A stretch of 64,000 nt of DNA from Puia sp. (GTDB lineage Bacteria > Bacteroidota > Bacteroidia > Chitinophagales > Chitinophagaceae): assembly GCA_031292515.1 (NCBI GenBank), contig JARLGZ010000081.1, positions 186,001 to 250,000 of the forward strand. Direction: 5' to 3'. Position numbers and translations under genes: made by a program. The first letter of the stretch is position 1, and each line of letters starts with the position of its first letter. The notes under the pieces are model-generated. The model was not told where the DNA came from. It worked only from the letters and a program-made list of their open reading frames with translations, and made no database searches. Of the stretch, positions 1 through 64,000 are shown piece by piece.

Positions 1-2590
1 GCCTGAAGCGCACCCAAAAATCTTCATTTGGCCGAAGCCTCGTCTCCGACACAGACAGGTCCGAAACGGTTACCGACATCTCCTGTTGGGTCTCATCGGG
101 GTAGGGCTTCGCACCCCTGTCGACCCAGCTCTCAGCCGGCGAAAGCCCCATCCTGAACACCATCTCACCCCCGGCCATCAATAACGAATGAGGGATCCAC
201 AACCGCCCATACGGCCGGTGATTGACTTCCAGGGAACTTATAAAAATACTCCTGCCACCGCCTCTGCCACCGACACCGCTTCCAGGTTCCGCGCCCACAC
301 CGCCTCCGGGCCCCGCACCAGCTCCGGCCGCCGGCAATCCTGTCGGTATAGACTGCTCCCGCCCCTCATCGACCCTGCTGATAACCCAGTTCTTCCCTCC
401 CGCCACCCGGAAACTTAGCCGCTCAAAAACCGGCGCGCCGATCGCATAGTAGGGTCTCCCCGGACAGGCGGGGAAAATACCCATCGCGCTGAGAACATAC
501 CAGGCCGACATCGATCCGAGATCGTCGTTGCCCGGCAGGCCGCCGGGTGTGGCGGAATAGCGGGTGTCCATAATCGTGGTGACCCATTCCTGGGTCTTAT
601 CGGGACGCCCCGCATCGTTGAAAAGGTAGGGGATGTGAAAGATCGTCTCATTGTCGAAAAGGATCTGGCCGCCTGCCAACGCGCTGTCCAGCCTCGCCGT
701 AAAAACGGGCGCCCCGCCCATCAGGTTGACGAGACCCCGTCCATCCTGCGGCACGAAATAGGAATAGACCCATTTGTCCCCTTCCTTGTATCCGGTCGTA
801 CCCGGTTCTCTCGTGAAACCGGCGCCCGGATCTTCTTCGGCATCAACCGCGACTGGTTCATCTTTTCCCCCCGCTATCGCCGCCTTTTCCGTCATTTCCG
901 GCCTGCGTGGCAGCATGAACAACTCCTCCGGGTCAAACAGGTTTCGATAATAACGGCCCCTCGCCGCCAACAGGACCGAATCCTTTTGGCTATGCATAAC
1001 CGCAGATGCGAATCGGGACAACACCCAGTCGTCATACGCATATTCGACCGTACGGGTCACGGATTCCGGGTGATCGGACGGAACATAGCCCTCCTCCAGG
1101 TAGACCTTCCGGTCCGTCTTGCTGAAAGGAGTATCCACGACGCCCTTGCGCATCGCCGCATAAACCAGCAGGCTGTCGTCGTCCCGGATCCCTTTGAACC
1201 AGGAGTCCACCAGGATCGGGATGGAATGGTCTCCCGTCATCGTCTCCGTAGGTAGACGTCCCCGCTCCCGGTAAACGTCCAGCATCGAACCGATCATTTC
1301 TCGTTGCACCCCGGGATACAGCAGGCATAACAAGGGATGCAGGGAACGAAAAGTATCCCACGGAGAGAATTCGCCAAATTCCCTGCGACCCTTAACCCGG
1401 TGGACCTGCCGGTCCGCCCCCCTGTAATCGCCGTCCGCGTCGGAGACGATCCAAGGCAATAAAAGAGAATGATAAAGTGCCGTATAAAATATTTCTCTTC
1501 GATCGCCGTCTTGTATCCGCTGCTTGCCTCCTTGTATCCGTTGCACTCCGCCTGGTGCGCGGGTATCTCCGATCTCGACCGCAGAAAGCAGCTTTGCCCA
1601 TTTCTCACGGGTTGTGGTCCGGATCCGGTCAAAGAAGTCGCCGCCACTCCCGACACCGCCGGCGTTCTCGGCGGTAATATTGTTTTCAGCACTTTCTATG
1701 CTTACCGTCGATACCCCCATGCTTAATTCAATAAACCCCGCAACACCGCGATCCCCACGCCGCGGAGCAAACTCCAACAGGATCCCTCCATCCACTTCCC
1801 GCCGACCCGTCACCTCCTCGCTAAATTGCATAGACGTATAGACCATCCCGCTGCCCTCAAAAACACGGTTATTCTTTCCCGATAGCTTCCCCATCCCGCC
1901 GATAAAGATCCGTGGCGTGACACCCATCGGATAATGGAATCGGAATGCACCGGTTCTCTCGGAAGCGGCAGTTTCCACCTCCGTGCCGTCATCGGAGAAC
2001 CGAAGCCTGTAGTAGCCAGGCTCGGCCCGCTCACCGCTATGAAGGAAGGGGCGGTGATAATGACCTAAACGAAAGGAATCGATGACCCGGGCCGTCCCGG
2101 CGATCTGCCTATTCCCTCCTGCATCATCCACCCCGGCCATGCCGCCGGAACCCACAGACAGATTCGCGGTAAGCGGCATGACAAAACCCGCCCCCGAGGA
2201 ACCACCGGGGAAACCGCTGGCATGATGAAAACAGGAGAAATAATAGACCACGCTGTCCGAATAGTCATATCCCCGGGCATCTCCCACCCTCGTCTCCGGA
2301 CTCAACTGCACAAAACCCCAGGGCGCTACCGCACCGGGATACACGCCGCCCTCACTTCCCCACCTGGTGACGGCACTGCTCTTCGTCGTCCCGATAAAAG
2401 GATCGACAAAAGCATACCCACCGGCTCTGTCGCCCCGGCCACCAGTTACCCCATGTGGTAGCGTCTGCGAAAAACATACGCTGCCGCCAACACCCGCAGA
2501 CAATAGAGCAAAAGAAAACAATAGAGCAAAAGGTATACCCGGGCGTCGCCCGTACTCATTCGATACTTGCTTATTGACAAATCTTCCCAT
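1..2590 (-). CDS. GH92 alpha-mannosidase, C-terminus cut by window edge
   Basis: Secreted or periplasmic exo-alpha-mannosidase of glycoside hydrolase family 92, expected to remove mannose from N-glycan-like structures using Ca2+. The frame is open from an ATG at 2590 to the left edge (over 860 codons). It begins with a hydrophobic export signal (about residues 20-42), then the N-terminal DPFIGT and YPGAVAPWGFVQLSPET motifs, the SPWDTFRSLHPLL block, and the family signature GNDDLGSMSAWYVLSAMG near residue 690. The usual FSHTHLSG block is diverged here (SCFHHASG). A Gly/Ala/Pro-rich stretch (around positions 250-345) interrupts the C-terminal beta region and looks like a repeat expansion. It is the last visible gene of the glycan locus, 42 bp after the acetyltransferase homologue. 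Family assignment is firm; linkage specificity is not readable. Confidence 0.93.
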   Translation of the reverse strand, partial: MGRFVNKQVSNEYGRRPGIPFALLFSFALLSAGVGGSVCFSQTLPHGVTGGRGDRAGGYAFVDPFIGTTKSSAVTRWGSEGGVYPGAVAPWGFVQLSPETRVGDARGYDYSDSVVYYFSCFHHASGFPGGSSGAGFVMPLTANLSVGSGGMAGVDDAGGNRQIAGTARVIDSFRLGHYHRPFLHSGERAEPGYYRLRFSDDGTEVETAASERTGAFRFHYPMGVTPRIFIGGMGKLSGKNNRVFEGSGMVYTSMQFSEEVTGRREVDGGILLEFAPRRGDRGVAGFIELSMGVSTVSIESAENNITAENAGGVGSGGDFFDRIRTTTREKWAKLLSAVEIGDTRAPGGVQRIQGGKQRIQDGDRREIFYTALYHSLLLPWIVSDADGDYRGADRQVHRVKGRREFGEFSPWDTFRSLHPLLCLLYPGVQREMIGSMLDVYRERGRLPTETMTGDHSIPILVDSWFKGIRDDDSLLVYAAMRKGVVDTPFSKTDRKVYLEEGYVPSDHPESVTRTVEYAYDDWVLSRFASAVMHSQKDSVLLAARGRYYRNLFDPEELFMLPRRPEMTEKAAIAGGKDEPVAVDAEEDPGAGFTREPGTTGYKEGDKWVYSYFVPQDGRGLVNLMGGAPVFTARLDSALAGGQILFDNETIFHIPYLFNDAGRPDKTQEWVTTIMDTRYSATPGGLPGNDDLGSMSAWYVLSAMGIFPACPGRPYYAIGAPVFERLSFRVAGGKNWVISRVDEGREQSIPTGLPAAGAGAGPGGGVGAEPGSGVGGRGGGRSIFISSLEVNHRPYGRLWIPHSLLMAGGEMVFRMGLSPAESWVDRGAKPYPDETQQEMSVTVSDLSVSETRLRPNEDFWVRFR

Positions 2591-2632
2591 ACCTCAAGAT
2601 ATATTCGTTTTAAATCTCAATATATACCCTCT

Positions 2633-3769
2633 TTAAATCTTAATATATATCCTCCGCCGGTCCAGCCAATATCCCACTAGCCAGCAGACCAGCATATAAC
2701 ATACGGCATACACCAGCGTACCGAACGGACCGGGAAAAGCAGACTGGAAAAATACCGTATTCACCCAATCATAGAATGACTGCCCGGGCCTTACCCGCAC
2801 GGTTGACAGCACCGTGAAGAGCAATTCCGAAAGCAGGTAGATTGCCAGCGGGTTCCTGCCAAAGACATGGAAGAAATATACACCCCGCCTCGACCGCCGG
2901 ATCTCGAGGGAATACACCAACACCCCCAGCAGACACAGGTCGATGCCTATCGTCAGCAATACAAAGGTACTCGTCCACAATTTTTTCGCAAAAGGGAAGA
3001 ACTGCCCCCAGAACAAAGCCACCGCGATCAGCGCCAACCCCGTCATCGAAAGCCTGGCCACCGTCTCATAATTCTTCCCCTTCTGCCGGATGAATACACC
3101 CGCCAGGTACCCTCCGATCACATTTACGATTGCGGGCAGCGTACTCAACACGCCCTCCGGGTCGAAAGCGATGGGGCCTCCCTTGTCATGATAGAGATGA
3201 TCGCTCCCGAGTAACCAGGTATCGAAGAGCGTGCCCGCATTGCCCAGCATCGTGAGCTGCTCTCCCGGTCTCCCAAACAGGTAGAGAATCGCCCAGTACC
3301 CAACCAGCAGGCCGGCGGAAACAACCAGCACCGACCGGATAGACAGATAATGAACGAGCAGCGCCCCGAAAAAATAACAAAGCGCGATGCGCTGCAATAC
3401 GCCCATGATCCGCGTGTGACCTACCGGGTTGAAAGCCCATCCCCCGCCCTCTTGCCGATGGACAAAAGGAAACCAATACATCAGATAGCCCAATAAAAAG
3501 ATCAGCACCGTCCGCTTCAACAGTTTCTTAAGGAAGGCACTGTTGTCGTTGTACTTTCCCTTTGAAAAACTCAACGCATTGCCGACCGCAAAAAGAAAGG
3601 ACGGGAACACCAGGTCGGTAGGCGTAAATCCAAACCAGGCCGCATGATCCAACGGCACATACGGATCCGACCCCGAACCCGGCGAATTCACGATGATCAT
3701 AAAACAAATGGTGAGACCCCGGAATATATCCAGCGCCAGGAACCGTTCGGATTTTTGATTGTCAGGCAT
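2633..3769 (-). CDS. Membrane acyltransferase, heparan-alpha-glucosaminide N-acetyltransferase-like (DUF5009 type)
   Basis: A 378-residue polytopic inner-membrane protein with about ten hydrophobic segments. The start RFLALDIFRGLTICFMIIVN and the following GFTPTDLVFPSFLFAVGNAL are typical of the bacterial relatives of human HGSNAT (NagX/DUF5009/DUF1624 group), which move acetyl groups onto glucosamine across a membrane. In glycan-utilisation loci these proteins commonly sit beside hexosaminidases, as here. What it actually acetylates is inference. It lies between the GH35 and GH92 genes in one minus-strand run. About 22-bp tandem repeats lie just upstream of its ATG at 3769. Confidence 0.85.
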   Translation of the reverse strand: MPDNQKSERFLALDIFRGLTICFMIIVNSPGSGSDPYVPLDHAAWFGFTPTDLVFPSFLFAVGNALSFSKGKYNDNSAFLKKLLKRTVLIFLLGYLMYWFPFVHRQEGGGWAFNPVGHTRIMGVLQRIALCYFFGALLVHYLSIRSVLVVSAGLLVGYWAILYLFGRPGEQLTMLGNAGTLFDTWLLGSDHLYHDKGGPIAFDPEGVLSTLPAIVNVIGGYLAGVFIRQKGKNYETVARLSMTGLALIAVALFWGQFFPFAKKLWTSTFVLLTIGIDLCLLGVLVYSLEIRRSRRGVYFFHVFGRNPLAIYLLSELLFTVLSTVRVRPGQSFYDWVNTVFFQSAFPGPFGTLVYAVCYMLVCWLVGYWLDRRRIYIKI

Positions 3770-3802
3770 AATAAACTATTTAAAAAAATCAACGGTTTGT
3801 TG

Positions 3803-3866
3803 AAACACGATTCAACTATTTGTTAAACCACGATTCGACTATTTTAAAACACGATCCGAAAATTTC
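3803..3866. repeat. Three degenerate ~22-bp tandem repeats upstream of the acyltransferase
   Basis: The unit CACGATTCAACTATTTGTTA recurs three times with changes (CACGATTCGACTATTTTA, then CACGATCCGAAAATTT). It lies 34 bp before the acyltransferase ATG, between that gene and the end of GH35. It is one example of short tandem repeats found before start codons throughout this window. Confidence 0.7.
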
Positions 3867-3886
3867 AGCGCGGTATTCCTTTCATT

Positions 3887-6800
3887 TCATTTCAACCCCA
3901 CCACCTCGATGTCCCGGCTTGCCGCCTTCTCGGCAATGACCGAGACCCGCCCCGGATCGTTACCATCCTCCTCATAAATGACCAGGGTGTTATCCCCCGC
4001 CTTCAGCCAGCATTCCGGGATATATAGACCGGGCGCGGGCGTCTTCTCCGGGTATCGCCCCAGATTATGCCCGTTGACCCAGACCGACCCATGCCCCATA
4101 CCGGTCGTCAACACCCGCCAGATAGGATGAGCCCCTTTCTGCCCATAGGACGGAATGGAAAAATGACTGCGATAAAAGGCAGGTCCCTTATCGGCGCCAT
4201 CGCCCTCCCTTTTGTCGTCGCCTCCTGCAGGAACCGCTCCCGGTCCATCCCAATCCTTCCAATCTGCGATCGCCTCCGGATCGCCGGGTCCTCCACGCAT
4301 GCGCCACCCCGTCACAGGGACCGCCTCTCCCAGGCTATTCACACGCACGGGCTGATCGATACCGCCCTCATTGGAATAATTCGATATGAAAACCGTCAAT
4401 ACAACATCGCCTTTTATCGTATCGATCCCGTCGGCTACCAGTTGAAAGGGCCTGTTCCATCCATCCTGGCCGCCGATCTTATGCCCGTTGATAAACACCG
4501 TAGCATTCTCGTCGACACTCCGGAACGACAGCGCTATCTTCGAAGCTCCAGCCGGCAGGCTGTCGATCCGCGCGCGAAACCAACCAAAACCCTCCCTGCC
4601 CGAGAAAGCATCCTGACCGATCGTATAGTCTGCCCATCCTGCCATCCCGGGCGCAGGACAATGCTCCACGTCCTGCGAAGAAGAAGCCCTGAGGAAATGC
4701 CAGCCGGAGACGGTATGTATAGAGGGGCCCCCTTTCTTTAATACCGCCCTGCCGAACAGCCCCTTCCGGTCCGAAGAGTCGATAGGTCCCAGATATGCCG
4801 CCAGTTTGTCACGACCGTCGTGCGCCGTAAAAATCGCCAGGATATGCGGTCCCGCCTCCAATTGAAAAGACAGCTCGCCGGCCTTTATCGATCCGGACCC
4901 GCTTCGAACACCGTCCACGAAGGCGGTAGCCCGGTCGGATCCTTCTATCTGCAATGTATATTCGCCCGATGTGGGAACGAAAATCTTCGTTCGATACCAG
5001 GCATCGGCCGTCAGATCGCCATCGGCCCCCATCTGGAGCGGATACTCGCTGCTCTTCCAGCCGCCATCGTCATAGGCTGCCGCCGAACAACTCCAGGCCG
5101 CGCTCTTCTGCCAACCGCTGAGTACCGGACTGGCCATTCCCATCCCCATATTACGGGATCCACCCTCCTGCGCTCTTCCACCCGCTTGACCCGCTCCTCC
5201 ATCTGCTGCCCCCACGCCCTGCCTCTGCGCTCCACGCCGCCGAATGCCTTCACGCGCACCTCCGGCCCCGGCCACTTCCTCGCCCCTCCGCACGCCGCCC
5301 GCTCCAAAAACCTCCACAGGAAATTCCCGGTCATCCCCCCACGGTCTCTCCGTGACGATACGGATGCTCTTCCCCTCCTTTTTTATTTCTCCAGCATAAG
5401 CGGGCCCGCAGATAATATCCGTCGAGCCGCTCTCTCCCGTAACAAACCAGCTCCGGTCCGCGAGTTCCCGGCTCATCGCCAGGATGCGAACCTGCTGATT
5501 GCCGGCTATAAAAGAATAGACAGCCGGTTTAAGGGCCGAAGAAAACGCGATAAACAGATCCACCCGCCCAGGTCGGGCCGAAAGTCCGCTGCTCCCACCC
5601 GGAGTAACGCTCACGACACCGTCCGTTATCCGGGCCATCCCCTTCACCGAAAACTCCATCCCTCCCCGGCTTCCAGGCTCGCCAAAAACCACGATCGTAG
5701 TTGTCCCGGCCTGCCGGGCGACGCCAAGGATCCGGGCCGCCGACCCTTCCAGCGTGATGCCGGCGTCCAGCGAAAAATGACGCACCAAGGGGACGATTTC
5801 CCCGGGGGCCAGTACCAAAGGAATAGCAGGAGAACCGAGATGGCCCTGAGACCCGGCAAACTGCACAGAAGCCGGCGCCTTCGAAGGATTGTCCAGGAAG
5901 AGAAGTTCGCCGGCCAGACTATGCCTGGCCGTTATCCGGATAGCCGTGTCGCCCGACAAGACGATGTTCCCCGAGACATCCATAAGCACGCCCCCATGCC
6001 CCGGAATATAGCCAACCTCACCGGGATGTATTGGAACAGGATGATATCGCGCCTTCGCATCCTCCCCATTCGCAAGGACCTCCGCGAAACTGCCCGCAAA
6101 CAGCGCCGCCCGCTTGAAACTGTAATAGATCGGCCGTAGATCGCCGGCTTGTCCCACGGCCGCTCCATAATCATAAGATGCGGCATCCTCGTCGTTATTG
6201 GTATATCCGAAGTTGGACCCACCGTATGCCATATAATAATTGTAGCCGTTCCCTCCATGCGCGAGGATCTTCCAGGTTCGCCGCTCATATTCCCTGGCCT
6301 CTTTTTCGCCCGAACTATACCCATTAAACGATACGCTCCAGAACTCCGTGCTAAACCAGGGATTGGGTCGCGTTGAATCATCGAGACGTTCGTTACCGCC
6401 CTGCTGTGCAGCCTGGTCACCGGCAGGATCGCTGGCATGATGCAGGCCGCTAAAGAAATAGGGCACTTCTATACCCAGCGACCGGGCCTTTTCGCGCAGA
6501 TGCCGAAAATAGCCGTCCGGCATCGCCGTCCCCCATCCTTTTGGATGCTCGTTTTCAAGCTGCACCAGGATCACCGATCCGCCATGATGGACCTGGTTGC
6601 GTACTACAATCGGCAGCAGCCGGTCGAAGAACCGGTCCACATACTTCTCAAAAGCCGCATTGTCCTCCCTTACACGCACCCCCTCTTTGAACCGCAGCCA
6701 CAAAGGATATCCCCCGTTGTCCCATTCGGCGCAATAATAAGGACCCACCCGGACGATGGCATACATCCCCATGTCCTTTACCATCCGAAGAAAAGCGTCC

Positions 6801-7306
6801 AGGTCATGGTCGCCCGAAAAATCGAACTGCCCTTCCCGTGGCTCATGGAAATTCCAAAATGTATAGATCTCGACACAGTTGAATCCCGCCCGCTTCAGAC
6901 GCAGCAACCGGTCATACCAAAGCCCGCTCGGCACACGTGCATACTCCAAACCCGCCGACACCAAAAAGACACGCTTGCCCTCTATGAGGAAGCCCTTGCC
7001 GTCAAAATCGATAAAGGGTTTCGCGACCGTAGCCGCCGGAAAAATATGATCGTTGGAACCCGTCGGAGATTGCGCCCTGGCGCCGCCGGTGTGCGCGAAA
7101 AACAGCCCCGACAAAAACAGAAGCCCCGCCAGGGGACCCTTTCTTATACACCCCCTGATTTCTCTTATACTCACACTGCTCTTTCTCATACGAACACTGC
7201 TTTCTGTCATACTCGCACTGCTTTCCCTCATATTCGCAATGCTCTTTCTCATAGCCACACTGCTTTTTCTCATACTCACTCTTTTAGCTGTCCGCTTCAT
7301 CGACAT
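3887..7306 (-). CDS. GH35 beta-galactosidase with C-terminal sugar-binding domains
   Basis: Exported beta-galactosidase. From the longest start, the GH35 barrel spans about residues 95-430, with acid/base Glu near 253 in QLENEH and probable nucleophile Glu near 321 in STEFWSV. The remaining ~700 residues are beta-rich jelly-roll domains, ending in a galactose-binding-like module (VWVNGHNLGRYPE). A Gly/Arg-rich low-complexity block (FGAGGVRRGEEVAGAGGARE and following, near 5160-5310) interrupts the C-terminal part. The first 39 residues are five 7-residue repeats (MRKSSVA-like) encoded by 21-bp DNA repeats, so translation probably starts at the ATG at 7189. That start places a signal peptide (LAGLLFLSGLFFAHTGGARA) properly. 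The length of 1139 residues is large but normal for multi-domain Bacteroidota GH35 enzymes. Confidence 0.93.
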   Translation of the reverse strand: MSMKRTAKRVSMRKSSVAMRKSIANMRESSASMTESSVRMRKSSVSIREIRGCIRKGPLAGLLFLSGLFFAHTGGARAQSPTGSNDHIFPAATVAKPFIDFDGKGFLIEGKRVFLVSAGLEYARVPSGLWYDRLLRLKRAGFNCVEIYTFWNFHEPREGQFDFSGDHDLDAFLRMVKDMGMYAIVRVGPYYCAEWDNGGYPLWLRFKEGVRVREDNAAFEKYVDRFFDRLLPIVVRNQVHHGGSVILVQLENEHPKGWGTAMPDGYFRHLREKARSLGIEVPYFFSGLHHASDPAGDQAAQQGGNERLDDSTRPNPWFSTEFWSVSFNGYSSGEKEAREYERRTWKILAHGGNGYNYYMAYGGSNFGYTNNDEDAASYDYGAAVGQAGDLRPIYYSFKRAALFAGSFAEVLANGEDAKARYHPVPIHPGEVGYIPGHGGVLMDVSGNIVLSGDTAIRITARHSLAGELLFLDNPSKAPASVQFAGSQGHLGSPAIPLVLAPGEIVPLVRHFSLDAGITLEGSAARILGVARQAGTTTIVVFGEPGSRGGMEFSVKGMARITDGVVSVTPGGSSGLSARPGRVDLFIAFSSALKPAVYSFIAGNQQVRILAMSRELADRSWFVTGESGSTDIICGPAYAGEIKKEGKSIRIVTERPWGDDREFPVEVFGAGGVRRGEEVAGAGGAREGIRRRGAQRQGVGAADGGAGQAGGRAQEGGSRNMGMGMASPVLSGWQKSAAWSCSAAAYDDGGWKSSEYPLQMGADGDLTADAWYRTKIFVPTSGEYTLQIEGSDRATAFVDGVRSGSGSIKAGELSFQLEAGPHILAIFTAHDGRDKLAAYLGPIDSSDRKGLFGRAVLKKGGPSIHTVSGWHFLRASSSQDVEHCPAPGMAGWADYTIGQDAFSGREGFGWFRARIDSLPAGASKIALSFRSVDENATVFINGHKIGGQDGWNRPFQLVADGIDTIKGDVVLTVFISNYSNEGGIDQPVRVNSLGEAVPVTGWRMRGGPGDPEAIADWKDWDGPGAVPAGGDDKREGDGADKGPAFYRSHFSIPSYGQKGAHPIWRVLTTGMGHGSVWVNGHNLGRYPEKTPAPGLYIPECWLKAGDNTLVIYEEDGNDPGRVSVIAEKAASRDIEVVGLK
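7150..7306. repeat. 21-bp tandem repeats at the 5' end of GH35
   Basis: At least five copies of a 21-bp unit (plus strand, CTCATACTCGCACTGCTTTC and variants) lie between the GH89-GH20 stop and the GH35 signal peptide. Because 21 is a multiple of three the copies stay open and translate as MRKSSVA, MRKSIAN, MRESSAS, MTESSVR, MRKSSVS. They are probably leader DNA rather than protein. Confidence 0.75.
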
Positions 7307-7346
7307 TCGGATTCATTTTTACTGTTTATGCGGCCCATTCCGCACC

Positions 7347-10300
7347 TTAATCCTGGCTTCTTTTATCCAGTTCCGCCACGGAGAGGTTGATCTGTTTGCC
7401 GATGGGCCGGCCATTCCGGTAAGCTGCCACCCGGATCCAGCTGGCTCCGGCCGGTAACGACAAGGCGCTCGTATAGCGGGGATAAAATGAATCAGGATTG
7501 CCGTTGTCAAAACTGTAGTAAAGATCCACACCCGGTAGCTCGCTATGGATGGCTATCTTCTTCTCCTTCCCTTCCCTGACGAACTCAACAATAGGGTCAT
7601 AGGCGCTCCGGGAATAATTGACGGAAGCGGCGTCAAACAGGTCCATTTGTTTCTCCATCCGCTTCACAAATCCGCTCCAATCCTTTTTCTCCCTGGGTGA
7701 CCACAGGACTTCGGCAAGCGCCAGGCCACGCGGCCAGGTCATATACTGCACATGACGCTCATTATAGACCGACTCGGTCCACAAATTCCCCTGACCGCCT
7801 AAAATATATTTTTCAGAAATGCCCTGCGGCACCGGTTCAAAATCATAGCAATCCTTCAAACGGAGACGGCCATACGTATCCGGTTCCACGGAAGGATCCC
7901 CCTGATAGAGATCCAGGTAACAGTTGCCGGCAGGTGTCATCACCACCGGGTGCCCCTGCCGCGCCGCCTGTATGCCCCCATCCATCCCCCGCCAGCTCAT
8001 GACCGTGGCCTCTGGCGCCAGCCCTCCTTCCAGGATCTCATCCCAGCCAATCAGTTTCTTGTTTTTGGCCAGCAATATCTTCTCCAGCCTCTTTATAAAA
8101 TAGCTTTGCAACTCTTCCACCGTCTTCAGATGTTCATCCTCCATCCTCTTCCGGCATTTGGGACAATCCTTCCAGAAACCCTTGTAAGCCTCATCGCCGC
8201 CGATATGGATATAGGGGCCCGGAAAAAGCGCCGCCACCTCGGTGAAGACCTTATCCAACACCTCGAATACCTGTTCATTGCCCGGGCATAATGCATTATC
8301 CACTTCGCCGTAGAATTTACTGCCCGGGTTGACCGCATATTGCAGACCCGTAGAAGACAATCCGGGATACGCCGCAATCATCGCCAGGCTATGACCCGGA
8401 ACATCGATCTCCGGCAGGATCGTAACATATCTCTCCGAAGCATAACGCACGATCTCCCGGATATCTTCCTGCGTATAATAGCCGACATAGTCTGCCTTCT
8501 CCTCTTTTCCCGGCGGCTGGAACGTCCACCACTGGCCTGTCCGGGCAACCCTCCAGGCCCCTGTCTGCGTCAGGCCGGGCAGTGATTTGATCTCGATCCG
8601 CCACCCCTGGTCGTCCGAAAGATGCCAGTGAAATACATTGAATTTGTACCTGGCCAGCTGATCGATATATCTTTTGACGACGTCTTTCGGGAAGTAATGA
8701 CGGCTCACATCCAGCATCAGCCCCCTCCAGCCAAACCGGGGATAGTCCACGATCTTTACCGCCGGGATGACCGGCTGAACCGTTGCACCGTTAGCCATCC
8801 GTCCGCCGTCAGCCATCGGATCGCGGTCAGTTTGAACCAATTGATTGCGGGGACCGCCTGCCGGTTGAGCCGCTGATCCATTGACAGTCTGATCGCCCGC
8901 CCCGCCCGCCGGCAGCATCTGCAAAAGAGACTGCATCCCATAGAACAAACCCGCGGGCTCATTGGCAACGATGCCGATGCCCAAGGACCGGACCTCTAAG
9001 CGATAACCCTCCCGGCCAATCGTAGTATCTTTTTCTTTCGACAACGACAGCGAGATGGCTCCCCCGGATTCTCTGCCGGCCCGGGAAACCGTTTCCCGTG
9101 AGCCTGCCCCCTGCCAATCAGCTCCCTGCCCGACAGCCGGCCGAAAACCCAGCGGGCCGGCCAGCAGATCCGCAAACGACTCACCCAACTGCTTCAAATC
9201 ACCATCCTCGCCGTCAACGACGATCCGCAGGGCAGGAGTGATCCGGAAACCCGGCTCACCGGTCATCAGCAGGGACACCGGCTGCGGCACGATCGATACA
9301 GGAGCCCCCGCCATCCGCAGGACTTCCGAATATTTTTTGTAAAGCGCCAGCGACTGCTCCACGGGGTCTCCCTGCGCAACAGCCGGGTACGGGTCATGGC
9401 TATTTACCCATTTCCATTCCTGGTCCTTTACCTTTGCAGTAAAGTCTTTCAGATCCGGCTCCTGCCCTTTCGCGAGCGCCGCGTCGAGATACCGGAAAAA
9501 CAGCTCCCAGCGGGGTTTATAGAATCCCCGGATCAACCCGGACCATTGCCGGTTGGAATACTCCCGCAACTCGCTGTTCTTATCGCCCCATAAGGTAACC
9601 AGGTCACGGGCGTTCCGTTCATACAAATCTTTCTCCGCCGGACCCGCGCCGTTTGCCCGCGCCTCCGCAATCCACTTGCCCAGCAGAAAATCCTTCCGCG
9701 TGCCAAGCAGCCGGTCCATATCATCCAGCAACTCCAGGAACTGCCGGCTATATTTCTTATATGCCGCGACATCTTTCTGCCGGTAGGCCTCCACCCATCG
9801 CTGTTGCAACGGGCTGGCATAATTTGCGAGTACCTGCCGGGTGATATCCACCAGGTCATACCGGTAACCGTCATTGGCCTTCAGCAAAGGCGCTTCTTTT
9901 GCAAACAGCCCCCAGGCCTTTACGAGCTGCAGAGGGTCATAATCCAGATCCGTCAGCACCCGGTCGATCTTCTTCTCAAAAGTCGGACGGGCCACGATGA
10001 TGGACTCCTGTCCCCCTTCACCTAGCCCTCCCCGGTATACGCTGGCTTCCAAAAGCCTCCAGGCCTCATCGATCGGTCCGCTGGAAACGCCATAACGCTC
10101 CCTGGCATATTGACGCAACCATCCCGCCAGACCCACCGGCCGGTCCTGCCAGACATTTTCGAGCATGAGCTGATAGAGCGCGGGATTCTGTTCGATGCCC
10201 TCGGGTGTCAGGCCGATGCCCACCATCTTGCCGGAAGCCGGATCATGGAGAGCCGCCGAAGGATCCGCCGCCACATGTGACATCCTTCCCCAAAGACTGA

Positions 10301-11801
10301 TATTGCCTCCGAAATTATGCAGCATATTCCAGATCCAGGGCTTGCCATAATATGACGAAGTCCGGTTCCAGACCGGGTGGCTCTCGCTATAAAGATCCAG
10401 CACGATCATATGATCGTCGGGGACCGCATTCAGCAGCCCCTGTATCTGTGCCGGTTTCCAAAAAGAAGCATTATAATGGAACATCCAGCCCTGCATGACC
10501 CATACCGCCTTCGGATCCGCCAGCGCCATGGAGGCAAAAACTTTCTTGCTCATCTCGTCCAGGTACGACGAGTCGCTGGTCGGCGGGACGTTCTCATTGA
10601 AAGTATCGGCGGAATACAAATGATCGGTTCCAAACGCGGCCGTCTGCGCCTCCAGGAATTTTCTACCCACCGTCTCGAATAGCGGATCCGAAGGGTCCAG
10701 GATATATACATCGTCGAAGCCGGCATCCCAGTTGGTTTTCTTCACCTTCGCCGCAGGGAACCGATCCTTGAAAGACGGCGGCACATGCCCCGTGAAAGCG
10801 GGAAGGACCGCCTTCATACCCAGCGCACGCTCCGCCTGCAGGATCTTCTGCTGCAACGCCAGGTGGGTCTCCTTCCAATGAGCCGGCAGCGGACCTCCCC
10901 ATGCATCGATATTCCCCATCCATAACCAGGAGAAATAGGCAGGACCGCTGAAAAACCGGTCTAATTCCTTGTCGGTAAAACCCATCGCCCGATAGACCTG
11001 CTGCCAGATCGCCTCCTCCCCCGTCAGTGCAAGGGGCATATTGATCCCGTTCAATGCCATCCAGTCGATCTCCCGCTGCCACCGCTCCCAGTCCCACCAG
11101 GCCATGGAATACTGGAAAGTACAGTAGTTCAGGTAATACCGGTAGGTATAAGGAGTAGTCTTATGAACGGTTGTCTGAACAGCCGGTAAAACCGCGGGTA
11201 TCCTCAGGTTCTCTCCATTCCAGGTGATCAGGCTATGACAATAATTCTTCAGATAATAATTCAGGGCAGATGCCACACTCACGCCGTTGCTTCCACGCAG
11301 CAACACCTTCCCGGTACCGCTTCCATCAGCCACCTCGAACACATCTTTTCCATTCTCCGGGGCGATATAGGCGATTTCGAACCGGGAGGCCTTGTCTTTT
11401 ACGATTCTCTGTAAGAGAGAACGGACAGCCGATACATCCAGAGGCTGTTGACCGGATACTTGCTGACCGGCTGACCGTCGGCCGGAGAACGCCTGACCGG
11501 CTGCTCCTTGACCGGAGATCGCCTGACCGGCTGCTCGCTCCCCGGACGCCCCCTGAACCCCTTCCCGGGTGGGAGATTGCCCGCCGAAGGACTGTCGGGA
11601 ATATACCAGGGCGCCCAAAAGCAGGATCGCTGCAATGACCGTTTCTTTTATCATGTTATTCATAATTGCAATACGCATCCAGTTTATTCGCTTCAGATTT
11701 GCCCGCTCCATATTTACGTGATTCATATTTATCTGATTCATATTTATCCGCCTCATAATTACCTGATTCATATTTGGCTGCCTGACCTTCATCTTCTTCA
11801 T
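7347..11801 (-). CDS. GH89 alpha-N-acetylglucosaminidase fused to GH20 beta-hexosaminidase
   Basis: One 1484-residue frame carries two glycosidases. The N-terminal half matches NAGLU/GH89: a small alpha/beta domain, then YRYYLNYCTFQYSMAWWDWE, NGINMPLALTGEEAIW, PAFTGHVPPSF and ADTFNENVPP (likely catalytic Glu). The C-terminal half is GH20: a GH20b-like domain (SIVPQPVSLLMTG), FHWHLSDDQGWRIEIK, and HIGGDE with the catalytic Asp-Glu pair near residues 1203-1204, ending in a chitobiase-type C-terminal beta domain. Such a protein should remove both alpha- and beta-linked terminal GlcNAc. Low-complexity Gln/Gly/Ala linkers follow the signal peptide and split the GH20b region. The first ~50 residues encode 5-residue repeats (MNQIN-like). 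The ATG at 11654, just before the hydrophobic signal IKETVIAAILLLGALVYS, is the better start. It sits between SusD and GH35. Confidence 0.92.
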   Translation of the reverse strand: MKKMKVRQPNMNQVIMRRINMNQINMNHVNMERANLKRINWMRIAIMNNMIKETVIAAILLLGALVYSRQSFGGQSPTREGVQGASGERAAGQAISGQGAAGQAFSGRRSAGQQVSGQQPLDVSAVRSLLQRIVKDKASRFEIAYIAPENGKDVFEVADGSGTGKVLLRGSNGVSVASALNYYLKNYCHSLITWNGENLRIPAVLPAVQTTVHKTTPYTYRYYLNYCTFQYSMAWWDWERWQREIDWMALNGINMPLALTGEEAIWQQVYRAMGFTDKELDRFFSGPAYFSWLWMGNIDAWGGPLPAHWKETHLALQQKILQAERALGMKAVLPAFTGHVPPSFKDRFPAAKVKKTNWDAGFDDVYILDPSDPLFETVGRKFLEAQTAAFGTDHLYSADTFNENVPPTSDSSYLDEMSKKVFASMALADPKAVWVMQGWMFHYNASFWKPAQIQGLLNAVPDDHMIVLDLYSESHPVWNRTSSYYGKPWIWNMLHNFGGNISLWGRMSHVAADPSAALHDPASGKMVGIGLTPEGIEQNPALYQLMLENVWQDRPVGLAGWLRQYARERYGVSSGPIDEAWRLLEASVYRGGLGEGGQESIIVARPTFEKKIDRVLTDLDYDPLQLVKAWGLFAKEAPLLKANDGYRYDLVDITRQVLANYASPLQQRWVEAYRQKDVAAYKKYSRQFLELLDDMDRLLGTRKDFLLGKWIAEARANGAGPAEKDLYERNARDLVTLWGDKNSELREYSNRQWSGLIRGFYKPRWELFFRYLDAALAKGQEPDLKDFTAKVKDQEWKWVNSHDPYPAVAQGDPVEQSLALYKKYSEVLRMAGAPVSIVPQPVSLLMTGEPGFRITPALRIVVDGEDGDLKQLGESFADLLAGPLGFRPAVGQGADWQGAGSRETVSRAGRESGGAISLSLSKEKDTTIGREGYRLEVRSLGIGIVANEPAGLFYGMQSLLQMLPAGGAGDQTVNGSAAQPAGGPRNQLVQTDRDPMADGGRMANGATVQPVIPAVKIVDYPRFGWRGLMLDVSRHYFPKDVVKRYIDQLARYKFNVFHWHLSDDQGWRIEIKSLPGLTQTGAWRVARTGQWWTFQPPGKEEKADYVGYYTQEDIREIVRYASERYVTILPEIDVPGHSLAMIAAYPGLSSTGLQYAVNPGSKFYGEVDNALCPGNEQVFEVLDKVFTEVAALFPGPYIHIGGDEAYKGFWKDCPKCRKRMEDEHLKTVEELQSYFIKRLEKILLAKNKKLIGWDEILEGGLAPEATVMSWRGMDGGIQAARQGHPVVMTPAGNCYLDLYQGDPSVEPDTYGRLRLKDCYDFEPVPQGISEKYILGGQGNLWTESVYNERHVQYMTWPRGLALAEVLWSPREKKDWSGFVKRMEKQMDLFDAASVNYSRSAYDPIVEFVREGKEKKIAIHSELPGVDLYYSFDNGNPDSFYPRYTSALSLPAGASWIRVAAYRNGRPIGKQINLSVAELDKRSQD
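11655..11790. repeat. 15-bp tandem repeats at the 5' end of GH89-GH20
   Basis: On the minus strand the unit ATGAATCAGATAAAT recurs about five times with changes (plus strand ATTCATATTTATCTG and relatives) directly before the probable start at 11654. Read in frame it gives MNQIN, MNHVN, MERAN. The pattern resembles a leader expanded by slippage rather than protein sequence. Confidence 0.7.
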
Positions 11802-11931
11802 GCAAATGGCCCCAAAAAAGAAACCTATAAAAGGTTTATCTTCTATAGGCTTCTTTAACAGAAAAAATACAATGTTCGTTATGCAGGTTTCTCTAGGGTT
11901 AAAAAATAATCATCACATCCGTCCCGGAGGA

Positions 11932-13503
11932 TTAATACTTGTCATTCTGCAAGATCACGCCCTTGCTCTCATCGATGATCTCCTGCGGAATCGGCATATA
12001 ATAGTTCTTCGGCCGGGTGAAAGTCCGGGAAGGAATAATGGTGTCCCCAAAATAAGGTGCCAGCGGCGATCCGGTCTTGGGTTTACCCACGATCGTATCG
12101 ATGTCTATGAGCTGATCTTTGTCCCAACGCAACAGATCCTGCCAACGGATATTCTCTCCTCCGAGCTCTACCCTGCGTTCGTGGATCAGCTCGGGCATGC
12201 CCGCACCGGATAAGGCAAACAGCCCCGCCCGGGTACGCACGGCATTGAGCTCTGCATCGCCGGCGCCGGCGCCGCTCAAACGTATCTTCGCTTCGGCGAC
12301 CAGCAAAAAGATATCCGAACTGCGCAACAGGGGCTGCTTGAGGTTGAAATCGATCCCACCGTCCCCATTGGACAGGTAGGCGGTATATTTACGGATATAG
12401 TACCCCGTCGTCGTCATCGAGGGCAGCAGGCGACCGGTGGATTGGCCTACCCTGCCGGCGAACATCTGGTAGGCATCAGCCGTCCCGATCGTCGCAAGAT
12501 TGGTCTGGTTGGGGATGGAATCGCCGACAGAGATCAGCGTTGCCCGTTTGCGGATCGAATCACCCGGTTCGAATGCCTCTGCATAGTTCTCCGTCGGGTG
12601 ATGGAAGCCCCAACCCTGCCAAGGTCTCGGCGAGTAATAGATGCTGATCGGCGAATTTGGAAGGTTCAGCTCGCTGTTGCCATTCCAGACGGCGAAAAGG
12701 ATCTCCGTATTATTCTCCTGTTTGCCGGAAGTGAAGTTGTCGGTGTAGTTGGTAGCCAGCGCATAATTCGGATCGTTTATCACCATAGAACCATAAGTGA
12801 TGGCATCCTGCAGTTTGTCTTCCGTCATATAGAGCTTGGTCAGCATGCCCCAGGCGGCTCCTTTGCTCACGCGGCCCTTGTCGGCGGCACCATAGGTCTC
12901 CGGCAACATGCTGGCAGCGTTCAAAAGATCGGACTCGACCAGCGCGCGAACGCTGTCTACCGAAGACTTGGCTACATTATAGTTGCCCGCGAGTACATTG
13001 GATTCCCTGATGATTGGCACCTCGCCATAGATATTGCTCAGGATATAATAAGCATAAGCGCGCAGGAAATAGGCCTCACCCATGGAACGGGACCTGATGG
13101 AATCATCCATGACAGGAACCTTGGGGATATAGATCAGCGCGTTGTTGGCACGTGCGATTTGTTCGTAGGCAAAAGGCCATGTGATATACACCAGCTGCTG
13201 CGTCGCATCGGCATTCAACCGTTCTATGACCTTGAAGTCAGGGTGATCCCCGTCTACGCAGATATCATCGGACTGGTCATCGAAGGCATAGAGGTCATGA
13301 CCGATCCAGTCTTCTGTAAAGAGGATGCTATAGATCCCCAACACACCTGTAATTACATCGTTCTGGTTCCGCCAGTAGTTGGCGGTGGTATATTCCCCCG
13401 TAGGGCTCTGGTTCAGGGGCTTCTTGATACACCCGTACAAAACACAGATCGAGAGGATCGAGAGGGAAGAATAAATAAGATACTTTATCGTCTTCGTTTG
13501 CAT
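11932..13503 (-). CDS. SusD-like nutrient-binding outer-membrane lipoprotein
   Basis: Surface lipoprotein that caps the SusC channel and binds the glycan. It is 523 residues long with a lipoprotein signal ending at Cys25 (LYGC), then the SusD-type N-terminal helical region (SPTGEYTTANYWRNQNDV), TPR-like helices (SMGEAYFLRAYAYY), and the usual C-terminal block with ELIHERRVELGGENIRWQDL followed by YYMPIPQEIID. It starts 18 bp after the SusC stop, so the two are surely co-transcribed. The gap of about 130 bp to the GH89-GH20 gene contains nothing recognisable beyond repeats. Confidence 0.97.
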   Translation of the reverse strand: MQTKTIKYLIYSSLSILSICVLYGCIKKPLNQSPTGEYTTANYWRNQNDVITGVLGIYSILFTEDWIGHDLYAFDDQSDDICVDGDHPDFKVIERLNADATQQLVYITWPFAYEQIARANNALIYIPKVPVMDDSIRSRSMGEAYFLRAYAYYILSNIYGEVPIIRESNVLAGNYNVAKSSVDSVRALVESDLLNAASMLPETYGAADKGRVSKGAAWGMLTKLYMTEDKLQDAITYGSMVINDPNYALATNYTDNFTSGKQENNTEILFAVWNGNSELNLPNSPISIYYSPRPWQGWGFHHPTENYAEAFEPGDSIRKRATLISVGDSIPNQTNLATIGTADAYQMFAGRVGQSTGRLLPSMTTTGYYIRKYTAYLSNGDGGIDFNLKQPLLRSSDIFLLVAEAKIRLSGAGAGDAELNAVRTRAGLFALSGAGMPELIHERRVELGGENIRWQDLLRWDKDQLIDIDTIVGKPKTGSPLAPYFGDTIIPSRTFTRPKNYYMPIPQEIIDESKGVILQNDKY

Positions 13504-13521
13504 AATGTCTTTTTTAAAGGA

Positions 13522-16500
13522 CTAAAAATTAAGACTGACGCCCACCGTTAAATTCCGGGATTGCGGGTACTGCGCCAGGTCCACACCTCTCTGGAGGTTG
13601 GTTCCGTTATAACCCAGTTCGGGCGTGTAGCCTTTGTACCCGGTTATCGTGAAGAGGTTATATCCGCTGATATAAATCCTCGTTTCAGGCAGCATCATAT
13701 CGCTCAGTTTAACTCTGTGGAACGTATATCCGAGCGAAGCGCTCTTCAGAGAGACATAAGAGCCATTCTGCACCCACAGGCTGGAAGAACGATAGTTGCT
13801 GTTCAGGTTATCGATGCTCATACGGGGTATGCTGTTGCTGGTACCTTGACCATGCCACCTGCCGAGTTCTTCATGATACCAGTTATAGACCTGCGTAGCA
13901 TCGAGTCCCGACAGCCGGTCAGCATTGTACAGCTGGAAACCGGTCGCTCCCGCGAAGTTGAAATTGAAATCAAAATGACCATAGTTCAAGGAACCGTGGA
14001 AACCGAATACAAACTTAGGATTGGGATTGCCCAGGTTGACACGGTCACTGTCGTCGATCATCCCGTCATGACGTCCGTTCGCCTGTACGAAACGTACATC
14101 GCCGGGCTTGATATTCTTTTTGTTGGGATCGTTGGCGATATTGGGGTCGTTGTCGATATCCGCCTGCGTCTGGTAGATACCATTGGCCTTGAACCCGTAA
14201 AAGGAAGCAATCGGCTGCCCTTCATAGGTGCGGGAAATATCTACGTTCTCCCTGCCATACGGCGTGGAAGCGATATACGTAGAGTTGCCATAGAGCTTGG
14301 TCACCTTGTTACTCAGGAAGGAACCCGTGACGCCAAAGGAATAATTCAGCTTACCGGCGCTATTCTGATAGTTGAGCTCTATTTCAACCCCGTGGTTGTT
14401 CAGCTTGCCGAGATTATAGTCGGGCAGGGTCACATTGCCGGGATCATCAGGCAGATTGGTCTGCGCCCCAAAGGTCTCGACGAGTTGGAAGGGGATCAGC
14501 ATGTCTGAAGTGTTCTTATTGAAATAAGTCACCGTACCATTCAGGTGATTATTCAGGAGACCGAACTCCGCACTGATATTGGTCATCACCGCCCTTTCCC
14601 ACGTGATGTTCGGGTTGGCCAGGCTGGTCACATACGCTCCGTTGTAGTTGGTCGTGGTGCTGCCCAGGTTATAGCCCATTCCACCGCCACCGCTGCTGAT
14701 GATGCTCAGGTATTGGAAGTCGCCTACATTCTGGTTACCCAGTTGTCCCCATCCACCGGTGAGCTTCAGGGAACTGAGGAAATGAACATTGTCCTTGAAG
14801 AAGTCCTCATCGGAAACACGCCATCCCGCGGAGAAGGCAGGGAAATAACCCCAGCGTTTGCCCGGCGCAAATTTGCTGGATCCGTCCGCCCTCATCGTGG
14901 CTGTCAGCAGGTATTTGTTTTCAAATGCATAGTTGGCGCGGACAAAATAAGACTGTAGCCCTTGTCCCGCATTATTGCCTCCCCCGTTCGATGCAGACGA
15001 GTTGTTACCCAGGTTGAGTACGCGCTGGTCGTTGCTCGTATCCGAATACCCGCTCCTGCCGGCAGAGAAATAATTTCCGCTCCATACCTGCGCGGAATAG
15101 CCACCGGTGAGCGTCAGGCTATGTACCTTGTTGAAGGTATTATTATAGGTCAGGAAATATTCTTCCAGCTTGCTGTCCGATTTTGAAAAACCGCGGTTTA
15201 AAGACGAGATCGAAGGACCACGGGTCTGGTTGGGCATCGCGACGTTAAAGCTATAAGAATCGCCGCTGCTATGGTCATATCCGTAGTTGGCGCGCAACTT
15301 TAACCCCTTCACGATATCCAGTTCGGCATAGCCGTTTGCCAGGATCCTGTCCGTCTTGTTGTAAGCATCGGTCTCACTCGCGGTGGCCACCGGGTTATTG
15401 ATATCCCCCAATTGGTTGTCAGCCTGGGAAGTACCCCAGCTGCCATCGGGATTCTTTACCGGGAGCGCAGGGTTGAAACGAATAGCACTCCAGACCAGCC
15501 CCGTCTGGGAAGACTTGGTGTTTGGAGCGTTGGTATTCGTGTTGGAATACAGGATGTTCTCGCCTACCCGCAGACGGCTTCCGATCTTGTGTTCGGAATT
15601 GATCCGGAAGCTGTACCGCGTAAAATAAGAATTCAGGATCATCCCGGTGTTATTGAAATAGTTGCCGGAAAGACTGTAAATGGAATTTGCATTGCCTCCG
15701 CGAAGCGCCACGTCGGCATTCTGCGTGGTACCTTTCGTCATCAGCGCCTTCTGCCAGTTGGTACGCTGTACGGAGTAGTAAGGATCGCTCCAGATCGTAG
15801 GAACGGTTAACCCGTCATTCGTATAAGCTTCTTTCTTCAACGTGACCAGGTCGGGCGCCGACAGCATATCGATGAATTTCACCGGCTTATCGGTACCCTC
15901 ATATAAATTGACGCTCGTCTTCAAACCTTCGCCATAGACACCCTTTCTCGTGGTGATCAGCACGACACCGTTTGCCGCGCGTGAACCGTAGATAGCAGAG
16001 GCTGACGCGTCTTTCAGGATTTCCATGGAAGCGATATCATTTGGATTGACATCGTTCAGACCACCGGAGGGCACCCCGTCGATCACGATCAGCGGATCGG
16101 AATTGTTGATGGTTCCTGTACCGCGGATACGGATGGAAGGAACGCTTCCCGGGCTACCGTCATCCCGGATAATATCCACTCCTGCGGCCCTGCCCTGAAG
16201 GGCTTCAGCCGCATTGCTTACCGGAAGATTCTTGATATCATCCCCTTTGATGCTGCTGATCGAACCGGTGACATCCCTTTTCTTCTGGGTGCCGTAACCG
16301 ACCACGACCACCTCGTTCAAGCCGGTAGCATTGGGCTGCAGGATCACCTGCAGAAACTGCTGGCCTTTTGCAGACAGCGTTTGGGTCTTATACCCTACAT
16401 AACTAATCTCCAGGACCGCATCGTCGGGAGCGTTGATCGTAAACTCACCCTTCTCATTGGTGACTACCGCCTTCGCGGAATTTTGAAGTTTTACGGTGAC

Positions 16501-16947
16501 GCCGGCGAGCCCTTTCCCGTTCTCATCCGTGATCTTCCCCTTTACATCGCCGTCGACCGCCTCGACAGGAGGCTTATTGTCGCTGCCGACCGGCGAGATA
16601 ATCACCAGATTGTGATCGGTAATGGTGAAATTGAATTTGTTGCCCAGGATAATACTGAGTACTTCCATCAGGCTGGCCTTGTTTACCTGGAGATCCACCT
16701 TGCCGAGCTGATCCATATACCCATTGTTGTAGAAGAAGCGGTAATTGCTCTGCTTCTGGATGGTGTTCAGGATCTTGCTCACTTCCACCTGTTTGAAATG
16801 GAGATTGAACTCTCCTTGTGAATAGCCACGGGCGGACACCTGCAGACAAGTAATAAGCATTAAAGCAAAAGTTACCTTCATAAGCAGGAGAAATTTTAAA
16901 TAGGGCATCGCGGGGCTGCTGGCCCTTGCCTTCTTAGATTTCTTCAT
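13522..16947 (-). CDS. SusC-like TonB-dependent receptor with STN signalling domain
   Basis: Outer-membrane importer of 1141 residues. In order: a signal peptide (about 1-42); an STN domain (FKQVEVSKILNTIQKQSNYR, about 50-110) that contacts FecR in signalling receptors; a carboxypeptidase-regulatory-like beta domain (VKGKITDENGKGLAGVTVKL, about 133-210); a TonB box/plug region (VVVVGYGTQKKRDVTGSISS); and a beta barrel ending in a terminal Phe. The STN domain plus the FecR and sigma genes directly upstream indicate trans-envelope signalling, so glycan binding likely induces this locus. The 134-bp leader between FecR and the ATG at 16947 contains inverted repeats and a candidate antisense RNA. 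Confidence 0.97.
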   Translation of the reverse strand: MKKSKKARASSPAMPYLKFLLLMKVTFALMLITCLQVSARGYSQGEFNLHFKQVEVSKILNTIQKQSNYRFFYNNGYMDQLGKVDLQVNKASLMEVLSIILGNKFNFTITDHNLVIISPVGSDNKPPVEAVDGDVKGKITDENGKGLAGVTVKLQNSAKAVVTNEKGEFTINAPDDAVLEISYVGYKTQTLSAKGQQFLQVILQPNATGLNEVVVVGYGTQKKRDVTGSISSIKGDDIKNLPVSNAAEALQGRAAGVDIIRDDGSPGSVPSIRIRGTGTINNSDPLIVIDGVPSGGLNDVNPNDIASMEILKDASASAIYGSRAANGVVLITTRKGVYGEGLKTSVNLYEGTDKPVKFIDMLSAPDLVTLKKEAYTNDGLTVPTIWSDPYYSVQRTNWQKALMTKGTTQNADVALRGGNANSIYSLSGNYFNNTGMILNSYFTRYSFRINSEHKIGSRLRVGENILYSNTNTNAPNTKSSQTGLVWSAIRFNPALPVKNPDGSWGTSQADNQLGDINNPVATASETDAYNKTDRILANGYAELDIVKGLKLRANYGYDHSSGDSYSFNVAMPNQTRGPSISSLNRGFSKSDSKLEEYFLTYNNTFNKVHSLTLTGGYSAQVWSGNYFSAGRSGYSDTSNDQRVLNLGNNSSASNGGGNNAGQGLQSYFVRANYAFENKYLLTATMRADGSSKFAPGKRWGYFPAFSAGWRVSDEDFFKDNVHFLSSLKLTGGWGQLGNQNVGDFQYLSIISSGGGGMGYNLGSTTTNYNGAYVTSLANPNITWERAVMTNISAEFGLLNNHLNGTVTYFNKNTSDMLIPFQLVETFGAQTNLPDDPGNVTLPDYNLGKLNNHGVEIELNYQNSAGKLNYSFGVTGSFLSNKVTKLYGNSTYIASTPYGRENVDISRTYEGQPIASFYGFKANGIYQTQADIDNDPNIANDPNKKNIKPGDVRFVQANGRHDGMIDDSDRVNLGNPNPKFVFGFHGSLNYGHFDFNFNFAGATGFQLYNADRLSGLDATQVYNWYHEELGRWHGQGTSNSIPRMSIDNLNSNYRSSSLWVQNGSYVSLKSASLGYTFHRVKLSDMMLPETRIYISGYNLFTITGYKGYTPELGYNGTNLQRGVDLAQYPQSRNLTVGVSLNF

Positions 16948-16955
16948 TATATTTG
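16925..16955 (+). promoter_or_regulatory. Candidate plus-strand promoter antisense to susC start
   Basis: CTTG at 16925-16928, a 19-bp spacer, then TATATTTG at 16948-16955. This fits the Bacteroidota primary-sigma pattern (TTG near -33, TAnnTTTG near -7). It reads away from SusC, across its leader. The -7 box is also simply the complement of an A-rich start-codon leader, so chance cannot be excluded. Confidence 0.45.
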
Positions 16956-16959
16956 TTTT

Positions 16960-17048
16960 GGTTGATTTAATAACTGGAGTAACACAGTTTGACGGCTATT
17001 TACTCCGTGTTTTTCAACGAGAGAAGAGTTTACCCTCTTCTCTTTTTT
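16960..17048 (+). ncRNA. Candidate antisense small RNA in the susC leader
   Basis: An RNA started from the promoter-like boxes at 16925-16955 would be about 88 nt long. It would contain two hairpins: GGAGTAA/TTACTCC (16976-16982 with 17000-17006) and AGAGAAGAG/CTCTTCTCT (17020-17028 with 17035-17043). The second is followed by a T-run (17043-17048), the form of an intrinsic terminator on this strand. It would be complementary to the untranslated leader of susC. Cis-encoded antisense RNAs of the DonS type, lying between an anti-sigma gene and susC, are known from Bacteroides. Whether this one is expressed is inference; the hairpins could instead fold the susC mRNA leader. Confidence 0.45.
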
Positions 17049-17081
17049 ATGGTTCAAGAATCTGGAACGATAGTCATTTTG

Positions 17082-18356
17082 TTACTTTTCTTGTTTTCCT
17101 GGTTGTTGTTTTGGGTTTATAAAAGTTACCGTTAACGCATTCCCCGTTGCCGGCTTCTGACCGGCAGACAAATACACGGTATCCCCGGACATCCTGTAAT
17201 TAAATCTCGTCGTCATCTTTAAGATACTCAGTATCTTGCCGATATCTTCTTTTCCAAAGACCCCGCTGATATGCTCCTTGCGGAGAAGTTCACTCTCAAA
17301 ACGCACGTGTACATTGTACTTGCGTTCCAGTATGCGGCCCACGGCCTCGAAAGACTCATTGCTGACCTCTAACCGGTCAGTCAGCCACGCCGTCTCCGCA
17401 AAGCTGTTCCCGCTGTCGCGCGGCAGGAACTGCACCTGGTAACGGAATGCATTGTATACCTGTTTCGGAACGCCCCTTTTCGCAACTACCGCGGCTTTGA
17501 CTCCCATGACAGCCGTTTCTGCCTGTTTACCGGAAACCAATGAGTTGGTGACCGTCAGCTTCTCATGGGGTGAAAGCACGATATTTTTTTCAGGATAGTC
17601 GTCCAGCAGGACCTGTATCTTGCCGGATATGAGTGTCGTCTCAAAATTTGCATCGTCTTCATACGCCTTCAGGTTGAAGCAGGTGCCCAGCACGTCCACG
17701 GTAAGCTTGCCAGCATGAACACTAAAAGGTGCTTTTGTATCTTTAGCCACCTCGAAATAAGCCTCTCCCTCAAGGGAAACTTCTCTTTTCAAATCCGGGA
17801 AAAATTCGGGGTAGGTCAACCTGCTGCCGGCATTCAGCTTCACCTTCGTGCCGTCTGACAGGACCAGCAGCTTGGTCATGCCGAATCCCGCGCTGGTGAC
17901 CAGTATCTTCGACCCCGCCTCTCCGCCCCTTGACAAACGGCCGGAAGCCCGCACAAAATAGAACGCGGCCCCGGAAATCAGGAGCAGCAATCCGGCAGCA
18001 ACCGACATCCATCGCCGCCCGGCCGAAAATAGTCCCCTCCCCCGCTCCGGCTTCCCTGCCATCACACCCTCCGCCGAAAAAGCATCCTCTGCTGAAAAAG
18101 AACCGAAAGGACTTCCATCATAAGAATCGCGGTTCAGTTTCCCGGAAAGATCCTGCCAACCATGATTGACGACCTCCTCTCTGGGTGTCGTCAACTCTAT
18201 ATGATCCGCATTCCCTTTGAGAGAATGAACGATCTCATTGAAAAAAGCATATCCGGGATTAGTACCCAGCAAAGCGGACAGCTCCTCCAACTCTTCGGGA
18301 TTCGCATCCCTGCCTGCCTTCTTTGCGATCAGCTCGATAATTCTCGAATTTTCCAT
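17082..18356 (-). CDS. FecR-family anti-sigma factor
   Basis: Single-pass inner-membrane regulator of 424 residues. The cytoplasmic N-terminus should hold the ECF sigma factor. A membrane segment (WMSVAAGLLLLISGAAFYFV, about 115-135) is followed by the periplasmic FecR domain (LLVLSDGTKVKLNAGSRLTY ... GEAYFEVAKDTKAPFSVHAG) and a C-terminal DUF4974-type domain (RLEVSNESFEAVGRILERKY) that meets the STN domain of SusC. It lies between the sigma gene and SusC. A small FSAE duplication near residue 90 is another micro-repeat. Confidence 0.96.
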   Translation of the reverse strand: MENSRIIELIAKKAGRDANPEELEELSALLGTNPGYAFFNEIVHSLKGNADHIELTTPREEVVNHGWQDLSGKLNRDSYDGSPFGSFSAEDAFSAEGVMAGKPERGRGLFSAGRRWMSVAAGLLLLISGAAFYFVRASGRLSRGGEAGSKILVTSAGFGMTKLLVLSDGTKVKLNAGSRLTYPEFFPDLKREVSLEGEAYFEVAKDTKAPFSVHAGKLTVDVLGTCFNLKAYEDDANFETTLISGKIQVLLDDYPEKNIVLSPHEKLTVTNSLVSGKQAETAVMGVKAAVVAKRGVPKQVYNAFRYQVQFLPRDSGNSFAETAWLTDRLEVSNESFEAVGRILERKYNVHVRFESELLRKEHISGVFGKEDIGKILSILKMTTRFNYRMSGDTVYLSAGQKPATGNALTVTFINPKQQPGKQEK

Positions 18357-18719
18357 GCTTTGCCGGTACTATTTTCTCATTCGGGTGTAAGGACACGGAA
18401 AATGACGGTTTGGCTTAAAGCCGGTCCCCTTTTTTTTAACTTTTTTTTAAATACTGCCGCAAACCGTCTCCTGCACGTCAAATCATCCGTTTTAACCAAG
18501 GCTCCCCGCTTTCACAAGCCTTCCCTTCCCCCCAATCCTCCCCCATTTCCGCCCCACATTCAACTATTTCCCGTCCACAATGCCTTTTATCCCGATTTCG
18601 ATGTCTTTTCATTTCTCCCGATGATACCGGCCAGCATCTGGCTTCAATTGCCCGGTAAATCTCCTTCTCCGATTTACTTCGATCTCAATGTCTCTTCAAT
18701 GGTCTCAGTGAATCTCCCG
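18357..18719. other. Intergenic region between sigma factor and FecR
   Basis: 363 bp without a supportable gene. It is C/T-rich on the plus strand, with poly-T runs near 18430-18450 and no clear hairpin terminator. Unlike in many such loci, sigma and FecR are not tightly coupled, so a separate promoter for FecR is possible; none was recognised. Confidence 0.5.
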
Positions 18720-18745
18720 TTACTCACTCCCTACTCCCCTCACCC
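18720..18745. repeat. Heptanucleotide array at the end of the sigma gene
   Basis: Minus strand reads GTGAGGGGAGTAGGGAGTGA then GTAA. It is a degenerate member of the TGAGTGG-type heptad family and supplies the sigma factor's last residues (VRGVGSE) and its TAA stop. Confidence 0.6.
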
Positions 18746-19289
18746 GACGCCCGGCCAGGGATGGCTGCAGGGTCTGCTCCAACTTCTTCAGGGCGATGGT
18801 CAGCTGAGTGGTAATCGTCTTATAATGAAGCCCCAGGATGCTGGCTACCTCCTGGCACGACAGCCCGTCTTCCTTGACGAGCTTGAAGATGAGTTTGCAT
18901 TTAGGAGGCAACTGGTTGACCGATTCCTCGATCGCCTTACGGAGTTCTCCGGTTACCAGCACCTGTTCCGGATCGGGACTTAGATAAAAATGACTGACCA
19001 TGACATTGTCAAGGTCGACCCGGTTGCGGCTGGCCATCTTCCGGTGATAATTGGCCGCGGTATTCTTGATGGCCACGTACAGATAGACATTCATATTGTC
19101 GATCCTGTCCAGGTTTTCCCGGTTCTGCCAAAGCCGGAGAAAGACATCGTTCACGATCTCTTCGGCCACCTCCTTGTTCTGTACAAAGCTAAAGGCAAAC
19201 TGAAAGAGCCTGAAAACGTTCTCCTTGTAAAACTCCTGGAAGGCAGTTTCATCATGATCGAATTGTATGCGGTGAAGTAGAGATGGCAT
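18720..19289 (-). CDS. ECF-type RNA polymerase sigma factor
   Basis: A 189-residue sigma-70-family factor. Sigma region 2 spans about residues 15-85 (FQFAFSFVQNKEVAEEIVND, VFLRLWQNRENLD), region 4 about 120-172 with a helix-turn-helix (LSCQEVASILGLHYKTITTQ). It is the first gene of the minus-strand glycan locus and most likely activates susC transcription when released by the FecR protein next door. The extreme C-terminus (AGRRVRGVGSE) is encoded by a heptanucleotide array, suggesting that the stop codon was moved or formed by repeat DNA. Confidence 0.96.
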   Translation of the reverse strand: MPSLLHRIQFDHDETAFQEFYKENVFRLFQFAFSFVQNKEVAEEIVNDVFLRLWQNRENLDRIDNMNVYLYVAIKNTAANYHRKMASRNRVDLDNVMVSHFYLSPDPEQVLVTGELRKAIEESVNQLPPKCKLIFKLVKEDGLSCQEVASILGLHYKTITTQLTIALKKLEQTLQPSLAGRRVRGVGSE

Positions 19290-19299
19290 AGGCTCTTAC

Positions 19300-19347
19300 A
19301 ATCTGTCTATTATTTTCAATCTGTCCGTTATAGTACTGTCCGTTATA
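19300..19347. repeat. Direct repeats in the sigma-factor promoter region
   Basis: CTGTCCGTTATA occurs at 19321-19332 and 19336-19347 (15-bp period), and AATCTGTC occurs twice just before it. They lie 11-58 bp upstream of the sigma ATG. They could be operator sites, or just one more leader expanded by tandem duplication as at other genes here. Confidence 0.5.
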
Positions 19348-19389
19348 ATATTACGGTCTTTTCGTATCGTTACACCGGCATCCGCCCGG

Positions 19390-22300
19390 TCATTCCTTTC
19401 CCTTCCTGATCACCTGGATGGCTCCGCCGTTCTTCGCCACGATCAGCACCGGTCCGCCCGCACTCTTTACCCAGATCATATCGCGGGTATCTCCCTTTAT
19501 CAGCAGACCCGTCCGGGAATAGGGCTCCGCCTCGAAACCACCCTTCCCATCTCCCTTTAGCAGCAGCCCGATCCCGGCATCCAAAGGCCCCAGCTGGGCC
19601 CTGAAAGGAAAAAAATTCCCCGCGACGACCAGGTCTTTCCCCTCAGCGTCAGGATCGGCCGGTAAAATACCGTTCAGGACACTCATCTGAGCGTATTCCG
19701 GAAGCGGATGCACACTCCACTTTCGGCCGCCTTCATTTAGCAGGCAGACAGACCGCAACTGATGGATCACGGCAGTATGGGCGGCAGCCAGCTGCTCGGG
19801 GCTGAACAGATCCTGCATCGTAGCGTCCGCGTAATCCGCATACCTCGAAATTTTCTTCTGCAGCCCGGGAATCTGTTCCAGGATCTCATCGCGTGAAAAA
19901 TAGGGATATTCCTTACCCCCGTAATATTGACAGAGCACGGGATCCAGCAGCCCATCTCCATTGAAATCGCCATAGCAGATACTAAGCGGCTCAGACGCGG
20001 AGGCCCTGAAGAAAGTATTCATCCCAAGATTGCCAACCACCAGGTCGGTATCCCCATCGCCATCGATATCCCCCGCGAAAATACGACTCCACCAGCCCTC
20101 GGTGCCGGAAAGGCCGTAGGCCGCGGTCTTATCGGCAAGTCTCCCCTTGTCGTTTTCAAAAATCGTAATGGGCATGAACTGTCCGACGACAACCAGGTCC
20201 GGCCAGCCATCCTTGTTAAGATCTATCCACGCGGCATCTGTCACCATACCGGGATGCGCGAGAACCGAATCGCCCTGCGACGCATCCTTCTCAAAACGGA
20301 TATGTCCCGGCGTACTCACATTCTTCAGCACGAAGCTTTCGGGAGGCGTCGGGAACAACCCGGGCTCCAGCCTTCCCCCCACGAAGAGATCGGGCAGCCC
20401 ATCCTTGTTGATATCCGCAGACCGGACACATCCCCCGCTCACCGTCTCGGCCGGCAAGGCATCCTTCAACTCCCTGAAATGTCCATGTCCTTCGTTTTCA
20501 AAAAACCGGTCCTGGTAATGCTTGTCATGCAGCGGATAATCCGCACCCCCGCTGACAAGATACAAGTCGAGGTCTCCGTCTCCGTCCGCGTCAAAAAAGA
20601 GCGCATCCGTAGTCGTATAGCTTTTGTCTGTGTTCCAGGGCTGATCGGGGGCGGCCGCAAATTTCCCATCCGATACCTGCAGATACAGGCGGCTGTCGAA
20701 ACCCGCCGAACCGCCTATAAAGAAGTCCTCCCTCCCGTCCCCGTTCACATCCCCCTTTGCCAGCGAGGGCCCAACCCGAGAAATCTGGTAGGGCAGAAAA
20801 GGCATGATCTTAAAATCCACCGTAGCCGCCTGCTGGTGCACGTAGTCGACGCCCGAAGCCGCCGTAATATCTCTAAACGATACCTGTCCCACCCCGTTCT
20901 TTCCATTTATCGCATTTGCTCCGTCTACCCCATTCGTTCCGTTTATTCCCACGCTGCCGTCGGTTCCCGCCGATGGCGCCCCACTCATTCCTTTTGTCCC
21001 TTTCGCCCCTTTTATCCTATTTGTCCCGGCTGCGGCCAACCCCTTTTCCACAACCGTATTCCCCGGCATGGCATCCTTTTCCCGGATGACCAGCGTCGTA
21101 TCGGCACGCAGGTTTTCCAGTCTCGACAGCTTCCCCCCGGGCCACCTTACCTCCAGCAAGCTTACGACGCTGTCGGAACCCAGCCCGAAATGCATCACAG
21201 GATCCACCGAAGACTGGAAGCCGCGGTTGGGATACTGTTCCTGCAACTGGCGACTATGTGCAGCCTCCAGCGTCACCTTCGCCCCGATACCATAAGTATT
21301 TTTGTTTTCACCAGCCAGCCTGAGACGCAGATAATGCGCGTGCGTCTTTTCAGATGTGTTATTCCGGTAAACCGTGGCGACATCGTTCAGGTTGTTCATG
21401 ACCAGGTCTAGATCGCCGTCGTTGTCGAGATCCACATAGACCGCTCCGTTACTGACGGACCGATGGGTGAGGCCCCATTGCAAGGACTCGTTGGTAAAAC
21501 CCAGGTCATGATTGTTCCGGTAGACATAGTTGGTCAGCCTGGTGGAAGGCATTTTTTTGACCAGCTCCCACATCTCTTCCTTAGACGCATCTTTTCCGTT
21601 GTAGTTATTGGAATACCCCGACGTATATTTTACAAAGTCGAGGTTGGTCATATCTCTCAGGATACCATCGGAGATGAACAGGTCCTTCCATCCGTCGTTG
21701 TCGAAATCGGCGAAGAGCGGCGCCCAGCTCCAGTCCGTTGCCGAAATGCCGGCCAGCTGACCGATCTCGCTAAAGACGGGGGTGCCCGAAGAATCATTGC
21801 CGTTGTTCAGCTGGAGCGTATTGCGCATCTGCTGGTGATGAAAGCCCTGCTGCACACGCAACGTATACTTGTCATAGTTATTCCCTCCACGGAGAAGCTT
21901 CTGCCGGTGATTGTCTTCCGGGAGCATATCCAATGCCACGATATCCGTCTTGCCGTCATTATTATAGTCGGCGATATCTGAACCCATCGCAAATTCCGAG
22001 ATATGACCCGCCGCCTTGCCCAGCACCTCATGAAACTGGCCGTTATGATCATTCAGGTAGAGGAAATCCCTTTCATCGTAGTCATTGGTGACATAAATAT
22101 CGGGCCATCCATCATTGTTCACATCGCTGATGGAAACGCTCAACCCGAAATTGAGCCCGCTGCCGTCGATATGGGCCGGGACGCTGATATCCGTAAACAC
22201 GCCGCCGTCGTTGCGATAAAGACGATTGCCAAATTTAGGGTTCCGGTCGGCCCTCAGCCGGTCGGTATTGAAATCGGGATTGAAGAACATATCCCCGTGA

Positions 22301-22923
22301 TTCACCATAAACATATCCAGGTCACCGTCATTGTCCATGTCGAAGAAGGCCACCGTCGTCGTGAACGTACCGGGAGCATCCAACCCGTACTTTTTCGCGC
22401 TCTCGGTAAAATGAGGATAGCCGTTTCTCAACCCGTCATTGATATACAATTCCTTGGTACGATCGGAATCGCTGCCGGGGCCGGAATAACAGACATAGAT
22501 GTCCAGCAGCCCGTCGCCATTCACATCAGCCATTACGACACCCGTTCTCCATTTGGTGCGCGCACTGAAGCCCGCCTTATCAGTGGCATCCTCGAACTGG
22601 AAATTGCCTTTGTTGATATATATACGCAAAGGCACCATATTCCCCGAAAAGACCAGGTCGGGCAACCCGTCGTTATTCAGGTCTCCCGCCGCCACGCCAC
22701 CCCCGTTATACAGGTACTCGTAAGTCAGGATGTTATAGTCCCTGTCTTCCTGGATCGTATTGCTGAAATCGATATGGGATTGGGAAGAAGGCACCTCTGT
22801 AAACAGGACATCTCCGCCGGACGCACTATTGCTGTCGTGTTTGCAGGAAACAAAAAGCATAAGCAGTATGGCTACCCAAGATCGAACTAAGGCTACACGC
22901 ATATGACAAAATCTACTAATCAA
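19390..22923 (-). CDS. FG-GAP/VCBS repeat lipoprotein with UnbV domain
   Basis: Large (1177-residue) exported lipoprotein; the lipobox is LFVSC, and an alternative start at 22902 (MRVALVRSW) fits the signal better. At least thirteen DxxxDGxxD calcium loops (for example DLNNDGLPD, DVNGDGLLD, DMDNDGDLD) form beta-propeller repeats in two blocks. Between them is an ASPIC/UnbV domain (HYLRLRLAGENKNTYGIGAK ... VRWPGGKLSRLENL). A short Gly-X-Y collagen-like linker (INGTNGVDGANAINGKNG) joins the UnbV domain to the second propeller. Such proteins are frequent near SusCD genes in Bacteroidota, but their function is not established. A second copy lies at 30558. Confidence 0.9.
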   Translation of the reverse strand: MISRFCHMRVALVRSWVAILLMLFVSCKHDSNSASGGDVLFTEVPSSQSHIDFSNTIQEDRDYNILTYEYLYNGGGVAAGDLNNDGLPDLVFSGNMVPLRIYINKGNFQFEDATDKAGFSARTKWRTGVVMADVNGDGLLDIYVCYSGPGSDSDRTKELYINDGLRNGYPHFTESAKKYGLDAPGTFTTTVAFFDMDNDGDLDMFMVNHGDMFFNPDFNTDRLRADRNPKFGNRLYRNDGGVFTDISVPAHIDGSGLNFGLSVSISDVNNDGWPDIYVTNDYDERDFLYLNDHNGQFHEVLGKAAGHISEFAMGSDIADYNNDGKTDIVALDMLPEDNHRQKLLRGGNNYDKYTLRVQQGFHHQQMRNTLQLNNGNDSSGTPVFSEIGQLAGISATDWSWAPLFADFDNDGWKDLFISDGILRDMTNLDFVKYTSGYSNNYNGKDASKEEMWELVKKMPSTRLTNYVYRNNHDLGFTNESLQWGLTHRSVSNGAVYVDLDNDGDLDLVMNNLNDVATVYRNNTSEKTHAHYLRLRLAGENKNTYGIGAKVTLEAAHSRQLQEQYPNRGFQSSVDPVMHFGLGSDSVVSLLEVRWPGGKLSRLENLRADTTLVIREKDAMPGNTVVEKGLAAAGTNRIKGAKGTKGMSGAPSAGTDGSVGINGTNGVDGANAINGKNGVGQVSFRDITAASGVDYVHQQAATVDFKIMPFLPYQISRVGPSLAKGDVNGDGREDFFIGGSAGFDSRLYLQVSDGKFAAAPDQPWNTDKSYTTTDALFFDADGDGDLDLYLVSGGADYPLHDKHYQDRFFENEGHGHFRELKDALPAETVSGGCVRSADINKDGLPDLFVGGRLEPGLFPTPPESFVLKNVSTPGHIRFEKDASQGDSVLAHPGMVTDAAWIDLNKDGWPDLVVVGQFMPITIFENDKGRLADKTAAYGLSGTEGWWSRIFAGDIDGDGDTDLVVGNLGMNTFFRASASEPLSICYGDFNGDGLLDPVLCQYYGGKEYPYFSRDEILEQIPGLQKKISRYADYADATMQDLFSPEQLAAAHTAVIHQLRSVCLLNEGGRKWSVHPLPEYAQMSVLNGILPADPDAEGKDLVVAGNFFPFRAQLGPLDAGIGLLLKGDGKGGFEAEPYSRTGLLIKGDTRDMIWVKSAGGPVLIVAKNGGAIQVIRKGKE
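20890..21040. repeat. 9-bp periodic tract coding a collagen-like linker
   Basis: Within the FG-GAP gene, the plus strand shows repeated 9-bp units such as CCATTCGTTCCGTTTATTCC. On the coding strand they give Gly-X-Y triplets (GTKGMSG, GTNGVDG, INGKNGVG). This is a repeat-expanded linker between two globular parts. Confidence 0.65.
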
Positions 22924-22950
22924 AAGATTGGCCTGTTAAGTTTTGGTTTG

Positions 22951-22958
22951 CAAAGCTA
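22951..22958 (-). promoter_or_regulatory. TAnnTTTG -7 box for the FG-GAP lipoprotein
   Basis: The minus strand reads TAGCTTTG here, a full match to the Bacteroidota -7 consensus. A TTG lies about 16 bp upstream, slightly closer than the usual 19-21. Transcription would begin near 22945, giving a short leader to the start at 22923 or 22902. Confidence 0.5.
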
Positions 22959-23083
22959 TAGGGTTCACCCTTTCCAACCTGCGAAAGAGGTATTTTGTTT
23001 CTGTTATCAAACGGTCTAATAGGAAGGAGCGGCCAAATATACTCAGATTTACATATATCTGAAATTTTTAGTCCAAACCACGC

Positions 23084-23091
23084 TAATTTTG
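23084..23091 (+). promoter_or_regulatory. TAATTTTG, possible -7 box for the secreted protein gene
   Basis: TAATTTTG matches TAnnTTTG about 125 bp before the ATG at 23216. No convincing TTTG lies at the expected upstream distance, so the call is weak. Confidence 0.35.
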
Positions 23092-23215
23092 TAAATTATG
23101 TTCTCTTTCGGAAAACATTTTCCAAACCGGCATAATCGTCCGCCGCCCGTCCCATCCGCTACCTTAATGGAAGGATTCATTGACCAACCGATCCCTCAAT
23201 ATTAAAATCATACGG

Positions 23216-25672
23216 ATGCAAGCTATCGCCGCCATTCTCAAACACACCCTCTTCCTGTTTGCTATCCTGTCCGCTACCGCCGTAACCGCTCAAAATACCT
23301 GGCCCAGGGAAATACCCCTGCAAAATGGCGGCAGCATCACCATCTATCAGCCCGAACCGGAGTCTTATTCAGGCAACCGCCTCTCCTCGCGGGCTGCTGT
23401 ATCCGTAAAGACCAGATCCGGTACGGAACCCATTTTCGGGGCCATCTGGGCGGAAGCCCTCCTGCAAACGGATAAGGATAACCGTACGGCCACGCTTGAA
23501 AGCCTCGCGATCACCGACGCGAAGTTCCCCGGTGTCGAAGACAGCGATCAGGTCGAACGGCTCAGACAAACGATGGAGACCGAAATCCCCAAATGGAAAC
23601 TGGTCATCTCCCTCGACAGGCTGCTGGCCACCCTGGATCAACAGGGTGTAACACCTTCGGCAGAACTGAAGAACGATCCCCCCGAGATCATCTATGCCAC
23701 CCAGCCATCCGCCCTCGTGCTGCTCGACGGAGACCCGATCGTATCGGCCGATCCCGATCTGAAAATGGATAAGGTGCAGAACTCGCCAAATCTCATCGTG
23801 AAAAATCCCGATGACAATAAATACTATCTCTACGGCGGTAAGTTCTGGTATACCTCTCCCTCCGTCACTTCCGGCTGGAAGAGCATCTCTTCGCTGCCAA
23901 AGCGCATCAGCGCCCTGGACAAACAGATGAAACAGCAGGAAAAAGAAGAAGCCGCCAAAAACGGCGGACAGAATGATACCAAAGACCAACCGGCCTCCCC
24001 GCCCGCCATCATCGTACGCACGACCCCCGCGGAACTGATCCAGTCGCAGGGAGAAGCCCAGTTCAAGACGGTACAGGGTACCAGCCTCCTCTATATCAGC
24101 AATTCGGACAACGATATCTTCAAAGACATCAACAGCCAGGATAACTATGTGGTGATCTCCGGCCGCTGGTACCGCGCTCCCACCCTGAACGGTCCCTGGA
24201 CCTATGTCGAAGCGGACAAGTTGCCGCCGGATTTTGCAAAGATCCCCGAAGGATCCGATAAAGACGGAGTCCTCGCCAACGTCGCGGGCACCGATGAATC
24301 CAGAGAGGCAGTGCTGGATGCCTCGATTCCCCAAACCGCCAAAGTAGACCGTAAGACCGCTACCACCAAAATAGATTATGACGGGGACCCGGCCTTCGAA
24401 TCGGTAGACGGAACAGACCTGGCCTACGCCACCAACAGCTCCAATACCGTCCTGATGGAGAACGCAAAATATTACGCCGTGGATAACGGCGTCTGGTTCG
24501 AATCCAGCCAACCCGGCGGACCCTGGCAGGTGGCAACCGAAAGACCCGGCGGCGTAGACAATATCCCCCCTTCCTGCCCGGTCTATAATGTCAAATATGT
24601 CTATATCTATGATCAGACCCCCGACTATGTATACGTCGGCTATACCCCCGGCTATCTCAACAGCTATATCTACGGCCCTACCGTCGTCTACGGGACCGGC
24701 TGGCGCTACCGGCCCTGGTACAGGAGATATTATTACCCCCGGCCGCTGACCTGGGGCTTTTGCATGCACTACAACCCCTGGAGAGGCTACAGCATGAGCC
24801 TGGGCTTCAGCATCGGCTTCTTCAACTTCTTCCTCGCCGGCCGGCCCGCATGGCCACACTATCACGGTGGATGGTTCGGTCCCCCCGCCTGGCGCCCACC
24901 CTATCGTCCGCCACATTGGGCAGGTGGAAGACCCGGCGGCGGCTATTATGGACCAAACCGCCCCGGCAGACCGGGTATCCCAAACAGACCCGGAGGACCC
25001 GGTAATGCAGGCGGTGGCGGCAGACCCGGCGGTGGCAGGCCCCATAATAACCTATATAACAACCACCGCGGGGTCACCACGCGTGATGTAAACCGGGGAC
25101 CGGGACAATCGGTGATCAACAGACCCGGCATCAGACCAGGAAGCCCGGGCAGCGGCGGCAACGGCCGCCCCGGAAGACAAGCCGGCAACAGGCTCCCGCC
25201 CGGCGGCAACGGCCCTGGCAACGGAAGTCCCAATCCGGGCGGCCAGCCAGGCCAACCCGGCCGTCCCGGCTTCCGGCCGGCTCCCGGAAACAGTCAACCG
25301 GGGGGAACGGCGCCGACCCGCGAGGCAAGACCCAGCCGCCAACCGGACAACGTATTCACGGACCGACAGGGGAATGTCTTCGAAAAAGACAAAGCCGGCA
25401 ATTTCGAACAACGCGACAGGTCAGGATGGAAACCCGTCAACCCGGCTACCACACCCTCCCTGCCACAGATACAAAGAGACAATCAACAGCGTGAACGGGG
25501 AGAAAACAGGGCAGGCAATTTCCAACAACAACAACGACCGGCCCCTGCAGCACGTCCGGCGCCCAGACCCGCTCCTGCTGCCCGGCCGACTCCCTCGCCC
25601 AGACCAGGCCCAAGCCCCTCGGCAAGACCTTCTCCGGGCGGCGGCAGACCACCCGGCGGAAAGGGAAACTAG
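23216..25672 (+). CDS. Secreted protein with three Trp/Tyr modules and a Gly/Pro/Arg-rich tail; function unknown
   Basis: Start chosen at the ATG at 23216, directly before a signal peptide (LKHTLFLFAILSATAVTAQ); the frame extends upstream only to a TTG. The N-terminal domain begins WPREIPLQNGGSITIYQPEP. It is followed by three similar modules ending in GGKFWYTSPSVTSGWKSI, SGRWYRAPTLNGPWTYVEAD and NGVWFESSQPGGPWQVATER. Then comes a Tyr-rich stretch (YVYIYDQTPDYVYVGYTPGY), a hydrophobic GFSIGFFNFFLAG segment, and about 250 residues of Gly/Pro/Arg/Asn repeats. The basic tail may bind nucleic acid or polyanionic sugar, but that is conjecture. The family is recognisable in Bacteroidota, yet no role can be assigned. 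A terminator follows. Confidence 0.85.
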   Translation: MQAIAAILKHTLFLFAILSATAVTAQNTWPREIPLQNGGSITIYQPEPESYSGNRLSSRAAVSVKTRSGTEPIFGAIWAEALLQTDKDNRTATLESLAITDAKFPGVEDSDQVERLRQTMETEIPKWKLVISLDRLLATLDQQGVTPSAELKNDPPEIIYATQPSALVLLDGDPIVSADPDLKMDKVQNSPNLIVKNPDDNKYYLYGGKFWYTSPSVTSGWKSISSLPKRISALDKQMKQQEKEEAAKNGGQNDTKDQPASPPAIIVRTTPAELIQSQGEAQFKTVQGTSLLYISNSDNDIFKDINSQDNYVVISGRWYRAPTLNGPWTYVEADKLPPDFAKIPEGSDKDGVLANVAGTDESREAVLDASIPQTAKVDRKTATTKIDYDGDPAFESVDGTDLAYATNSSNTVLMENAKYYAVDNGVWFESSQPGGPWQVATERPGGVDNIPPSCPVYNVKYVYIYDQTPDYVYVGYTPGYLNSYIYGPTVVYGTGWRYRPWYRRYYYPRPLTWGFCMHYNPWRGYSMSLGFSIGFFNFFLAGRPAWPHYHGGWFGPPAWRPPYRPPHWAGGRPGGGYYGPNRPGRPGIPNRPGGPGNAGGGGRPGGGRPHNNLYNNHRGVTTRDVNRGPGQSVINRPGIRPGSPGSGGNGRPGRQAGNRLPPGGNGPGNGSPNPGGQPGQPGRPGFRPAPGNSQPGGTAPTREARPSRQPDNVFTDRQGNVFEKDKAGNFEQRDRSGWKPVNPATTPSLPQIQRDNQQRERGENRAGNFQQQQRPAPAARPAPRPAPAARPTPSPRPGPSPSARPSPGGGRPPGGKGN

Positions 25673-26196
25673 ATCCGCCTGCAAAACAGGCATTCGAAAC
25701 AAGCATACAAAACAGGTACACAAAACAGAAAGTCCCGGGGAACAATCAAGTCGCCGGGACTTTTTAGTTATTACCGACTTTCCCAAACAGGGAATATTCA
25801 CGGTCGCTTAGCAAAATGTTAAAGAAAGAAAAAATGAAGAAAGGAGGAACAGGGAAGAAGGACAGAGAGAAAAGAAGAAGCAGGGGACATCAACGTTACA
25901 GCATCTTCTAAAAATAAAAAAAGGGCCCGAATAGACATCCAGCCCCGTTTTAAATCCAATATCCTATGAAAAACCGTATCATTAACGCAGCAAGAGATCA
26001 GTTAATTGTGTGTCTTATTATTTTGTGATGATTTTATTTTTAAAAATCCGATTTCTTCGCGTTCCACGTCCGTCGTTCCACGTTCCTCCCGCATTATCCA
26101 TCCGGCATTCCCCCCAGTTTCATCACCCCGCTTCATCCTCCCGAATTCCCTGACAGATTATATAATTCTTTGGTACCTGCAATCTTTTTAACCCGC
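25673..26196. other. Intergenic region after the secreted protein
   Basis: 524 bp. It holds ACAAAACAG-type short repeats (25680-25730), the terminator at 25729-25765, an almost pure purine run on the plus strand (about 25812-25890), and otherwise non-coding sequence up to the DUF4202 stop at 26197. No gene is supported. Confidence 0.5.
25729..25765 (+). terminator. Intrinsic terminator after the secreted protein gene
   Basis: AAAGTCCCGG and CCGGGACTTT pair around a 15-nt loop, followed by TTTTT. It lies 57 bp after the stop at 25672. Confidence 0.8.
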
Positions 26197-26778
26197 TCAC
26201 CCGCTTAGCGCCTTTCCGATCAATGCGGTTCCTTTTTCGCTGAAAGACAATCCCAGCGCGGCCTGACGGCCGGGCTCGGTCATTTTTCCCCAGGATTTCT
26301 TTAAAATCCTGACCATCTTCTCCTCATCATGCAAAGCCAGGAAATCCTCATACTGGAACTCAAGAAAAACCAGGCAGAGAGCGTTTTCCATCGTTTGCAT
26401 ATCGGGGTTGGTGCGCAGGCCCTCCTTCAACAGGATCGACCGGAGAGAACCGATCGTCTCCGCATCGTACCCTGCCTCTTTCATCAGCTTCTCCGCCACA
26501 TCGGCATGAAATTTCGCCAGCTCCGTCCTCCAGCGAAGATACCCCGCCTTGCCCGCGGGATATCCGGATCTCGGAGACTGCCACCTGCCAATATGCTGAC
26601 ACCTCGAAGCCAGCAACAGGACTTCTCCCGCATCGGGCGCCAATGTCTTCACCCACTTGTATAATTGCAGCGCATAGAAATGTTCCGCCGGATAGTTGAT
26701 GCCCTCCCGGACCACCGTATTCGGATCCTGCCGGTTGTATTCGTCAAAGAGCGCGAAAGCCAACTCCAATCTTTCCAT
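26197..26778 (-). CDS. DUF4202 family protein
   Basis: 193 residues, all helical in character, with the conserved HD-like pattern of DUF4202 proteins (YPAEHFYALQLYKWV, LLASRCQHIGRW, PRSGYPAGKAGYLRWRTELA, KFHADVAEKLMKEAGYD). These look related to HD-domain phosphohydrolases in fold, but a substrate is not known. It stands alone on the minus strand, divergent from the GH29 gene, with a perfect palindrome between the two starts. Confidence 0.85.
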   Translation of the reverse strand: MERLELAFALFDEYNRQDPNTVVREGINYPAEHFYALQLYKWVKTLAPDAGEVLLLASRCQHIGRWQSPRSGYPAGKAGYLRWRTELAKFHADVAEKLMKEAGYDAETIGSLRSILLKEGLRTNPDMQTMENALCLVFLEFQYEDFLALHDEEKMVRILKKSWGKMTEPGRQAALGLSFSEKGTALIGKALSG

Positions 26779-26798
26779 AGACTCCCTTTTGAGGTATT

Positions 26799-26817
26799 CT
26801 TTGTAATCTTTACAAAG
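26799..26817. promoter_or_regulatory. Palindrome between DUF4202 and GH29
   Basis: CTTTGTAA TCT TTACAAAG is a perfect 8-bp inverted repeat with a 3-bp centre, 21 bp before the DUF4202 ATG and 59 bp before the GH29 ATG. It could be an operator for a dimeric regulator of both genes. Its arms also resemble the CTTTG part of promoter boxes. Confidence 0.45.
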
Positions 26818-26875
26818 TAAATCATGTTACGGATTTAACCCTATTTTTACGCCCGATATCAAAATTATTCACAGG

Positions 26876-29275
26876 ATGAAGCAATCGATTGCAATTTTTC
26901 TTACAACCCTCTTTCTGTTGTCCCGCCGATCGCTGGTCGCCCAGCCATCCCTTTCCGGACCCGGACAATCTTCGCGGTCTTCAGAACCGGTTGTATCGAA
27001 ACGAACGGGATATCCGGCAGAAGCATCCCTGGCAACCCCGCCCACGACCCCTTCCCCGGAAGCCGTCGAAGCCTGGAAGGAAAACAAGTTTTCCATGTTC
27101 ATCCACTTCGGCATCTATTCCGCGCTCGGCGGCGTCTGGGATGGCCAAAAGATCACCCGGGGCCTCAGCGAACAGATCCAGGCGCATGCGGGCATCTATA
27201 GCGACACATATGCCCACACAGCAGACCATTTTAACCCCGTCAACTGGAACGCCGACTCGATCGCCCTCCTCGCCAAAGCCTCCGGCATGCGTTCCATCGT
27301 CATCACCTCCAAACATCATGACGGATTCTGCATGTTCCATTCCGCCTATACGGATTTTAATATCGTGGACGCCACCCCCTTCGGAAGGGATGTCGTAAAA
27401 GAACTCTCCGACGCCTGCAAGCGCCACGGATTGAGATTCGGCGTGTATTTTTCCCTGATAGACTGGCACTATCCCGAAGCCTCTCCTATCTCCAGCCACA
27501 ATTCGGACTATATCACCCCGGAGCACCACGAGTATAACAAGAAACAAGTGACCGAACTCATGACGCGCTATGGTACCGTCTCCGAGATCTGGTTCGACAT
27601 GGGCTCGCAAAGCGCCGCCCAAAGCAAGGAACTGGCGGACCTCGTCCACAGCCTGCAGCCGGATTGTATGATCAGCAGCCGCATCGGGAACGACCAGGGC
27701 GATTTTACCGTCATGGGAGACAACCAGGAACCCAATTACCGCATCGGCGTGCCCTGGCAGTCGCCGGCCTCCTTTTTCGACGAGACCTGGGGCTACCGGT
27801 CCTGGCAGTTCAGGGGCAGCGAATCCGCAAAAGTCCGCGAGAAACTCGCCAGCCTCATCCGCGTGGTCAGCAGGGGTGGCAACTACCTGCTCAACATCGG
27901 CCCCCGCGGGGATGGGTCCGTCGTCGGCTTCGAAAAAGATGTTCTCCTGACGATCGGTAACTGGTTACATAAAAACAGCGAAGCGATCTACGCCACCCAA
28001 CCCGACCCCTTCGAAATAGCCTTCGACTGGGGCAGCATCACCAGCCGGCCGGGAAAGCTATACCTGCACCTGCTAAGTCCCCCCAAAGCCGGCACCCTCA
28101 CCCTGCCCGGCCTCAGCGGAAAACCCGCCCGGGTCTATACCCTCGGGGAAGAGGGCCCTAAAGCCCTCGGACAAGCCCACTCAACAAAGGGAGACATCGT
28201 AGTCACCCTCCCGCAGGACTACAACGAGATCGCGGGATTGGAAGGAACTCATTCCGCCGGAACTCCTTCGGAAGGTGTTCAATCCGATGGTGCTCAATCC
28301 GATGGCCCCTCTGCTAAAACCAGCCGCTTCGACGACCCCTATAAAGTCGTGGTGCTGGAATTCGACGGCGACTTTGCCGTCATGCCGGCCCTCCGGATCG
28401 CTGCCGGAAAAAAAAACCTGACACTCGATCATGACAACTCCTTCAAATATTATAGCAACTCCACCGTCGATTACAACAGCCGCTACACCAGCACCATCGA
28501 AGAATCCTGGACACTCGAATCGAGGGGCAACAGGAAATATAACTGCTTCTTATACTATACCGCCGAAGAAAAAGGAAGATCCCTCATCCTGAAAAATGGA
28601 GAACTGCAAATCGTTCCGGGAGTGAAATCCGTTGCCACCGAAAGAAAGGCTACCCTGGATGGAGACGCCCCCCTCCCCCTGCATAACGATACCGCCTCCC
28701 TGACCTGGAGCCCCGTCTATCTCGCCGGCCCTTACTCCGCCGGAATAGAAGGCCTCAACGGCAATATCGACAGCATCGACATCCGTCAACCCTGGCCTTC
28801 CGGGAATGGCTCCTCCTGGCATCCGCTTGACGAAACGACCGCAACACCCTCTCGTATCTTCGAAGTCCGCGCCGGGATGAGCACCGCCTACTACCTGTTC
28901 CAGGAGATAAGCTCTCCAAAAGAACAGCCCGTCCTGGTACATATTACCAGCGGCGATGGCATCCTCGTCCTTTTAAACGGCAAACAACTGCTCATACACA
29001 ATAATCCGCTCAAAGTCCCGCAGATGGACGATATCATATGGCTCCCCCTGAAAGCAGGAAAAAACCAGCTGGTCGTAAAACTCTTTAATAATTTCAAGAA
29101 GAGGATTCCCTTTTCTCTCGACCACGAGGGCGTTGAGCAGGTGTTCTATCGCAGACCACTAGGTCTCCTGCAGTTGTCGGCAGGCGAACTCTACCGCATT
29201 ACCCTGCAGCCGGACCACCCCGCAACCCCTCACGAGGAATTGCGCCTGCCAAACCTTTCGCTGAAACTCGAATAA
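26876..29275 (+). CDS. GH29 alpha-L-fucosidase
   Basis: Exported fucosidase of 799 residues. After a signal peptide (AIFLTTLFLLSRRSLVAQ) the GH29 barrel shows WKENKFSMFIHFGIYSALGG, ITSKHHDGFCMFHSAYTDFN, and WFDMGSQ with the likely nucleophile Asp241, then RGGNYLLNIGPRGDG. The last ~330 residues, after a short repeat-like linker (GTHSAGTPSEGVQSDGAQSD), are beta-rich and probably bind sugar. It is not in the SusCD operon but its activity complements that locus in trimming fucosylated complex glycans. Confidence 0.95.
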   Translation: MKQSIAIFLTTLFLLSRRSLVAQPSLSGPGQSSRSSEPVVSKRTGYPAEASLATPPTTPSPEAVEAWKENKFSMFIHFGIYSALGGVWDGQKITRGLSEQIQAHAGIYSDTYAHTADHFNPVNWNADSIALLAKASGMRSIVITSKHHDGFCMFHSAYTDFNIVDATPFGRDVVKELSDACKRHGLRFGVYFSLIDWHYPEASPISSHNSDYITPEHHEYNKKQVTELMTRYGTVSEIWFDMGSQSAAQSKELADLVHSLQPDCMISSRIGNDQGDFTVMGDNQEPNYRIGVPWQSPASFFDETWGYRSWQFRGSESAKVREKLASLIRVVSRGGNYLLNIGPRGDGSVVGFEKDVLLTIGNWLHKNSEAIYATQPDPFEIAFDWGSITSRPGKLYLHLLSPPKAGTLTLPGLSGKPARVYTLGEEGPKALGQAHSTKGDIVVTLPQDYNEIAGLEGTHSAGTPSEGVQSDGAQSDGPSAKTSRFDDPYKVVVLEFDGDFAVMPALRIAAGKKNLTLDHDNSFKYYSNSTVDYNSRYTSTIEESWTLESRGNRKYNCFLYYTAEEKGRSLILKNGELQIVPGVKSVATERKATLDGDAPLPLHNDTASLTWSPVYLAGPYSAGIEGLNGNIDSIDIRQPWPSGNGSSWHPLDETTATPSRIFEVRAGMSTAYYLFQEISSPKEQPVLVHITSGDGILVLLNGKQLLIHNNPLKVPQMDDIIWLPLKAGKNQLVVKLFNNFKKRIPFSLDHEGVEQVFYRRPLGLLQLSAGELYRITLQPDHPATPHEELRLPNLSLKLE

Positions 29276-29323
29276 CCCATCATTCTCTAATCTCTATTCC
29301 CTTTTTTAAATTCCTTACCCAAA

Positions 29324-29353
29324 ACTCACTACTCACTACCGACTACTCACTAC
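29324..29353. repeat. Heptanucleotide array before the phosphoribosyltransferase
   Basis: Plus strand ACTCACTACTCACTACCGAC followed by TACTCACTAC. It lies between the GH29 stop and the next ATG, and runs into TACCTTTG (29351-29358), a match to the -7 promoter box. Confidence 0.75.
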
Positions 29354-29379
29354 CTTTGTCCACCTAATCCTGTAAAAAA

Positions 29380-30279
29380 ATGGGGTTGCAACAGTCATCC
29401 CTTTGTGGCACTAACGGAAATAGTTATCCGCATTTTTATTTATGTAACTATCTCCCCGGATCCGTGGGCAGGGACACCTTTTCCAATAGCCTGCTAAAAT
29501 TTAAAAAAGGAGAACACCCCGACCAGGAAGGTTGGATCGACTGCACCCTGGAACAATCCGCAGACCTGCCCATCGGGCAGGACACGATCATCCTCAGAGC
29601 CCTCCATCACGACGAGGCCGCCATCAACCCCCGAAAACCCGTCGCACTGGATCTCCTGGGAAAAGCCCTGGCCGCCCGCTTCAAATGCCGCTACCTCCCC
29701 GGCCTTCTTTATAAGATACGACCCGTAGAAGAGATAAAAAAACTTACCCGGGACCAAAGAGTGACCGCCCTGCAAGACGTCTACCGGTTTTCTCCTCCAT
29801 CTCCTATCCAATCTTCCCCAAACTCACTACTCACTAATCACCACTCACCATTGACCCCATCGCTCCCCCACTCACAATCTTCACGCCACTCACTACTCAC
29901 TACCGACTACTCACTATTCTCCCCTTACCTCGTCCTGGACGATATCGTCACGACAGGATCCACCCTGAACGCCATCTTCGACGCCATCCTCCGCGAATAC
30001 CGGAAAGCAGCCTCACTACTCACCACTGACCACTCACTGGTGACTGACCACCCCTCGCTGTCCCCATCCCCCCTCATCGCCCTATCGCTGGCCAAAGCCG
30101 ACTACGACTCCTCCTTTAATTTGTTCCACAACCTGCAGGGCAGGAACTATCGCCTGGACCCCGGTCAATCCGGCTGGCTGCTGGCCGAAGAAGAAGAAGT
30201 CTACCCATCCGTTTATTCCCTGCCAACACTCACTAGCTGGATCCGGACGGACTCTTTTCCACGCCCCTCCCCACCCTGA
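29380..30279 (+). CDS. ComF-like phosphoribosyltransferase with in-frame heptad-repeat insertions
   Basis: 299 residues. The type I phosphoribosyltransferase signature VLDDIVTTGST lies at about residues 185-195, and YLPGLLYKIRPVEEIKKLTRDQR resembles the ComF substrate region. PRPP-dependent transferase or DNA-uptake-linked ComF roles are both possible. Two stretches do not belong to the fold: residues about 144-180 (NSLLTNHHSPLT, HSLLTTDYSLFSP) and about 211-228 (SLLTTDHSLVTDHPSLS). Both are encoded by ACTCACT-type heptanucleotide arrays identical in kind to those found between genes. The frame stays open through them, so the protein may still be made, with floppy loops. It has no obvious partner gene. 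Confidence 0.75.
   Translation: MGLQQSSLCGTNGNSYPHFYLCNYLPGSVGRDTFSNSLLKFKKGEHPDQEGWIDCTLEQSADLPIGQDTIILRALHHDEAAINPRKPVALDLLGKALAARFKCRYLPGLLYKIRPVEEIKKLTRDQRVTALQDVYRFSPPSPIQSSPNSLLTNHHSPLTPSLPHSQSSRHSLLTTDYSLFSPYLVLDDIVTTGSTLNAIFDAILREYRKAASLLTTDHSLVTDHPSLSPSPLIALSLAKADYDSSFNLFHNLQGRNYRLDPGQSGWLLAEEEEVYPSVYSLPTLTSWIRTDSFPRPSPP
29822..29917. repeat. Heptanucleotide array inside the phosphoribosyltransferase gene (1)
   Basis: ACTCACTACTCACTAATCAC and later CACTCACTACTCACTACCGA sit in the coding strand just before the PRPP-binding motif. Three heptads equal 21 bp, giving the 7-residue pattern SLLTTDY. Confidence 0.75.
30012..30050. repeat. Heptanucleotide array inside the phosphoribosyltransferase gene (2)
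   Basis: CTCACTACTCACCACTGACC continuing to CTGGTGACTGACC, in frame, coding SLLTTDHSLVTD. It lies shortly after the PRPP-binding motif. Confidence 0.7.
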
Positions 30280-30390
30280 CCGAAGCGCCCCCCAATCCTG
30301 AATGAATAAGGCTACTCCATGACCACTCCTCCCAGATTCCCCCCCCGGATAAGGCTCCTCCTACCCCCGTCTCTCATCATCACAACCCCG

Positions 30391-30444
30391 CACCGACCAC
30401 TCGCTATCTCCCCCACTCACTACTGACTGCTGACCACTCACTAT
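30391..30444. repeat. Heptanucleotide array upstream of the second FG-GAP gene
   Basis: CCCACTCACTACTGACTGCT followed by GACCACTCACTATT, in the 278-bp gap between the phosphoribosyltransferase stop and the ATG at 30558. Nothing else is recognised in that gap. Confidence 0.7.
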
Positions 30445-30557
30445 TTCCATCCCCGTATGAACGAATAAAGCCGGAAGCATGTATATTTATCCCCGATCCG
30501 GACCAAACTTGTGCAAGGTACTCCCCACGCACAACATTTGCTCCCGAAAGAACGACG

Positions 30558-33500
30558 ATGAAGCATAACATTCCCCAAACACGGCCGATGATCCTGCTGG
30601 CTGGCCTGGCCTGGCTTACCAGCTTGATTACAGCCTGCCATCCCGTCGCGCACGAACAGGGACCCGCTCTTTTTGAGGCCCTGCCCCCCGCACGAACCGG
30701 CCTGGACTTCACAAACCGGCTGACCCCCACCCAGGATTTCAACGTCTTCAAATACATGTATTTCTATAATGGCGGAGGGGTAGGGGCCGGAGACTTCAAC
30801 AACGACGGCCGCATCGACCTGTTTTTCGCGGCCAACCAGTCGGGCAACAAGATCTATCTGAACCAGGGCGACCTGCGCTTCAAAGATGTCACTGCGGAAG
30901 CCGCCATACCCCGGGACGGCGGCTGGTCTACCGGCGTGTCGGTCGTTGACATCAACAATGATGGATTGCTGGATATCTACGTTTGCCGCGTTGGCAACCA
31001 TGAGACCCTGCACAGCCATAACCTCCTCCTGGTCTGCCAGGGCATCGACAGCAACGGCATCCCCCACTATGAAGACAAAGCGAAAGAATATGGACTCGAC
31101 TTCTCGGGATTCAGCACCCAGGCGGTCTTCTTTGACTACGACATGGACGGCGACCTGGATATGTACCTGCTCAACCACTCCATCCACCAGAACGGAGCCT
31201 TTGGCTCCAGAAGCGATAAACTGAAAACCTTCAACCCGCTTTCAGGAGATCGCCTGTACCGGAATGACGGCAACAACCACTTCACGGATGTGACTCAACA
31301 GGCCGGCATCCACAGCTCGGTGATCGGCTTTGGCCTTGGCATCACCATGACGGATATCAACCTGGACGGATATCCCGATATCTATGTAGGAAACGACTTC
31401 CACGAGAACGATTATTTGTATATCAACCAGCACAACGGGACTTTCAAAGACGAACTGGACGACCATCTCATGCACACCAGCCAGTTCTCCATGGGCGTGG
31501 ACGTCGCCGACATCAATAACGACGGCTATCCCGATATCATGACCGCCGACATGCTGCCCTACGACCCCAACATCCTGAAAAGATCCGAGGGAGAAGACAC
31601 CTGGGACATCTTTAACCTGAAAATCGGTTATGGCTACAACTACCAGTATACCCGCAATAACCTCCAGCTAAACCGGCGGAACGGCATGTTCAGCGAGATC
31701 GGCCTCTATGCGGGCGTCTATGCCACCGACTGGTCCTGGTCTCCCCTCTGGCTGGACTTCGACAACGATGGAGTCAAAGACCTCTTTATCGCCAACGGAA
31801 TACCCAAACGACTCAATGACATCGATTATATCAACTACGTCTCGAATGAAGAGATGCAGCAAAAAATGAGCTCCGACAACCTGGAGAAAAAAGACCTCGA
31901 CCTCATAGAAAAATTCCCGCAGATAAAAATACCTTCGAAATTCTTTAAAAACAGCCCTCAGCTGGAATTCACAGACCTCGCCCATTCGATAGCAGGAGCC
32001 AGACCCAGCTATTCCAACGGGGCCATCTATGCCGATCTCGACAACGACGGCGACCTCGACCTCGTCGTCAATAATATCGACGACCCTGCCCTGCTCTACG
32101 AGAACAAAACCAACGACAACCATAACAAAACCGGGAATAAGGCCTACCTTGAAATACGCCTGAAAGGCCCGGAAAAAAACAGGAACGCCATCGGCGCCAA
32201 AGCCATCCTCTTTACCGGAAACGAGATCCGCACCTATGACAAATCCCCCGTCAGGGGATTCCTCTCCAGCATGGAAACGCCCCTCCACATCGGTCTGGCC
32301 AACACACGGGTCGACACCCTGCTCCTGGTATGGCCCGACAATACCTTCCAGCGGATCGACTGGCAGCAAGGAGTTTCAAACATCAGCCTGGAATACCGTA
32401 AAGGACTGCCCTCCTTCGATTATTCGCGGATCACAGGGCATTGGAAAAATCCTGCCCGGCCCATGCAGGATATCAGCCGCCAGACAGGCATCCTGCACCG
32501 GCACGAAGAAAATGATTTTCATGAATTCAACCGCGAACCCCTGATTCCCCACATGCTCTCCACTGAAGGACCCGCCCTCGCCATCGCCGATATCAACAGA
32601 GACGGCCTGCAGGACGTATTCCTCGGTTCGTCGAAGGACAAAAAAAGCTATCTTTTTCTCCAGCAGAGCGGCGGGAAATTTATACTCAGCCACCAGCCGG
32701 ACCTGGATGCCGACAGCAGTTTTGAAGACGTCGACGCCTGCTGGGCAGACATCGACCATGACGGCAACCCCGACCTCATCATCGCCAGCGGAGGAAACGA
32801 AGCCTATGGAAACGACACCCTCCTGTCGCCCAGGATCTACCTGAATGACGGGAAAGGACATTTAAAGAAGTCCCGCCACCCCTTCGAAAATCTCTTTGTC
32901 AACGCCTCCTGCGTCACCCCCTGCGATTTCAACGGCGATGGCTATACCGATCTCTTCATAGGAGGACGATCGGTACCCGGCGACTACGGACAGATCCCCC
33001 GCTCTTACCTGCTGCAAAACGACGGTACCGGAAAATTTAAAGATGTCACGGACCAGTTCGCTCCCGGCCTCTCAAAAATCGGTTTCGTCACCAGGGCCCT
33101 ATGGTTCGACCTCGACAAAGACGGCCGCCAGGACCTGCTGCTCTGTCTCGAATGGGGGGGCATCCTTGCCTTCATGAACCACCCGGGCCTTTCCAACACA
33201 GCCGTATTTTCAAAAATAATCCTGACCGATAAAAAAGGCTGGTGGAACTTCATCCTGCCGGTTGATCTCAACAATGACGGCAACATCGATCTCGTCGCGG
33301 GCAATCTTGGCCTTAACAGCCGCCTGAAAGCATCCTCCAAAGAACCCGTACGGATCTACTATTATGACTTCGACGGAAATGGCAAACGTGAACAATTGCT
33401 CACCTACTATCTCGATGGACGCGAACTCCCGTTCGCCGGTAAAGAAGAGTTGGAACAGCAGATGCCGGGCCTCAAAAAAAGCTTTCTCTATGCAGAAGAC

Positions 33501-33938
33501 TTCGCAAAAGCCACGCTGAAAGACATCTTCCCTGAAGACAAACTGCTACAGGCAGACACCCTGAGCGCCGACTATTTTTCAAACGCCATCCTGATCAATC
33601 AAGGCAACCTTCATTTTACAGTCCAGCCGATGCCCTGGGAGGCCCAACTATCACCCTATCGCGACGCCGCCGTCGTGGACGCCAACGGAGACAATCTTCC
33701 TGATATTCTTTTGGTGGGAAACTATTACGAGAACAATATCCAGATGGGCAGATACGATGCAGATTTCGGAACCATCCTGCTAAACAAGGGAGGCGGAACC
33801 TTCATCGCCGGCCCGCTCAACGGCGTCGTACTAAAAGGACAATCCCGCCATATCGGCCCCATAAAAATCGCCGGCCGTGAATCCTATATCGTAGTAAGAA
33901 ATAACGATAGTACACGCGTACTCCAGTTTCACCCCTGA
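30558..33938 (+). CDS. FG-GAP/VCBS repeat lipoprotein with UnbV domain, second copy
   Basis: 1126 residues, paralogous along its whole length to the protein at 19390. It has a lipoprotein signal ending at LITAC, about a dozen DxxxDGxxD calcium loops (DFNNDGRID, DINNDGLLD, DYDMDGDLD, DINLDGYPD and more), and a central UnbV domain (AYLEIRLKGPEKNRNAIGAK). It lacks the collagen-like linker of the first copy. One late loop is altered (DFDGNGKRE) and another reads DANGDNLPD. The protein is probably surface-exposed. The role is unknown, but pairs of these genes often accompany SusCD loci. Confidence 0.9.
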   Translation: MKHNIPQTRPMILLAGLAWLTSLITACHPVAHEQGPALFEALPPARTGLDFTNRLTPTQDFNVFKYMYFYNGGGVGAGDFNNDGRIDLFFAANQSGNKIYLNQGDLRFKDVTAEAAIPRDGGWSTGVSVVDINNDGLLDIYVCRVGNHETLHSHNLLLVCQGIDSNGIPHYEDKAKEYGLDFSGFSTQAVFFDYDMDGDLDMYLLNHSIHQNGAFGSRSDKLKTFNPLSGDRLYRNDGNNHFTDVTQQAGIHSSVIGFGLGITMTDINLDGYPDIYVGNDFHENDYLYINQHNGTFKDELDDHLMHTSQFSMGVDVADINNDGYPDIMTADMLPYDPNILKRSEGEDTWDIFNLKIGYGYNYQYTRNNLQLNRRNGMFSEIGLYAGVYATDWSWSPLWLDFDNDGVKDLFIANGIPKRLNDIDYINYVSNEEMQQKMSSDNLEKKDLDLIEKFPQIKIPSKFFKNSPQLEFTDLAHSIAGARPSYSNGAIYADLDNDGDLDLVVNNIDDPALLYENKTNDNHNKTGNKAYLEIRLKGPEKNRNAIGAKAILFTGNEIRTYDKSPVRGFLSSMETPLHIGLANTRVDTLLLVWPDNTFQRIDWQQGVSNISLEYRKGLPSFDYSRITGHWKNPARPMQDISRQTGILHRHEENDFHEFNREPLIPHMLSTEGPALAIADINRDGLQDVFLGSSKDKKSYLFLQQSGGKFILSHQPDLDADSSFEDVDACWADIDHDGNPDLIIASGGNEAYGNDTLLSPRIYLNDGKGHLKKSRHPFENLFVNASCVTPCDFNGDGYTDLFIGGRSVPGDYGQIPRSYLLQNDGTGKFKDVTDQFAPGLSKIGFVTRALWFDLDKDGRQDLLLCLEWGGILAFMNHPGLSNTAVFSKIILTDKKGWWNFILPVDLNNDGNIDLVAGNLGLNSRLKASSKEPVRIYYYDFDGNGKREQLLTYYLDGRELPFAGKEELEQQMPGLKKSFLYAEDFAKATLKDIFPEDKLLQADTLSADYFSNAILINQGNLHFTVQPMPWEAQLSPYRDAAVVDANGDNLPDILLVGNYYENNIQMGRYDADFGTILLNKGGGTFIAGPLNGVVLKGQSRHIGPIKIAGRESYIVVRNNDSTRVLQFHP

Positions 33939-33982
33939 TCGCTGATCTTTATTCTCCAGTCTCTAATCGTTGATTCTCATCC

Positions 33983-34018
33983 CTACTCACCACTCACTAT
34001 TCACCACTCACCACTCAC
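33983..34018. repeat. Heptanucleotide array at the stop codon of the SRPBCC-like gene
   Basis: On the minus strand the stop TGA is directly part of TGAGTGGTGAGTGGTGAATA, followed by GTGAGTGGTGAGTAGG. The array begins exactly at the stop codon and runs downstream of the gene. Confidence 0.8.
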
Positions 34019-34773
34019 TTCGTCACCGCGCAATATACCCGTGTCACCCATTTCGCCGTGTCGGGTTCTTTGGTCCTGTCCGTAACCAGGTATTCAAAAG
34101 GAGCCGCCGCGGCTTCCCGGTGATAGTCGCTTATAAACAGATGCAACTGGTCGATGGCCCGCGACACCGTCCAGGAACCGCCCCGCACACTGCCCATCAA
34201 TAAATTTTCATAAAACAGATTTTTTGGAAACCATGAACTATCCGAAGGCCTCAGCTCCCGGATCTCGAATCCATAGATATTCTCCCTTTTCCCCAGATAA
34301 GAACAAAGATTGGACAAAATACCGGTCATCCCCCTGCGGATCGCCTCCACCCGCCGGTATTGCCGGATCCTTTCAAAAGGATTAAGCGAGGACCCGGTCA
34401 GGTTCCCCCCCCATTCCAGGGAGATCGTATCCGGGCTCCGTCGGGAAACAATGGCAATTCGCGTATCGAAACTGAAATCGCCCTGTTGAATGGCCACTTC
34501 AATTCCCCTCGGGTCGATTCCGGTAAGCCGGTAGGAATAGCTTTCATAAACGAAAGGGTGTCTGTCCGGCCCGCAATAAGGCTGATTCATCAACTTACCC
34601 TGCGGCCACCATTTCTCCCAGCAAGTCTCCTCCGTCAATCGCCGGAACGCCCCCGTCTCGGAACAACCCGCATCCATCGCAACTGACAAATGCAGCTTGC
34701 CGGGTATCCATAGACAAATACCCACCCATGCCAAAACCAAAATAACCAGGAGTAGAAGCCCCCATTTTTTCAT
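34015..34773 (-). CDS. SRPBCC/GyrI-like small-molecule-binding protein, membrane-anchored
   Basis: 252 residues from the ATG at 34773 (the frame opens further upstream, but this Met directly precedes the hydrophobic signal WGLLLLVILVLAWVGICLWI). The rest resembles polyketide-cyclase/SRPBCC proteins followed by a GyrI-like half (YGFEIRELRPSDSSWFPKNL, with a C-terminal VTRVYCAVTK). The ligand is unknown. It is an isolated gene, convergent with the second FG-GAP gene. Its stop codon lies inside a heptad array. The family call is tentative. Confidence 0.6.
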   Translation of the reverse strand: MKKWGLLLLVILVLAWVGICLWIPGKLHLSVAMDAGCSETGAFRRLTEETCWEKWWPQGKLMNQPYCGPDRHPFVYESYSYRLTGIDPRGIEVAIQQGDFSFDTRIAIVSRRSPDTISLEWGGNLTGSSLNPFERIRQYRRVEAIRRGMTGILSNLCSYLGKRENIYGFEIRELRPSDSSWFPKNLFYENLLMGSVRGGSWTVSRAIDQLHLFISDYHREAAAAPFEYLVTDRTKEPDTAKWVTRVYCAVTK

Positions 34774-35381
34774 TGCCTGAAAATAATATGACGTACGACC
34801 ACGAATTAAGTAAATAAACACGAATAAAAATGAATTTATTATAATACCGGGACGCAGAAGTCCAGGATAATCACCCTAAAAGGGCAAAGCAGGGCGCGTT
34901 TGAGAGCACTGAATTAAAATGACATTAAAACACATCGCTAACCGATATATTTTCAGTAGCTTATTGGTATTTTCGGGGTTGGAAGCATCGCTGCAACCCT
35001 GCAGGATTTGAAAAGTCGGAGGCTCCGGGAACAGCCCGTTTAAAACCTTTTCCCGGGTTATTGATCGGAACAAAGGAATAACTTTTATTTTTGCTGTCTA
35101 TTTTAGCTCTGTTAAAGAGCATTACTGAGCTTTAAAAACACCAGATCGTGTCTTTGACAGAAAACCGGCGACAGATTTTGCCGAACTATCCCGTTTGCAT
35201 AGGCAGATTGGTTTAGACCGGCTTGTCCGGTACCGTTTTTGCTGGTAGCATTGTTTTGATTTCTGTGGCAATATTGTTGAGAGTTGAGGGGCATCATTTT
35301 TTCTGTATTAACCAATTGAGGTGTAAATTTATCGGACCCTTGATTTTTTTCCATATCCGTTTTAAATAGGCAAAGGCAACC
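34774..35381. other. Long intergenic region with structured, unassigned sequence
   Basis: 608 bp. It is more AT-rich than its surroundings. GGGTTG and CAACCC (about 34976-34999) can form a stem, and GCTCT/AGAGC (about 35105-35120) another. A weak 80-codon frame on the minus strand (35112-35354) is listed separately. No RNA family was recognised. Confidence 0.4.
35112..35354 (-). CDS. Doubtful small protein of 80 residues
   Basis: Begins MEKNQGSDKFTPQLVNTEKM and is polar, Asn/Gln-rich, with two Cys and no recognised domain. It is divergent from the transglutaminase-like gene, with only 27 bp between the starts, so it would occupy that gene's promoter region. The codon use is unlike neighbouring genes. 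It may be chance reading in an intergenic region. Confidence 0.2.
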   Translation of the reverse strand: MEKNQGSDKFTPQLVNTEKMMPLNSQQYCHRNQNNATSKNGTGQAGLNQSAYANGIVRQNLSPVFCQRHDLVFLKLSNAL

Positions 35382-36275
35382 ATGGCATTACGGCAACCCT
35401 TCAGATTGTTAAAAAAGATACTCAAAAACTTATACTTTCTTACGTTTTTGAATGGCTTCCTGATAGCGTCCCTGTTTTATTTTAGGATGGAGGGAAACTA
35501 TGAAGACAGCCTGTTCGCCTCCATCAAAAGAAGCGTAGACAGACAGATAGACGCCGATGATACCCAGGATTCCATCGTTGTAAAAACGATGCATGTCTGC
35601 AACGAACTGCTCCATAACAGGGCTCGCATTTTCTCGGAGGACCCAATCGACGAAGGAGTGAAATCGGATTATTTCCATCCCACCTCCGTCGACCTGATGA
35701 CGACAAGGGGGGCCTGTGGAAGCTATTCGATGGTGTTGGCCAGGCTCCTGCAACTATCCAACTACCCGATCCGGATCGCCCAGATGAAGGCTCACGGCAT
35801 CTTCGCAGCACATAATGTGATCGAAGTCTATACAAATACCGGCTGGGCCGTATTGGACCCCACCTTCAATGTCTACTTCAAAAAACCGGGGCACTCGGGC
35901 ATGGCCAGTTTCGCCGATGTGGAATCCAACTGGAAATATTATATCAGCCAATTGCCGGCGGGATATGATACCAGTTATAAATATGAAGATGTACGCTATA
36001 CAAACTGGGAAAAGATTCCGGTGGTTCTGCCCGCCGCAAAGAAATTGCTGGGGCTCTTCATAGGCTCGCAAAAAGTCGATAAGATCTCGATACGTACTTA
36101 TTTCCTGAGGATGTACAATATATATTTCGTAGTCACCCTGCTGTTGTATATACCCATCTTCCTGCTCACGTTTAAAAGATTTGTAAAAACGAAGATATTC
36201 CCGCGACCCGATATCCCCATCACATTCGCAAATCTCATAAAATACTCAAAACCTCACTTCGCGACTGCTCATTAA
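35382..36275 (+). CDS. Membrane-anchored transglutaminase-like protein
   Basis: 297 residues with a membrane segment at each end (about 17-33, FLTFLNGFLIASLFYF, and about 240-262, NIYFVVTLLLYIPIFLLTF). Between them is a transglutaminase/cysteine-protease core. The triad is visible as Cys112 (GACGSYSMVLARLL), His144 (AAHNVIEVY) and Asp159 (VLDPTFN). The topology puts the catalytic core on one side of the inner membrane, probably the periplasm. It is followed 82 bp later by the oxidoreductase and sugar transferase genes, which suggests a part in envelope or exopolysaccharide biology, but this is inference. Confidence 0.8.
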   Translation: MALRQPFRLLKKILKNLYFLTFLNGFLIASLFYFRMEGNYEDSLFASIKRSVDRQIDADDTQDSIVVKTMHVCNELLHNRARIFSEDPIDEGVKSDYFHPTSVDLMTTRGACGSYSMVLARLLQLSNYPIRIAQMKAHGIFAAHNVIEVYTNTGWAVLDPTFNVYFKKPGHSGMASFADVESNWKYYISQLPAGYDTSYKYEDVRYTNWEKIPVVLPAAKKLLGLFIGSQKVDKISIRTYFLRMYNIYFVVTLLLYIPIFLLTFKRFVKTKIFPRPDIPITFANLIKYSKPHFATAH

Positions 36276-36357
36276 ACCCTCAAAGTCGAGCATAAGCCCG
36301 GCTTAATAAAATGATAAGTCACCAAATACCTATATTTGGCTTTTAAACAATGAGTAA

Positions 36358-37332
36358 ATGCTGAAAATAGGGGTATTTGGCGTCGGCCACCTGGGGAAAT
36401 TTCATCTGAATAACTGGAAAGAGATAAAAGACGTCGAACTGATCGGCTTCTACGATCCGGACGACAAAACCGCCCGGGAAGTAGCCGAAAAATATCAACT
36501 GCCCCGCTTCCTGGACCCGGTAAGCCTCATGGACGCCTGCGACCTGGTGGACATCATCACCCCTACCCCCTACCATTTTGGATTGTGCGAAAAAGCCATC
36601 CGCAAAGGCAAACATGTCTTTGTCGAAAAACCCCTCGCCAATACGATGGAAGAAGCCCGCACCCTCGTAAAACTGGTCAAAGAATCGAATGTGAAACTGC
36701 AGGTCGGACACGTAGAACGGTTCAACCCCGCCTACATCGCCATTCAGTCCATCCCGCTCAACCCCATGTTCATCGAAGTGCACCGCCTCGCCCAGTTCAA
36801 TCCCCGCGGAACAGAAGTCAGCGTGATCCTCGATCTCATGATCCACGATATCGATATTATCCTGAGCATCGTAAAAAGCGAAGTGAAGAATATTTCCGCC
36901 AGCGGCGTGGCCGTCATGACAGAAACCCCGGACATCGCAAGCGTCCGCATCGAATTCAACAACGGTTGCGTGGCCAACCTGACCTCCAGCCGCATATCGA
37001 TGAAAAAAATGCGAAAGATGCGGCTCTTCCAGAAAGACGCCTACATTGGCATCGACTTCCTCAACAAGAAAACGGAGATCATCAAGCTGAAGACCCCCCA
37101 GGACCTGGATGCTTTTACCTTTGACATCGACACCCAAAATGGCAAAAAAAGTATCGCCATGATCAACCCGGTCGTGCCGGAAATCAATGCTATCAAACTG
37201 GAACTCGAAAAATTCTGCGAGGCCATCCGCCTCAACAGACCCTCCCCGGTCTCGGAAGTAGATGGCTTCCGGGCCATGGATATCGCACACCAGATATTGC
37301 AAAAGATCAGACACAATACCATCAACTCCTGA
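36358..37332 (+). CDS. Gfo/Idh/MocA family NAD(P)-dependent oxidoreductase
   Basis: 324-residue cytoplasmic sugar-type dehydrogenase. The N-terminal Rossmann fold shows GVFGVGHLGKFHLNNW and the conserved VEKPLANTMEEA (EKP motif). The C-terminal alpha/beta domain follows. The stop is only 8 bp before the sugar transferase start, so the two form an operon. The oxidoreductase likely prepares a nucleotide sugar for the polysaccharide made by the next enzyme; the exact substrate is not readable. Confidence 0.93.
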   Translation: MLKIGVFGVGHLGKFHLNNWKEIKDVELIGFYDPDDKTAREVAEKYQLPRFLDPVSLMDACDLVDIITPTPYHFGLCEKAIRKGKHVFVEKPLANTMEEARTLVKLVKESNVKLQVGHVERFNPAYIAIQSIPLNPMFIEVHRLAQFNPRGTEVSVILDLMIHDIDIILSIVKSEVKNISASGVAVMTETPDIASVRIEFNNGCVANLTSSRISMKKMRKMRLFQKDAYIGIDFLNKKTEIIKLKTPQDLDAFTFDIDTQNGKKSIAMINPVVPEINAIKLELEKFCEAIRLNRPSPVSEVDGFRAMDIAHQILQKIRHNTINS

Positions 37333-37340
37333 GGAAACAA

Positions 37341-38759
37341 ATGGCAGTTTCCAAAAAACTCCATATAGCCTGGTATATTTTCAGCGACTATCTCGCTGCC
37401 ATCCTGACGTCCGTCATCCTCTACTTCAGCCGCCGTTTGCTGCTTTCGGAACCCATCACCTATGGCGACGGACATCTGCTGCTGAATAACCGCTTCTGGC
37501 TCGGCATCACCACCATACCGATCGGATGGCTGCTGTTCTACGGCATCGTGGGAACCTATACCGGTCTCTATAAAAAAGGAAGACTCAACGAACTGACCGT
37601 TACCTTTATCTGCACCCTGATCGGTTGTACCATCGTCTTTTTCTCCATCGTGATCAACGACCCGATTACAGACTATCACTACTATTATAAAGCCTACGCT
37701 GTTTTCTTTTTCTGCCAGTTCCTACTGACCCTGTCCGGCAGGATGATCATCCTGCATTTTGTAAGAAGACAGGTGGAAGGGGGATTTGTGGCCTTTAAAA
37801 CCTTGTTGGTAGGCAACAGCTCTTCGGCGGTCAGAATCTACAAAGAGACCCGCAATCCCCTTCGCTCGATCGGATATCATTATATTGGCTATGTCGCTAA
37901 CGGAGATACCAGGAACGGCATCGGAAAAAACCTCCCCCGGATCGGCACTATACAGGAGATAGAAAAAACGATAGACGACTATGGGATCCAAATGGTGGTG
38001 GTAGCCCTGGAAAAATCCGATAGGACAGAAGTGGAAAAAGTCATCGAGAAACTAAGCGACAAAGACGTAGAAATAAAGATAATACCCAGCACCCTCGACA
38101 TCCTCTCCGGATCTGTAAGGACCAGCAACGTATTCGGAGCCGTACTATCGGACATTCAAACGAATCTCATACCGGACTGGCAGGAAAATATCAAACGGCT
38201 GATCGATGTGGTCTTTTCCCTGCTGGGTCTCATTGTCCTCTCCCCGCTGATCGCATGGTTCGCCATACGGGTCAGACTGTCCTCTCCCGGCCCCATCCTT
38301 TATTCACAGGAGAGGATCGGCTATAAGGGAAAGAAGTTTTTCATCTTCAAACTGCGTTCCATGTACCTGGATGCCGAAAAAGATGGCCCGGCACTCTCCT
38401 CTTCCAGCGACGCACGTATCACGCCCTGGGGCAAGATCATGCGCAAATGGCGGATCGACGAACTCCCGCAGCTGTGGAATATCCTGAAAGGAGAAATGAG
38501 CCTGGTGGGCCCGCGCCCGGAACGGCAATATTATATCGATCAGATCATGCAGCATACACCCTATTTTCGCTACCTGCTGAAAGTGAAGCCGGGACTTACC
38601 TCCTGGGGGATGGTCCAGTTCGGCTATGCGGAGAACATCGGGGAAATGATCGAACGTATGCAATACGACCTGATCTATATCGAAAACTTCTCCCTGGGCC
38701 TGGACCTTAAGATCATGCTGCATACCCTTCGTATCCTTTTTATGGCCAAGGGGAAATGA
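37341..38759 (+). CDS. Polyprenyl-phosphate sugar-1-phosphate transferase (WbaP/WcaJ type)
   Basis: 472 residues. Four or five N-terminal membrane segments and a CoA-binding-like Rossmann domain (AFKTLLVGNSSSAVRIYKET) precede a C-terminal bacterial sugar-transferase domain. This last part has the re-entrant hydrophobic helix (VVFSLLGLIVLSPLIAWFAI) and the motifs KLRSMYLDAE, RKWRIDELPQLWNILKGE and SLVGPRPE. It starts exopolysaccharide or O-antigen-type repeat synthesis by loading sugar-1-phosphate on undecaprenyl phosphate. The stop overlaps the next frame's first ATG (ATGA). Confidence 0.95.
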   Translation: MAVSKKLHIAWYIFSDYLAAILTSVILYFSRRLLLSEPITYGDGHLLLNNRFWLGITTIPIGWLLFYGIVGTYTGLYKKGRLNELTVTFICTLIGCTIVFFSIVINDPITDYHYYYKAYAVFFFCQFLLTLSGRMIILHFVRRQVEGGFVAFKTLLVGNSSSAVRIYKETRNPLRSIGYHYIGYVANGDTRNGIGKNLPRIGTIQEIEKTIDDYGIQMVVVALEKSDRTEVEKVIEKLSDKDVEIKIIPSTLDILSGSVRTSNVFGAVLSDIQTNLIPDWQENIKRLIDVVFSLLGLIVLSPLIAWFAIRVRLSSPGPILYSQERIGYKGKKFFIFKLRSMYLDAEKDGPALSSSSDARITPWGKIMRKWRIDELPQLWNILKGEMSLVGPRPERQYYIDQIMQHTPYFRYLLKVKPGLTSWGMVQFGYAENIGEMIERMQYDLIYIENFSLGLDLKIMLHTLRILFMAKGK

Positions 38760-38806
38760 GTTCTTCGCCATACATGAAAAACACTTATAACGTTAACACC
38801 GACAGG

Positions 38807-40474
38807 ATGACAAAAAAAACAATTCGAATACCCCTCCTTCTGGCAGGTCTGCTTGCCCTCCTGCTTCCCTGCTCCTTGTCCGCCAACCCGCCCAAACCCC
38901 GGCCTCCTGCCCATACCCCTTCACAGGACTCCGCCGCGCTGCCCTACTTTCAACAGGAGCTTCACTATAATATCAGCGTGACACTCGACGATCGGCAACA
39001 TTCGCTGAATGCCTTCGAAACAATCGAATACAAGAACAACTCCCCGGACAGCCTGAACTTTATCTGGTTCCACTGCTGGCCTAATGCTTATAAAGACCAA
39101 ACCACTGCCCTGTACAGACAGCTTACCCGTCTGGGCAAAAGAAAGGACAAACTGAAAAAAATAAAAGACAACGGGTATGTCGATCACCTCGATTTTAAAA
39201 TCGATGGAATAACTGCGCTCACACAGCCCCATCCCCAATATTCCGACATCCTGAAAGTGCTGCTCCCATCGCCCCTGGCGCCAGGCAAAAGAATGACCAT
39301 TACAACCCCCTTCTTTGTGAAGATACCTTCCTATTTCTCACGCCTCGGCCACGAGGATCAAAGCTATATGATCACCCAGTGGTATCCCAAACCGGCCGTA
39401 TACGACCGGAAAGGCTGGCATGAAATGCCCTATCTCGATCAGGGGGAGTTCTTTAGCGAATACGGATCTTTCGACGTCCATATCACCCTGCCATCCGCCT
39501 ATACCGTTGCAGCCACCGGCACCCTGAAGACCGGATCCGAAAAAGACAGCTACGAAGCACTCGGCCGTAAAAATCTCGCCGGCGATTCCAGCGGAGCCTT
39601 TCTCTATGAAGCCTCCGATCCCAACGCGGCAAAAACCCTCGACTACCATGGAGAAAATATCCACGACTTCGCCTGGTTTGCCGATAAAAACCTCATCATC
39701 CAATACGATACCCTCCGGCTGCCATCCGGAAAAATCATCGACGTATTCTCCTATCATCGTATAAACGGCGATAAACAATGGGCACATAGCATATCCTATA
39801 TAAAAGACGCCGTTCTTCATTATTCGAAATGGGTGGGCGAATATCGCTACCCCGTCGTAAGCGCCGTCGAAGGCCCGGGCAACAATTCCTCGGGAGGAAT
39901 GGAATACCCGACGATCACGTTGATCACCAGCCCGCGTGCCGGCCGGGAAGAACTCGATGGCGTCATCGCTCACGAGGTAGGACACAATTGGTTCTACGGT
40001 ATGCTCGGCAGCAACGAGCGCGAACATCCATGGATGGACGAAGGCATGAACACCTACTATGAGTTCCTTTACGAAGCCGAAAAATACCGCGCCAACACAA
40101 TGCTGGGCTCCATGATCCCACCGGAAATCCGGAAGAAAAACACCGATGATTTCCTCAATGCCATATACGGTGTCTTTAACCAATTGAAAACCATCGAACC
40201 CATAGAGACCCCCGCCACCGGATTCGACACCGAATTTGACTATGGCGTCGTCGAATACGCAAAAGCGGCAGTCTGGATGTATATCCTGAAAAAAACCCTC
40301 GGCGCGGAAGAATTTGAAAAAGGCATGCACACCTATTTCTCGGACTGGGTGTTTAAACATCCTTACCCCGAAGACCTCAAAAACAGCCTGGAGAAGGCCA
40401 GCGGCACAAACCTGGACAAAGCCTTCGAACTGCTGAACAAAAACGGCCCCTTCTATGTGCCCGGCTTTTTCTGA
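38807..40474 (+). CDS. M1 family zinc metallopeptidase
   Basis: Exported aminopeptidase-like protein. The frame opens at 38756 (ATGA overlap with the sugar transferase), but the ATG at 38807 directly precedes a good signal peptide (KKTIRIPLLLAGLLALLLPC). The zinc site is complete: HEVGH at residues 389-393 from this start, then the third ligand in MDEGMNTYYE. The GGMEYP block matches the family's GxMEN exopeptidase motif. The first ~200 residues form the usual N-terminal beta domain. It should be active. It pairs with the degenerate relative directly downstream. Confidence 0.93.
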   Translation: MTKKTIRIPLLLAGLLALLLPCSLSANPPKPRPPAHTPSQDSAALPYFQQELHYNISVTLDDRQHSLNAFETIEYKNNSPDSLNFIWFHCWPNAYKDQTTALYRQLTRLGKRKDKLKKIKDNGYVDHLDFKIDGITALTQPHPQYSDILKVLLPSPLAPGKRMTITTPFFVKIPSYFSRLGHEDQSYMITQWYPKPAVYDRKGWHEMPYLDQGEFFSEYGSFDVHITLPSAYTVAATGTLKTGSEKDSYEALGRKNLAGDSSGAFLYEASDPNAAKTLDYHGENIHDFAWFADKNLIIQYDTLRLPSGKIIDVFSYHRINGDKQWAHSISYIKDAVLHYSKWVGEYRYPVVSAVEGPGNNSSGGMEYPTITLITSPRAGREELDGVIAHEVGHNWFYGMLGSNEREHPWMDEGMNTYYEFLYEAEKYRANTMLGSMIPPEIRKKNTDDFLNAIYGVFNQLKTIEPIETPATGFDTEFDYGVVEYAKAAVWMYILKKTLGAEEFEKGMHTYFSDWVFKHPYPEDLKNSLEKASGTNLDKAFELLNKNGPFYVPGFF

Positions 40475-40583
40475 CCCGGATAAAAACCGGGATAATAATG
40501 TCCCTTTCGATCCGTTCTTTCACCAAGCGGGGCCCGATTTCACTATTTTTGACCCGTGTTAAAATTTAATAAGTGATAAACTA

Positions 40584-43500
40584 TTGAATTTGAAGAAATT
40601 ATTCCTGCTACTGCTTATTTTCGCCACCCACCGGATCCCCGCGCATGCTCAGCCCGCAGCACATCGGGAAACCAATCCCAAGCCAGTCATCCCGGCGCAA
40701 CGCTCCGCAGCCGCCCCATCGTACTGGCAGCAGGAAGTAGATTACCGGATCGATGTCTCCCTAAACGATATTGAACACACCCTCGACGGCCTCGCAAAAA
40801 TAAAATATACAAATCACTCTCCCGATACGCTCTTCTTCATCTGGTTCCATTGCTGGCCAAACGCCTTCAAAAATGACCAGACGGCATACAGCGAACAATT
40901 GCTCGGCAATGGCAGGACAGATTTCTACTTCTCGGATAAGCAGGAACGCGGCTATATCAACCGCCTCGATTTCAGGGTTGACGGAACGACCGCCCATATG
41001 GAAGATCATCCCCAATACATCGATATTATAAAACTGCTGCTGCCCACGCCCCTCGCCCCCGGCAGCCAGGCAGAGATTGCCGTCTCTTTTCATGAACAGC
41101 TGCCCTTCGATTTTTCCGGGTATGGCCATACCGGACAATCTTACCAGCTTACCCAATGGTACCCGCAACCCGCCGTTTACGACTGCCAGGGCTGGCATCC
41201 CATGCCCTGGCTCGACCAGGGAGACGTCTATGGCGAATACGGGGACTATGACGTGCACATCACCCTTCCGGCCAACTATGCGGTGGCCGCCACCGGCGAA
41301 CTCCTGGAAGGCGATGCCGCCCCTCCTTTCACCCCAACTCCCCGGTCAGCGTCCTCCGCACCACCCCCTGTCCCCTCCCGGGTACCCTCCGCCCGGACCT
41401 CCCCCGTAAAACGCACCGATCCGTCCGGGCCGACATCCGTCACCAGGAAACCGCAACCGGCAAAACCACCCCTGCTGACCACCGCCTTTTCAAAAAAGAA
41501 CAAGGACGTCGTCCTTCACATTCCTTCCGATACAGCCAGTAAAACCCTAAGATTCAGACAGCAGCACGTGCAGGATTTCGCATGGTTCGCGGATAAAAGC
41601 CTCCGCAGGAACCAGGACACCCTGCAGCTGAATTCGGGACGGGTCCTTACCATCACCACCTTCTACCGGCCGAAGAATCCCGATGGCTGGGAAAACAGCA
41701 TCCGCTTTATCAAAGACGCCATCCGCTTTCGCTCCACGCTGATCGGAGAATATCCCTTTAACAACCTCACAGCGGTCGCGTGGAACGATAAAAGCCACCG
41801 GGATAGGGCTTATCCTTCCCTCATCGTCCTTTCAGGAGAAAATGGGGTCAATAACCGGCATCTTCCCCGCGATAGACGACCCGGAAGCCCTTCCCTTCAA
41901 AAAAACCTGGACCTCCGGATAGCCCACGAAATAGGTCTCAATTGGTTCGGCGCAGCCCTGGGTTCGGACAGACGCCGCTATCCCTGGATGGATGAAGGCA
42001 TGGCTACCTATTATGACCGCCGCTACGAAGCCGCGAAATACCCGGGATATCAACCGGCCTCTTCCCAAATGACACAACCCCGAATGCCTCACTCCCGGAT
42101 ATCCCACCCATCGCAAGCGACTCCGCGTTTGCAGCCCCCGGCGAGCCCCCCCCCCGCTCATGCGGAACCCTCGCCCGGCCAGTGGAATGACCTTTTCACC
42201 GCCACCCTGATCGAAGTGAGACTCGATCAACCGATCAGCAGCTCCTCGACCGACTTTACAGCCATCAACTACCGCCTCATGGCGGCTACCAAGACGGCAG
42301 CCTGGATGAAACACCTGGAGGACTCCCTGGGCGCATCCCTGTTCGATAGCTGCATGCACGCCTATTATGGACAATGGCAGTTCCGGCATCCCTATCCGCA
42401 GGACTTCCATAGCCTCCTCGAAAGTGCAAGCGGCCATAACCTCGACCAACCCTTTAGACTCCTGGATGAACGCGGCCCCCTCGCTCCCGCCGTCTCTCCC
42501 AAAAAAATAAAACCGGCCTTTTTGTTCTCCACGCAGAACACCGGCAAGATCGAATATATTAATATGGGGCCGGCCATCGGCTATAACGAATATGACAAAT
42601 TCATGATCGGTGCACTCATACACAACTTCAACCTGCCCCCAACACCTTTCCAATTTCTCCTGGCGCCTTTGTATGCCACCAACAGCAGGCAGCTGACCGG
42701 CCTCGGGAGGATGAGCTATTCGATCTACCCGGGCGGAGGTTTTCACGACATCGAATTTGCGCTGGATGGCGCGCGTTTTTCCACGCTCTCCGCAACAGAT
42801 AGTAACGGAAACAAAATTTTTGGCGGATTTTATAAGATCGTCCCTTCCGTCCGCCTAACCCTGAAAAAGAAGGACGATCGAAGCACCGTCGAAACATGGG
42901 TCGGCTTCAAGACCTTTCTCATCGGCGAAAAGCAATTCAACAACTATGTGATGAAAAGCACCGATTCGATGTATTATCCGCTCGCCGGGGCTTACGCTTT
43001 CCGATACCTGAACCAGCTTAGCCTGAACTTCTCGGACGACAGGGTCCTCTATCCCTATAACGCACAATTGCAATTCCAGCAGGCCAGCCGCTTCTACCGG
43101 GTCAACTTCACCGGGAATTATTTCTTCAACTATGCTTCGGGGGGAGGCATGGCCGTCCGGGTCTTCGCCGCCAAATTTGGATACCTCGGAGGCCGGAGCC
43201 CTGCCCTGGACCTCTCCGGATATGAACCAAAACTCACAGGCGTAAGAGGGAACGAGGACTATACCTACAGCAACTATTTCCTGGGGAGGAGTGAATTCAC
43301 CGGCTTCGCCAGCCAGCAGCTCATGATCCGGGACGGCGGCCTCAAAATCCAGGTGCCCCAGTTCCCCTATCTCGAAGGCCGCTCCGACAACTGGGTGGCG
43401 GCGACAAATTTCAACAGCACCCTGCCCCCCCGGCTGTTTCCATTCCCGGTCCCGATCAAGGTCTTTCTCGACATCGGTACCTATGCCGGTGGATGGCAGA

Positions 43501-43733
43501 ACAATCCCCCTACGAGCAAATTCCTGTATGTCGCTGGATTGCAATTATCGTTATTGCATAACAGCATCAACTTCTACGCGCCCATTTTTTACAGCAGCGA
43601 TTTTGGCGACCAGCTCAAGACGATCCCCCAGTCAAACACTTTCTGGAAAAAGATCTCCTTCAGCATAGACCTCCAAAATATCGATTATAGAAAAATGGCA
43701 GCCCGGGCGATGGCCGCCAAAGTCCTTAACTGA
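40584..43733 (+). CDS. M1-like pseudo-peptidase fused to an outer-membrane beta-barrel
   Basis: 1049 residues beginning at a TTG (no ATG precedes the signal LKKLFLLLLIFATHRIPAHA). Residues up to about 640 align with the M1 peptidase upstream (GWHPMPWLDQGDVYGEYGDY), but the zinc motif reads HEIGL (residues 448-452), losing the second His, and the GGMEYP block is replaced by HRDRAYP. The third ligand region MDEGMATYYD remains. Two Pro/Ser-rich insertions (about residues 245-300 and 490-535) interrupt the domain. The last ~400 residues alternate short beta strands and end in KKISFSIDLQNI, as expected for an outer-membrane barrel. It is probably a binding or secretion component rather than a protease. 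Confidence 0.85.
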   Translation: MNLKKLFLLLLIFATHRIPAHAQPAAHRETNPKPVIPAQRSAAAPSYWQQEVDYRIDVSLNDIEHTLDGLAKIKYTNHSPDTLFFIWFHCWPNAFKNDQTAYSEQLLGNGRTDFYFSDKQERGYINRLDFRVDGTTAHMEDHPQYIDIIKLLLPTPLAPGSQAEIAVSFHEQLPFDFSGYGHTGQSYQLTQWYPQPAVYDCQGWHPMPWLDQGDVYGEYGDYDVHITLPANYAVAATGELLEGDAAPPFTPTPRSASSAPPPVPSRVPSARTSPVKRTDPSGPTSVTRKPQPAKPPLLTTAFSKKNKDVVLHIPSDTASKTLRFRQQHVQDFAWFADKSLRRNQDTLQLNSGRVLTITTFYRPKNPDGWENSIRFIKDAIRFRSTLIGEYPFNNLTAVAWNDKSHRDRAYPSLIVLSGENGVNNRHLPRDRRPGSPSLQKNLDLRIAHEIGLNWFGAALGSDRRRYPWMDEGMATYYDRRYEAAKYPGYQPASSQMTQPRMPHSRISHPSQATPRLQPPASPPPAHAEPSPGQWNDLFTATLIEVRLDQPISSSSTDFTAINYRLMAATKTAAWMKHLEDSLGASLFDSCMHAYYGQWQFRHPYPQDFHSLLESASGHNLDQPFRLLDERGPLAPAVSPKKIKPAFLFSTQNTGKIEYINMGPAIGYNEYDKFMIGALIHNFNLPPTPFQFLLAPLYATNSRQLTGLGRMSYSIYPGGGFHDIEFALDGARFSTLSATDSNGNKIFGGFYKIVPSVRLTLKKKDDRSTVETWVGFKTFLIGEKQFNNYVMKSTDSMYYPLAGAYAFRYLNQLSLNFSDDRVLYPYNAQLQFQQASRFYRVNFTGNYFFNYASGGGMAVRVFAAKFGYLGGRSPALDLSGYEPKLTGVRGNEDYTYSNYFLGRSEFTGFASQQLMIRDGGLKIQVPQFPYLEGRSDNWVAATNFNSTLPPRLFPFPVPIKVFLDIGTYAGGWQNNPPTSKFLYVAGLQLSLLHNSINFYAPIFYSSDFGDQLKTIPQSNTFWKKISFSIDLQNIDYRKMAARAMAAKVLN

Positions 43734-43754
43734 TAAAGAATACCACAGGAAAAG

Positions 43755-43797
43755 AGAATCGCAAAAAACAGAATCGTAAAAACAGAAAATCGCAAAA
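43755..43797. repeat. ~15-bp tandem repeats before the acyltransferase-like gene
   Basis: AGAATCGCAAAAAAC, AGAATCGTAAAAAC, AGAAAATCGCAAAAAAGG occur in tandem, 15 bp upstream of the ATG at 43812. The A-rich character may help translation start in this phylum. Confidence 0.65.
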
Positions 43798-43811
43798 AAG
43801 GAGCCAGCGGA

Positions 43812-44855
43812 ATGACCGGTCCTCACCACATACGGTATCTGAAAAGACAGGACATCGATCCGGGAAAATGGGACGACTGCATCGACCGGTCGTCCAACGG
43901 AGGAGTCTATGCCTATTCGTTCTACCTCGACAATATGGCCCCCCGCTGGGACGCGCTGGTTCTCGATGACTATCGGGCCGTGATGCCCCTGACCTGGAAT
44001 AAAAAATGGGGAATTAAATATTTGTATCAGCCGCCCCTGACCCAGCAGCTCGGTATCTTCTTCCGGGATCCGGGAACAGACCGATGGCCTGATAAAACGC
44101 CCGGCCATGACGACTCTAAAAACCGCGACGAATTCCGGGCTGAAACGGTCCACGCCTTTCTCGAAGAAGCCGCCCGCCATTTCCGGTTTGCTGAGATCTT
44201 TCTGAACTATGACAATGCGCCGAACGCCCGGGCACACCCCATTAAAAATACCAGGATCGAACCCAGGATGAACTACATCCTCCCCCTGGATACCCCCTAC
44301 CCACGCCTGCGGGAGCGCTATTCGCCGGCTCTAGGTAAGAACCTTGCCGCTGCCGCCGGCTTTCCCCTGCGCTACACAAACGACTTCGACCCGGCCAAAG
44401 CCATATCGATCTATCAAGACCGCTACCACAAAAGACTATCCCATGTGAAGAAAGAAGATTATGACCGCTTCCTGAAAGTTTGCCTCCATCTCCAAAAAGA
44501 GGGAGGACTCCTGGTCAGAGCCGTCTACGAAGATCCCGGAGGTCCGCCGGATATCTCGCCGGGCCCTCACGCCCGTTTGCTGGCCGTCACCCTCCTGCTG
44601 AAAAAGAAGGACCGCCTGTATCTGATGCTGCCCGCCACCCTGCCGGAAGGCCGAAGCAGGCAGGCCAATCATTTTTTACTGGATCAATTAATCCGCGAAT
44701 TCGCCGGCCAGCCGCTGCTCCTCGATTTCGAAGGCTCCGACATTCCCGGTATCGCACGCTTCTACAAAAAATTCGGCCCCACCGAGCAGCCCTTTTTCTT
44801 TTACCGGTTTAACCGCTTGCTTTGGCCCCTGCACTTATTTAAAAAACGCAATTAA
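43812..44855 (+). CDS. GNAT/FemAB-like acyltransferase of unknown substrate
   Basis: 347 residues, no signal peptide. The pattern HHIRYLKRQDIDPGKWDDCI, VYAYSFYLDNMAPRWDALVL, VMPLTWNKKWGIKYLYQPPL and a later LLDFEGSDIPGIARFYKKFG is typical of the two-lobed GNAT-fold proteins common in Chitinophagaceae and related to peptidoglycan-type aminoacyl transferases. The substrate is unknown. It follows the barrel fusion gene by 78 bp in the same direction and may be co-transcribed with it. Confidence 0.65.
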   Translation: MTGPHHIRYLKRQDIDPGKWDDCIDRSSNGGVYAYSFYLDNMAPRWDALVLDDYRAVMPLTWNKKWGIKYLYQPPLTQQLGIFFRDPGTDRWPDKTPGHDDSKNRDEFRAETVHAFLEEAARHFRFAEIFLNYDNAPNARAHPIKNTRIEPRMNYILPLDTPYPRLRERYSPALGKNLAAAAGFPLRYTNDFDPAKAISIYQDRYHKRLSHVKKEDYDRFLKVCLHLQKEGGLLVRAVYEDPGGPPDISPGPHARLLAVTLLLKKKDRLYLMLPATLPEGRSRQANHFLLDQLIREFAGQPLLLDFEGSDIPGIARFYKKFGPTEQPFFFYRFNRLLWPLHLFKKRN

Positions 44856-45026
44856 CGCCTTGTACTGGCAACCCAATGAATATACTGTAGTCAGTACGTT
44901 GTCCATCCGAATAGCTGCCAAAACTAATCAGCCAGGTTAACTACAGCCTACTTGTCGGCAAACAACGTGTGACTACCTCAGCGCCCTGTAGATCGAACGC
45001 CTTCATCGTATCACTCTATCTATCCA

Positions 45027-45458
45027 TTGGGGCTTTATAAAAAGTTAAAAGCCCAGGAGTATTTGAAATATGCATTACCAGTTTTATCCAACCAATATTT
45101 GCAAATCAAACAGAAGTTGACCTTATTGGCGAATTTAAAAGAGGATTGGAATGGTGATGGAGCTGACATACCCGGTAAACAAACATTTTTTAACGCCGAA
45201 AGATTTATAAGTGGCTTACCAATCGACGTATTTAAAAATATCAAAGAAGAGGATATTAATTTGACCCCTTACGGAACCGTCGTATTGGATTTTCAGAACC
45301 TGAAAAAAGACTTTATTTCTGTCGAAATAGGAAAAGAGAAAATAGGTTTTTTCACGGAATTTATTTCAGGACCTAACTATAGATCTGAAGGCATAAAAAT
45401 CGGTATTGATGAGATTCCCAGAGAGATTGTTCCTGCATTTAAAGGACTTATGGCATAA
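45027..45458 (+). CDS. Unknown protein, first gene of an AT-rich pair
   Basis: 143 residues if read from the TTG at 45027. The frame is open from 44973 but has no ATG before its very end, so the true start is uncertain and the 5' end may be lost. It contains LANLKEDWNGDGADIP, a WxGxGAxxP-type motif seen in many small uncharacterised bacterial proteins. No catalytic residues are evident. The codons are strikingly A/T-rich compared with every neighbour, which suggests recent transfer. It overlaps the next gene by about 50 bp. Confidence 0.6.
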   Translation: MGLYKKLKAQEYLKYALPVLSNQYLQIKQKLTLLANLKEDWNGDGADIPGKQTFFNAERFISGLPIDVFKNIKEEDINLTPYGTVVLDFQNLKKDFISVEIGKEKIGFFTEFISGPNYRSEGIKIGIDEIPREIVPAFKGLMA

Positions 45459-46014
45459 TACAATAGCTTTTATATTTAAGAAAGACGTTCCTAAAACTAT
45501 ACCTGACACAATCAATGAAAATGAGATATTGATTAGAGGTATATTTCATCCTATTCATTTTAAAAAAGGGAAAATAACAGAAATGGCTTTTCTTCCTAAA
45601 TCAGGAGATAATGATGTTTCTATTTTAAGGCGGAATTATACAACCGACGATTTTTGTAAATCCTTTTTTGCAACCATGCCCTCAAAGATGAATTATAGAG
45701 GTCTTTTTGCGTTTCTGGCACAGCACATTGCAGAGATATCTGAAAAATGTGGTATTAAAGATAAAGTGAGCTTAAAAGTGACTCCACTTGATGAAAATAA
45801 AAAGGAAGTCAAAACAAGACCGATACTCGAAACCTTTCCCGGTCTGCCGATGCACGCTGATTTACACTATTATGATAGGTTTGAAAAGGGCGAAGTTCAG
45901 ACAAACTACCGGGAATTTGCAAGGAAGTTAATTACTCATGTCGACAAATACTTCGAAGACCCAAATATCCCGTCCCCACATTGGGAAGGCCCGGATTTAG
46001 GAAGAATTTTTTGA
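45409..46014 (+). CDS. Unknown protein, second gene of an AT-rich pair
   Basis: 201 residues from the ATG at 45409 (a TTG lies one codon earlier), overlapping the end of the upstream gene in another frame. It contains ILIRGIFHPIHFKKGKITEM, FLPKSGDNDVSILRRNYTTD and a His-rich MHADLHYYDRFEKGEVQTNY. No family function is known to me. The overlap implies translational coupling and perhaps a complex with the first protein. The same AT-rich composition marks both as one acquired unit. No integrase, repeat or attachment site is visible at either border. Confidence 0.65.
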   Translation: MRFPERLFLHLKDLWHNTIAFIFKKDVPKTIPDTINENEILIRGIFHPIHFKKGKITEMAFLPKSGDNDVSILRRNYTTDDFCKSFFATMPSKMNYRGLFAFLAQHIAEISEKCGIKDKVSLKVTPLDENKKEVKTRPILETFPGLPMHADLHYYDRFEKGEVQTNYREFARKLITHVDKYFEDPNIPSPHWEGPDLGRIF

Positions 46015-46130
46015 ATCATAGTATTCCCTGACCTGTCCCAGGCCAGGCAACTATCTAATCCGCTCTCTCCCGGGTTGACCGTTCACTCCTGTATTCTTCT
46101 TCTCATGAAGGCATGATTGCCGCATCCTCC

Positions 46131-46808
46131 CTAAAGCACACTTCGCTCACCCAATATCTTCTCCGCTATGACCAGGTCGATGGGACGCGTGATCTTTATA
46201 TTGGTGGGCTCCCCCTCTACAAGATGGATCGAAGCACCCGTCTTCTCCACGACGACGGCCTCGTCCGTAAACGACTCATCATACGGCTGTCCGAAAGCCA
46301 GCTGGATGAGCTCGCTGGAAAAAGTCTGGGGAGTTTGAATGATCCGGATCGTATCCCGGTCGAGCGGCCGGTTACCATCGCTCATTTCCACCCGGACCGA
46401 ATCCACGCAGCGGATGGCAGGGATCGCATTGCCCGTTTCGAGGGCTTTCTCGAAGCAACGACGTATAAGCGTCGGCGTGACCAGGCACCGGACCCCGTCA
46501 TGCACAAAGATGATGGAACGGTCCGAAATGCTGTCCAGCCCTTTCTTCACGGAGTGGAAACGTGTCGCACCGCCGGCGACAGCCCGTATGCGGTGCGGAG
46601 CCTGCGTGGAAGCCAGTAGTTTTTTACCCGTCTCCATATGCTCCTCCGGCAACACCAGCACGATCTCGAGGTCTTCATAGGCGTCCAGGAAAGCCCGAAG
46701 CGAATACCAAAGGACCGGCCTGTTGTATAGCATCAGGAACTGCTTGGGCACCTGTGTACCCATCCGCGAACCCGATCCCCCGGCCACTATGACTGCGTAT
46801 TTTTTCAT
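46131..46808 (-). CDS. ispD: 2-C-methyl-D-erythritol 4-phosphate cytidylyltransferase
   Basis: Cytoplasmic enzyme of the non-mevalonate isoprenoid pathway: CTP + MEP gives CDP-ME. 225 residues from the ATG at 46808, the normal length; the frame opens six codons earlier. The nucleotide-binding start KKYAVIVAGGSGSRMG, VHDGVRCLVTP, and the C-terminal TNIKITRPIDLVIAEKIL are diagnostic. It is read after the heptose kinase gene, 72 bp away. Both supply nucleotide- or phosphate-activated precursors but for different pathways. Confidence 0.96.
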   Translation of the reverse strand: MKKYAVIVAGGSGSRMGTQVPKQFLMLYNRPVLWYSLRAFLDAYEDLEIVLVLPEEHMETGKKLLASTQAPHRIRAVAGGATRFHSVKKGLDSISDRSIIFVHDGVRCLVTPTLIRRCFEKALETGNAIPAIRCVDSVRVEMSDGNRPLDRDTIRIIQTPQTFSSELIQLAFGQPYDESFTDEAVVVEKTGASIHLVEGEPTNIKITRPIDLVIAEKILGERSVL

Positions 46809-46880
46809 TTGATTGTTTCCATTCACCGCCGGCCGGATCTCCTGTCCCCGATACTGTCTCTTGTCGCCGGTCCATCATCA

Positions 46881-47873
46881 TCAGTTCACCGGCAGTACCC
46901 TGCATTCCGTCAGCAGCCTTTCCTTATTGATCGCAACCGTCCCGACTTCTTCGCAGACCAGTCCCCCCGCAAGATTGGCGACCTCGGCCATCAATCGCAC
47001 ATCCCGGGTCGCCGCATAGACAAGGGACGCCACGGCGATCACAGTATCCCCCGCACCCGAAACATCGGCGATGCTCCGGATATGCGAAGGAAGGATGCCT
47101 GCGACTTCTCCTGCTTCAAAGAAAACCCCTTTTTCAGACAAGGTGATAAATGAGATACCGTGATGCAGCTTCTCCCCCAATAGCCGGTGAATATCCCGGA
47201 GAGTAGACACGTTGACCTCTTCCAGCAGCAGGTTCAGCCCCTCTTTGACTTCCTTCAGGTTGGGTTTGAAGATGTCCACCCCCTGATAGCTGAAGAAATT
47301 CTTTCTCTTGGGATCTACGGCCGTGACCACGCCATGTCGCTTGCACAATCGGATCACCTCCTGGATAATCCGGCCGGTCAGAACACCCTTATTATAATCC
47401 TCGAAGATGAGTACATGCGGCTTTTCATGCTCCAGGTATTTTGTCACCTGCTCAAGCAGCCCCTCCTCTTCCGCCGGAGACAGGTCGCGGGTCGTCTCTG
47501 AATCCAACCGCATCATCTGCTGGTTGCGGCTGATGACACGCGCTTTGTTGGTCGTGATGCGATCTCCGCTCCTGAGCAGATAAGAGGTCCGGATGTCTTT
47601 CTCCCGCAGCAGCCCTTCCAGCTTCGATCCGTCTTCATCCTCCCCGATCACGGAAAAAACAGTCGTCTCCGCACCGAGCGATGCCAGGTTGAGCGCGACA
47701 TTCCCCGCTCCCCCGATCCGGTGCTCGCGTTTATCCAGCGTGACAACCGGCACCGGCGCCTCCGGCGAGATCCTTTCCACATGCCCCCACCAATAAGTAT
47801 CGAGCATCACATCCCCAATCACACCCGCCTTAATGGCTCTAAAGTCTTCGAACAGCTTATTAAAATCGATCAT
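46881..47873 (-). CDS. rfaE1: D-glycero-beta-D-manno-heptose-7-phosphate kinase
   Basis: 330-residue PfkB-type sugar kinase. GDVMLDTYWWGHVERISPEA and RIGGAGNVALNLASLGA open the fold, and the anion hole/catalytic SGAGDT lies near residue 270. It matches the kinase half of HldE (RfaE domain I) and lacks the cytidylyl- or adenylyltransferase half, which must be encoded elsewhere. It acts in ADP-heptose supply for lipopolysaccharide core. The start at 47873 gives the standard N-terminus. Confidence 0.9.
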   Translation of the reverse strand: MIDFNKLFEDFRAIKAGVIGDVMLDTYWWGHVERISPEAPVPVVTLDKREHRIGGAGNVALNLASLGAETTVFSVIGEDEDGSKLEGLLREKDIRTSYLLRSGDRITTNKARVISRNQQMMRLDSETTRDLSPAEEEGLLEQVTKYLEHEKPHVLIFEDYNKGVLTGRIIQEVIRLCKRHGVVTAVDPKRKNFFSYQGVDIFKPNLKEVKEGLNLLLEEVNVSTLRDIHRLLGEKLHHGISFITLSEKGVFFEAGEVAGILPSHIRSIADVSGAGDTVIAVASLVYAATRDVRLMAEVANLAGGLVCEEVGTVAINKERLLTECRVLPVN

Positions 47874-47989
47874 ACCCGATAAAAAACTTTTTTATAGATC
47901 AAATGTCTTCTTCCCTCCCTATATCCCCTTCTCATTCGTCCTCTTCTTCACCCCTTTTCACCTTTACCAGTCTCTCCCTCTCCAAGTCC

Positions 47990-48034
47990 TCACCCCACTC
48001 ACTACTGACTATTCACTATTGACTATTCACTACT
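47990..48034. repeat. Heptanucleotide array at the stop codon of the permease gene
   Basis: On the minus strand the permease stop TAG is directly followed by TGAATAGTCAATAGTGAATA and GTCAGTAGTGAGTGGGG. The array starts at the stop codon, as at several other genes. Confidence 0.8.
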
Positions 48035-49508
48035 TCCTTCCCACTGCGATATAATACAAAGGTATCCCTGCCAGGACAATCGCCAATCCCCAGCCGGCAT
48101 AACCAGGCTTCTGGATGATCAGGGCAATGCAAAATATCACCGCCAGCAGTATATAAATAGCCGGCAACACCGGGTAGCCAAAGGCCTTATAGGGCCTCTC
48201 CAGCCCCGGAACCTTCTTTCGCAGTATAAAGATACCCAACACCGTTAAGGCATAGAACAAAACCGCCACAAAGGAGATCATGTCCAGCAGATCCCCATAC
48301 TTTCCACTCAGACACAATATGGAAGCCACGATACACTGCGCCCACAGAGCCCGGGAAGGAACGGCATTTGCATTCAAACTGCCCGCCTTGCGAAAGAACA
48401 GCCCGTCCTGCGCCATGGTATAATAGACCCTCGCCCCCGCCAGTATCAATCCGTTGTTGCAGCCAAAAGTGGAGATCATGATCATCACCGCGATGACATA
48501 GGTTCCGATATGCCCGAAGATACCGTTGGCTGCCGCGACGGCCACCCGGTCCTGCGGTGCGAAGGCGATATTGCCCATCGGCAATACCTTCAGATACATC
48601 AGGTTCGCCAATACGTAGATAAACGTCACGATCAGGGTCCCCAGGAAAAGGCTCAGACCGATGTTCCGTTTCGGGTTCCGGATCTCGCCGGCGATAAACG
48701 TGACATTATTCCAGGCATCGCTGGAGAAAATAGAACCCACCATCGCCGCGGCGATCGCGCCGAGCATGGCGACGCCAAGAATCGGAGTACCCAGCAGGTC
48801 ATGACCACCCCCTCCCGGCGCCGGAGCCAGCGACTGCATATGCCAAGCATCGGCCCAGTTGTCATGCCAGACGCCTTTGCCGGTAGCGACCAGGAAGCCG
48901 AAGGCGATGAGACCGAACAAAGACACCAGTTTGACAACCGTAAAACTGGTCTGGATGGCCTTGCCCGTCCTCACGCCCAGCGTATTCACATAACTCAGGA
49001 AGATAATCAGCCCGATCGACACGAGCTGGGCAATATAAATCTTAAAACCACCCTCTATATGCGCAACAGACGCCGAATCTCCCGCAACGAGTTTTCCGCC
49101 CAGGCGGAAAATGATATTGTCATCGGTGAGCTCCAGCGGATGGAAGAAATAACCGGCAAACTTGGAAAAAGCGACCCCGACCGCCGCAATGGTGCCCGTC
49201 TGGATCACGGCAAAAAAGCTCCAGCCGTATAAGAATCCCGTGAGCGGGTTATAAGCCTCTTTCAGGTATACATACTGGCCACCCGCCTTTGGATACATCC
49301 CGCTAAGCTCCCCATAGCTGACGGCGGCTGTGATGGTCATAAAGCCCGTGATCAGCCATACAAGGATCAGCCAGCCGGCGCTGCCGACATTCCGGGCTAT
49401 ATCCGCGCTGACGATAAAGATCCCGGAACCGATCATCGATCCCGCTACGATCATGGTCCCATCGAGCAGCCTCAGCGTGGGTTTGAATTGAGTGGTGGTT
49501 TCTGCCAT
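48030..49508 (-). CDS. APC-family amino-acid permease
   Basis: 492-residue inner-membrane transporter with about twelve hydrophobic segments. The N-terminal LDGTMIVAGSMIGSGIFIVS is the unwound first helix that binds the amino-acid backbone in this superfamily, and ITAAVSYGELSGMYPKAGGQ is equally typical. It resembles the LAT/YkfD-type branch; the substrate cannot be read. It lies downstream of the OmpH-like gene on the same strand, about 95 bp away. Confidence 0.93.
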   Translation of the reverse strand: MAETTTQFKPTLRLLDGTMIVAGSMIGSGIFIVSADIARNVGSAGWLILVWLITGFMTITAAVSYGELSGMYPKAGGQYVYLKEAYNPLTGFLYGWSFFAVIQTGTIAAVGVAFSKFAGYFFHPLELTDDNIIFRLGGKLVAGDSASVAHIEGGFKIYIAQLVSIGLIIFLSYVNTLGVRTGKAIQTSFTVVKLVSLFGLIAFGFLVATGKGVWHDNWADAWHMQSLAPAPGGGGHDLLGTPILGVAMLGAIAAAMVGSIFSSDAWNNVTFIAGEIRNPKRNIGLSLFLGTLIVTFIYVLANLMYLKVLPMGNIAFAPQDRVAVAAANGIFGHIGTYVIAVMIMISTFGCNNGLILAGARVYYTMAQDGLFFRKAGSLNANAVPSRALWAQCIVASILCLSGKYGDLLDMISFVAVLFYALTVLGIFILRKKVPGLERPYKAFGYPVLPAIYILLAVIFCIALIIQKPGYAGWGLAIVLAGIPLYYIAVGRK

Positions 49509-49603
49509 AATACTAAATTCGAACGGGAATAAAGAAATGACCGTGAATGAAATAAAATGGAAGATAAGAAAATCAAGGGAAAAAGATCCTTCTTCTTAAA
49601 AGG

Positions 49604-50194
49604 TCAATTCTTCTTTTTGTAGGCCGCATTCAGCCCCGCCAGCACCTCCTGGGTAATATTATAGAGGGTGTCTTTGTAGTACATGAAGGAATTTGGGTCG
49701 TAGGCAAAAATGAAAGAGTAGTTTCTTTGCTTGTTGAAGTCTTTCAGGAAAACCTCTATCTGGTGCTTGATATCCATTTTCAGGTTCTCATTATGCTGGA
49801 TCAGTTCCTGCTGCAGGGTCTCTTTACGGCTCTGGTAATTGCGCTGCATCGCGGCATACTCCTGTTGGGCCTGCTCGTTCTCGGTCTGCGTCATCGTATT
49901 GCCTTTTTTCTGCCATTCCGCAATCTTACGCTGATCGTTCTTTTCGATGGAGCTGAGCTCCATATTCATAGCCTGCTCTTTGGCATTGGCCTGGTTCTGG
50001 GCATCCTTGAAATAATCGTAATGCGCCTGTACGGAATCGATATCAAAATAGGCGATCTTAAAGTTCGTAGTAGATGTATGCTCGGTAGCGACCGTGATCT
50101 TCTTGATCTGTTCGGTGTGATTATAGAACAGGAAAAACAGGAAACCGATCAGCACCAGCGAAAGGATGCTCAATATGGTAGAGATATTTTTCAT
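49604..50194 (-). CDS. OmpH/Skp-like periplasmic chaperone
   Basis: 196 residues. An N-terminal hydrophobic segment (LSILSLVLIGFLFFLFYNH) is followed by an uninterrupted, charged coiled coil (DAQNQANAKEQAMNMELSSI ... QQEYAAMQRNYQSRKETLQQ) and the typical end LYNITQEVLAGLNAAYKKK. Skp-like proteins hold outer-membrane proteins during transit. Here the hydrophobic segment may stay as a membrane anchor because no clear cleavage site follows. Confidence 0.9.
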   Translation of the reverse strand: MKNISTILSILSLVLIGFLFFLFYNHTEQIKKITVATEHTSTTNFKIAYFDIDSVQAHYDYFKDAQNQANAKEQAMNMELSSIEKNDQRKIAEWQKKGNTMTQTENEQAQQEYAAMQRNYQSRKETLQQELIQHNENLKMDIKHQIEVFLKDFNKQRNYSFIFAYDPNSFMYYKDTLYNITQEVLAGLNAAYKKKN

Positions 50195-50325
50195 ATTTAT
50201 ACTAATTGGAACACGAATAAATGAACACGAACGAACGCGAGTTGAATATAATTGAACACAGCCAATCGCCCCGGACGCGGATCAGCCGCGAAATTACGCG
50301 AATATAGTGTCAAGTATTCTCATAT

Positions 50326-50361
50326 AAAAAAAGTAGGAGGCTTTTCACCCCCTACTTTTTT
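50326..50361 (-). terminator. Intrinsic terminator after rpoC
   Basis: AAAAAAGTAGG and CCTACTTTTTT pair around a C/T-rich loop. Both ends carry A/T runs, so it can stop transcription in either direction. It lies about 50 bp after the rpoC stop. Confidence 0.8.
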
Positions 50362-50408
50362 CATTTTAACAATCTTATAATTGTCGGACTTAACGCTTAT
50401 TCGCGTCC

Positions 50409-53400
50409 TTACTCTTCTTCGTCGAACTGCATCGCTTCACGTGTCGTCTGCAGCAATTCATACTCTTCCTTGCTACCTACGATCATGTTTTCGAAGTCCC
50501 GCAGACCCGTACCGGCCGGGATCGGATGACCCGTGATGACATTCTCCTTCAGACCGAGCATGTCATCGCTCTTGCCCTGGATAGCGGCGGAAGACAGTAC
50601 CTTCGTCGTCTCCTGGAACGAAGCGGCGGAGATCCAGCTCTGGGTACCCAGCGAAGCCTTGGTGATACCGAGCAGCAACGGAGCGGAAGTGGCAGCCTTT
50701 GCGTCACGGAATTCAGCCAGCTTCTTGTCGTTGCGTCGCAGGATGGAATTCTCCTCCCTGACCTCACGCAGGCTCACGATCTGGCCCGCCTTCAACTTGC
50801 CGGATTCACCCGGATCGGTGACAATCTTCTTATCGAAGATCCAGTCGTTCTCATCGAGGAACTCGAATTTGTCGACGGTATCTTCTTCGAGAAAACGGGT
50901 ATCGCCCGGATCTACGATGGTCAGCTTACGCATCATCTGGCGAACGATCACCTCGACATGCTTATCATTGATCTTCACACCCTGCAGGCGATAAACCTCC
51001 TGGATCTCATTGACCACATATTCCTGTACGGCGAAAGGCCCTTTGATAGACAATATATCCGCCGGAGCCACCTGGCCGTCCGAAAGCTGGGCGCCGGCCT
51101 TGATAAAGTCGCCATCCTGCGCCAGGATCTGGCGGGTCAGCGGAACCAGGTATTTCTTCACCACTCCGTCTTTTGCTTCTACGATGATCTCGCGGTTACC
51201 ACGTTTGATATTCCCGAAAGCTACCACGCCGTCGATTTCCGAAACGATCGCCGGGTTGCCCGGGTTACGCGCTTCGAACAATTCCGTTACGCGGGGCAGA
51301 CCTCCCGTGATATCCCGCAACTTACCGAGTACACGGGGGATCTTCACGATTACCTGGCCGGCCCTGACCTCATCGCCTTCTTCCATCACGATATGAGAGC
51401 CGACAGGCAGGTTATACGATTTTATCTCCTTGTTTCCTTCGATATTGATAGAAGGGATCTTCGTCTTATCCTTCGTTTCGATGACCACTTTCTCGCGGTG
51501 ACCGGTCTGTTCGTCGGCCTCTTCCCGGAAGGTGATCCCTTCGATGACGGCGTCGAACTTGACATGACCCGCAATTTCGGAGATCACGACATTATTATAA
51601 GGATCCCATGTGCAGAGGATATCGCCTTTGACGACTTTCTGTCCATCCTTTACATTCAGGGTAGCGCCATAAGGCACGTTATTGGTGATCATCAGCCGGT
51701 CGTTCTTCACATCCATGATCCTCACCTCACCGGTACGGCCGATAACGATATGTACTTTTGTGCCTTCATTATTTTCTGTGACGACCGTTCTCAGACCGTC
51801 GAACTGGACCGTCCCATCGAACTTCGCGAGCATCGTCGATTCTACCGAGGCAGAACCGGCCACACCACCCACGTGGAATGTACGCAGGGTCAGCTGGGTT
51901 CCGGGTTCTCCGATCGACTGCGCGGCGATGATACCGACCGCATCACCCTTCTGGGTCGTATACCCGGTAGCGAGATTCTTGCCGTAACATTTCACGCACA
52001 CACCGCGCTTGCTCTCACAAGTCAGTACCGAACGGATTTCAACCGACTCGATACCGGCGTCTTCGATGCGCTTGCCGATCTCTTCGGTGATCTGCTCCCC
52101 GGCGCTGACGATCAGGTCATCTGTCGTGAGGTCATATACATCATGCAGGGAAGTACGTCCCAGGATCCTGTCATACAGTGGTTCTACGACGTCCTCGTTG
52201 TCCTTGAGGGCCGAAGTGGCGATACCGCGGAGGGTGCCGCAATCTTCTTCCGTGATCACCACGTCCTGGGCCACATCCACCAGACGGCGGGTGAGGTAAC
52301 CGGCATCTGCCGTTTTCAGTGCCGTATCCGCCAGACCCTTACGGGCACCATGCGTGGAGATAAAGTAATCCAATACATTCAGACCACCCTTGAAATTGGA
52401 CAGGATGGGATTCTCGATGATCTCGCTGCCGGTAGAACCGGACTTCCTCGGCTTGGCCATCAACCCTCTGATACCAGCCAGCTGTTTAATCTGCTGTTTG
52501 GAACCGCGGGCTCCGGAGTCAAGCATCATATACACGGAATTGAACCCTTGCTTGTCAGTGGCCAGCTCATGGATCAACGTTTCCGTGATACGCGTATCGA
52601 CGCGGGACCAGATATCTACGATCTGGTTATATCTTTCGTTATTGGTGATCAGACCCATATTATAGTTATCCCATACCTCGTCTACTTCGCCTTTCGCATT
52701 GTCCAGCAGCTGCTCCTTGGTATCGGGAATGATCAGGTCATTGATATTAAAGGACAGACCGCCGCGGAATGCCATACGGAAACCCAGCTGCTTGATATCA
52801 TCCAGGAATTTGACCGTCTTCGGGATATTGGTCCACTTGATGATGTTCCCGATGATTTCGCGAAGCGATTTCTTCGTCAGCAACGCGTTTACAAAACCCA
52901 CTTCGACCGGCACGTGCTGGTTGAATAATACGCGGCCTACCGTGGTTTCGAGGAGCTTATGCTCGATCTCATCATTGTCCTTTCTTACGTTTGTCTTTAC
53001 CTTGATAAAGGCATGCAGATCCGCCCTTCCTTCGTTATAGGCGATAATTACTTCCTCGGCACTGTAGAAGATCTTGCCTTCACCCTTCACCTTTTCGGCG
53101 GGAGTCGATTTCTTACCCTTCGTGATATAATACAGCCCGAGTACCATGTCCTGTGAAGGCAGGGTGATCGGCGTACCGTTCTGCGGGTTCAGGATATTGT
53201 GTGAAGACAGCATCAGCAATTGCGCTTCCAGTACGGCTGCGCTGCTGAGGGGTACGTGCACGGCCATCTGGTCACCGTCAAAGTCGGCGTTGAAAGCCGT
53301 ACAAACGAGCGGGTGCAACTGGATAGCCTTTCCTTCGATCAGCTTAGGCTGGAAGGCCTGGATCGAAAGACGGTGCAGCGTCGGGGCTCGGTTCAGCATG

Positions 53401-54704
53401 ACCGGGTGCCCCTTGAGAATATTTTCGAGGATATCCCATACAATGGCTTCCTTTTTATCCACCAGCTTACGGGCGCTCTTTACGGTTTTTACGATACCCC
53501 TTTCGATCAGTTTGCGGATGATGAAGGGTTTGAACAGCTCCGCGGCCATGTCCTTGGGAAGACCGCACTCATGCAGCTTCAGCTCGGGCCCTACCACGAT
53601 GACCGAACGGCCGGAGTAATCGACACGTTTACCCAGCAGGTTCTGACGGAAACGACCCTGCTTCCCTTTCAGCACGTCGCTCAGGGATTTCAGCGCCCTT
53701 CCGCCTTCTGCCTTCACCGCATTCGACTTGCGGCTGTTATCGAACAGCGAGTCGATCGCTTCCTGCAACATACGCTTTTCGTTACGCAGGATCACTTCCG
53801 GAGCCTTGATCTCCAGCAGACGCTTCAGACGGTTGTTGCGGATGATGACCCGGCGATACAGATCGTTAAGATCGGAAGAAGCGAAACGACCGCCATCCAG
53901 GGGAACCAGCGGACGCAGTTCCGGGGGAATGACGGGGATGTATTGCATGACCATCCACTCGGGACGGTTGGTGATCCTTGTATTGGCATCCCGGAAGCTT
54001 TCCACGACGCTCAGCCTTTTCAGCGCATCGGCCTTACGTTGCTGAGAAGTCTCGTTAGCAGCTGCGGCACGCAGATCGAAGCTCAACTGGTCCAGGTCGA
54101 TCCTTTCCAGCAGCGCATGCACGGCTTCCGCACCCATCTTGGCGATGAATTTTGTGGGATCCTCATCCGGCAGATATTGATTGTCCTTCGGGAGGGTATC
54201 CAGTATCTCCAGGTATTCTTCTTCCGTCAGCAGGTCTCCATAGTTCTGACCCTTGTCCGCCCGTATCCCGGACTGGACAACAACATATCTTTCATAATAG
54301 ACGATGCTCTCCAGCTTCTTGGAGCTCATCCCCAGCAAATAGCCGATTTTATTCGGCAGGGACTTGAAGTACCAGATGTGAACGACCGGTACGACCAGCT
54401 TGATATGACCCATGCGCTCGCGGCGAACTTTTTTCTCCGTTACTTCCACCCCGCAACGATCGCAAACGATACCCTTGTAACGGATACGCTTGTATTTTCC
54501 GCAGGCACATTCATAATCCTTTACCGGCCCAAAAATACGCTCGCAGAACAAGCCGTCTCTTTCGGGCTTGTAAGTGCGGTAGTTGATGGTTTCCGGCTTC
54601 AGCACCTCTCCATAAGATCTTTCGAGGATGGAATCGGGAGAAGCAAGACCGATAGTGATTTTTGAAAAAGTGGCTCTGGGACGATTTTCTTTTTTAATAG
54701 CCAT
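50409..54704 (-). CDS. rpoC: DNA-directed RNA polymerase subunit beta'
   Basis: 1431 residues, full length for the phylum. The N-terminal zinc site ([20 protein letters not shown]) lies at about 70-90, the catalytic Mg-binding [12 protein letters not shown] near 470, and the second zinc site ([13 protein letters not shown]) near 895-905. RpoC forms the active centre of RNA polymerase. In most bacteria rpoB lies directly upstream, but the 340 bp before this start hold no part of rpoB, and the next gene is an unrelated helical protein. The gene has its own -7 box and a terminator behind it. Confidence 0.98.
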
Positions 54705-54846
54705 ATTGCAATATGAGGTTTTTTTATCTTATTCCCCGGACCCGACCGGACCCGTTCTTATTCGCCTAAACACAACCAATTGATTATAAACATCTTAAAA
54801 TACAGAAACATCGGCCCAACAGCCAATATACCGAAATTAAGGAGGG

Positions 54847-54854
54847 CAAAGGTA
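54847..54854 (-). promoter_or_regulatory. -7 box of the rpoC promoter
   Basis: The minus strand reads TACCTTTG, an exact match to TAnnTTTG. TTTG lies only 12 bp upstream, closer than usual, so the -33 element is unclear. Transcription would start near 54840, leaving a leader of about 135 nt. Confidence 0.5.
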
Positions 54855-55002
54855 CGGATTTATTGACAAAATAGCACCGGCGCGGTCGTTCCTGCGAAAT
54901 TTTTCCGGCCCGGCCGCAAATAGGCTCCTCCTGAAGCTTGCCGAAACATAATAACAACGACGGCTCGTTAAAGTTCACCCCTCATCTGGGGCTAATAACA
55001 TC

Positions 55003-55046
55003 TTCACCCCACTCAGTACTCACCACTGACCACTCACCACTCTCTC
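55003..55046. repeat. Heptanucleotide array at the stop codon of the helical protein gene
   Basis: Minus strand: the stop TAG is followed by GAGAGAGTGGTGAGTGGTCA and GTGGTGAGTACTGAGTGGGG. It again starts at the stop codon. Confidence 0.75.
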
Positions 55047-56594
55047 CTATCCCCTGTCCCCTCTTAAATATTTCTCCCGGATCACATCCTGCACCGGAAC
55101 ATTCCGGATCTTGCTCTCCAGCCAGGAAATGATATCCAGATACATATATGCCCTCGTCTCGAACCTGTCCCTCTCATACATCTTCAGCTTCTCCAGCAGC
55201 TTCCCCAGTTCGGGCCGGATCTGTGCCGCCGTCAGTTTGAAAGAACTCCTCAAAAAGGTGAAGATCTCCTCCTCCACCCGGCTCAGATTCTCCATTTTGG
55301 CCATAAAGCGATAGACGGAACGGATCAGGTGCTCCAGGATATCGTAGTTGCCCAGCTCATAGTGTGCGATCAGGTGCAGCAACCGGGAATAGCACTGCAG
55401 ATCCGTCCGCAGATCCACTTTCCAGTTGATGATCTTATTCAGGTAATCGATCGTCTTCTCATAATCCCCGCTCCCGAAATACAGACAGGCGATCTTATAA
55501 TAGAACACCAGGATCCGGTGCCGGTCCAGATAGATCTCATACTCCTTCAGTTTCTGCTCGATCTGCGGCACCAGGGCCAGCCCCTCCGTAAAAGTACCGT
55601 CCAGGAAATGCCGGTTGATCTTCGAGATATTCAGGTAGACAAAGGTCTGTATCCGGTTATTGTGATTATGCAGGACGATATCCGAGACCGAAAACCGCTC
55701 GAACACCCCCAGAGTCTCGATAAATTTCTGGTAGTTCAACAGGTCAAAGTGTGCCCCCAGAAGATTATGCATTCCCTTTATATAGTGCGCCGTTTCAATC
55801 GTGATCATGAAAGGCTCCTTCTCAAAAAGATCCACCCATTTCTGGGTGTACCGGTAATATTGCAGGAAATCAGCCCGTATAAAGGCATACCAGGTATAAC
55901 TCTGGTAGAGATACAGCCGCTCATAAAACCCCTTACAGAGGGAGAGATCGGAAGGGAGGTGTTTTTCAAAGAACCGCTGCACAGACTCCTCATCGGCCTT
56001 GTTACGCGCCGGCCCGTTGCGTATATACCAGCTGTACAGCTGCAGGGATAAGTTCGACAGGCGGCTGACCAGCTGCAGATGGCAGTTTACATCGTCCACC
56101 TCGGCCGTCAGCCGGTCTGCCCGGTCCTGCATACTCCGGGTGATATGCAGGGTCTCAATTTTTTTCTCAAAGAACAGGACCTGCAGCAGAAAGGTCGTCT
56201 GGTTATGCGCCTTCGCATTCTCCTTGATCCGGTCCAGGATCTTCAGACTCTGCAGGTACAGCCCTTTGTTATACAGGATCCGCGCGTGATCTAACTGTTC
56301 ATGTAATTGAATATCAATGTTTTCATCGTTTTTTATGAGCCGGAGGCTGGACAGGATCTGTCGGTACAGGTGCGCCTTCGTGTTCGAAAGCTGCTGTTTC
56401 CGGATACCCTTGTTCTTCTTCAGTAACAGGGCCTCGTCATACGTCTCCATCTTGTCCATGGCGTCGAACAACTGTATGATCTTCAGGTCCTCGCTGGCCG
56501 AATTTCGACCGACATAGAGCTTAAAATTGCGTTTCTCCGACTTTTCGAGAGATTTAACAAGTTGAAACAGTGCGTCTGATGAGCGGTTGGGCAT
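55047..56594 (-). CDS. Large helical (TPR-like) protein of unknown function
   Basis: 515 residues, without signal peptide, built of helical repeats rich in Leu, Tyr and Arg (for example LYLQSLKILDRIKENAKAHN and YFGSGDYEKTIDYLNKIINW, which resembles a tetratricopeptide unit). It starts MPNRSSDALFQLVKSLEKSE. Similar proteins are widespread in Chitinophagaceae without a known role; scaffolding is plausible. It is divergent from leuA, with 165 bp between the starts. Confidence 0.7.
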   Translation of the reverse strand: MPNRSSDALFQLVKSLEKSEKRNFKLYVGRNSASEDLKIIQLFDAMDKMETYDEALLLKKNKGIRKQQLSNTKAHLYRQILSSLRLIKNDENIDIQLHEQLDHARILYNKGLYLQSLKILDRIKENAKAHNQTTFLLQVLFFEKKIETLHITRSMQDRADRLTAEVDDVNCHLQLVSRLSNLSLQLYSWYIRNGPARNKADEESVQRFFEKHLPSDLSLCKGFYERLYLYQSYTWYAFIRADFLQYYRYTQKWVDLFEKEPFMITIETAHYIKGMHNLLGAHFDLLNYQKFIETLGVFERFSVSDIVLHNHNNRIQTFVYLNISKINRHFLDGTFTEGLALVPQIEQKLKEYEIYLDRHRILVFYYKIACLYFGSGDYEKTIDYLNKIINWKVDLRTDLQCYSRLLHLIAHYELGNYDILEHLIRSVYRFMAKMENLSRVEEEIFTFLRSSFKLTAAQIRPELGKLLEKLKMYERDRFETRAYMYLDIISWLESKIRNVPVQDVIREKYLRGDRG

Positions 56595-56759
56595 CGTAAT
56601 TTAAAACTTTAAAATCCGGTACAGGAGCGGCTTTCAGGCCGATTATCCCCCCTTAAGCAATGTAAAACGGTCGGGATTATGGTTTCTTTTAGCCAGAAAA
56701 CAAAATTACTTTCGAAAACCAAGGTTGCCAGTTTTTTCTCAACGCTTTTAAAAAAATGT

Positions 56760-57929
56760 ATGTCAGACAAAAAAATCTTCATTTTTGATACCACGCTCCG
56801 CGACGGAGAACAAGTCCCGGGCTGCAAGCTCAATACGAAAGAAAAGATCGAGCTGGCCTTACAACTGGAGGCGTTGGGTGTCGATGTGCTGGAAGCAGGC
56901 TTCCCCATCTCCAGCCCCGGCGACTTCCACTCCGTGGATGAGATCTCAAAAATCATAAAGAACGCCACGGTATGCGGACTGAGCCGTGCCGTACAGAAAG
57001 ATATCGAAACGGCGGCCCAGGCCCTGAAACACGCCAAACGCCCCCGTATACACACCGGCATCGGCACCTCCGATTTTCATATTAAGGGAAAATTCAACGC
57101 GACCCGCGAAGAGATCCTTGCCCGCGCCGTCCAGGCCGTGAAATGGGCGAAGAACTTCGTCGACGATGTCGAATTCTATGCCGAAGATGCCGGCCGCACC
57201 GAAAACGAATACCTCGCCCGCGTCATCGAAGCAGTGATCGCCGCCGGCGCAACGGTCGTCAATATCCCCGATACCACCGGCTATTGCCTCCCCTATCAAT
57301 ATGGCGAAAAAATCGCCTTCCTGGTAAATAACGTAAAAAATATCGACAAGGCCGTGATCTCCTGCCATTGCCACAACGACCTCGGCCTGGCGACCGCCAA
57401 TTCCATCGCCGGGATCATGAATGGAGCCCGCCAGATCGAATGCACCATCAACGGCTTGGGCGAAAGGGCCGGGAACACCTCCCTCGAAGAAGTGGTGATG
57501 GTGATCCGCCAGCATAGGCAACTTGGCTTCTACACCGATATCAAGGCTCAGGAACTCAACCCCCTGAGCCGTCTTGTTTCCGATACCATGCGCATGCCCG
57601 TCCAGCCGAACAAGGCCATCGTAGGAGCAAACGCATTCTCCCACTCCTCCGGCATCCACCAGGATGGGTTCCTGAAAGACGCCACCACCTATGAAATCAT
57701 CAACCCCGAAGAAGTGGGCGCAGAAGGCTCCAAGATCGTCCTCACGGCCAGAAGTGGCCGTAGCGCACTGGCCTTCCGCCTGCAAAAACTCGGTTACGAT
57801 TTTAACCGCAACGACATCGACACACTGTACGAACGCTTCCTGCAGATAGCCGACACAAAAAAAGAAGTGATGGAAGACGATCTTCACAGCATGGCCAAAG
57901 CCTACACCGGATCGACCGTCAACGCCTAG
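56760..57929 (+). CDS. leuA: 2-isopropylmalate synthase, short form
   Basis: First committed enzyme of leucine synthesis: acetyl-CoA + 2-ketoisovalerate. 389 residues from the ATG at 56760, which gives the family's normal start ([20 protein letters not shown]); the frame opens 27 codons earlier without similarity. The HMGL-like barrel shows [20 protein letters not shown] and [12 protein letters not shown], and the C-terminal part has [13 protein letters not shown]. It ends at HSMAKAYTG, lacking the ~120-residue LeuA regulatory domain that binds leucine in many bacteria. The leuCDB genes follow directly, which favours LeuA over citramalate or homocitrate synthase. Confidence 0.93.
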
Positions 57930-58084
57930 TTGGTCATCAGCGTCTTGTCACAGGAACGCGGGAACACCCCGACCAGCACCGACAGGCACCCCTATCCAAA
58001 ATATCCGAATCGAGAAACAACGACCCTTTGCCCTTAAAAAAACAACCACTAGTCCCTTAGAAACAATAAAAGATTAAACAAGCC

Positions 58085-59482
58085 ATGGCAAAAACATTAT
58101 TTGAGAAGATCTGGGACCGGCACGTCGTCAAAACCATCGACGGCGGCCCCTCTGTGCTGTATATCGACAAGCATTTCATCCACGAAGTCACCAGCCCCCA
58201 GGCCTTCAAGGGCCTCGAAAAAAGGGGTCTGCCCGTATTCCGCCCCCGACAGATCGTAGCGACCGCCGACCACAACGTACCCACCGTCGACCAGCACCTT
58301 CCCATCAAGGAAGAGCTGTCACGCATCCAGGTGCAGCAGCTCCTCGATAACTGCAAAAAGAACGGCATCGAACTATACGGCCTCGGCCACCCCTACCAGG
58401 GCATCGTCCACGTGATCGGACCGGAGTTGGGCATCACCCAGCCAGGCATGACCATGGTATGCGGCGACAGCCACACCTCCACGCACGGAGCCTTCGGCGC
58501 CATCGCCTTCGGTATCGGCACCAGCGAAGTGGAAATGGTCATGGCTACCCAGTGCCTCCTGCAGAGCAAGCCCAAACTCATGCGCATCAACGTCGACGGG
58601 AAGCTGAACAAAGGGGTCGTGTCAAAAGACATTATCCTATACATCATCGCACAGATCTCCGCCAGCGGCGCCACCGGCTACTTCGTCGAATATGCCGGCT
58701 CCGCGATCCGCGACCTTTCCATGGAAGCCCGCATGACGATCTGTAACATGAGCATCGAAATGGGCGCCCGCGGCGGCATGATCGCCCCCGACGAGACGAC
58801 GTTCGCCTATATAAAGGGAAGGCAGTTCGCGCCTGCCGGGATAGCATGGGACCAGGCATTAGCCAAATGGAAACAACTCTACTCCGACAAAGACGCCCAT
58901 TTCGACAAGGAGATCCATATCGACGCGGCGACCATCGAACCCATGATCACCTACGGCACCAACCCGGGCATGGGCATGAGCGTCAGCGGTCATATCCCCG
59001 CCGAAAACGAGATCGACGAGAAAGAGAAACCCTCTTATCTGAAATCCCTGGCCTATATGGGCCTGGAGGCAGGATCCGCCATCAAAGGCCATCCGGTGGA
59101 CTATGTATTCATCGGAAGCTGCACCAACTCCAGGATCGAAGACCTGCGTATGGTTGCCTCCTTTGTAAAAGGCCGTAAAAAAGCCGACAACGTACAGGTC
59201 TGGATCGTGCCCGGCAGCAAGCAGGTCGAAAAACAAGCCATCGAAGAAGGCATCGACAAGGTCTTCGAAGAAGCCGGCTTCCACCTGCGTCAGCCCGGTT
59301 GCTCTGCCTGCCTGGGTATGAACGAAGACAAGATACCCGCCGGCAAATATTGCATCTCGACCTCGAACCGGAATTTCGAAGGCCGCCAGGGGCCCAACGC
59401 CAGGACCCTGCTCGCCAGCCCGCTGACGGCCGCCGTCGCAGCCATCACCGGCGAAGTTGCGGACGTAAGGGAATACCTATAG
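58085..59482 (+). CDS. leuC: 3-isopropylmalate dehydratase large subunit
   Basis: 465-residue aconitase-type subunit carrying the [4Fe-4S] cluster that isomerises 2- to 3-isopropylmalate with LeuD. Cluster ligands are visible in GSCTNSR and in [10 protein letters not shown]. The start [13 protein letters not shown] and [20 protein letters not shown] are typical. The stop TAG is directly followed by TGAGTGG, one unit of the heptad family. About 155 bp separate it from leuA. Confidence 0.97.
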
Positions 59483-59640
59483 TGAGTGGTAAAAGATCCG
59501 TAAACCTTGAGAACCCGGCGCACAAAATGCAATGAGCGATCGCAGAGAAGACAGAGCCGGAATGCCGATATAAACGAAAATCACCGCCAAAAAAAAAGAT
59601 CGGACACCAGGACGATAAAACAAGGATAATAACACGACGA

Positions 59641-59697
59641 CGACAAAAACATCGATAGCAAAAACAACGGCGATAAAAACATCGACGCTAAAAAAGA
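59641..59697. repeat. ~27-bp tandem repeat in the leuD leader
   Basis: GACAAAAACATCGATAGCAA and GATAAAAACATCGACGCTAA are imperfect tandem copies with a 27-bp period, close upstream of the leuD ATG (59714). The whole 59535-59713 leader is A-rich with small repeats. Confidence 0.6.
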
Positions 59698-59713
59698 AGT
59701 TAATAGAAATAAA

Positions 59714-60307
59714 ATGAACGCAAAAGCAATCAATAAGATCTCTTCCACCACGGTTCCGCTGAACATCGAGAACGTGGACACCGACCAGATTATCCCCGCC
59801 CGCTTCCTCAAGGCGACCAGCCGCGACGGATTCGGGGAGAACCTGTTCCGTGATTGGAGGTATGATAGCAATAACCAGCCGAAAAAGGACTTCGTCCTCA
59901 ACGACCCTACCTACAAGGGAAAGATATTGGTCGCGGCCAAAAATTTCGGATGCGGGTCCAGTCGCGAACACGCCGCCTGGGCCATCAAAGACGCCGGCTT
60001 CGATGTAGTCGTGAGCAGCTTCTTCGCCGACATCTTTAAGAACAATTCCCTGAACAACTTCCTGCTGCCAGTCACCGTCAGCGAAGCCTTCCTCGAAAAG
60101 GTCTTCACCGCCATCGAAAAAGACCCTTCGACGCAAATAACGGTGAGCCTGCAGGATCAGACCATCACCCTGGACGCCACCGGCGACCGGGAGCAATTCG
60201 AGATCAACGATTATAAAAAGACCTGCCTGCTAAACGGATACGACGACATCGACTTCCTGCTCAGTATCCGCGGCGACATCGAAAAATTTGAAACGACCCT
60301 GGCGTGA
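59714..60307 (+). CDS. leuD: 3-isopropylmalate dehydratase small subunit
   Basis: 197 residues, the normal length. It partners LeuC. The swivel-domain motifs [14 protein letters not shown] and [19 protein letters not shown] are diagnostic. It follows leuC by 231 bp of A-rich repeat leader and precedes leuB by 189 bp of similar sequence (several ATATAAAA-type repeats near 60308-60350). Confidence 0.97.
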
Positions 60308-60496
60308 TATAAAACTGGCATAATATAAAAATGATATAAAAGAAGCTGGTTGAAGACCAACCTGATCCGAAGAGCCCCCATGACCTGAAGCGACACGGGA
60401 TGGTATACCTGGAAAAATGACAGAAACGACAATATCTAGAATCGACAACATAGCAAGAAGCAAAACTTATATAAACCCAATCAGTCAAGCCAACAT

Positions 60497-61612
60497 ATGC
60501 AAAAGAACATCGTAGTCATAGAAGGAGACGGCATCGGCCCGGAAGTGACCCGCCAGGCCATCAAAGTATTGAACGCCATCGCGGAACAAGGCGGCCACGA
60601 ATTCAACTATAAATATTGCCTGATGGGAGCCGACGCCATCGACAAGACCGGCAACCCGCTCCCCGACGAGACCATCGAAGCCGCGCTGAATAGCGACGCG
60701 ATCCTCTTTGGCGCCATCGGCCATCCCAAATACGATAACGACCCTACCGCGAAGATCAGGCCCGAACAAGGTCTGCTAAAACTGCGGAAGTCCCTGCAGC
60801 TCTTTGCCAACATACGACCCGTGTCTACCTATCCCGCCCTGCAGCACCTTTCTCCGCTCAAGGCCAAAAACCTGGAAGATGTCGACTTCGTCATATTCCG
60901 TGAACTGACCGGCGGCATCTATTTCGGAAAGAAAGAGCTCAGTGCAGACGGCAGACAGGCATCGGACGACTGCGTCTATTCTTACGAAGAGATCGAACGC
61001 ATCGCCCACCTGGCCTTCAAACAGGCACAGCAAAGGAGAAAGAAACTCACCCTCGTAGACAAAGCCAACGTACTCGAGACTTCCAGACTCTGGAGAAGAG
61101 TGGTCCAGGAGATCGCCCCCCAGTATAGCGACGTAGCCGTTGACTTCCTGTTTGTGGACAACGCCGCCATGCAGATCATCCTCAACCCGAAACAGTTCGA
61201 CGTAGTCCTCACCGAAAATATGTTCGGAGACATCATCAGCGACGAAGCCAGCGTCATCAGCGGATCACTGGGCCTGCTCCCCTCCGCCTCTATCGGAAAA
61301 GGAGCGGCTCTTTTCGAACCCATACACGGCTCTTATCCCCAGGCGGCCGGCAAAGACATCGCCAACCCGCTGGGATCCATCCTGTCCGCAGCGATGCTCC
61401 TCGACCATTTCGGGCTGGGCGCAGAAGCTACCAAAATCAGGGAGGCCGTAAACTGGACCCTTCAGAATGGTTTTGTAACAAAAGATATCGACCCCATTAA
61501 TTTTTACTTTACCACCACCATCGGCGAACTCATCAGCGACTATGTCGGTGGCAAAATTCCGGGCGATATCCATAAGGAGAATATTGAATTGAGGAAGTCG
61601 ACGATTATATAG
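60497..61612 (+). CDS. leuB: 3-isopropylmalate dehydrogenase
   Basis: 371-residue NAD-dependent dehydrogenase that makes 2-ketoisocaproate. It shows the N-terminal VIEGDGIGPEVTRQAIKVL, substrate-binding RKSLQLFANIRPV and the C-terminal TENMFGDIISDEASVISGSL and HGSYPQAAGKDIANPLGSIL. It completes leuACDB. The stop TAG (61610-61612) is the first base triplet of a heptad array (TAGTGAGTGGTGAGTGG). Confidence 0.98.
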   Translation: MQKNIVVIEGDGIGPEVTRQAIKVLNAIAEQGGHEFNYKYCLMGADAIDKTGNPLPDETIEAALNSDAILFGAIGHPKYDNDPTAKIRPEQGLLKLRKSLQLFANIRPVSTYPALQHLSPLKAKNLEDVDFVIFRELTGGIYFGKKELSADGRQASDDCVYSYEEIERIAHLAFKQAQQRRKKLTLVDKANVLETSRLWRRVVQEIAPQYSDVAVDFLFVDNAAMQIILNPKQFDVVLTENMFGDIISDEASVISGSLGLLPSASIGKGAALFEPIHGSYPQAAGKDIANPLGSILSAAMLLDHFGLGAEATKIREAVNWTLQNGFVTKDIDPINFYFTTTIGELISDYVGGKIPGDIHKENIELRKSTII

Positions 61613-61735
61613 TGAGTGGTGAGTGGTCAGTAGTGAGTGGATCGTCAAATAATGGTGAGAGGTGAGTTGTGAGTGCCGTGTACAAGTCTTTTAGCTTTAA
61701 ATAACGCTACTCACAACTCACCACTCAATACTGAC
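61611..61735. repeat. Inverted pair of heptanucleotide arrays between leuB and the ilv leader
   Basis: A left array TGAGTGGTGAGTGGTCAGTA begins at the leuB stop. A right array in reverse orientation (ACTCACAACTCACCACTCAA) ends at 61735. TGAGTGGTGAGT (61613-61624) and ACTCACCACTCA (61716-61727) are perfect 12-bp complements, so the RNA can fold into a long hairpin. There is no T-run, so it is not a plain terminator. Confidence 0.75.
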
Positions 61736-61746
61736 TAAAAAAGTTC

Positions 61747-61777
61747 TTTGTATATTCAAAAGGCGGGCGTATATTCA
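61747..61777 (+). promoter_or_regulatory. Promoter of the ilv leader
   Basis: TTTG at 61747-61750, a 19-bp spacer, then TATATTCA at 61770-61777 (TAnnTTTG with two changes at the end). Transcription would begin near 61782, 15 nt before the leader peptide ATG. The position right before the leader supports separate control of ilvE and ilvD from leuB. Confidence 0.55.
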
Positions 61778-61796
61778 TAGTACAATAACGTTCTCC

Positions 61797-61892
61797 ATGT
61801 CGAAGCGCAGTATGAATCTAGTAATTACAACTCTCTCCACGATTCTCGTGGTGGTGGTGATTATTATTCCTGCAATTCCGGGAGGGGGCTAA
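61797..61892 (+). CDS. ilvL: ilv leader (attenuator) peptide
   Basis: 31-residue peptide starting MSKRSMNLV and continuing ITTLSTILVVVVIIIPAIP then three Gly and TAA. Fourteen residues are Leu, Val or Ile, including four GTG codons followed by three ATT codons. This is the form of the ilvGMEDA leader peptide of enteric bacteria. Its role is not to act as protein: ribosome stalling at Val/Ile codons under starvation should prevent the downstream terminator from folding. It is too short for automatic ORF calls. Confidence is high because peptide content, terminator and the following ilvE/ilvD genes agree. Confidence 0.85.
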   Translation: MSKRSMNLVITTLSTILVVVVIIIPAIPGGG

Positions 61893-61957
61893 AGTAGAAA
61901 ACGAACAAAACGAAGATACTACGCGACCCGCCTCCCAGGAGGCGGGTCGCTTTTTTT
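61837..61957 (+). promoter_or_regulatory. Transcription attenuator of ilvED
   Basis: Three competing structures are visible. A 5' hairpin CCACGA/TCGTGG (61837-61851) lies within the peptide's codons just before and at the Val run. GGGAGG at the end of the peptide (61880-61885) can pair with CCTCCC (61931-61936), forming an antiterminator. CCTCC is also part of the terminator stem. A ribosome stalled on the Val/Ile codons leaves GGGAGG free and allows readthrough; one that reaches the TAA covers it and permits termination. Confidence 0.7.
61923..61957 (+). terminator. Attenuator terminator before ilvE
   Basis: GCGACCCGCCTCC and GGAGGCGGGTCGC form a perfect 13-bp stem with a tiny loop, followed by seven T. 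It lies 24 bp before the ilvE ATG and after the leader peptide, so it can only be a conditional stop for the genes downstream. Confidence 0.95.
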
Positions 61958-61981
61958 ATCCCTCCATCAAAAAACTTGTAT

Positions 61982-62893
61982 ATGGCATCTTATTATAATG
62001 GACATACCATCCTTTGGCTCGACGGGGCTTTTGTAAAAGCCTCGGAAGCAAAGACAGACCTCTATGGTCAGTCCCTGCATTACGGTTATGCGGTATTTGA
62101 AGGCATAAGATCCTACAGGAATGTGAAGGGATTGACGAAGATCTTCAAAGCACGCGAACATTTCGAACGCCTGAGGAATTCGGCCCGCGCACTCAACCTG
62201 CCCTATCCCTGGTCAACGGAAGAATTGATCGAAAACACCTATGCCGTGCTGACAAAAAACAACCAGCAGAACGCGTATATACGCCCCCTGGTCTATGCGC
62301 CGGCCAATATGAGCTTCGCAAAAAATACAGAATCTCATATCGCCATCGAGACATGGGAGATGGAACCCTTCCTCGGCGACAAGCTTTTACGGGTAATGGT
62401 CTCCGGCTTTCAGCGACCCAACCCGAAAGGCTTCAAAATAGAAGCAAAAGCATCCGGCCATTATGTGAACTCCATATTGGCAAGCCAGGAAGCAAAAGCC
62501 GCAGGGTATGACGAGGCGCTCCTGACTGATATGAACGGGTATGTGGCCGAAGGACCCGGCGCCAACGTCTTTTTCGAGAAAGACGGCGTGCTGTATACCC
62601 CCGCCGCCGGTAATATCCTGCCCGGCATCACAAGGGCCACCGTCATTGAAATCTGCCACCAGTCGGGCATCCCCGTGAAAGAGCAGTTCTTCACCGTCGA
62701 AGCGCTCAAAGAAGCCGACACGGCCTTCTTCTGCGGCACGGCGGCAGAAGTGATCGGCTGGGAATCCCTGGACGGACAGCCCTTTAAAAAGAGATGGATC
62801 GGCTCCCTGTCTCACCGGATCCAACAGGCCTACCAGGACCGGGTCATAGAAAAACAGCCGGAAGAAAGATTCGCGGAACTGGAAAAAGTATAA
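61982..62893 (+). CDS. ilvE: Branched-chain amino-acid aminotransferase
   Basis: 303 residues from the ATG at 61982 (a TTG two codons earlier is less likely). Class IV PLP enzyme that gives the last step of Leu, Ile and Val synthesis. The motifs SLHYGYAVFEGIRSY, the PLP-lysine block EAKASGHYVNSILASQEAKA, and YVAEGPGANVFFEKDG, NILPGITRATV are typical. It is the first structural gene after the attenuator. The D-amino-acid transaminase alternative is unlikely in this context. Confidence 0.95.
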   Translation: MASYYNGHTILWLDGAFVKASEAKTDLYGQSLHYGYAVFEGIRSYRNVKGLTKIFKAREHFERLRNSARALNLPYPWSTEELIENTYAVLTKNNQQNAYIRPLVYAPANMSFAKNTESHIAIETWEMEPFLGDKLLRVMVSGFQRPNPKGFKIEAKASGHYVNSILASQEAKAAGYDEALLTDMNGYVAEGPGANVFFEKDGVLYTPAAGNILPGITRATVIEICHQSGIPVKEQFFTVEALKEADTAFFCGTAAEVIGWESLDGQPFKKRWIGSLSHRIQQAYQDRVIEKQPEERFAELEKV

Positions 62894-63236
62894 CCGGAAA
62901 AATATAAATCTATAAAACACAGACCGATAAGATCAACGGATCAGCAAAATCAACAGATTAATTATAGTAACGACAGATCACAATAGCAACAAACCAGAAT
63001 AGTAACAGATCAAAAAATCAAGTAGATCAAAAAAACGCCAAATCAATAAAGACAACAGATTCTATAAAGACAAGCAAATCGAATAGACCAATAAAAGCAT
63101 TAAATCAATAAAGACGACAGATTTGTAAAATCCGCAGATCGATAAGAGCAGCAGATCATAACAAATCGTATTAACAGCAGATCATATTAATAGCAGATCA
63201 CAATCTATCAGAAATAAAAAAACACAAGACTAAGCC
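62894..63236. repeat. A-rich repeat leader between ilvE and ilvD
   Basis: 343 bp without a gene, made of short degenerate repeats such as AACAGATCA and CAGATCATA. AAATCAATAAAGACAACAGA at 63040 recurs at 63102 with one change (22 bp, 62-bp period). There are many in-phase stops and no terminator. It looks like an expanded leader running up to the ilvD ATG. Confidence 0.65.
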
Positions 63237-64000
63237 ATGGAATTGAATAAGTACAGTAAGACACTCACGCAAGACCCGACGCAACCCGCCGCACAGGCGA
63301 TGTTGTATGGCATTGGACTGACAGACGAAGACCTGAAGAAAGCACAGGTGGGCGTGGCCAGCATGGGATATGACGGCAACACCTGCAATATGCATCTGAA
63401 TGACCTGGCCAAACTGGTCAAGGAAGGCACCTGGAAACAAGACCTTGTGGGCCTCATCTTTAACACCATCGGCGTGAGCGATGGCATGAGCAACGGTACG
63501 GACGGGATGCGCTACTCTCTGGTAAGCCGCGACCTGATCGCCGACTCCATCGAAGCCGTCTGCGGCGCACAATACTATGACGGCCTGATCACCCTGCCCG
63601 GATGCGACAAAAACATGCCCGGCTCCATCATCGCCATGGGGCGCCTCGACCGCCCTTCGATCATGGTCTACGGCGGCACGATCGCACCCGGCCACTACAA
63701 AGGCCAGGATCTCAATATCATCTCTTCTTTTGAAGCCCTGGGACAAAAGATCGCCGGAAAACTGGACGACGCCGACTTCAAAGGCATCGTCATGAACTCC
63801 TGCCCCGGCGCCGGCGCCTGCGGAGGCATGTATACCGCGAACACTATGGCCGCCGCCATCGAAGCCCTGGGCATGAGCCTCCCCTATTCCTCTTCCAGCC
63901 CCGCGCTCAGCGAAGAGAAAAAGAAGGAATGCCTGGCAGCGGGAGCGGCCATCCGCCTGCTGCTCGAAAAAGATATCAGACCTTCGCATATCATGACACG
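63237..64000 (+). CDS. ilvD: Dihydroxy-acid dehydratase, C-terminus cut by window edge
   Basis: Open from the ATG at 63237 to the right edge (254 codons; the full enzyme has about 560). It dehydrates dihydroxy acids in Ile and Val synthesis. The start [20 protein letters not shown] and the Fe-S cysteine motifs [21 protein letters not shown] and [18 protein letters not shown] are diagnostic. It lies downstream of the attenuator and ilvE, presumably in the same operon, with further ilv genes likely beyond the window. Confidence 0.95.

Follow-up and report, generated by a model that had tools for sequence, protein, structure and literature searches.

Ribosome-mediated attenuation is established in enteric bacteria, and in the ilvL leader of E. 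coli the protector arm lies inside the leader frame. Ahead of the ilvGMEDA operon, this leader has a Val/Ile-rich frame followed by a GC-rich hairpin and a T-run, the same layout as that of the locus described here; the surrounding sequence differs, and the leader end and the terminator are unrelated to ours. By inspection, GTGCGGGG, located after the Ile run of ilvL, can pair with CCCCGCAC of its terminator, and the last Ile codon is six nt from this arm in E. coli versus twelve in our locus. The two leaders have an exact 20-mer in common, GTGGTGGTGATTATTATTCC (positions 401-420 of the E. coli locus L144); the surroundings differ, and a search at E=1 found the match in 2 of 5426 E. coli genomes, so this identity is most simply read as convergence and, judging by the sequences, probably is that.

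As for bacteria outside the Proteobacteria, the ilvBNC attenuator of Corynebacterium and further actinobacterial leaders also have an upstream frame and hairpins controlling branched-chain genes; likened to our locus by the descriptions in the accessible parts of these papers, they differ from it in phylum and gene order (PMC11857589, PMC10272879, PMC1262725). According to the accessible text of a 2010 survey, leader-peptide systems had until then been known from Proteobacteria and Actinobacteria alone, and the survey itself added one from Firmicutes (PMC2965389); the abstract of a 2022 paper gives RNA attenuators for Proteobacteria (PMC9413887). Regarding the Bacteroidota, short frames reminiscent of leader peptides appear in excerpts of a paper on Bacteroides thetaiotaomicron (PMC7366714), and a 2021 study of Flavobacterium psychrophilum described "strong clues" that leader peptide attenuators precede operons for amino-acid biosynthesis, with conserved elements at pheA and hisG; it shares with our locus the phylum and the proposed type of control, but an ilv element is not mentioned in its main text, as far as accessible, and no alignment is shown there (PMC9723704). 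Among titles and abstract openings, mostly of literature outside subscription journals, none names an ilv attenuator in Bacteroidota. An earlier note on the present DNA had been aware of no well-studied ilv attenuators of this kind in this phylum; for ilv, the titles and abstract openings agree with this, whereas clues to leader-peptide attenuation as such had been published for Flavobacterium by 2021.

What is added here is a family-wide ilv element, in the Chitinophagaceae, together with its pairing rules. The element is real and conserved. It is almost certainly an attenuator and belongs to a known kind, one hardly described so far in this phylum. If this is true, it provides a deeply sampled, independent set on how the leading edge of the ribosome shapes attenuators, and a test of leader translation initiation where Shine-Dalgarno pairing is little used; flavobacterial genes lack Shine-Dalgarno sequences, according to the accessible text of the Flavobacterium study (PMC9723704).

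Gene row and parts of the leader

The window, i.e., the whole stretch of 64,000 nucleotides analysed, corresponds to bases 186001-250000 of contig C211, in a genome of 7.3 Mb distributed over 285 contigs. Its gene order, with names given by inspection, is leuA-leuC-leuD-leuB, a gap, ilvE and ilvD, all on the same strand: leuB ends at 61612, upstream of the leader, ilvE (61982-62893, + strand) is the first gene of the row and ilvD (from 63237 on, + strand) the second. The earlier note had placed ilvE and ilvD under the control of the switch; both are present, but past the window edge (locus L033) the row goes on with ilvB, a methyltransferase gene, ilvN, ilvC and ilvA, and the complete row after the switch reads ilvE-ilvD-ilvB-methyltransferase-ilvN-ilvC-ilvA, the ilv names again by inspection. 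The methyltransferase gene, recognized through Pfam, occupies L033:6431-7198. No Leu leader was seen upstream of leuA, at 56560-56800.

Two kinds of repeats occur in this region. Copies of GTGAGTNGTGAGT lie at 61612-61721, and also at 29324-29900 and 33985-34018 (8 exact matches in the window against none in shuffles); they make 24-nt inverted repeats in the stretch between leuB and the leader, and possibly represent a mobile or structural intergenic repeat. The gap of about 340 nt between ilvE and ilvD (62890-63240) is full of diverged repeats around AACAGATCA and AATAAAGAC.

The leader peptide frame, MSKRSMNLVITTLSTILVVVVIIIPAIPGGG, spans 61797-61892 on the + strand; it has 31 codons, starts with ATG and stops with TAA at 61890-61892, and it contains 14 Val, Ile or Leu codons among 30 residues, with a binomial P of 0.0017 given the frequency of these residues (0.213) in 24 long ORFs of the window. 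Its control codons, read from the sequence, are four Val (GTG x4, 61848-61859) followed by three Ile (ATT x3, 61860-61868). This frame and its Val4-Ile3 run had been described by the earlier note and are read directly at these positions, as is the pairing segment that it had located at the 3' end of the frame: GGGAGGGGGC (61880-61889), formed by the final leader codons, closes the frame and is segment 2, the 5' arm of the antiterminator. Segment 3 (61923-61938) comprises the 5' arm of the terminator, with CCCGCCTCC, and the loop, and would act also as the 3' arm of the antiterminator; segment 4 (61939-61957) consists of the 3' arm of the terminator (61939-61950) and a run of seven T (61951-61957), 24 nt from the ATG of ilvE at 61982. 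This distance and the T-run agree with the earlier description; its "perfect 13-bp" terminator is slightly generous, because the hairpin at 61923-61950 has a stem of 12 bp with a 4-nt loop, the inverted arms being of 13 nt when taken 2 nt apart. The region folds with -73.3 kcal/mol, compared with a mean of -55.3 (sd 4.0) for its shuffles (z -4.5; 0 of 200 shuffles as low), and the curated Rfam covariance models, run on the whole window, gave no match at the gathering score to any T-box, riboswitch or known leader.

Upstream of the frame, a promoter-like pair is formed by TTTG (61747-61750) and, 19 nt further on, TATATTCA (61770-61777), which we take to resemble the -33/-7 pattern of Bacteroidota. 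A sigma-70 scan, of a type that does not cover this pattern, had no site at the pair; a -33-like and then a -7-like match occur in this order in 63 of the 82 leaders described below for relatives, by a loose pattern applied without a background control. If the pair is used as a promoter, transcription would start about 12-14 nt upstream of the leader ATG, as judged from the -7 box.

With these parts, the element is very probably a ribosome-mediated transcription attenuator of the ilvE-D-B-N-C-A row, which would be made as one transcript, and would sense charged tRNA-Val and tRNA-Ile. A ribosome would translate the 31-codon peptide behind the RNA polymerase; when Val- or Ile-tRNA is scarce, it would stall on the Val/Ile run, the last codon of which lies four codons before GGAGG, so that its leading edge would stop just short of GGAGG and leave it to pair with CCUCC (the 2:3 duplex), with read-through into ilvE. 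When both tRNAs are plentiful, the ribosome would reach the stop codon and cover GGAGG, the 3:4 hairpin would form, and transcription would end at the U7 tract. If no ribosome is loaded, pairing of segment 2 with a candidate segment 1 at the leader start may close the leader and sequester GGAGG.

Conservation of the leader in relatives

The search with IlvE matched 87 of 244 family genomes at 1e-80, and 29 loci besides that of the window were used; further IlvE loci were the best 80 of 321, taken from named species-level genomes. The removal of 15 duplicate regions from 111 loci left 96 different ilvE upstream regions, counting that of the window. In 82 of the 96 there is an ATG frame that has a Gly pair and a stretch of 10 residues with 8 or more Val, Ile or Leu; in dinucleotide shuffles of 95 upstream regions, such a frame appeared in 1 of 1900. 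Six leaders have another form, with a GTG or TTG start (L013, L039, L051, L071) or a variant end (L086, L091), which brings the total to 88 of 96; one region (L070) is cut by the contig end and retains the terminator, and seven relatives have no leader before ilvE (L059, L078, L081, L085, L089, L092, L093). The covariance model matched all six variant forms and the L070 fragment at E<=0.05, and gave nothing at this threshold over 3.8 to 20.9 kb of each of the seven leaderless relatives. By inspection, ilvE directly follows leuB in L078, L085 and L089. In L059, L081 and L093, also by inspection, ilvE comes after the end of a leuA-like gene, and a different hairpin with a T-run is found in the gap.

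When the 82 peptides are aligned on GGAGG, Val or Ile occupy positions -10 to -5 almost throughout, positions -4 and -3 are mostly Pro-Ala or Ser-His, and Gly is found at 0 and +1 in 79 and 82 leaders, respectively. The earlier note had counted Leu among the sensed residues together with Val and Ile; in this profile Val and Ile dominate the run and Leu is minor. Ile codons of the nine-codon run are ATT in 312 cases, ATA in 24 and ATC in 14 (n=350), whereas the 24 long ORFs of the window have 73% ATC and 13% ATT; slow decoding or the avoidance of extra pairing would explain this preference, and either would fit.

These data bear on the possibility that the product is a functional small hydrophobic peptide and the frame no sensor. 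The peptide is indeed hydrophobic and its sequence conserved, but this conservation tracks codons and RNA (ATT in 312 of 350 Ile codons, and a Gly end that encodes GGAGG), and in L091, where the peptide is in another reading frame and the covariance model matches at 9817-9930, GGAGGUGG is retained out of frame; moreover, ilv leaders of other families differ in sequence and keep the layout, and neither Pfam nor NCBIfam returned a family for the window peptide or a stretch of the L045 leader at E up to 10. A role as a functional peptide has on these grounds a next to negligible probability. The Gly codons of the leader appear instead, from the sequences, to be retained for RNA pairing, that of GGAGGUGG with CCGCCUCC in the 5' arm of the terminator.

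Pairing, spacing and the leader start site

The conservation of Val/Ile codons and the compensatory stem changes in Chitinophagaceae, which the earlier note had proposed as a check, came out clearly for the frame and the terminator, and more weakly for co-variation in the antiterminator. In the terminator, 98.1% of the cells are paired, 4 of 8 pairs have changed on both sides, and the covariation score was equalled by 0 of 500 shuffles. In the antiterminator, 89.7% are paired (0 of 500 shuffles as high); co-variation is weak, since 2 of 8 pairs have changed on both sides (142 of 500 shuffles), the covariation score is reached in 74 of 500, and further pair types in 403 of 500. Although their place is often in the loop of the terminator, the last two positions of CCUCC are occupied by C in 59 of 60 and 50 of 60 leaders.

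The complementarity of segments 2 and 3 was evaluated in 81 leaders, with L074 left out of this test, of the ribosome-footprint folds and of the start-site controls; in 76 of them, no more than 5 of 100 shuffles do as well as the 2:3 duplex. In L074, CCGCCCCG replaces CCGCCUCC in segment 3 and the central pair is broken; this leader is outside the pair counts, and L109 has GGGGG where others have GGAGG. The Chitinophaga group (L095-L113 minus the duplicate L106, with one record labelled Flavihumibacter) has its own terminator arm, GCCUUCCUCC, and a leader end GGAGGA. As group means, segment 2 of Chitinophaga pairs with its own segment 3 at -16.3 kcal/mol and with that of other genera at -12.2, and segment 2 of the other genera at -17.4 with their own and -14.7 with that of Chitinophaga; the exchange of segment 3 between the groups thus weakens 2:3 by 4.1 and 2.6 kcal/mol. 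What supports the antiterminator is therefore its conservation, the complementarity of its arms (76 of 81), the spacing and the outcome of exchanging segment 3 between groups; co-variation contributes little.

Regarding spacing, the gap between the last Val, Ile or Leu codon of the run and GGAGG measures four codons in 75 of the 82 leaders, about the reach of the leading edge of the ribosome; among the others it is three codons long in 4 leaders, five codons in 1 leader and seven codons in 2. Folds were computed with an assumed footprint of 15 nt on either side of the P site and an assumed RNA start 18 nt before the ATG: with the ribosome on the last control codon and segment 4 not yet made, at least 4 expected 2:3 pairs are predicted in 79 of 81 leaders, and with the ribosome at the stop codon, less than 1 is predicted in 81 of 81. 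Computed on the full-length RNA at equilibrium, the terminator dominates in the stalled and finishing states alike; preferred at full length even with a stalled ribosome, it implies that the switch must be kinetic.

It could be argued that the hairpin is a plain terminator of leuACDB, which would also insulate ilvE, with an incidental small frame before it: leuB lies upstream on the same strand, it is found ahead of the element in 29 of the best 30 loci of the family, and a scan found no + strand terminator-like site between the end of leuB (61612) and the hairpin. The same two findings leave unproven the statement of the earlier note that leuACDB is transcribed separately, and the hairpin may well end leu transcripts as well. 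A plain terminator leaves unaccounted for the conserved Val/Ile frame with its fixed four-codon gap to GGAGG and the complementarity of segment 2 to the terminator arm, and as the whole explanation it is extremely unlikely. Very unlikely, too, is that the leader acts on translation (by coupling, reinitiation or as a translational attenuator) with the hairpin as a secondary feature. Leader genes have been proposed to raise downstream translation by short-distance reinitiation, but the accessible text of that proposal refers to 10-16 bp (PMC4833913), and here the leader stop codon is 89 nt upstream of the ilvE ATG; across the 82 leaders it is about 73 to 241 nt before the fourth codon of ilvE, and the hairpin is followed by a T-run.

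As for segment 1, an arm like that of E. coli, inside the frame, was considered: the window has a CCACGA/UCGUGG stem over its Val codons, but by inspection neither this stem nor any other in-frame protector arm is conserved among relatives. The candidate segment 1 is located instead at the start of the leader (61791-61799, + strand), where UUCUCC and the start codon AUG are complementary to GGAGG of segment 2. A pyrimidine motif abuts the leader ATG in relatives, CCUCC in the Chitinophaga group and CCUUC, CCUCU or UCUCC in many others. The 5-mer pairing with GGAGG scores at least 3 in 52 of 82 leaders, against 25 of 826 other ORF starts in the same loci, for which the first ATG of each long frame was taken, certainly not a true start in every case; the score is zero in 27 of the 82. 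The duplex between start site and GGAGG stretch, compared with 690 ORF starts and with L109 left out (n=81), has p<=0.05 in 52 and p<=0.01 in 30 leaders, the latter divided into 17 of 17 for the Chitinophaga group and 13 of 64 elsewhere; that of the window is marginal (p 0.052). In 57 of 81 leaders, the pairing of the start site with the GGAGG stretch is unmatched by any other stretch of the leader. GGAGG itself hardly varies among leaders.

When the RNA is folded as it stands before segment 3 has been made, 71 of 81 leaders have 3 or more expected 1:2 pairs, and the mean number of these pairs falls from 6.7 to 2.4 with start sites of other genes and to 3.4 with a shuffled start site; 56 of 81 leaders are equalled by at most 2 of 40 controls, and that of the window by 0 of 40. 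A blunter shuffle test supports 1:2 in 28 of 81. At equilibrium without a ribosome, once segment 3 exists, 7.2 pairs are expected for 2:3 versus 1.1 for 1:2. Since 2:3 outcompetes 1:2, any action of the start-site arm would have to be kinetic or consist in closing the start codon, and in these models 1:2 may not enforce termination.

Taken together, a start-site arm is likely for the Chitinophaga group and for many further leaders, and no more than a candidate in the rest; it may make the element a variant of the known attenuator. The broader proposal is that the Chitinophagaceae have an attenuation variant where the protector arm is the translation start of the leader itself, and the leader-terminal GGAGG pairs with a CCUCC-AUG (or CCUUC/CCUCU-AUG) close to the RNA 5' end; we hold this as tentative, at somewhat below even chances. 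Were it true, one GGAGG would decide both the translatability of the leader and the continuation of ilv transcription.

Distribution of the element and other candidate leaders

The occurrence of the element was surveyed with the covariance model R1, built on 60 leaders with the terminator pairs only; alignment A1 omits L047, for which the script found no T-run, and 21 of the other 81 leaders, chosen by eye, L074 included. R1 found the element at E<=0.001 in 109 of 195 family genomes, some of which also supplied its training sequences: it occurs once in 107 and twice in 2, and the other 86 genomes had no match. Among the best 30 family loci, 29 have leuB before the element and ilvE or ilvD after it; in the remaining one (L178), the leader MSGKRLYSIAAFITAIIIVVVIVIPALHGGENYL is followed by a gene for an ACT-domain protein resembling the small subunit of acetolactate synthase.

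Across the whole class, R1 matches 32 of 295 genomes at E<=0.01, of which 4 belong to the same family; 14 of these class loci were read. By tblastn, the gene downstream is ilvE or ilvD in five loci (L182, L183, L184, L188, L198), and two more (L185, L189) have an IlvN-like frame there. By inspection, the sequence of L190 reaches the end of its contig, and L195 is not an attenuator. In other families, inspection near positions 1495-1610 of L186, L187, L193 and L194 revealed Thr/Ile-rich leaders before aspartokinase-like genes, and near 1530-1560 of L192, again in another family of the class, a His-rich leader before a hisG-like gene. As the downstream genes of the class loci differ, the weaker R1 matches represent a common layout and not one sequence family; likewise, leaders before ilv genes in other families have a different sequence and the same layout.

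A separate scan of ilvD covered 29 loci from 28 other class genomes and gave candidates in 14 of them, by a loose rule applied without a shuffle control. Those in L117, L121, L122, L123, L130, L131, L138, L139 and L141 were judged leader-like and lie before ilvD; in L127 and L129, leader-like frames, so judged, lie after it. The latter (L127:3326-3376 and, on the reverse strand, L129 3317-3364) are Val-rich frames with a hairpin, placed after ilvD and before the next gene, which suggests internal attenuators. The candidates of L118, L128 and L136 were rejected, as were additional frames in L127 and L129; all of these resemble chance frames or membrane proteins.

Finally, four pathway families beyond ilv were looked up in the genome of the window: his, phe/tyr, trp and homoserine dehydrogenase. 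No Thr/Ile leader was found at its two homoserine dehydrogenase loci, one of which (L148) contains no gene start. For the other three, the genome carries what look like attenuators from their sequences: a His-rich leader, MITNRHHHHHFFLLPG, before hisG (L145, about 1180-1230); a Phe/Tyr-rich leader, MNTTKAHRYFYFFFYFYFKSGPGLLLLKTK, before the prephenate dehydratase gene (L146, about 1199-1291); and a Trp-rich leader, MNNQFVSKVWWWHTNSERGK, before trpE (L147, about 1100-1162). Each of these candidates is followed by a hairpin and a T-run, and by inspection the stop codon of the his leader sits in a copy of the terminator 3' arm.
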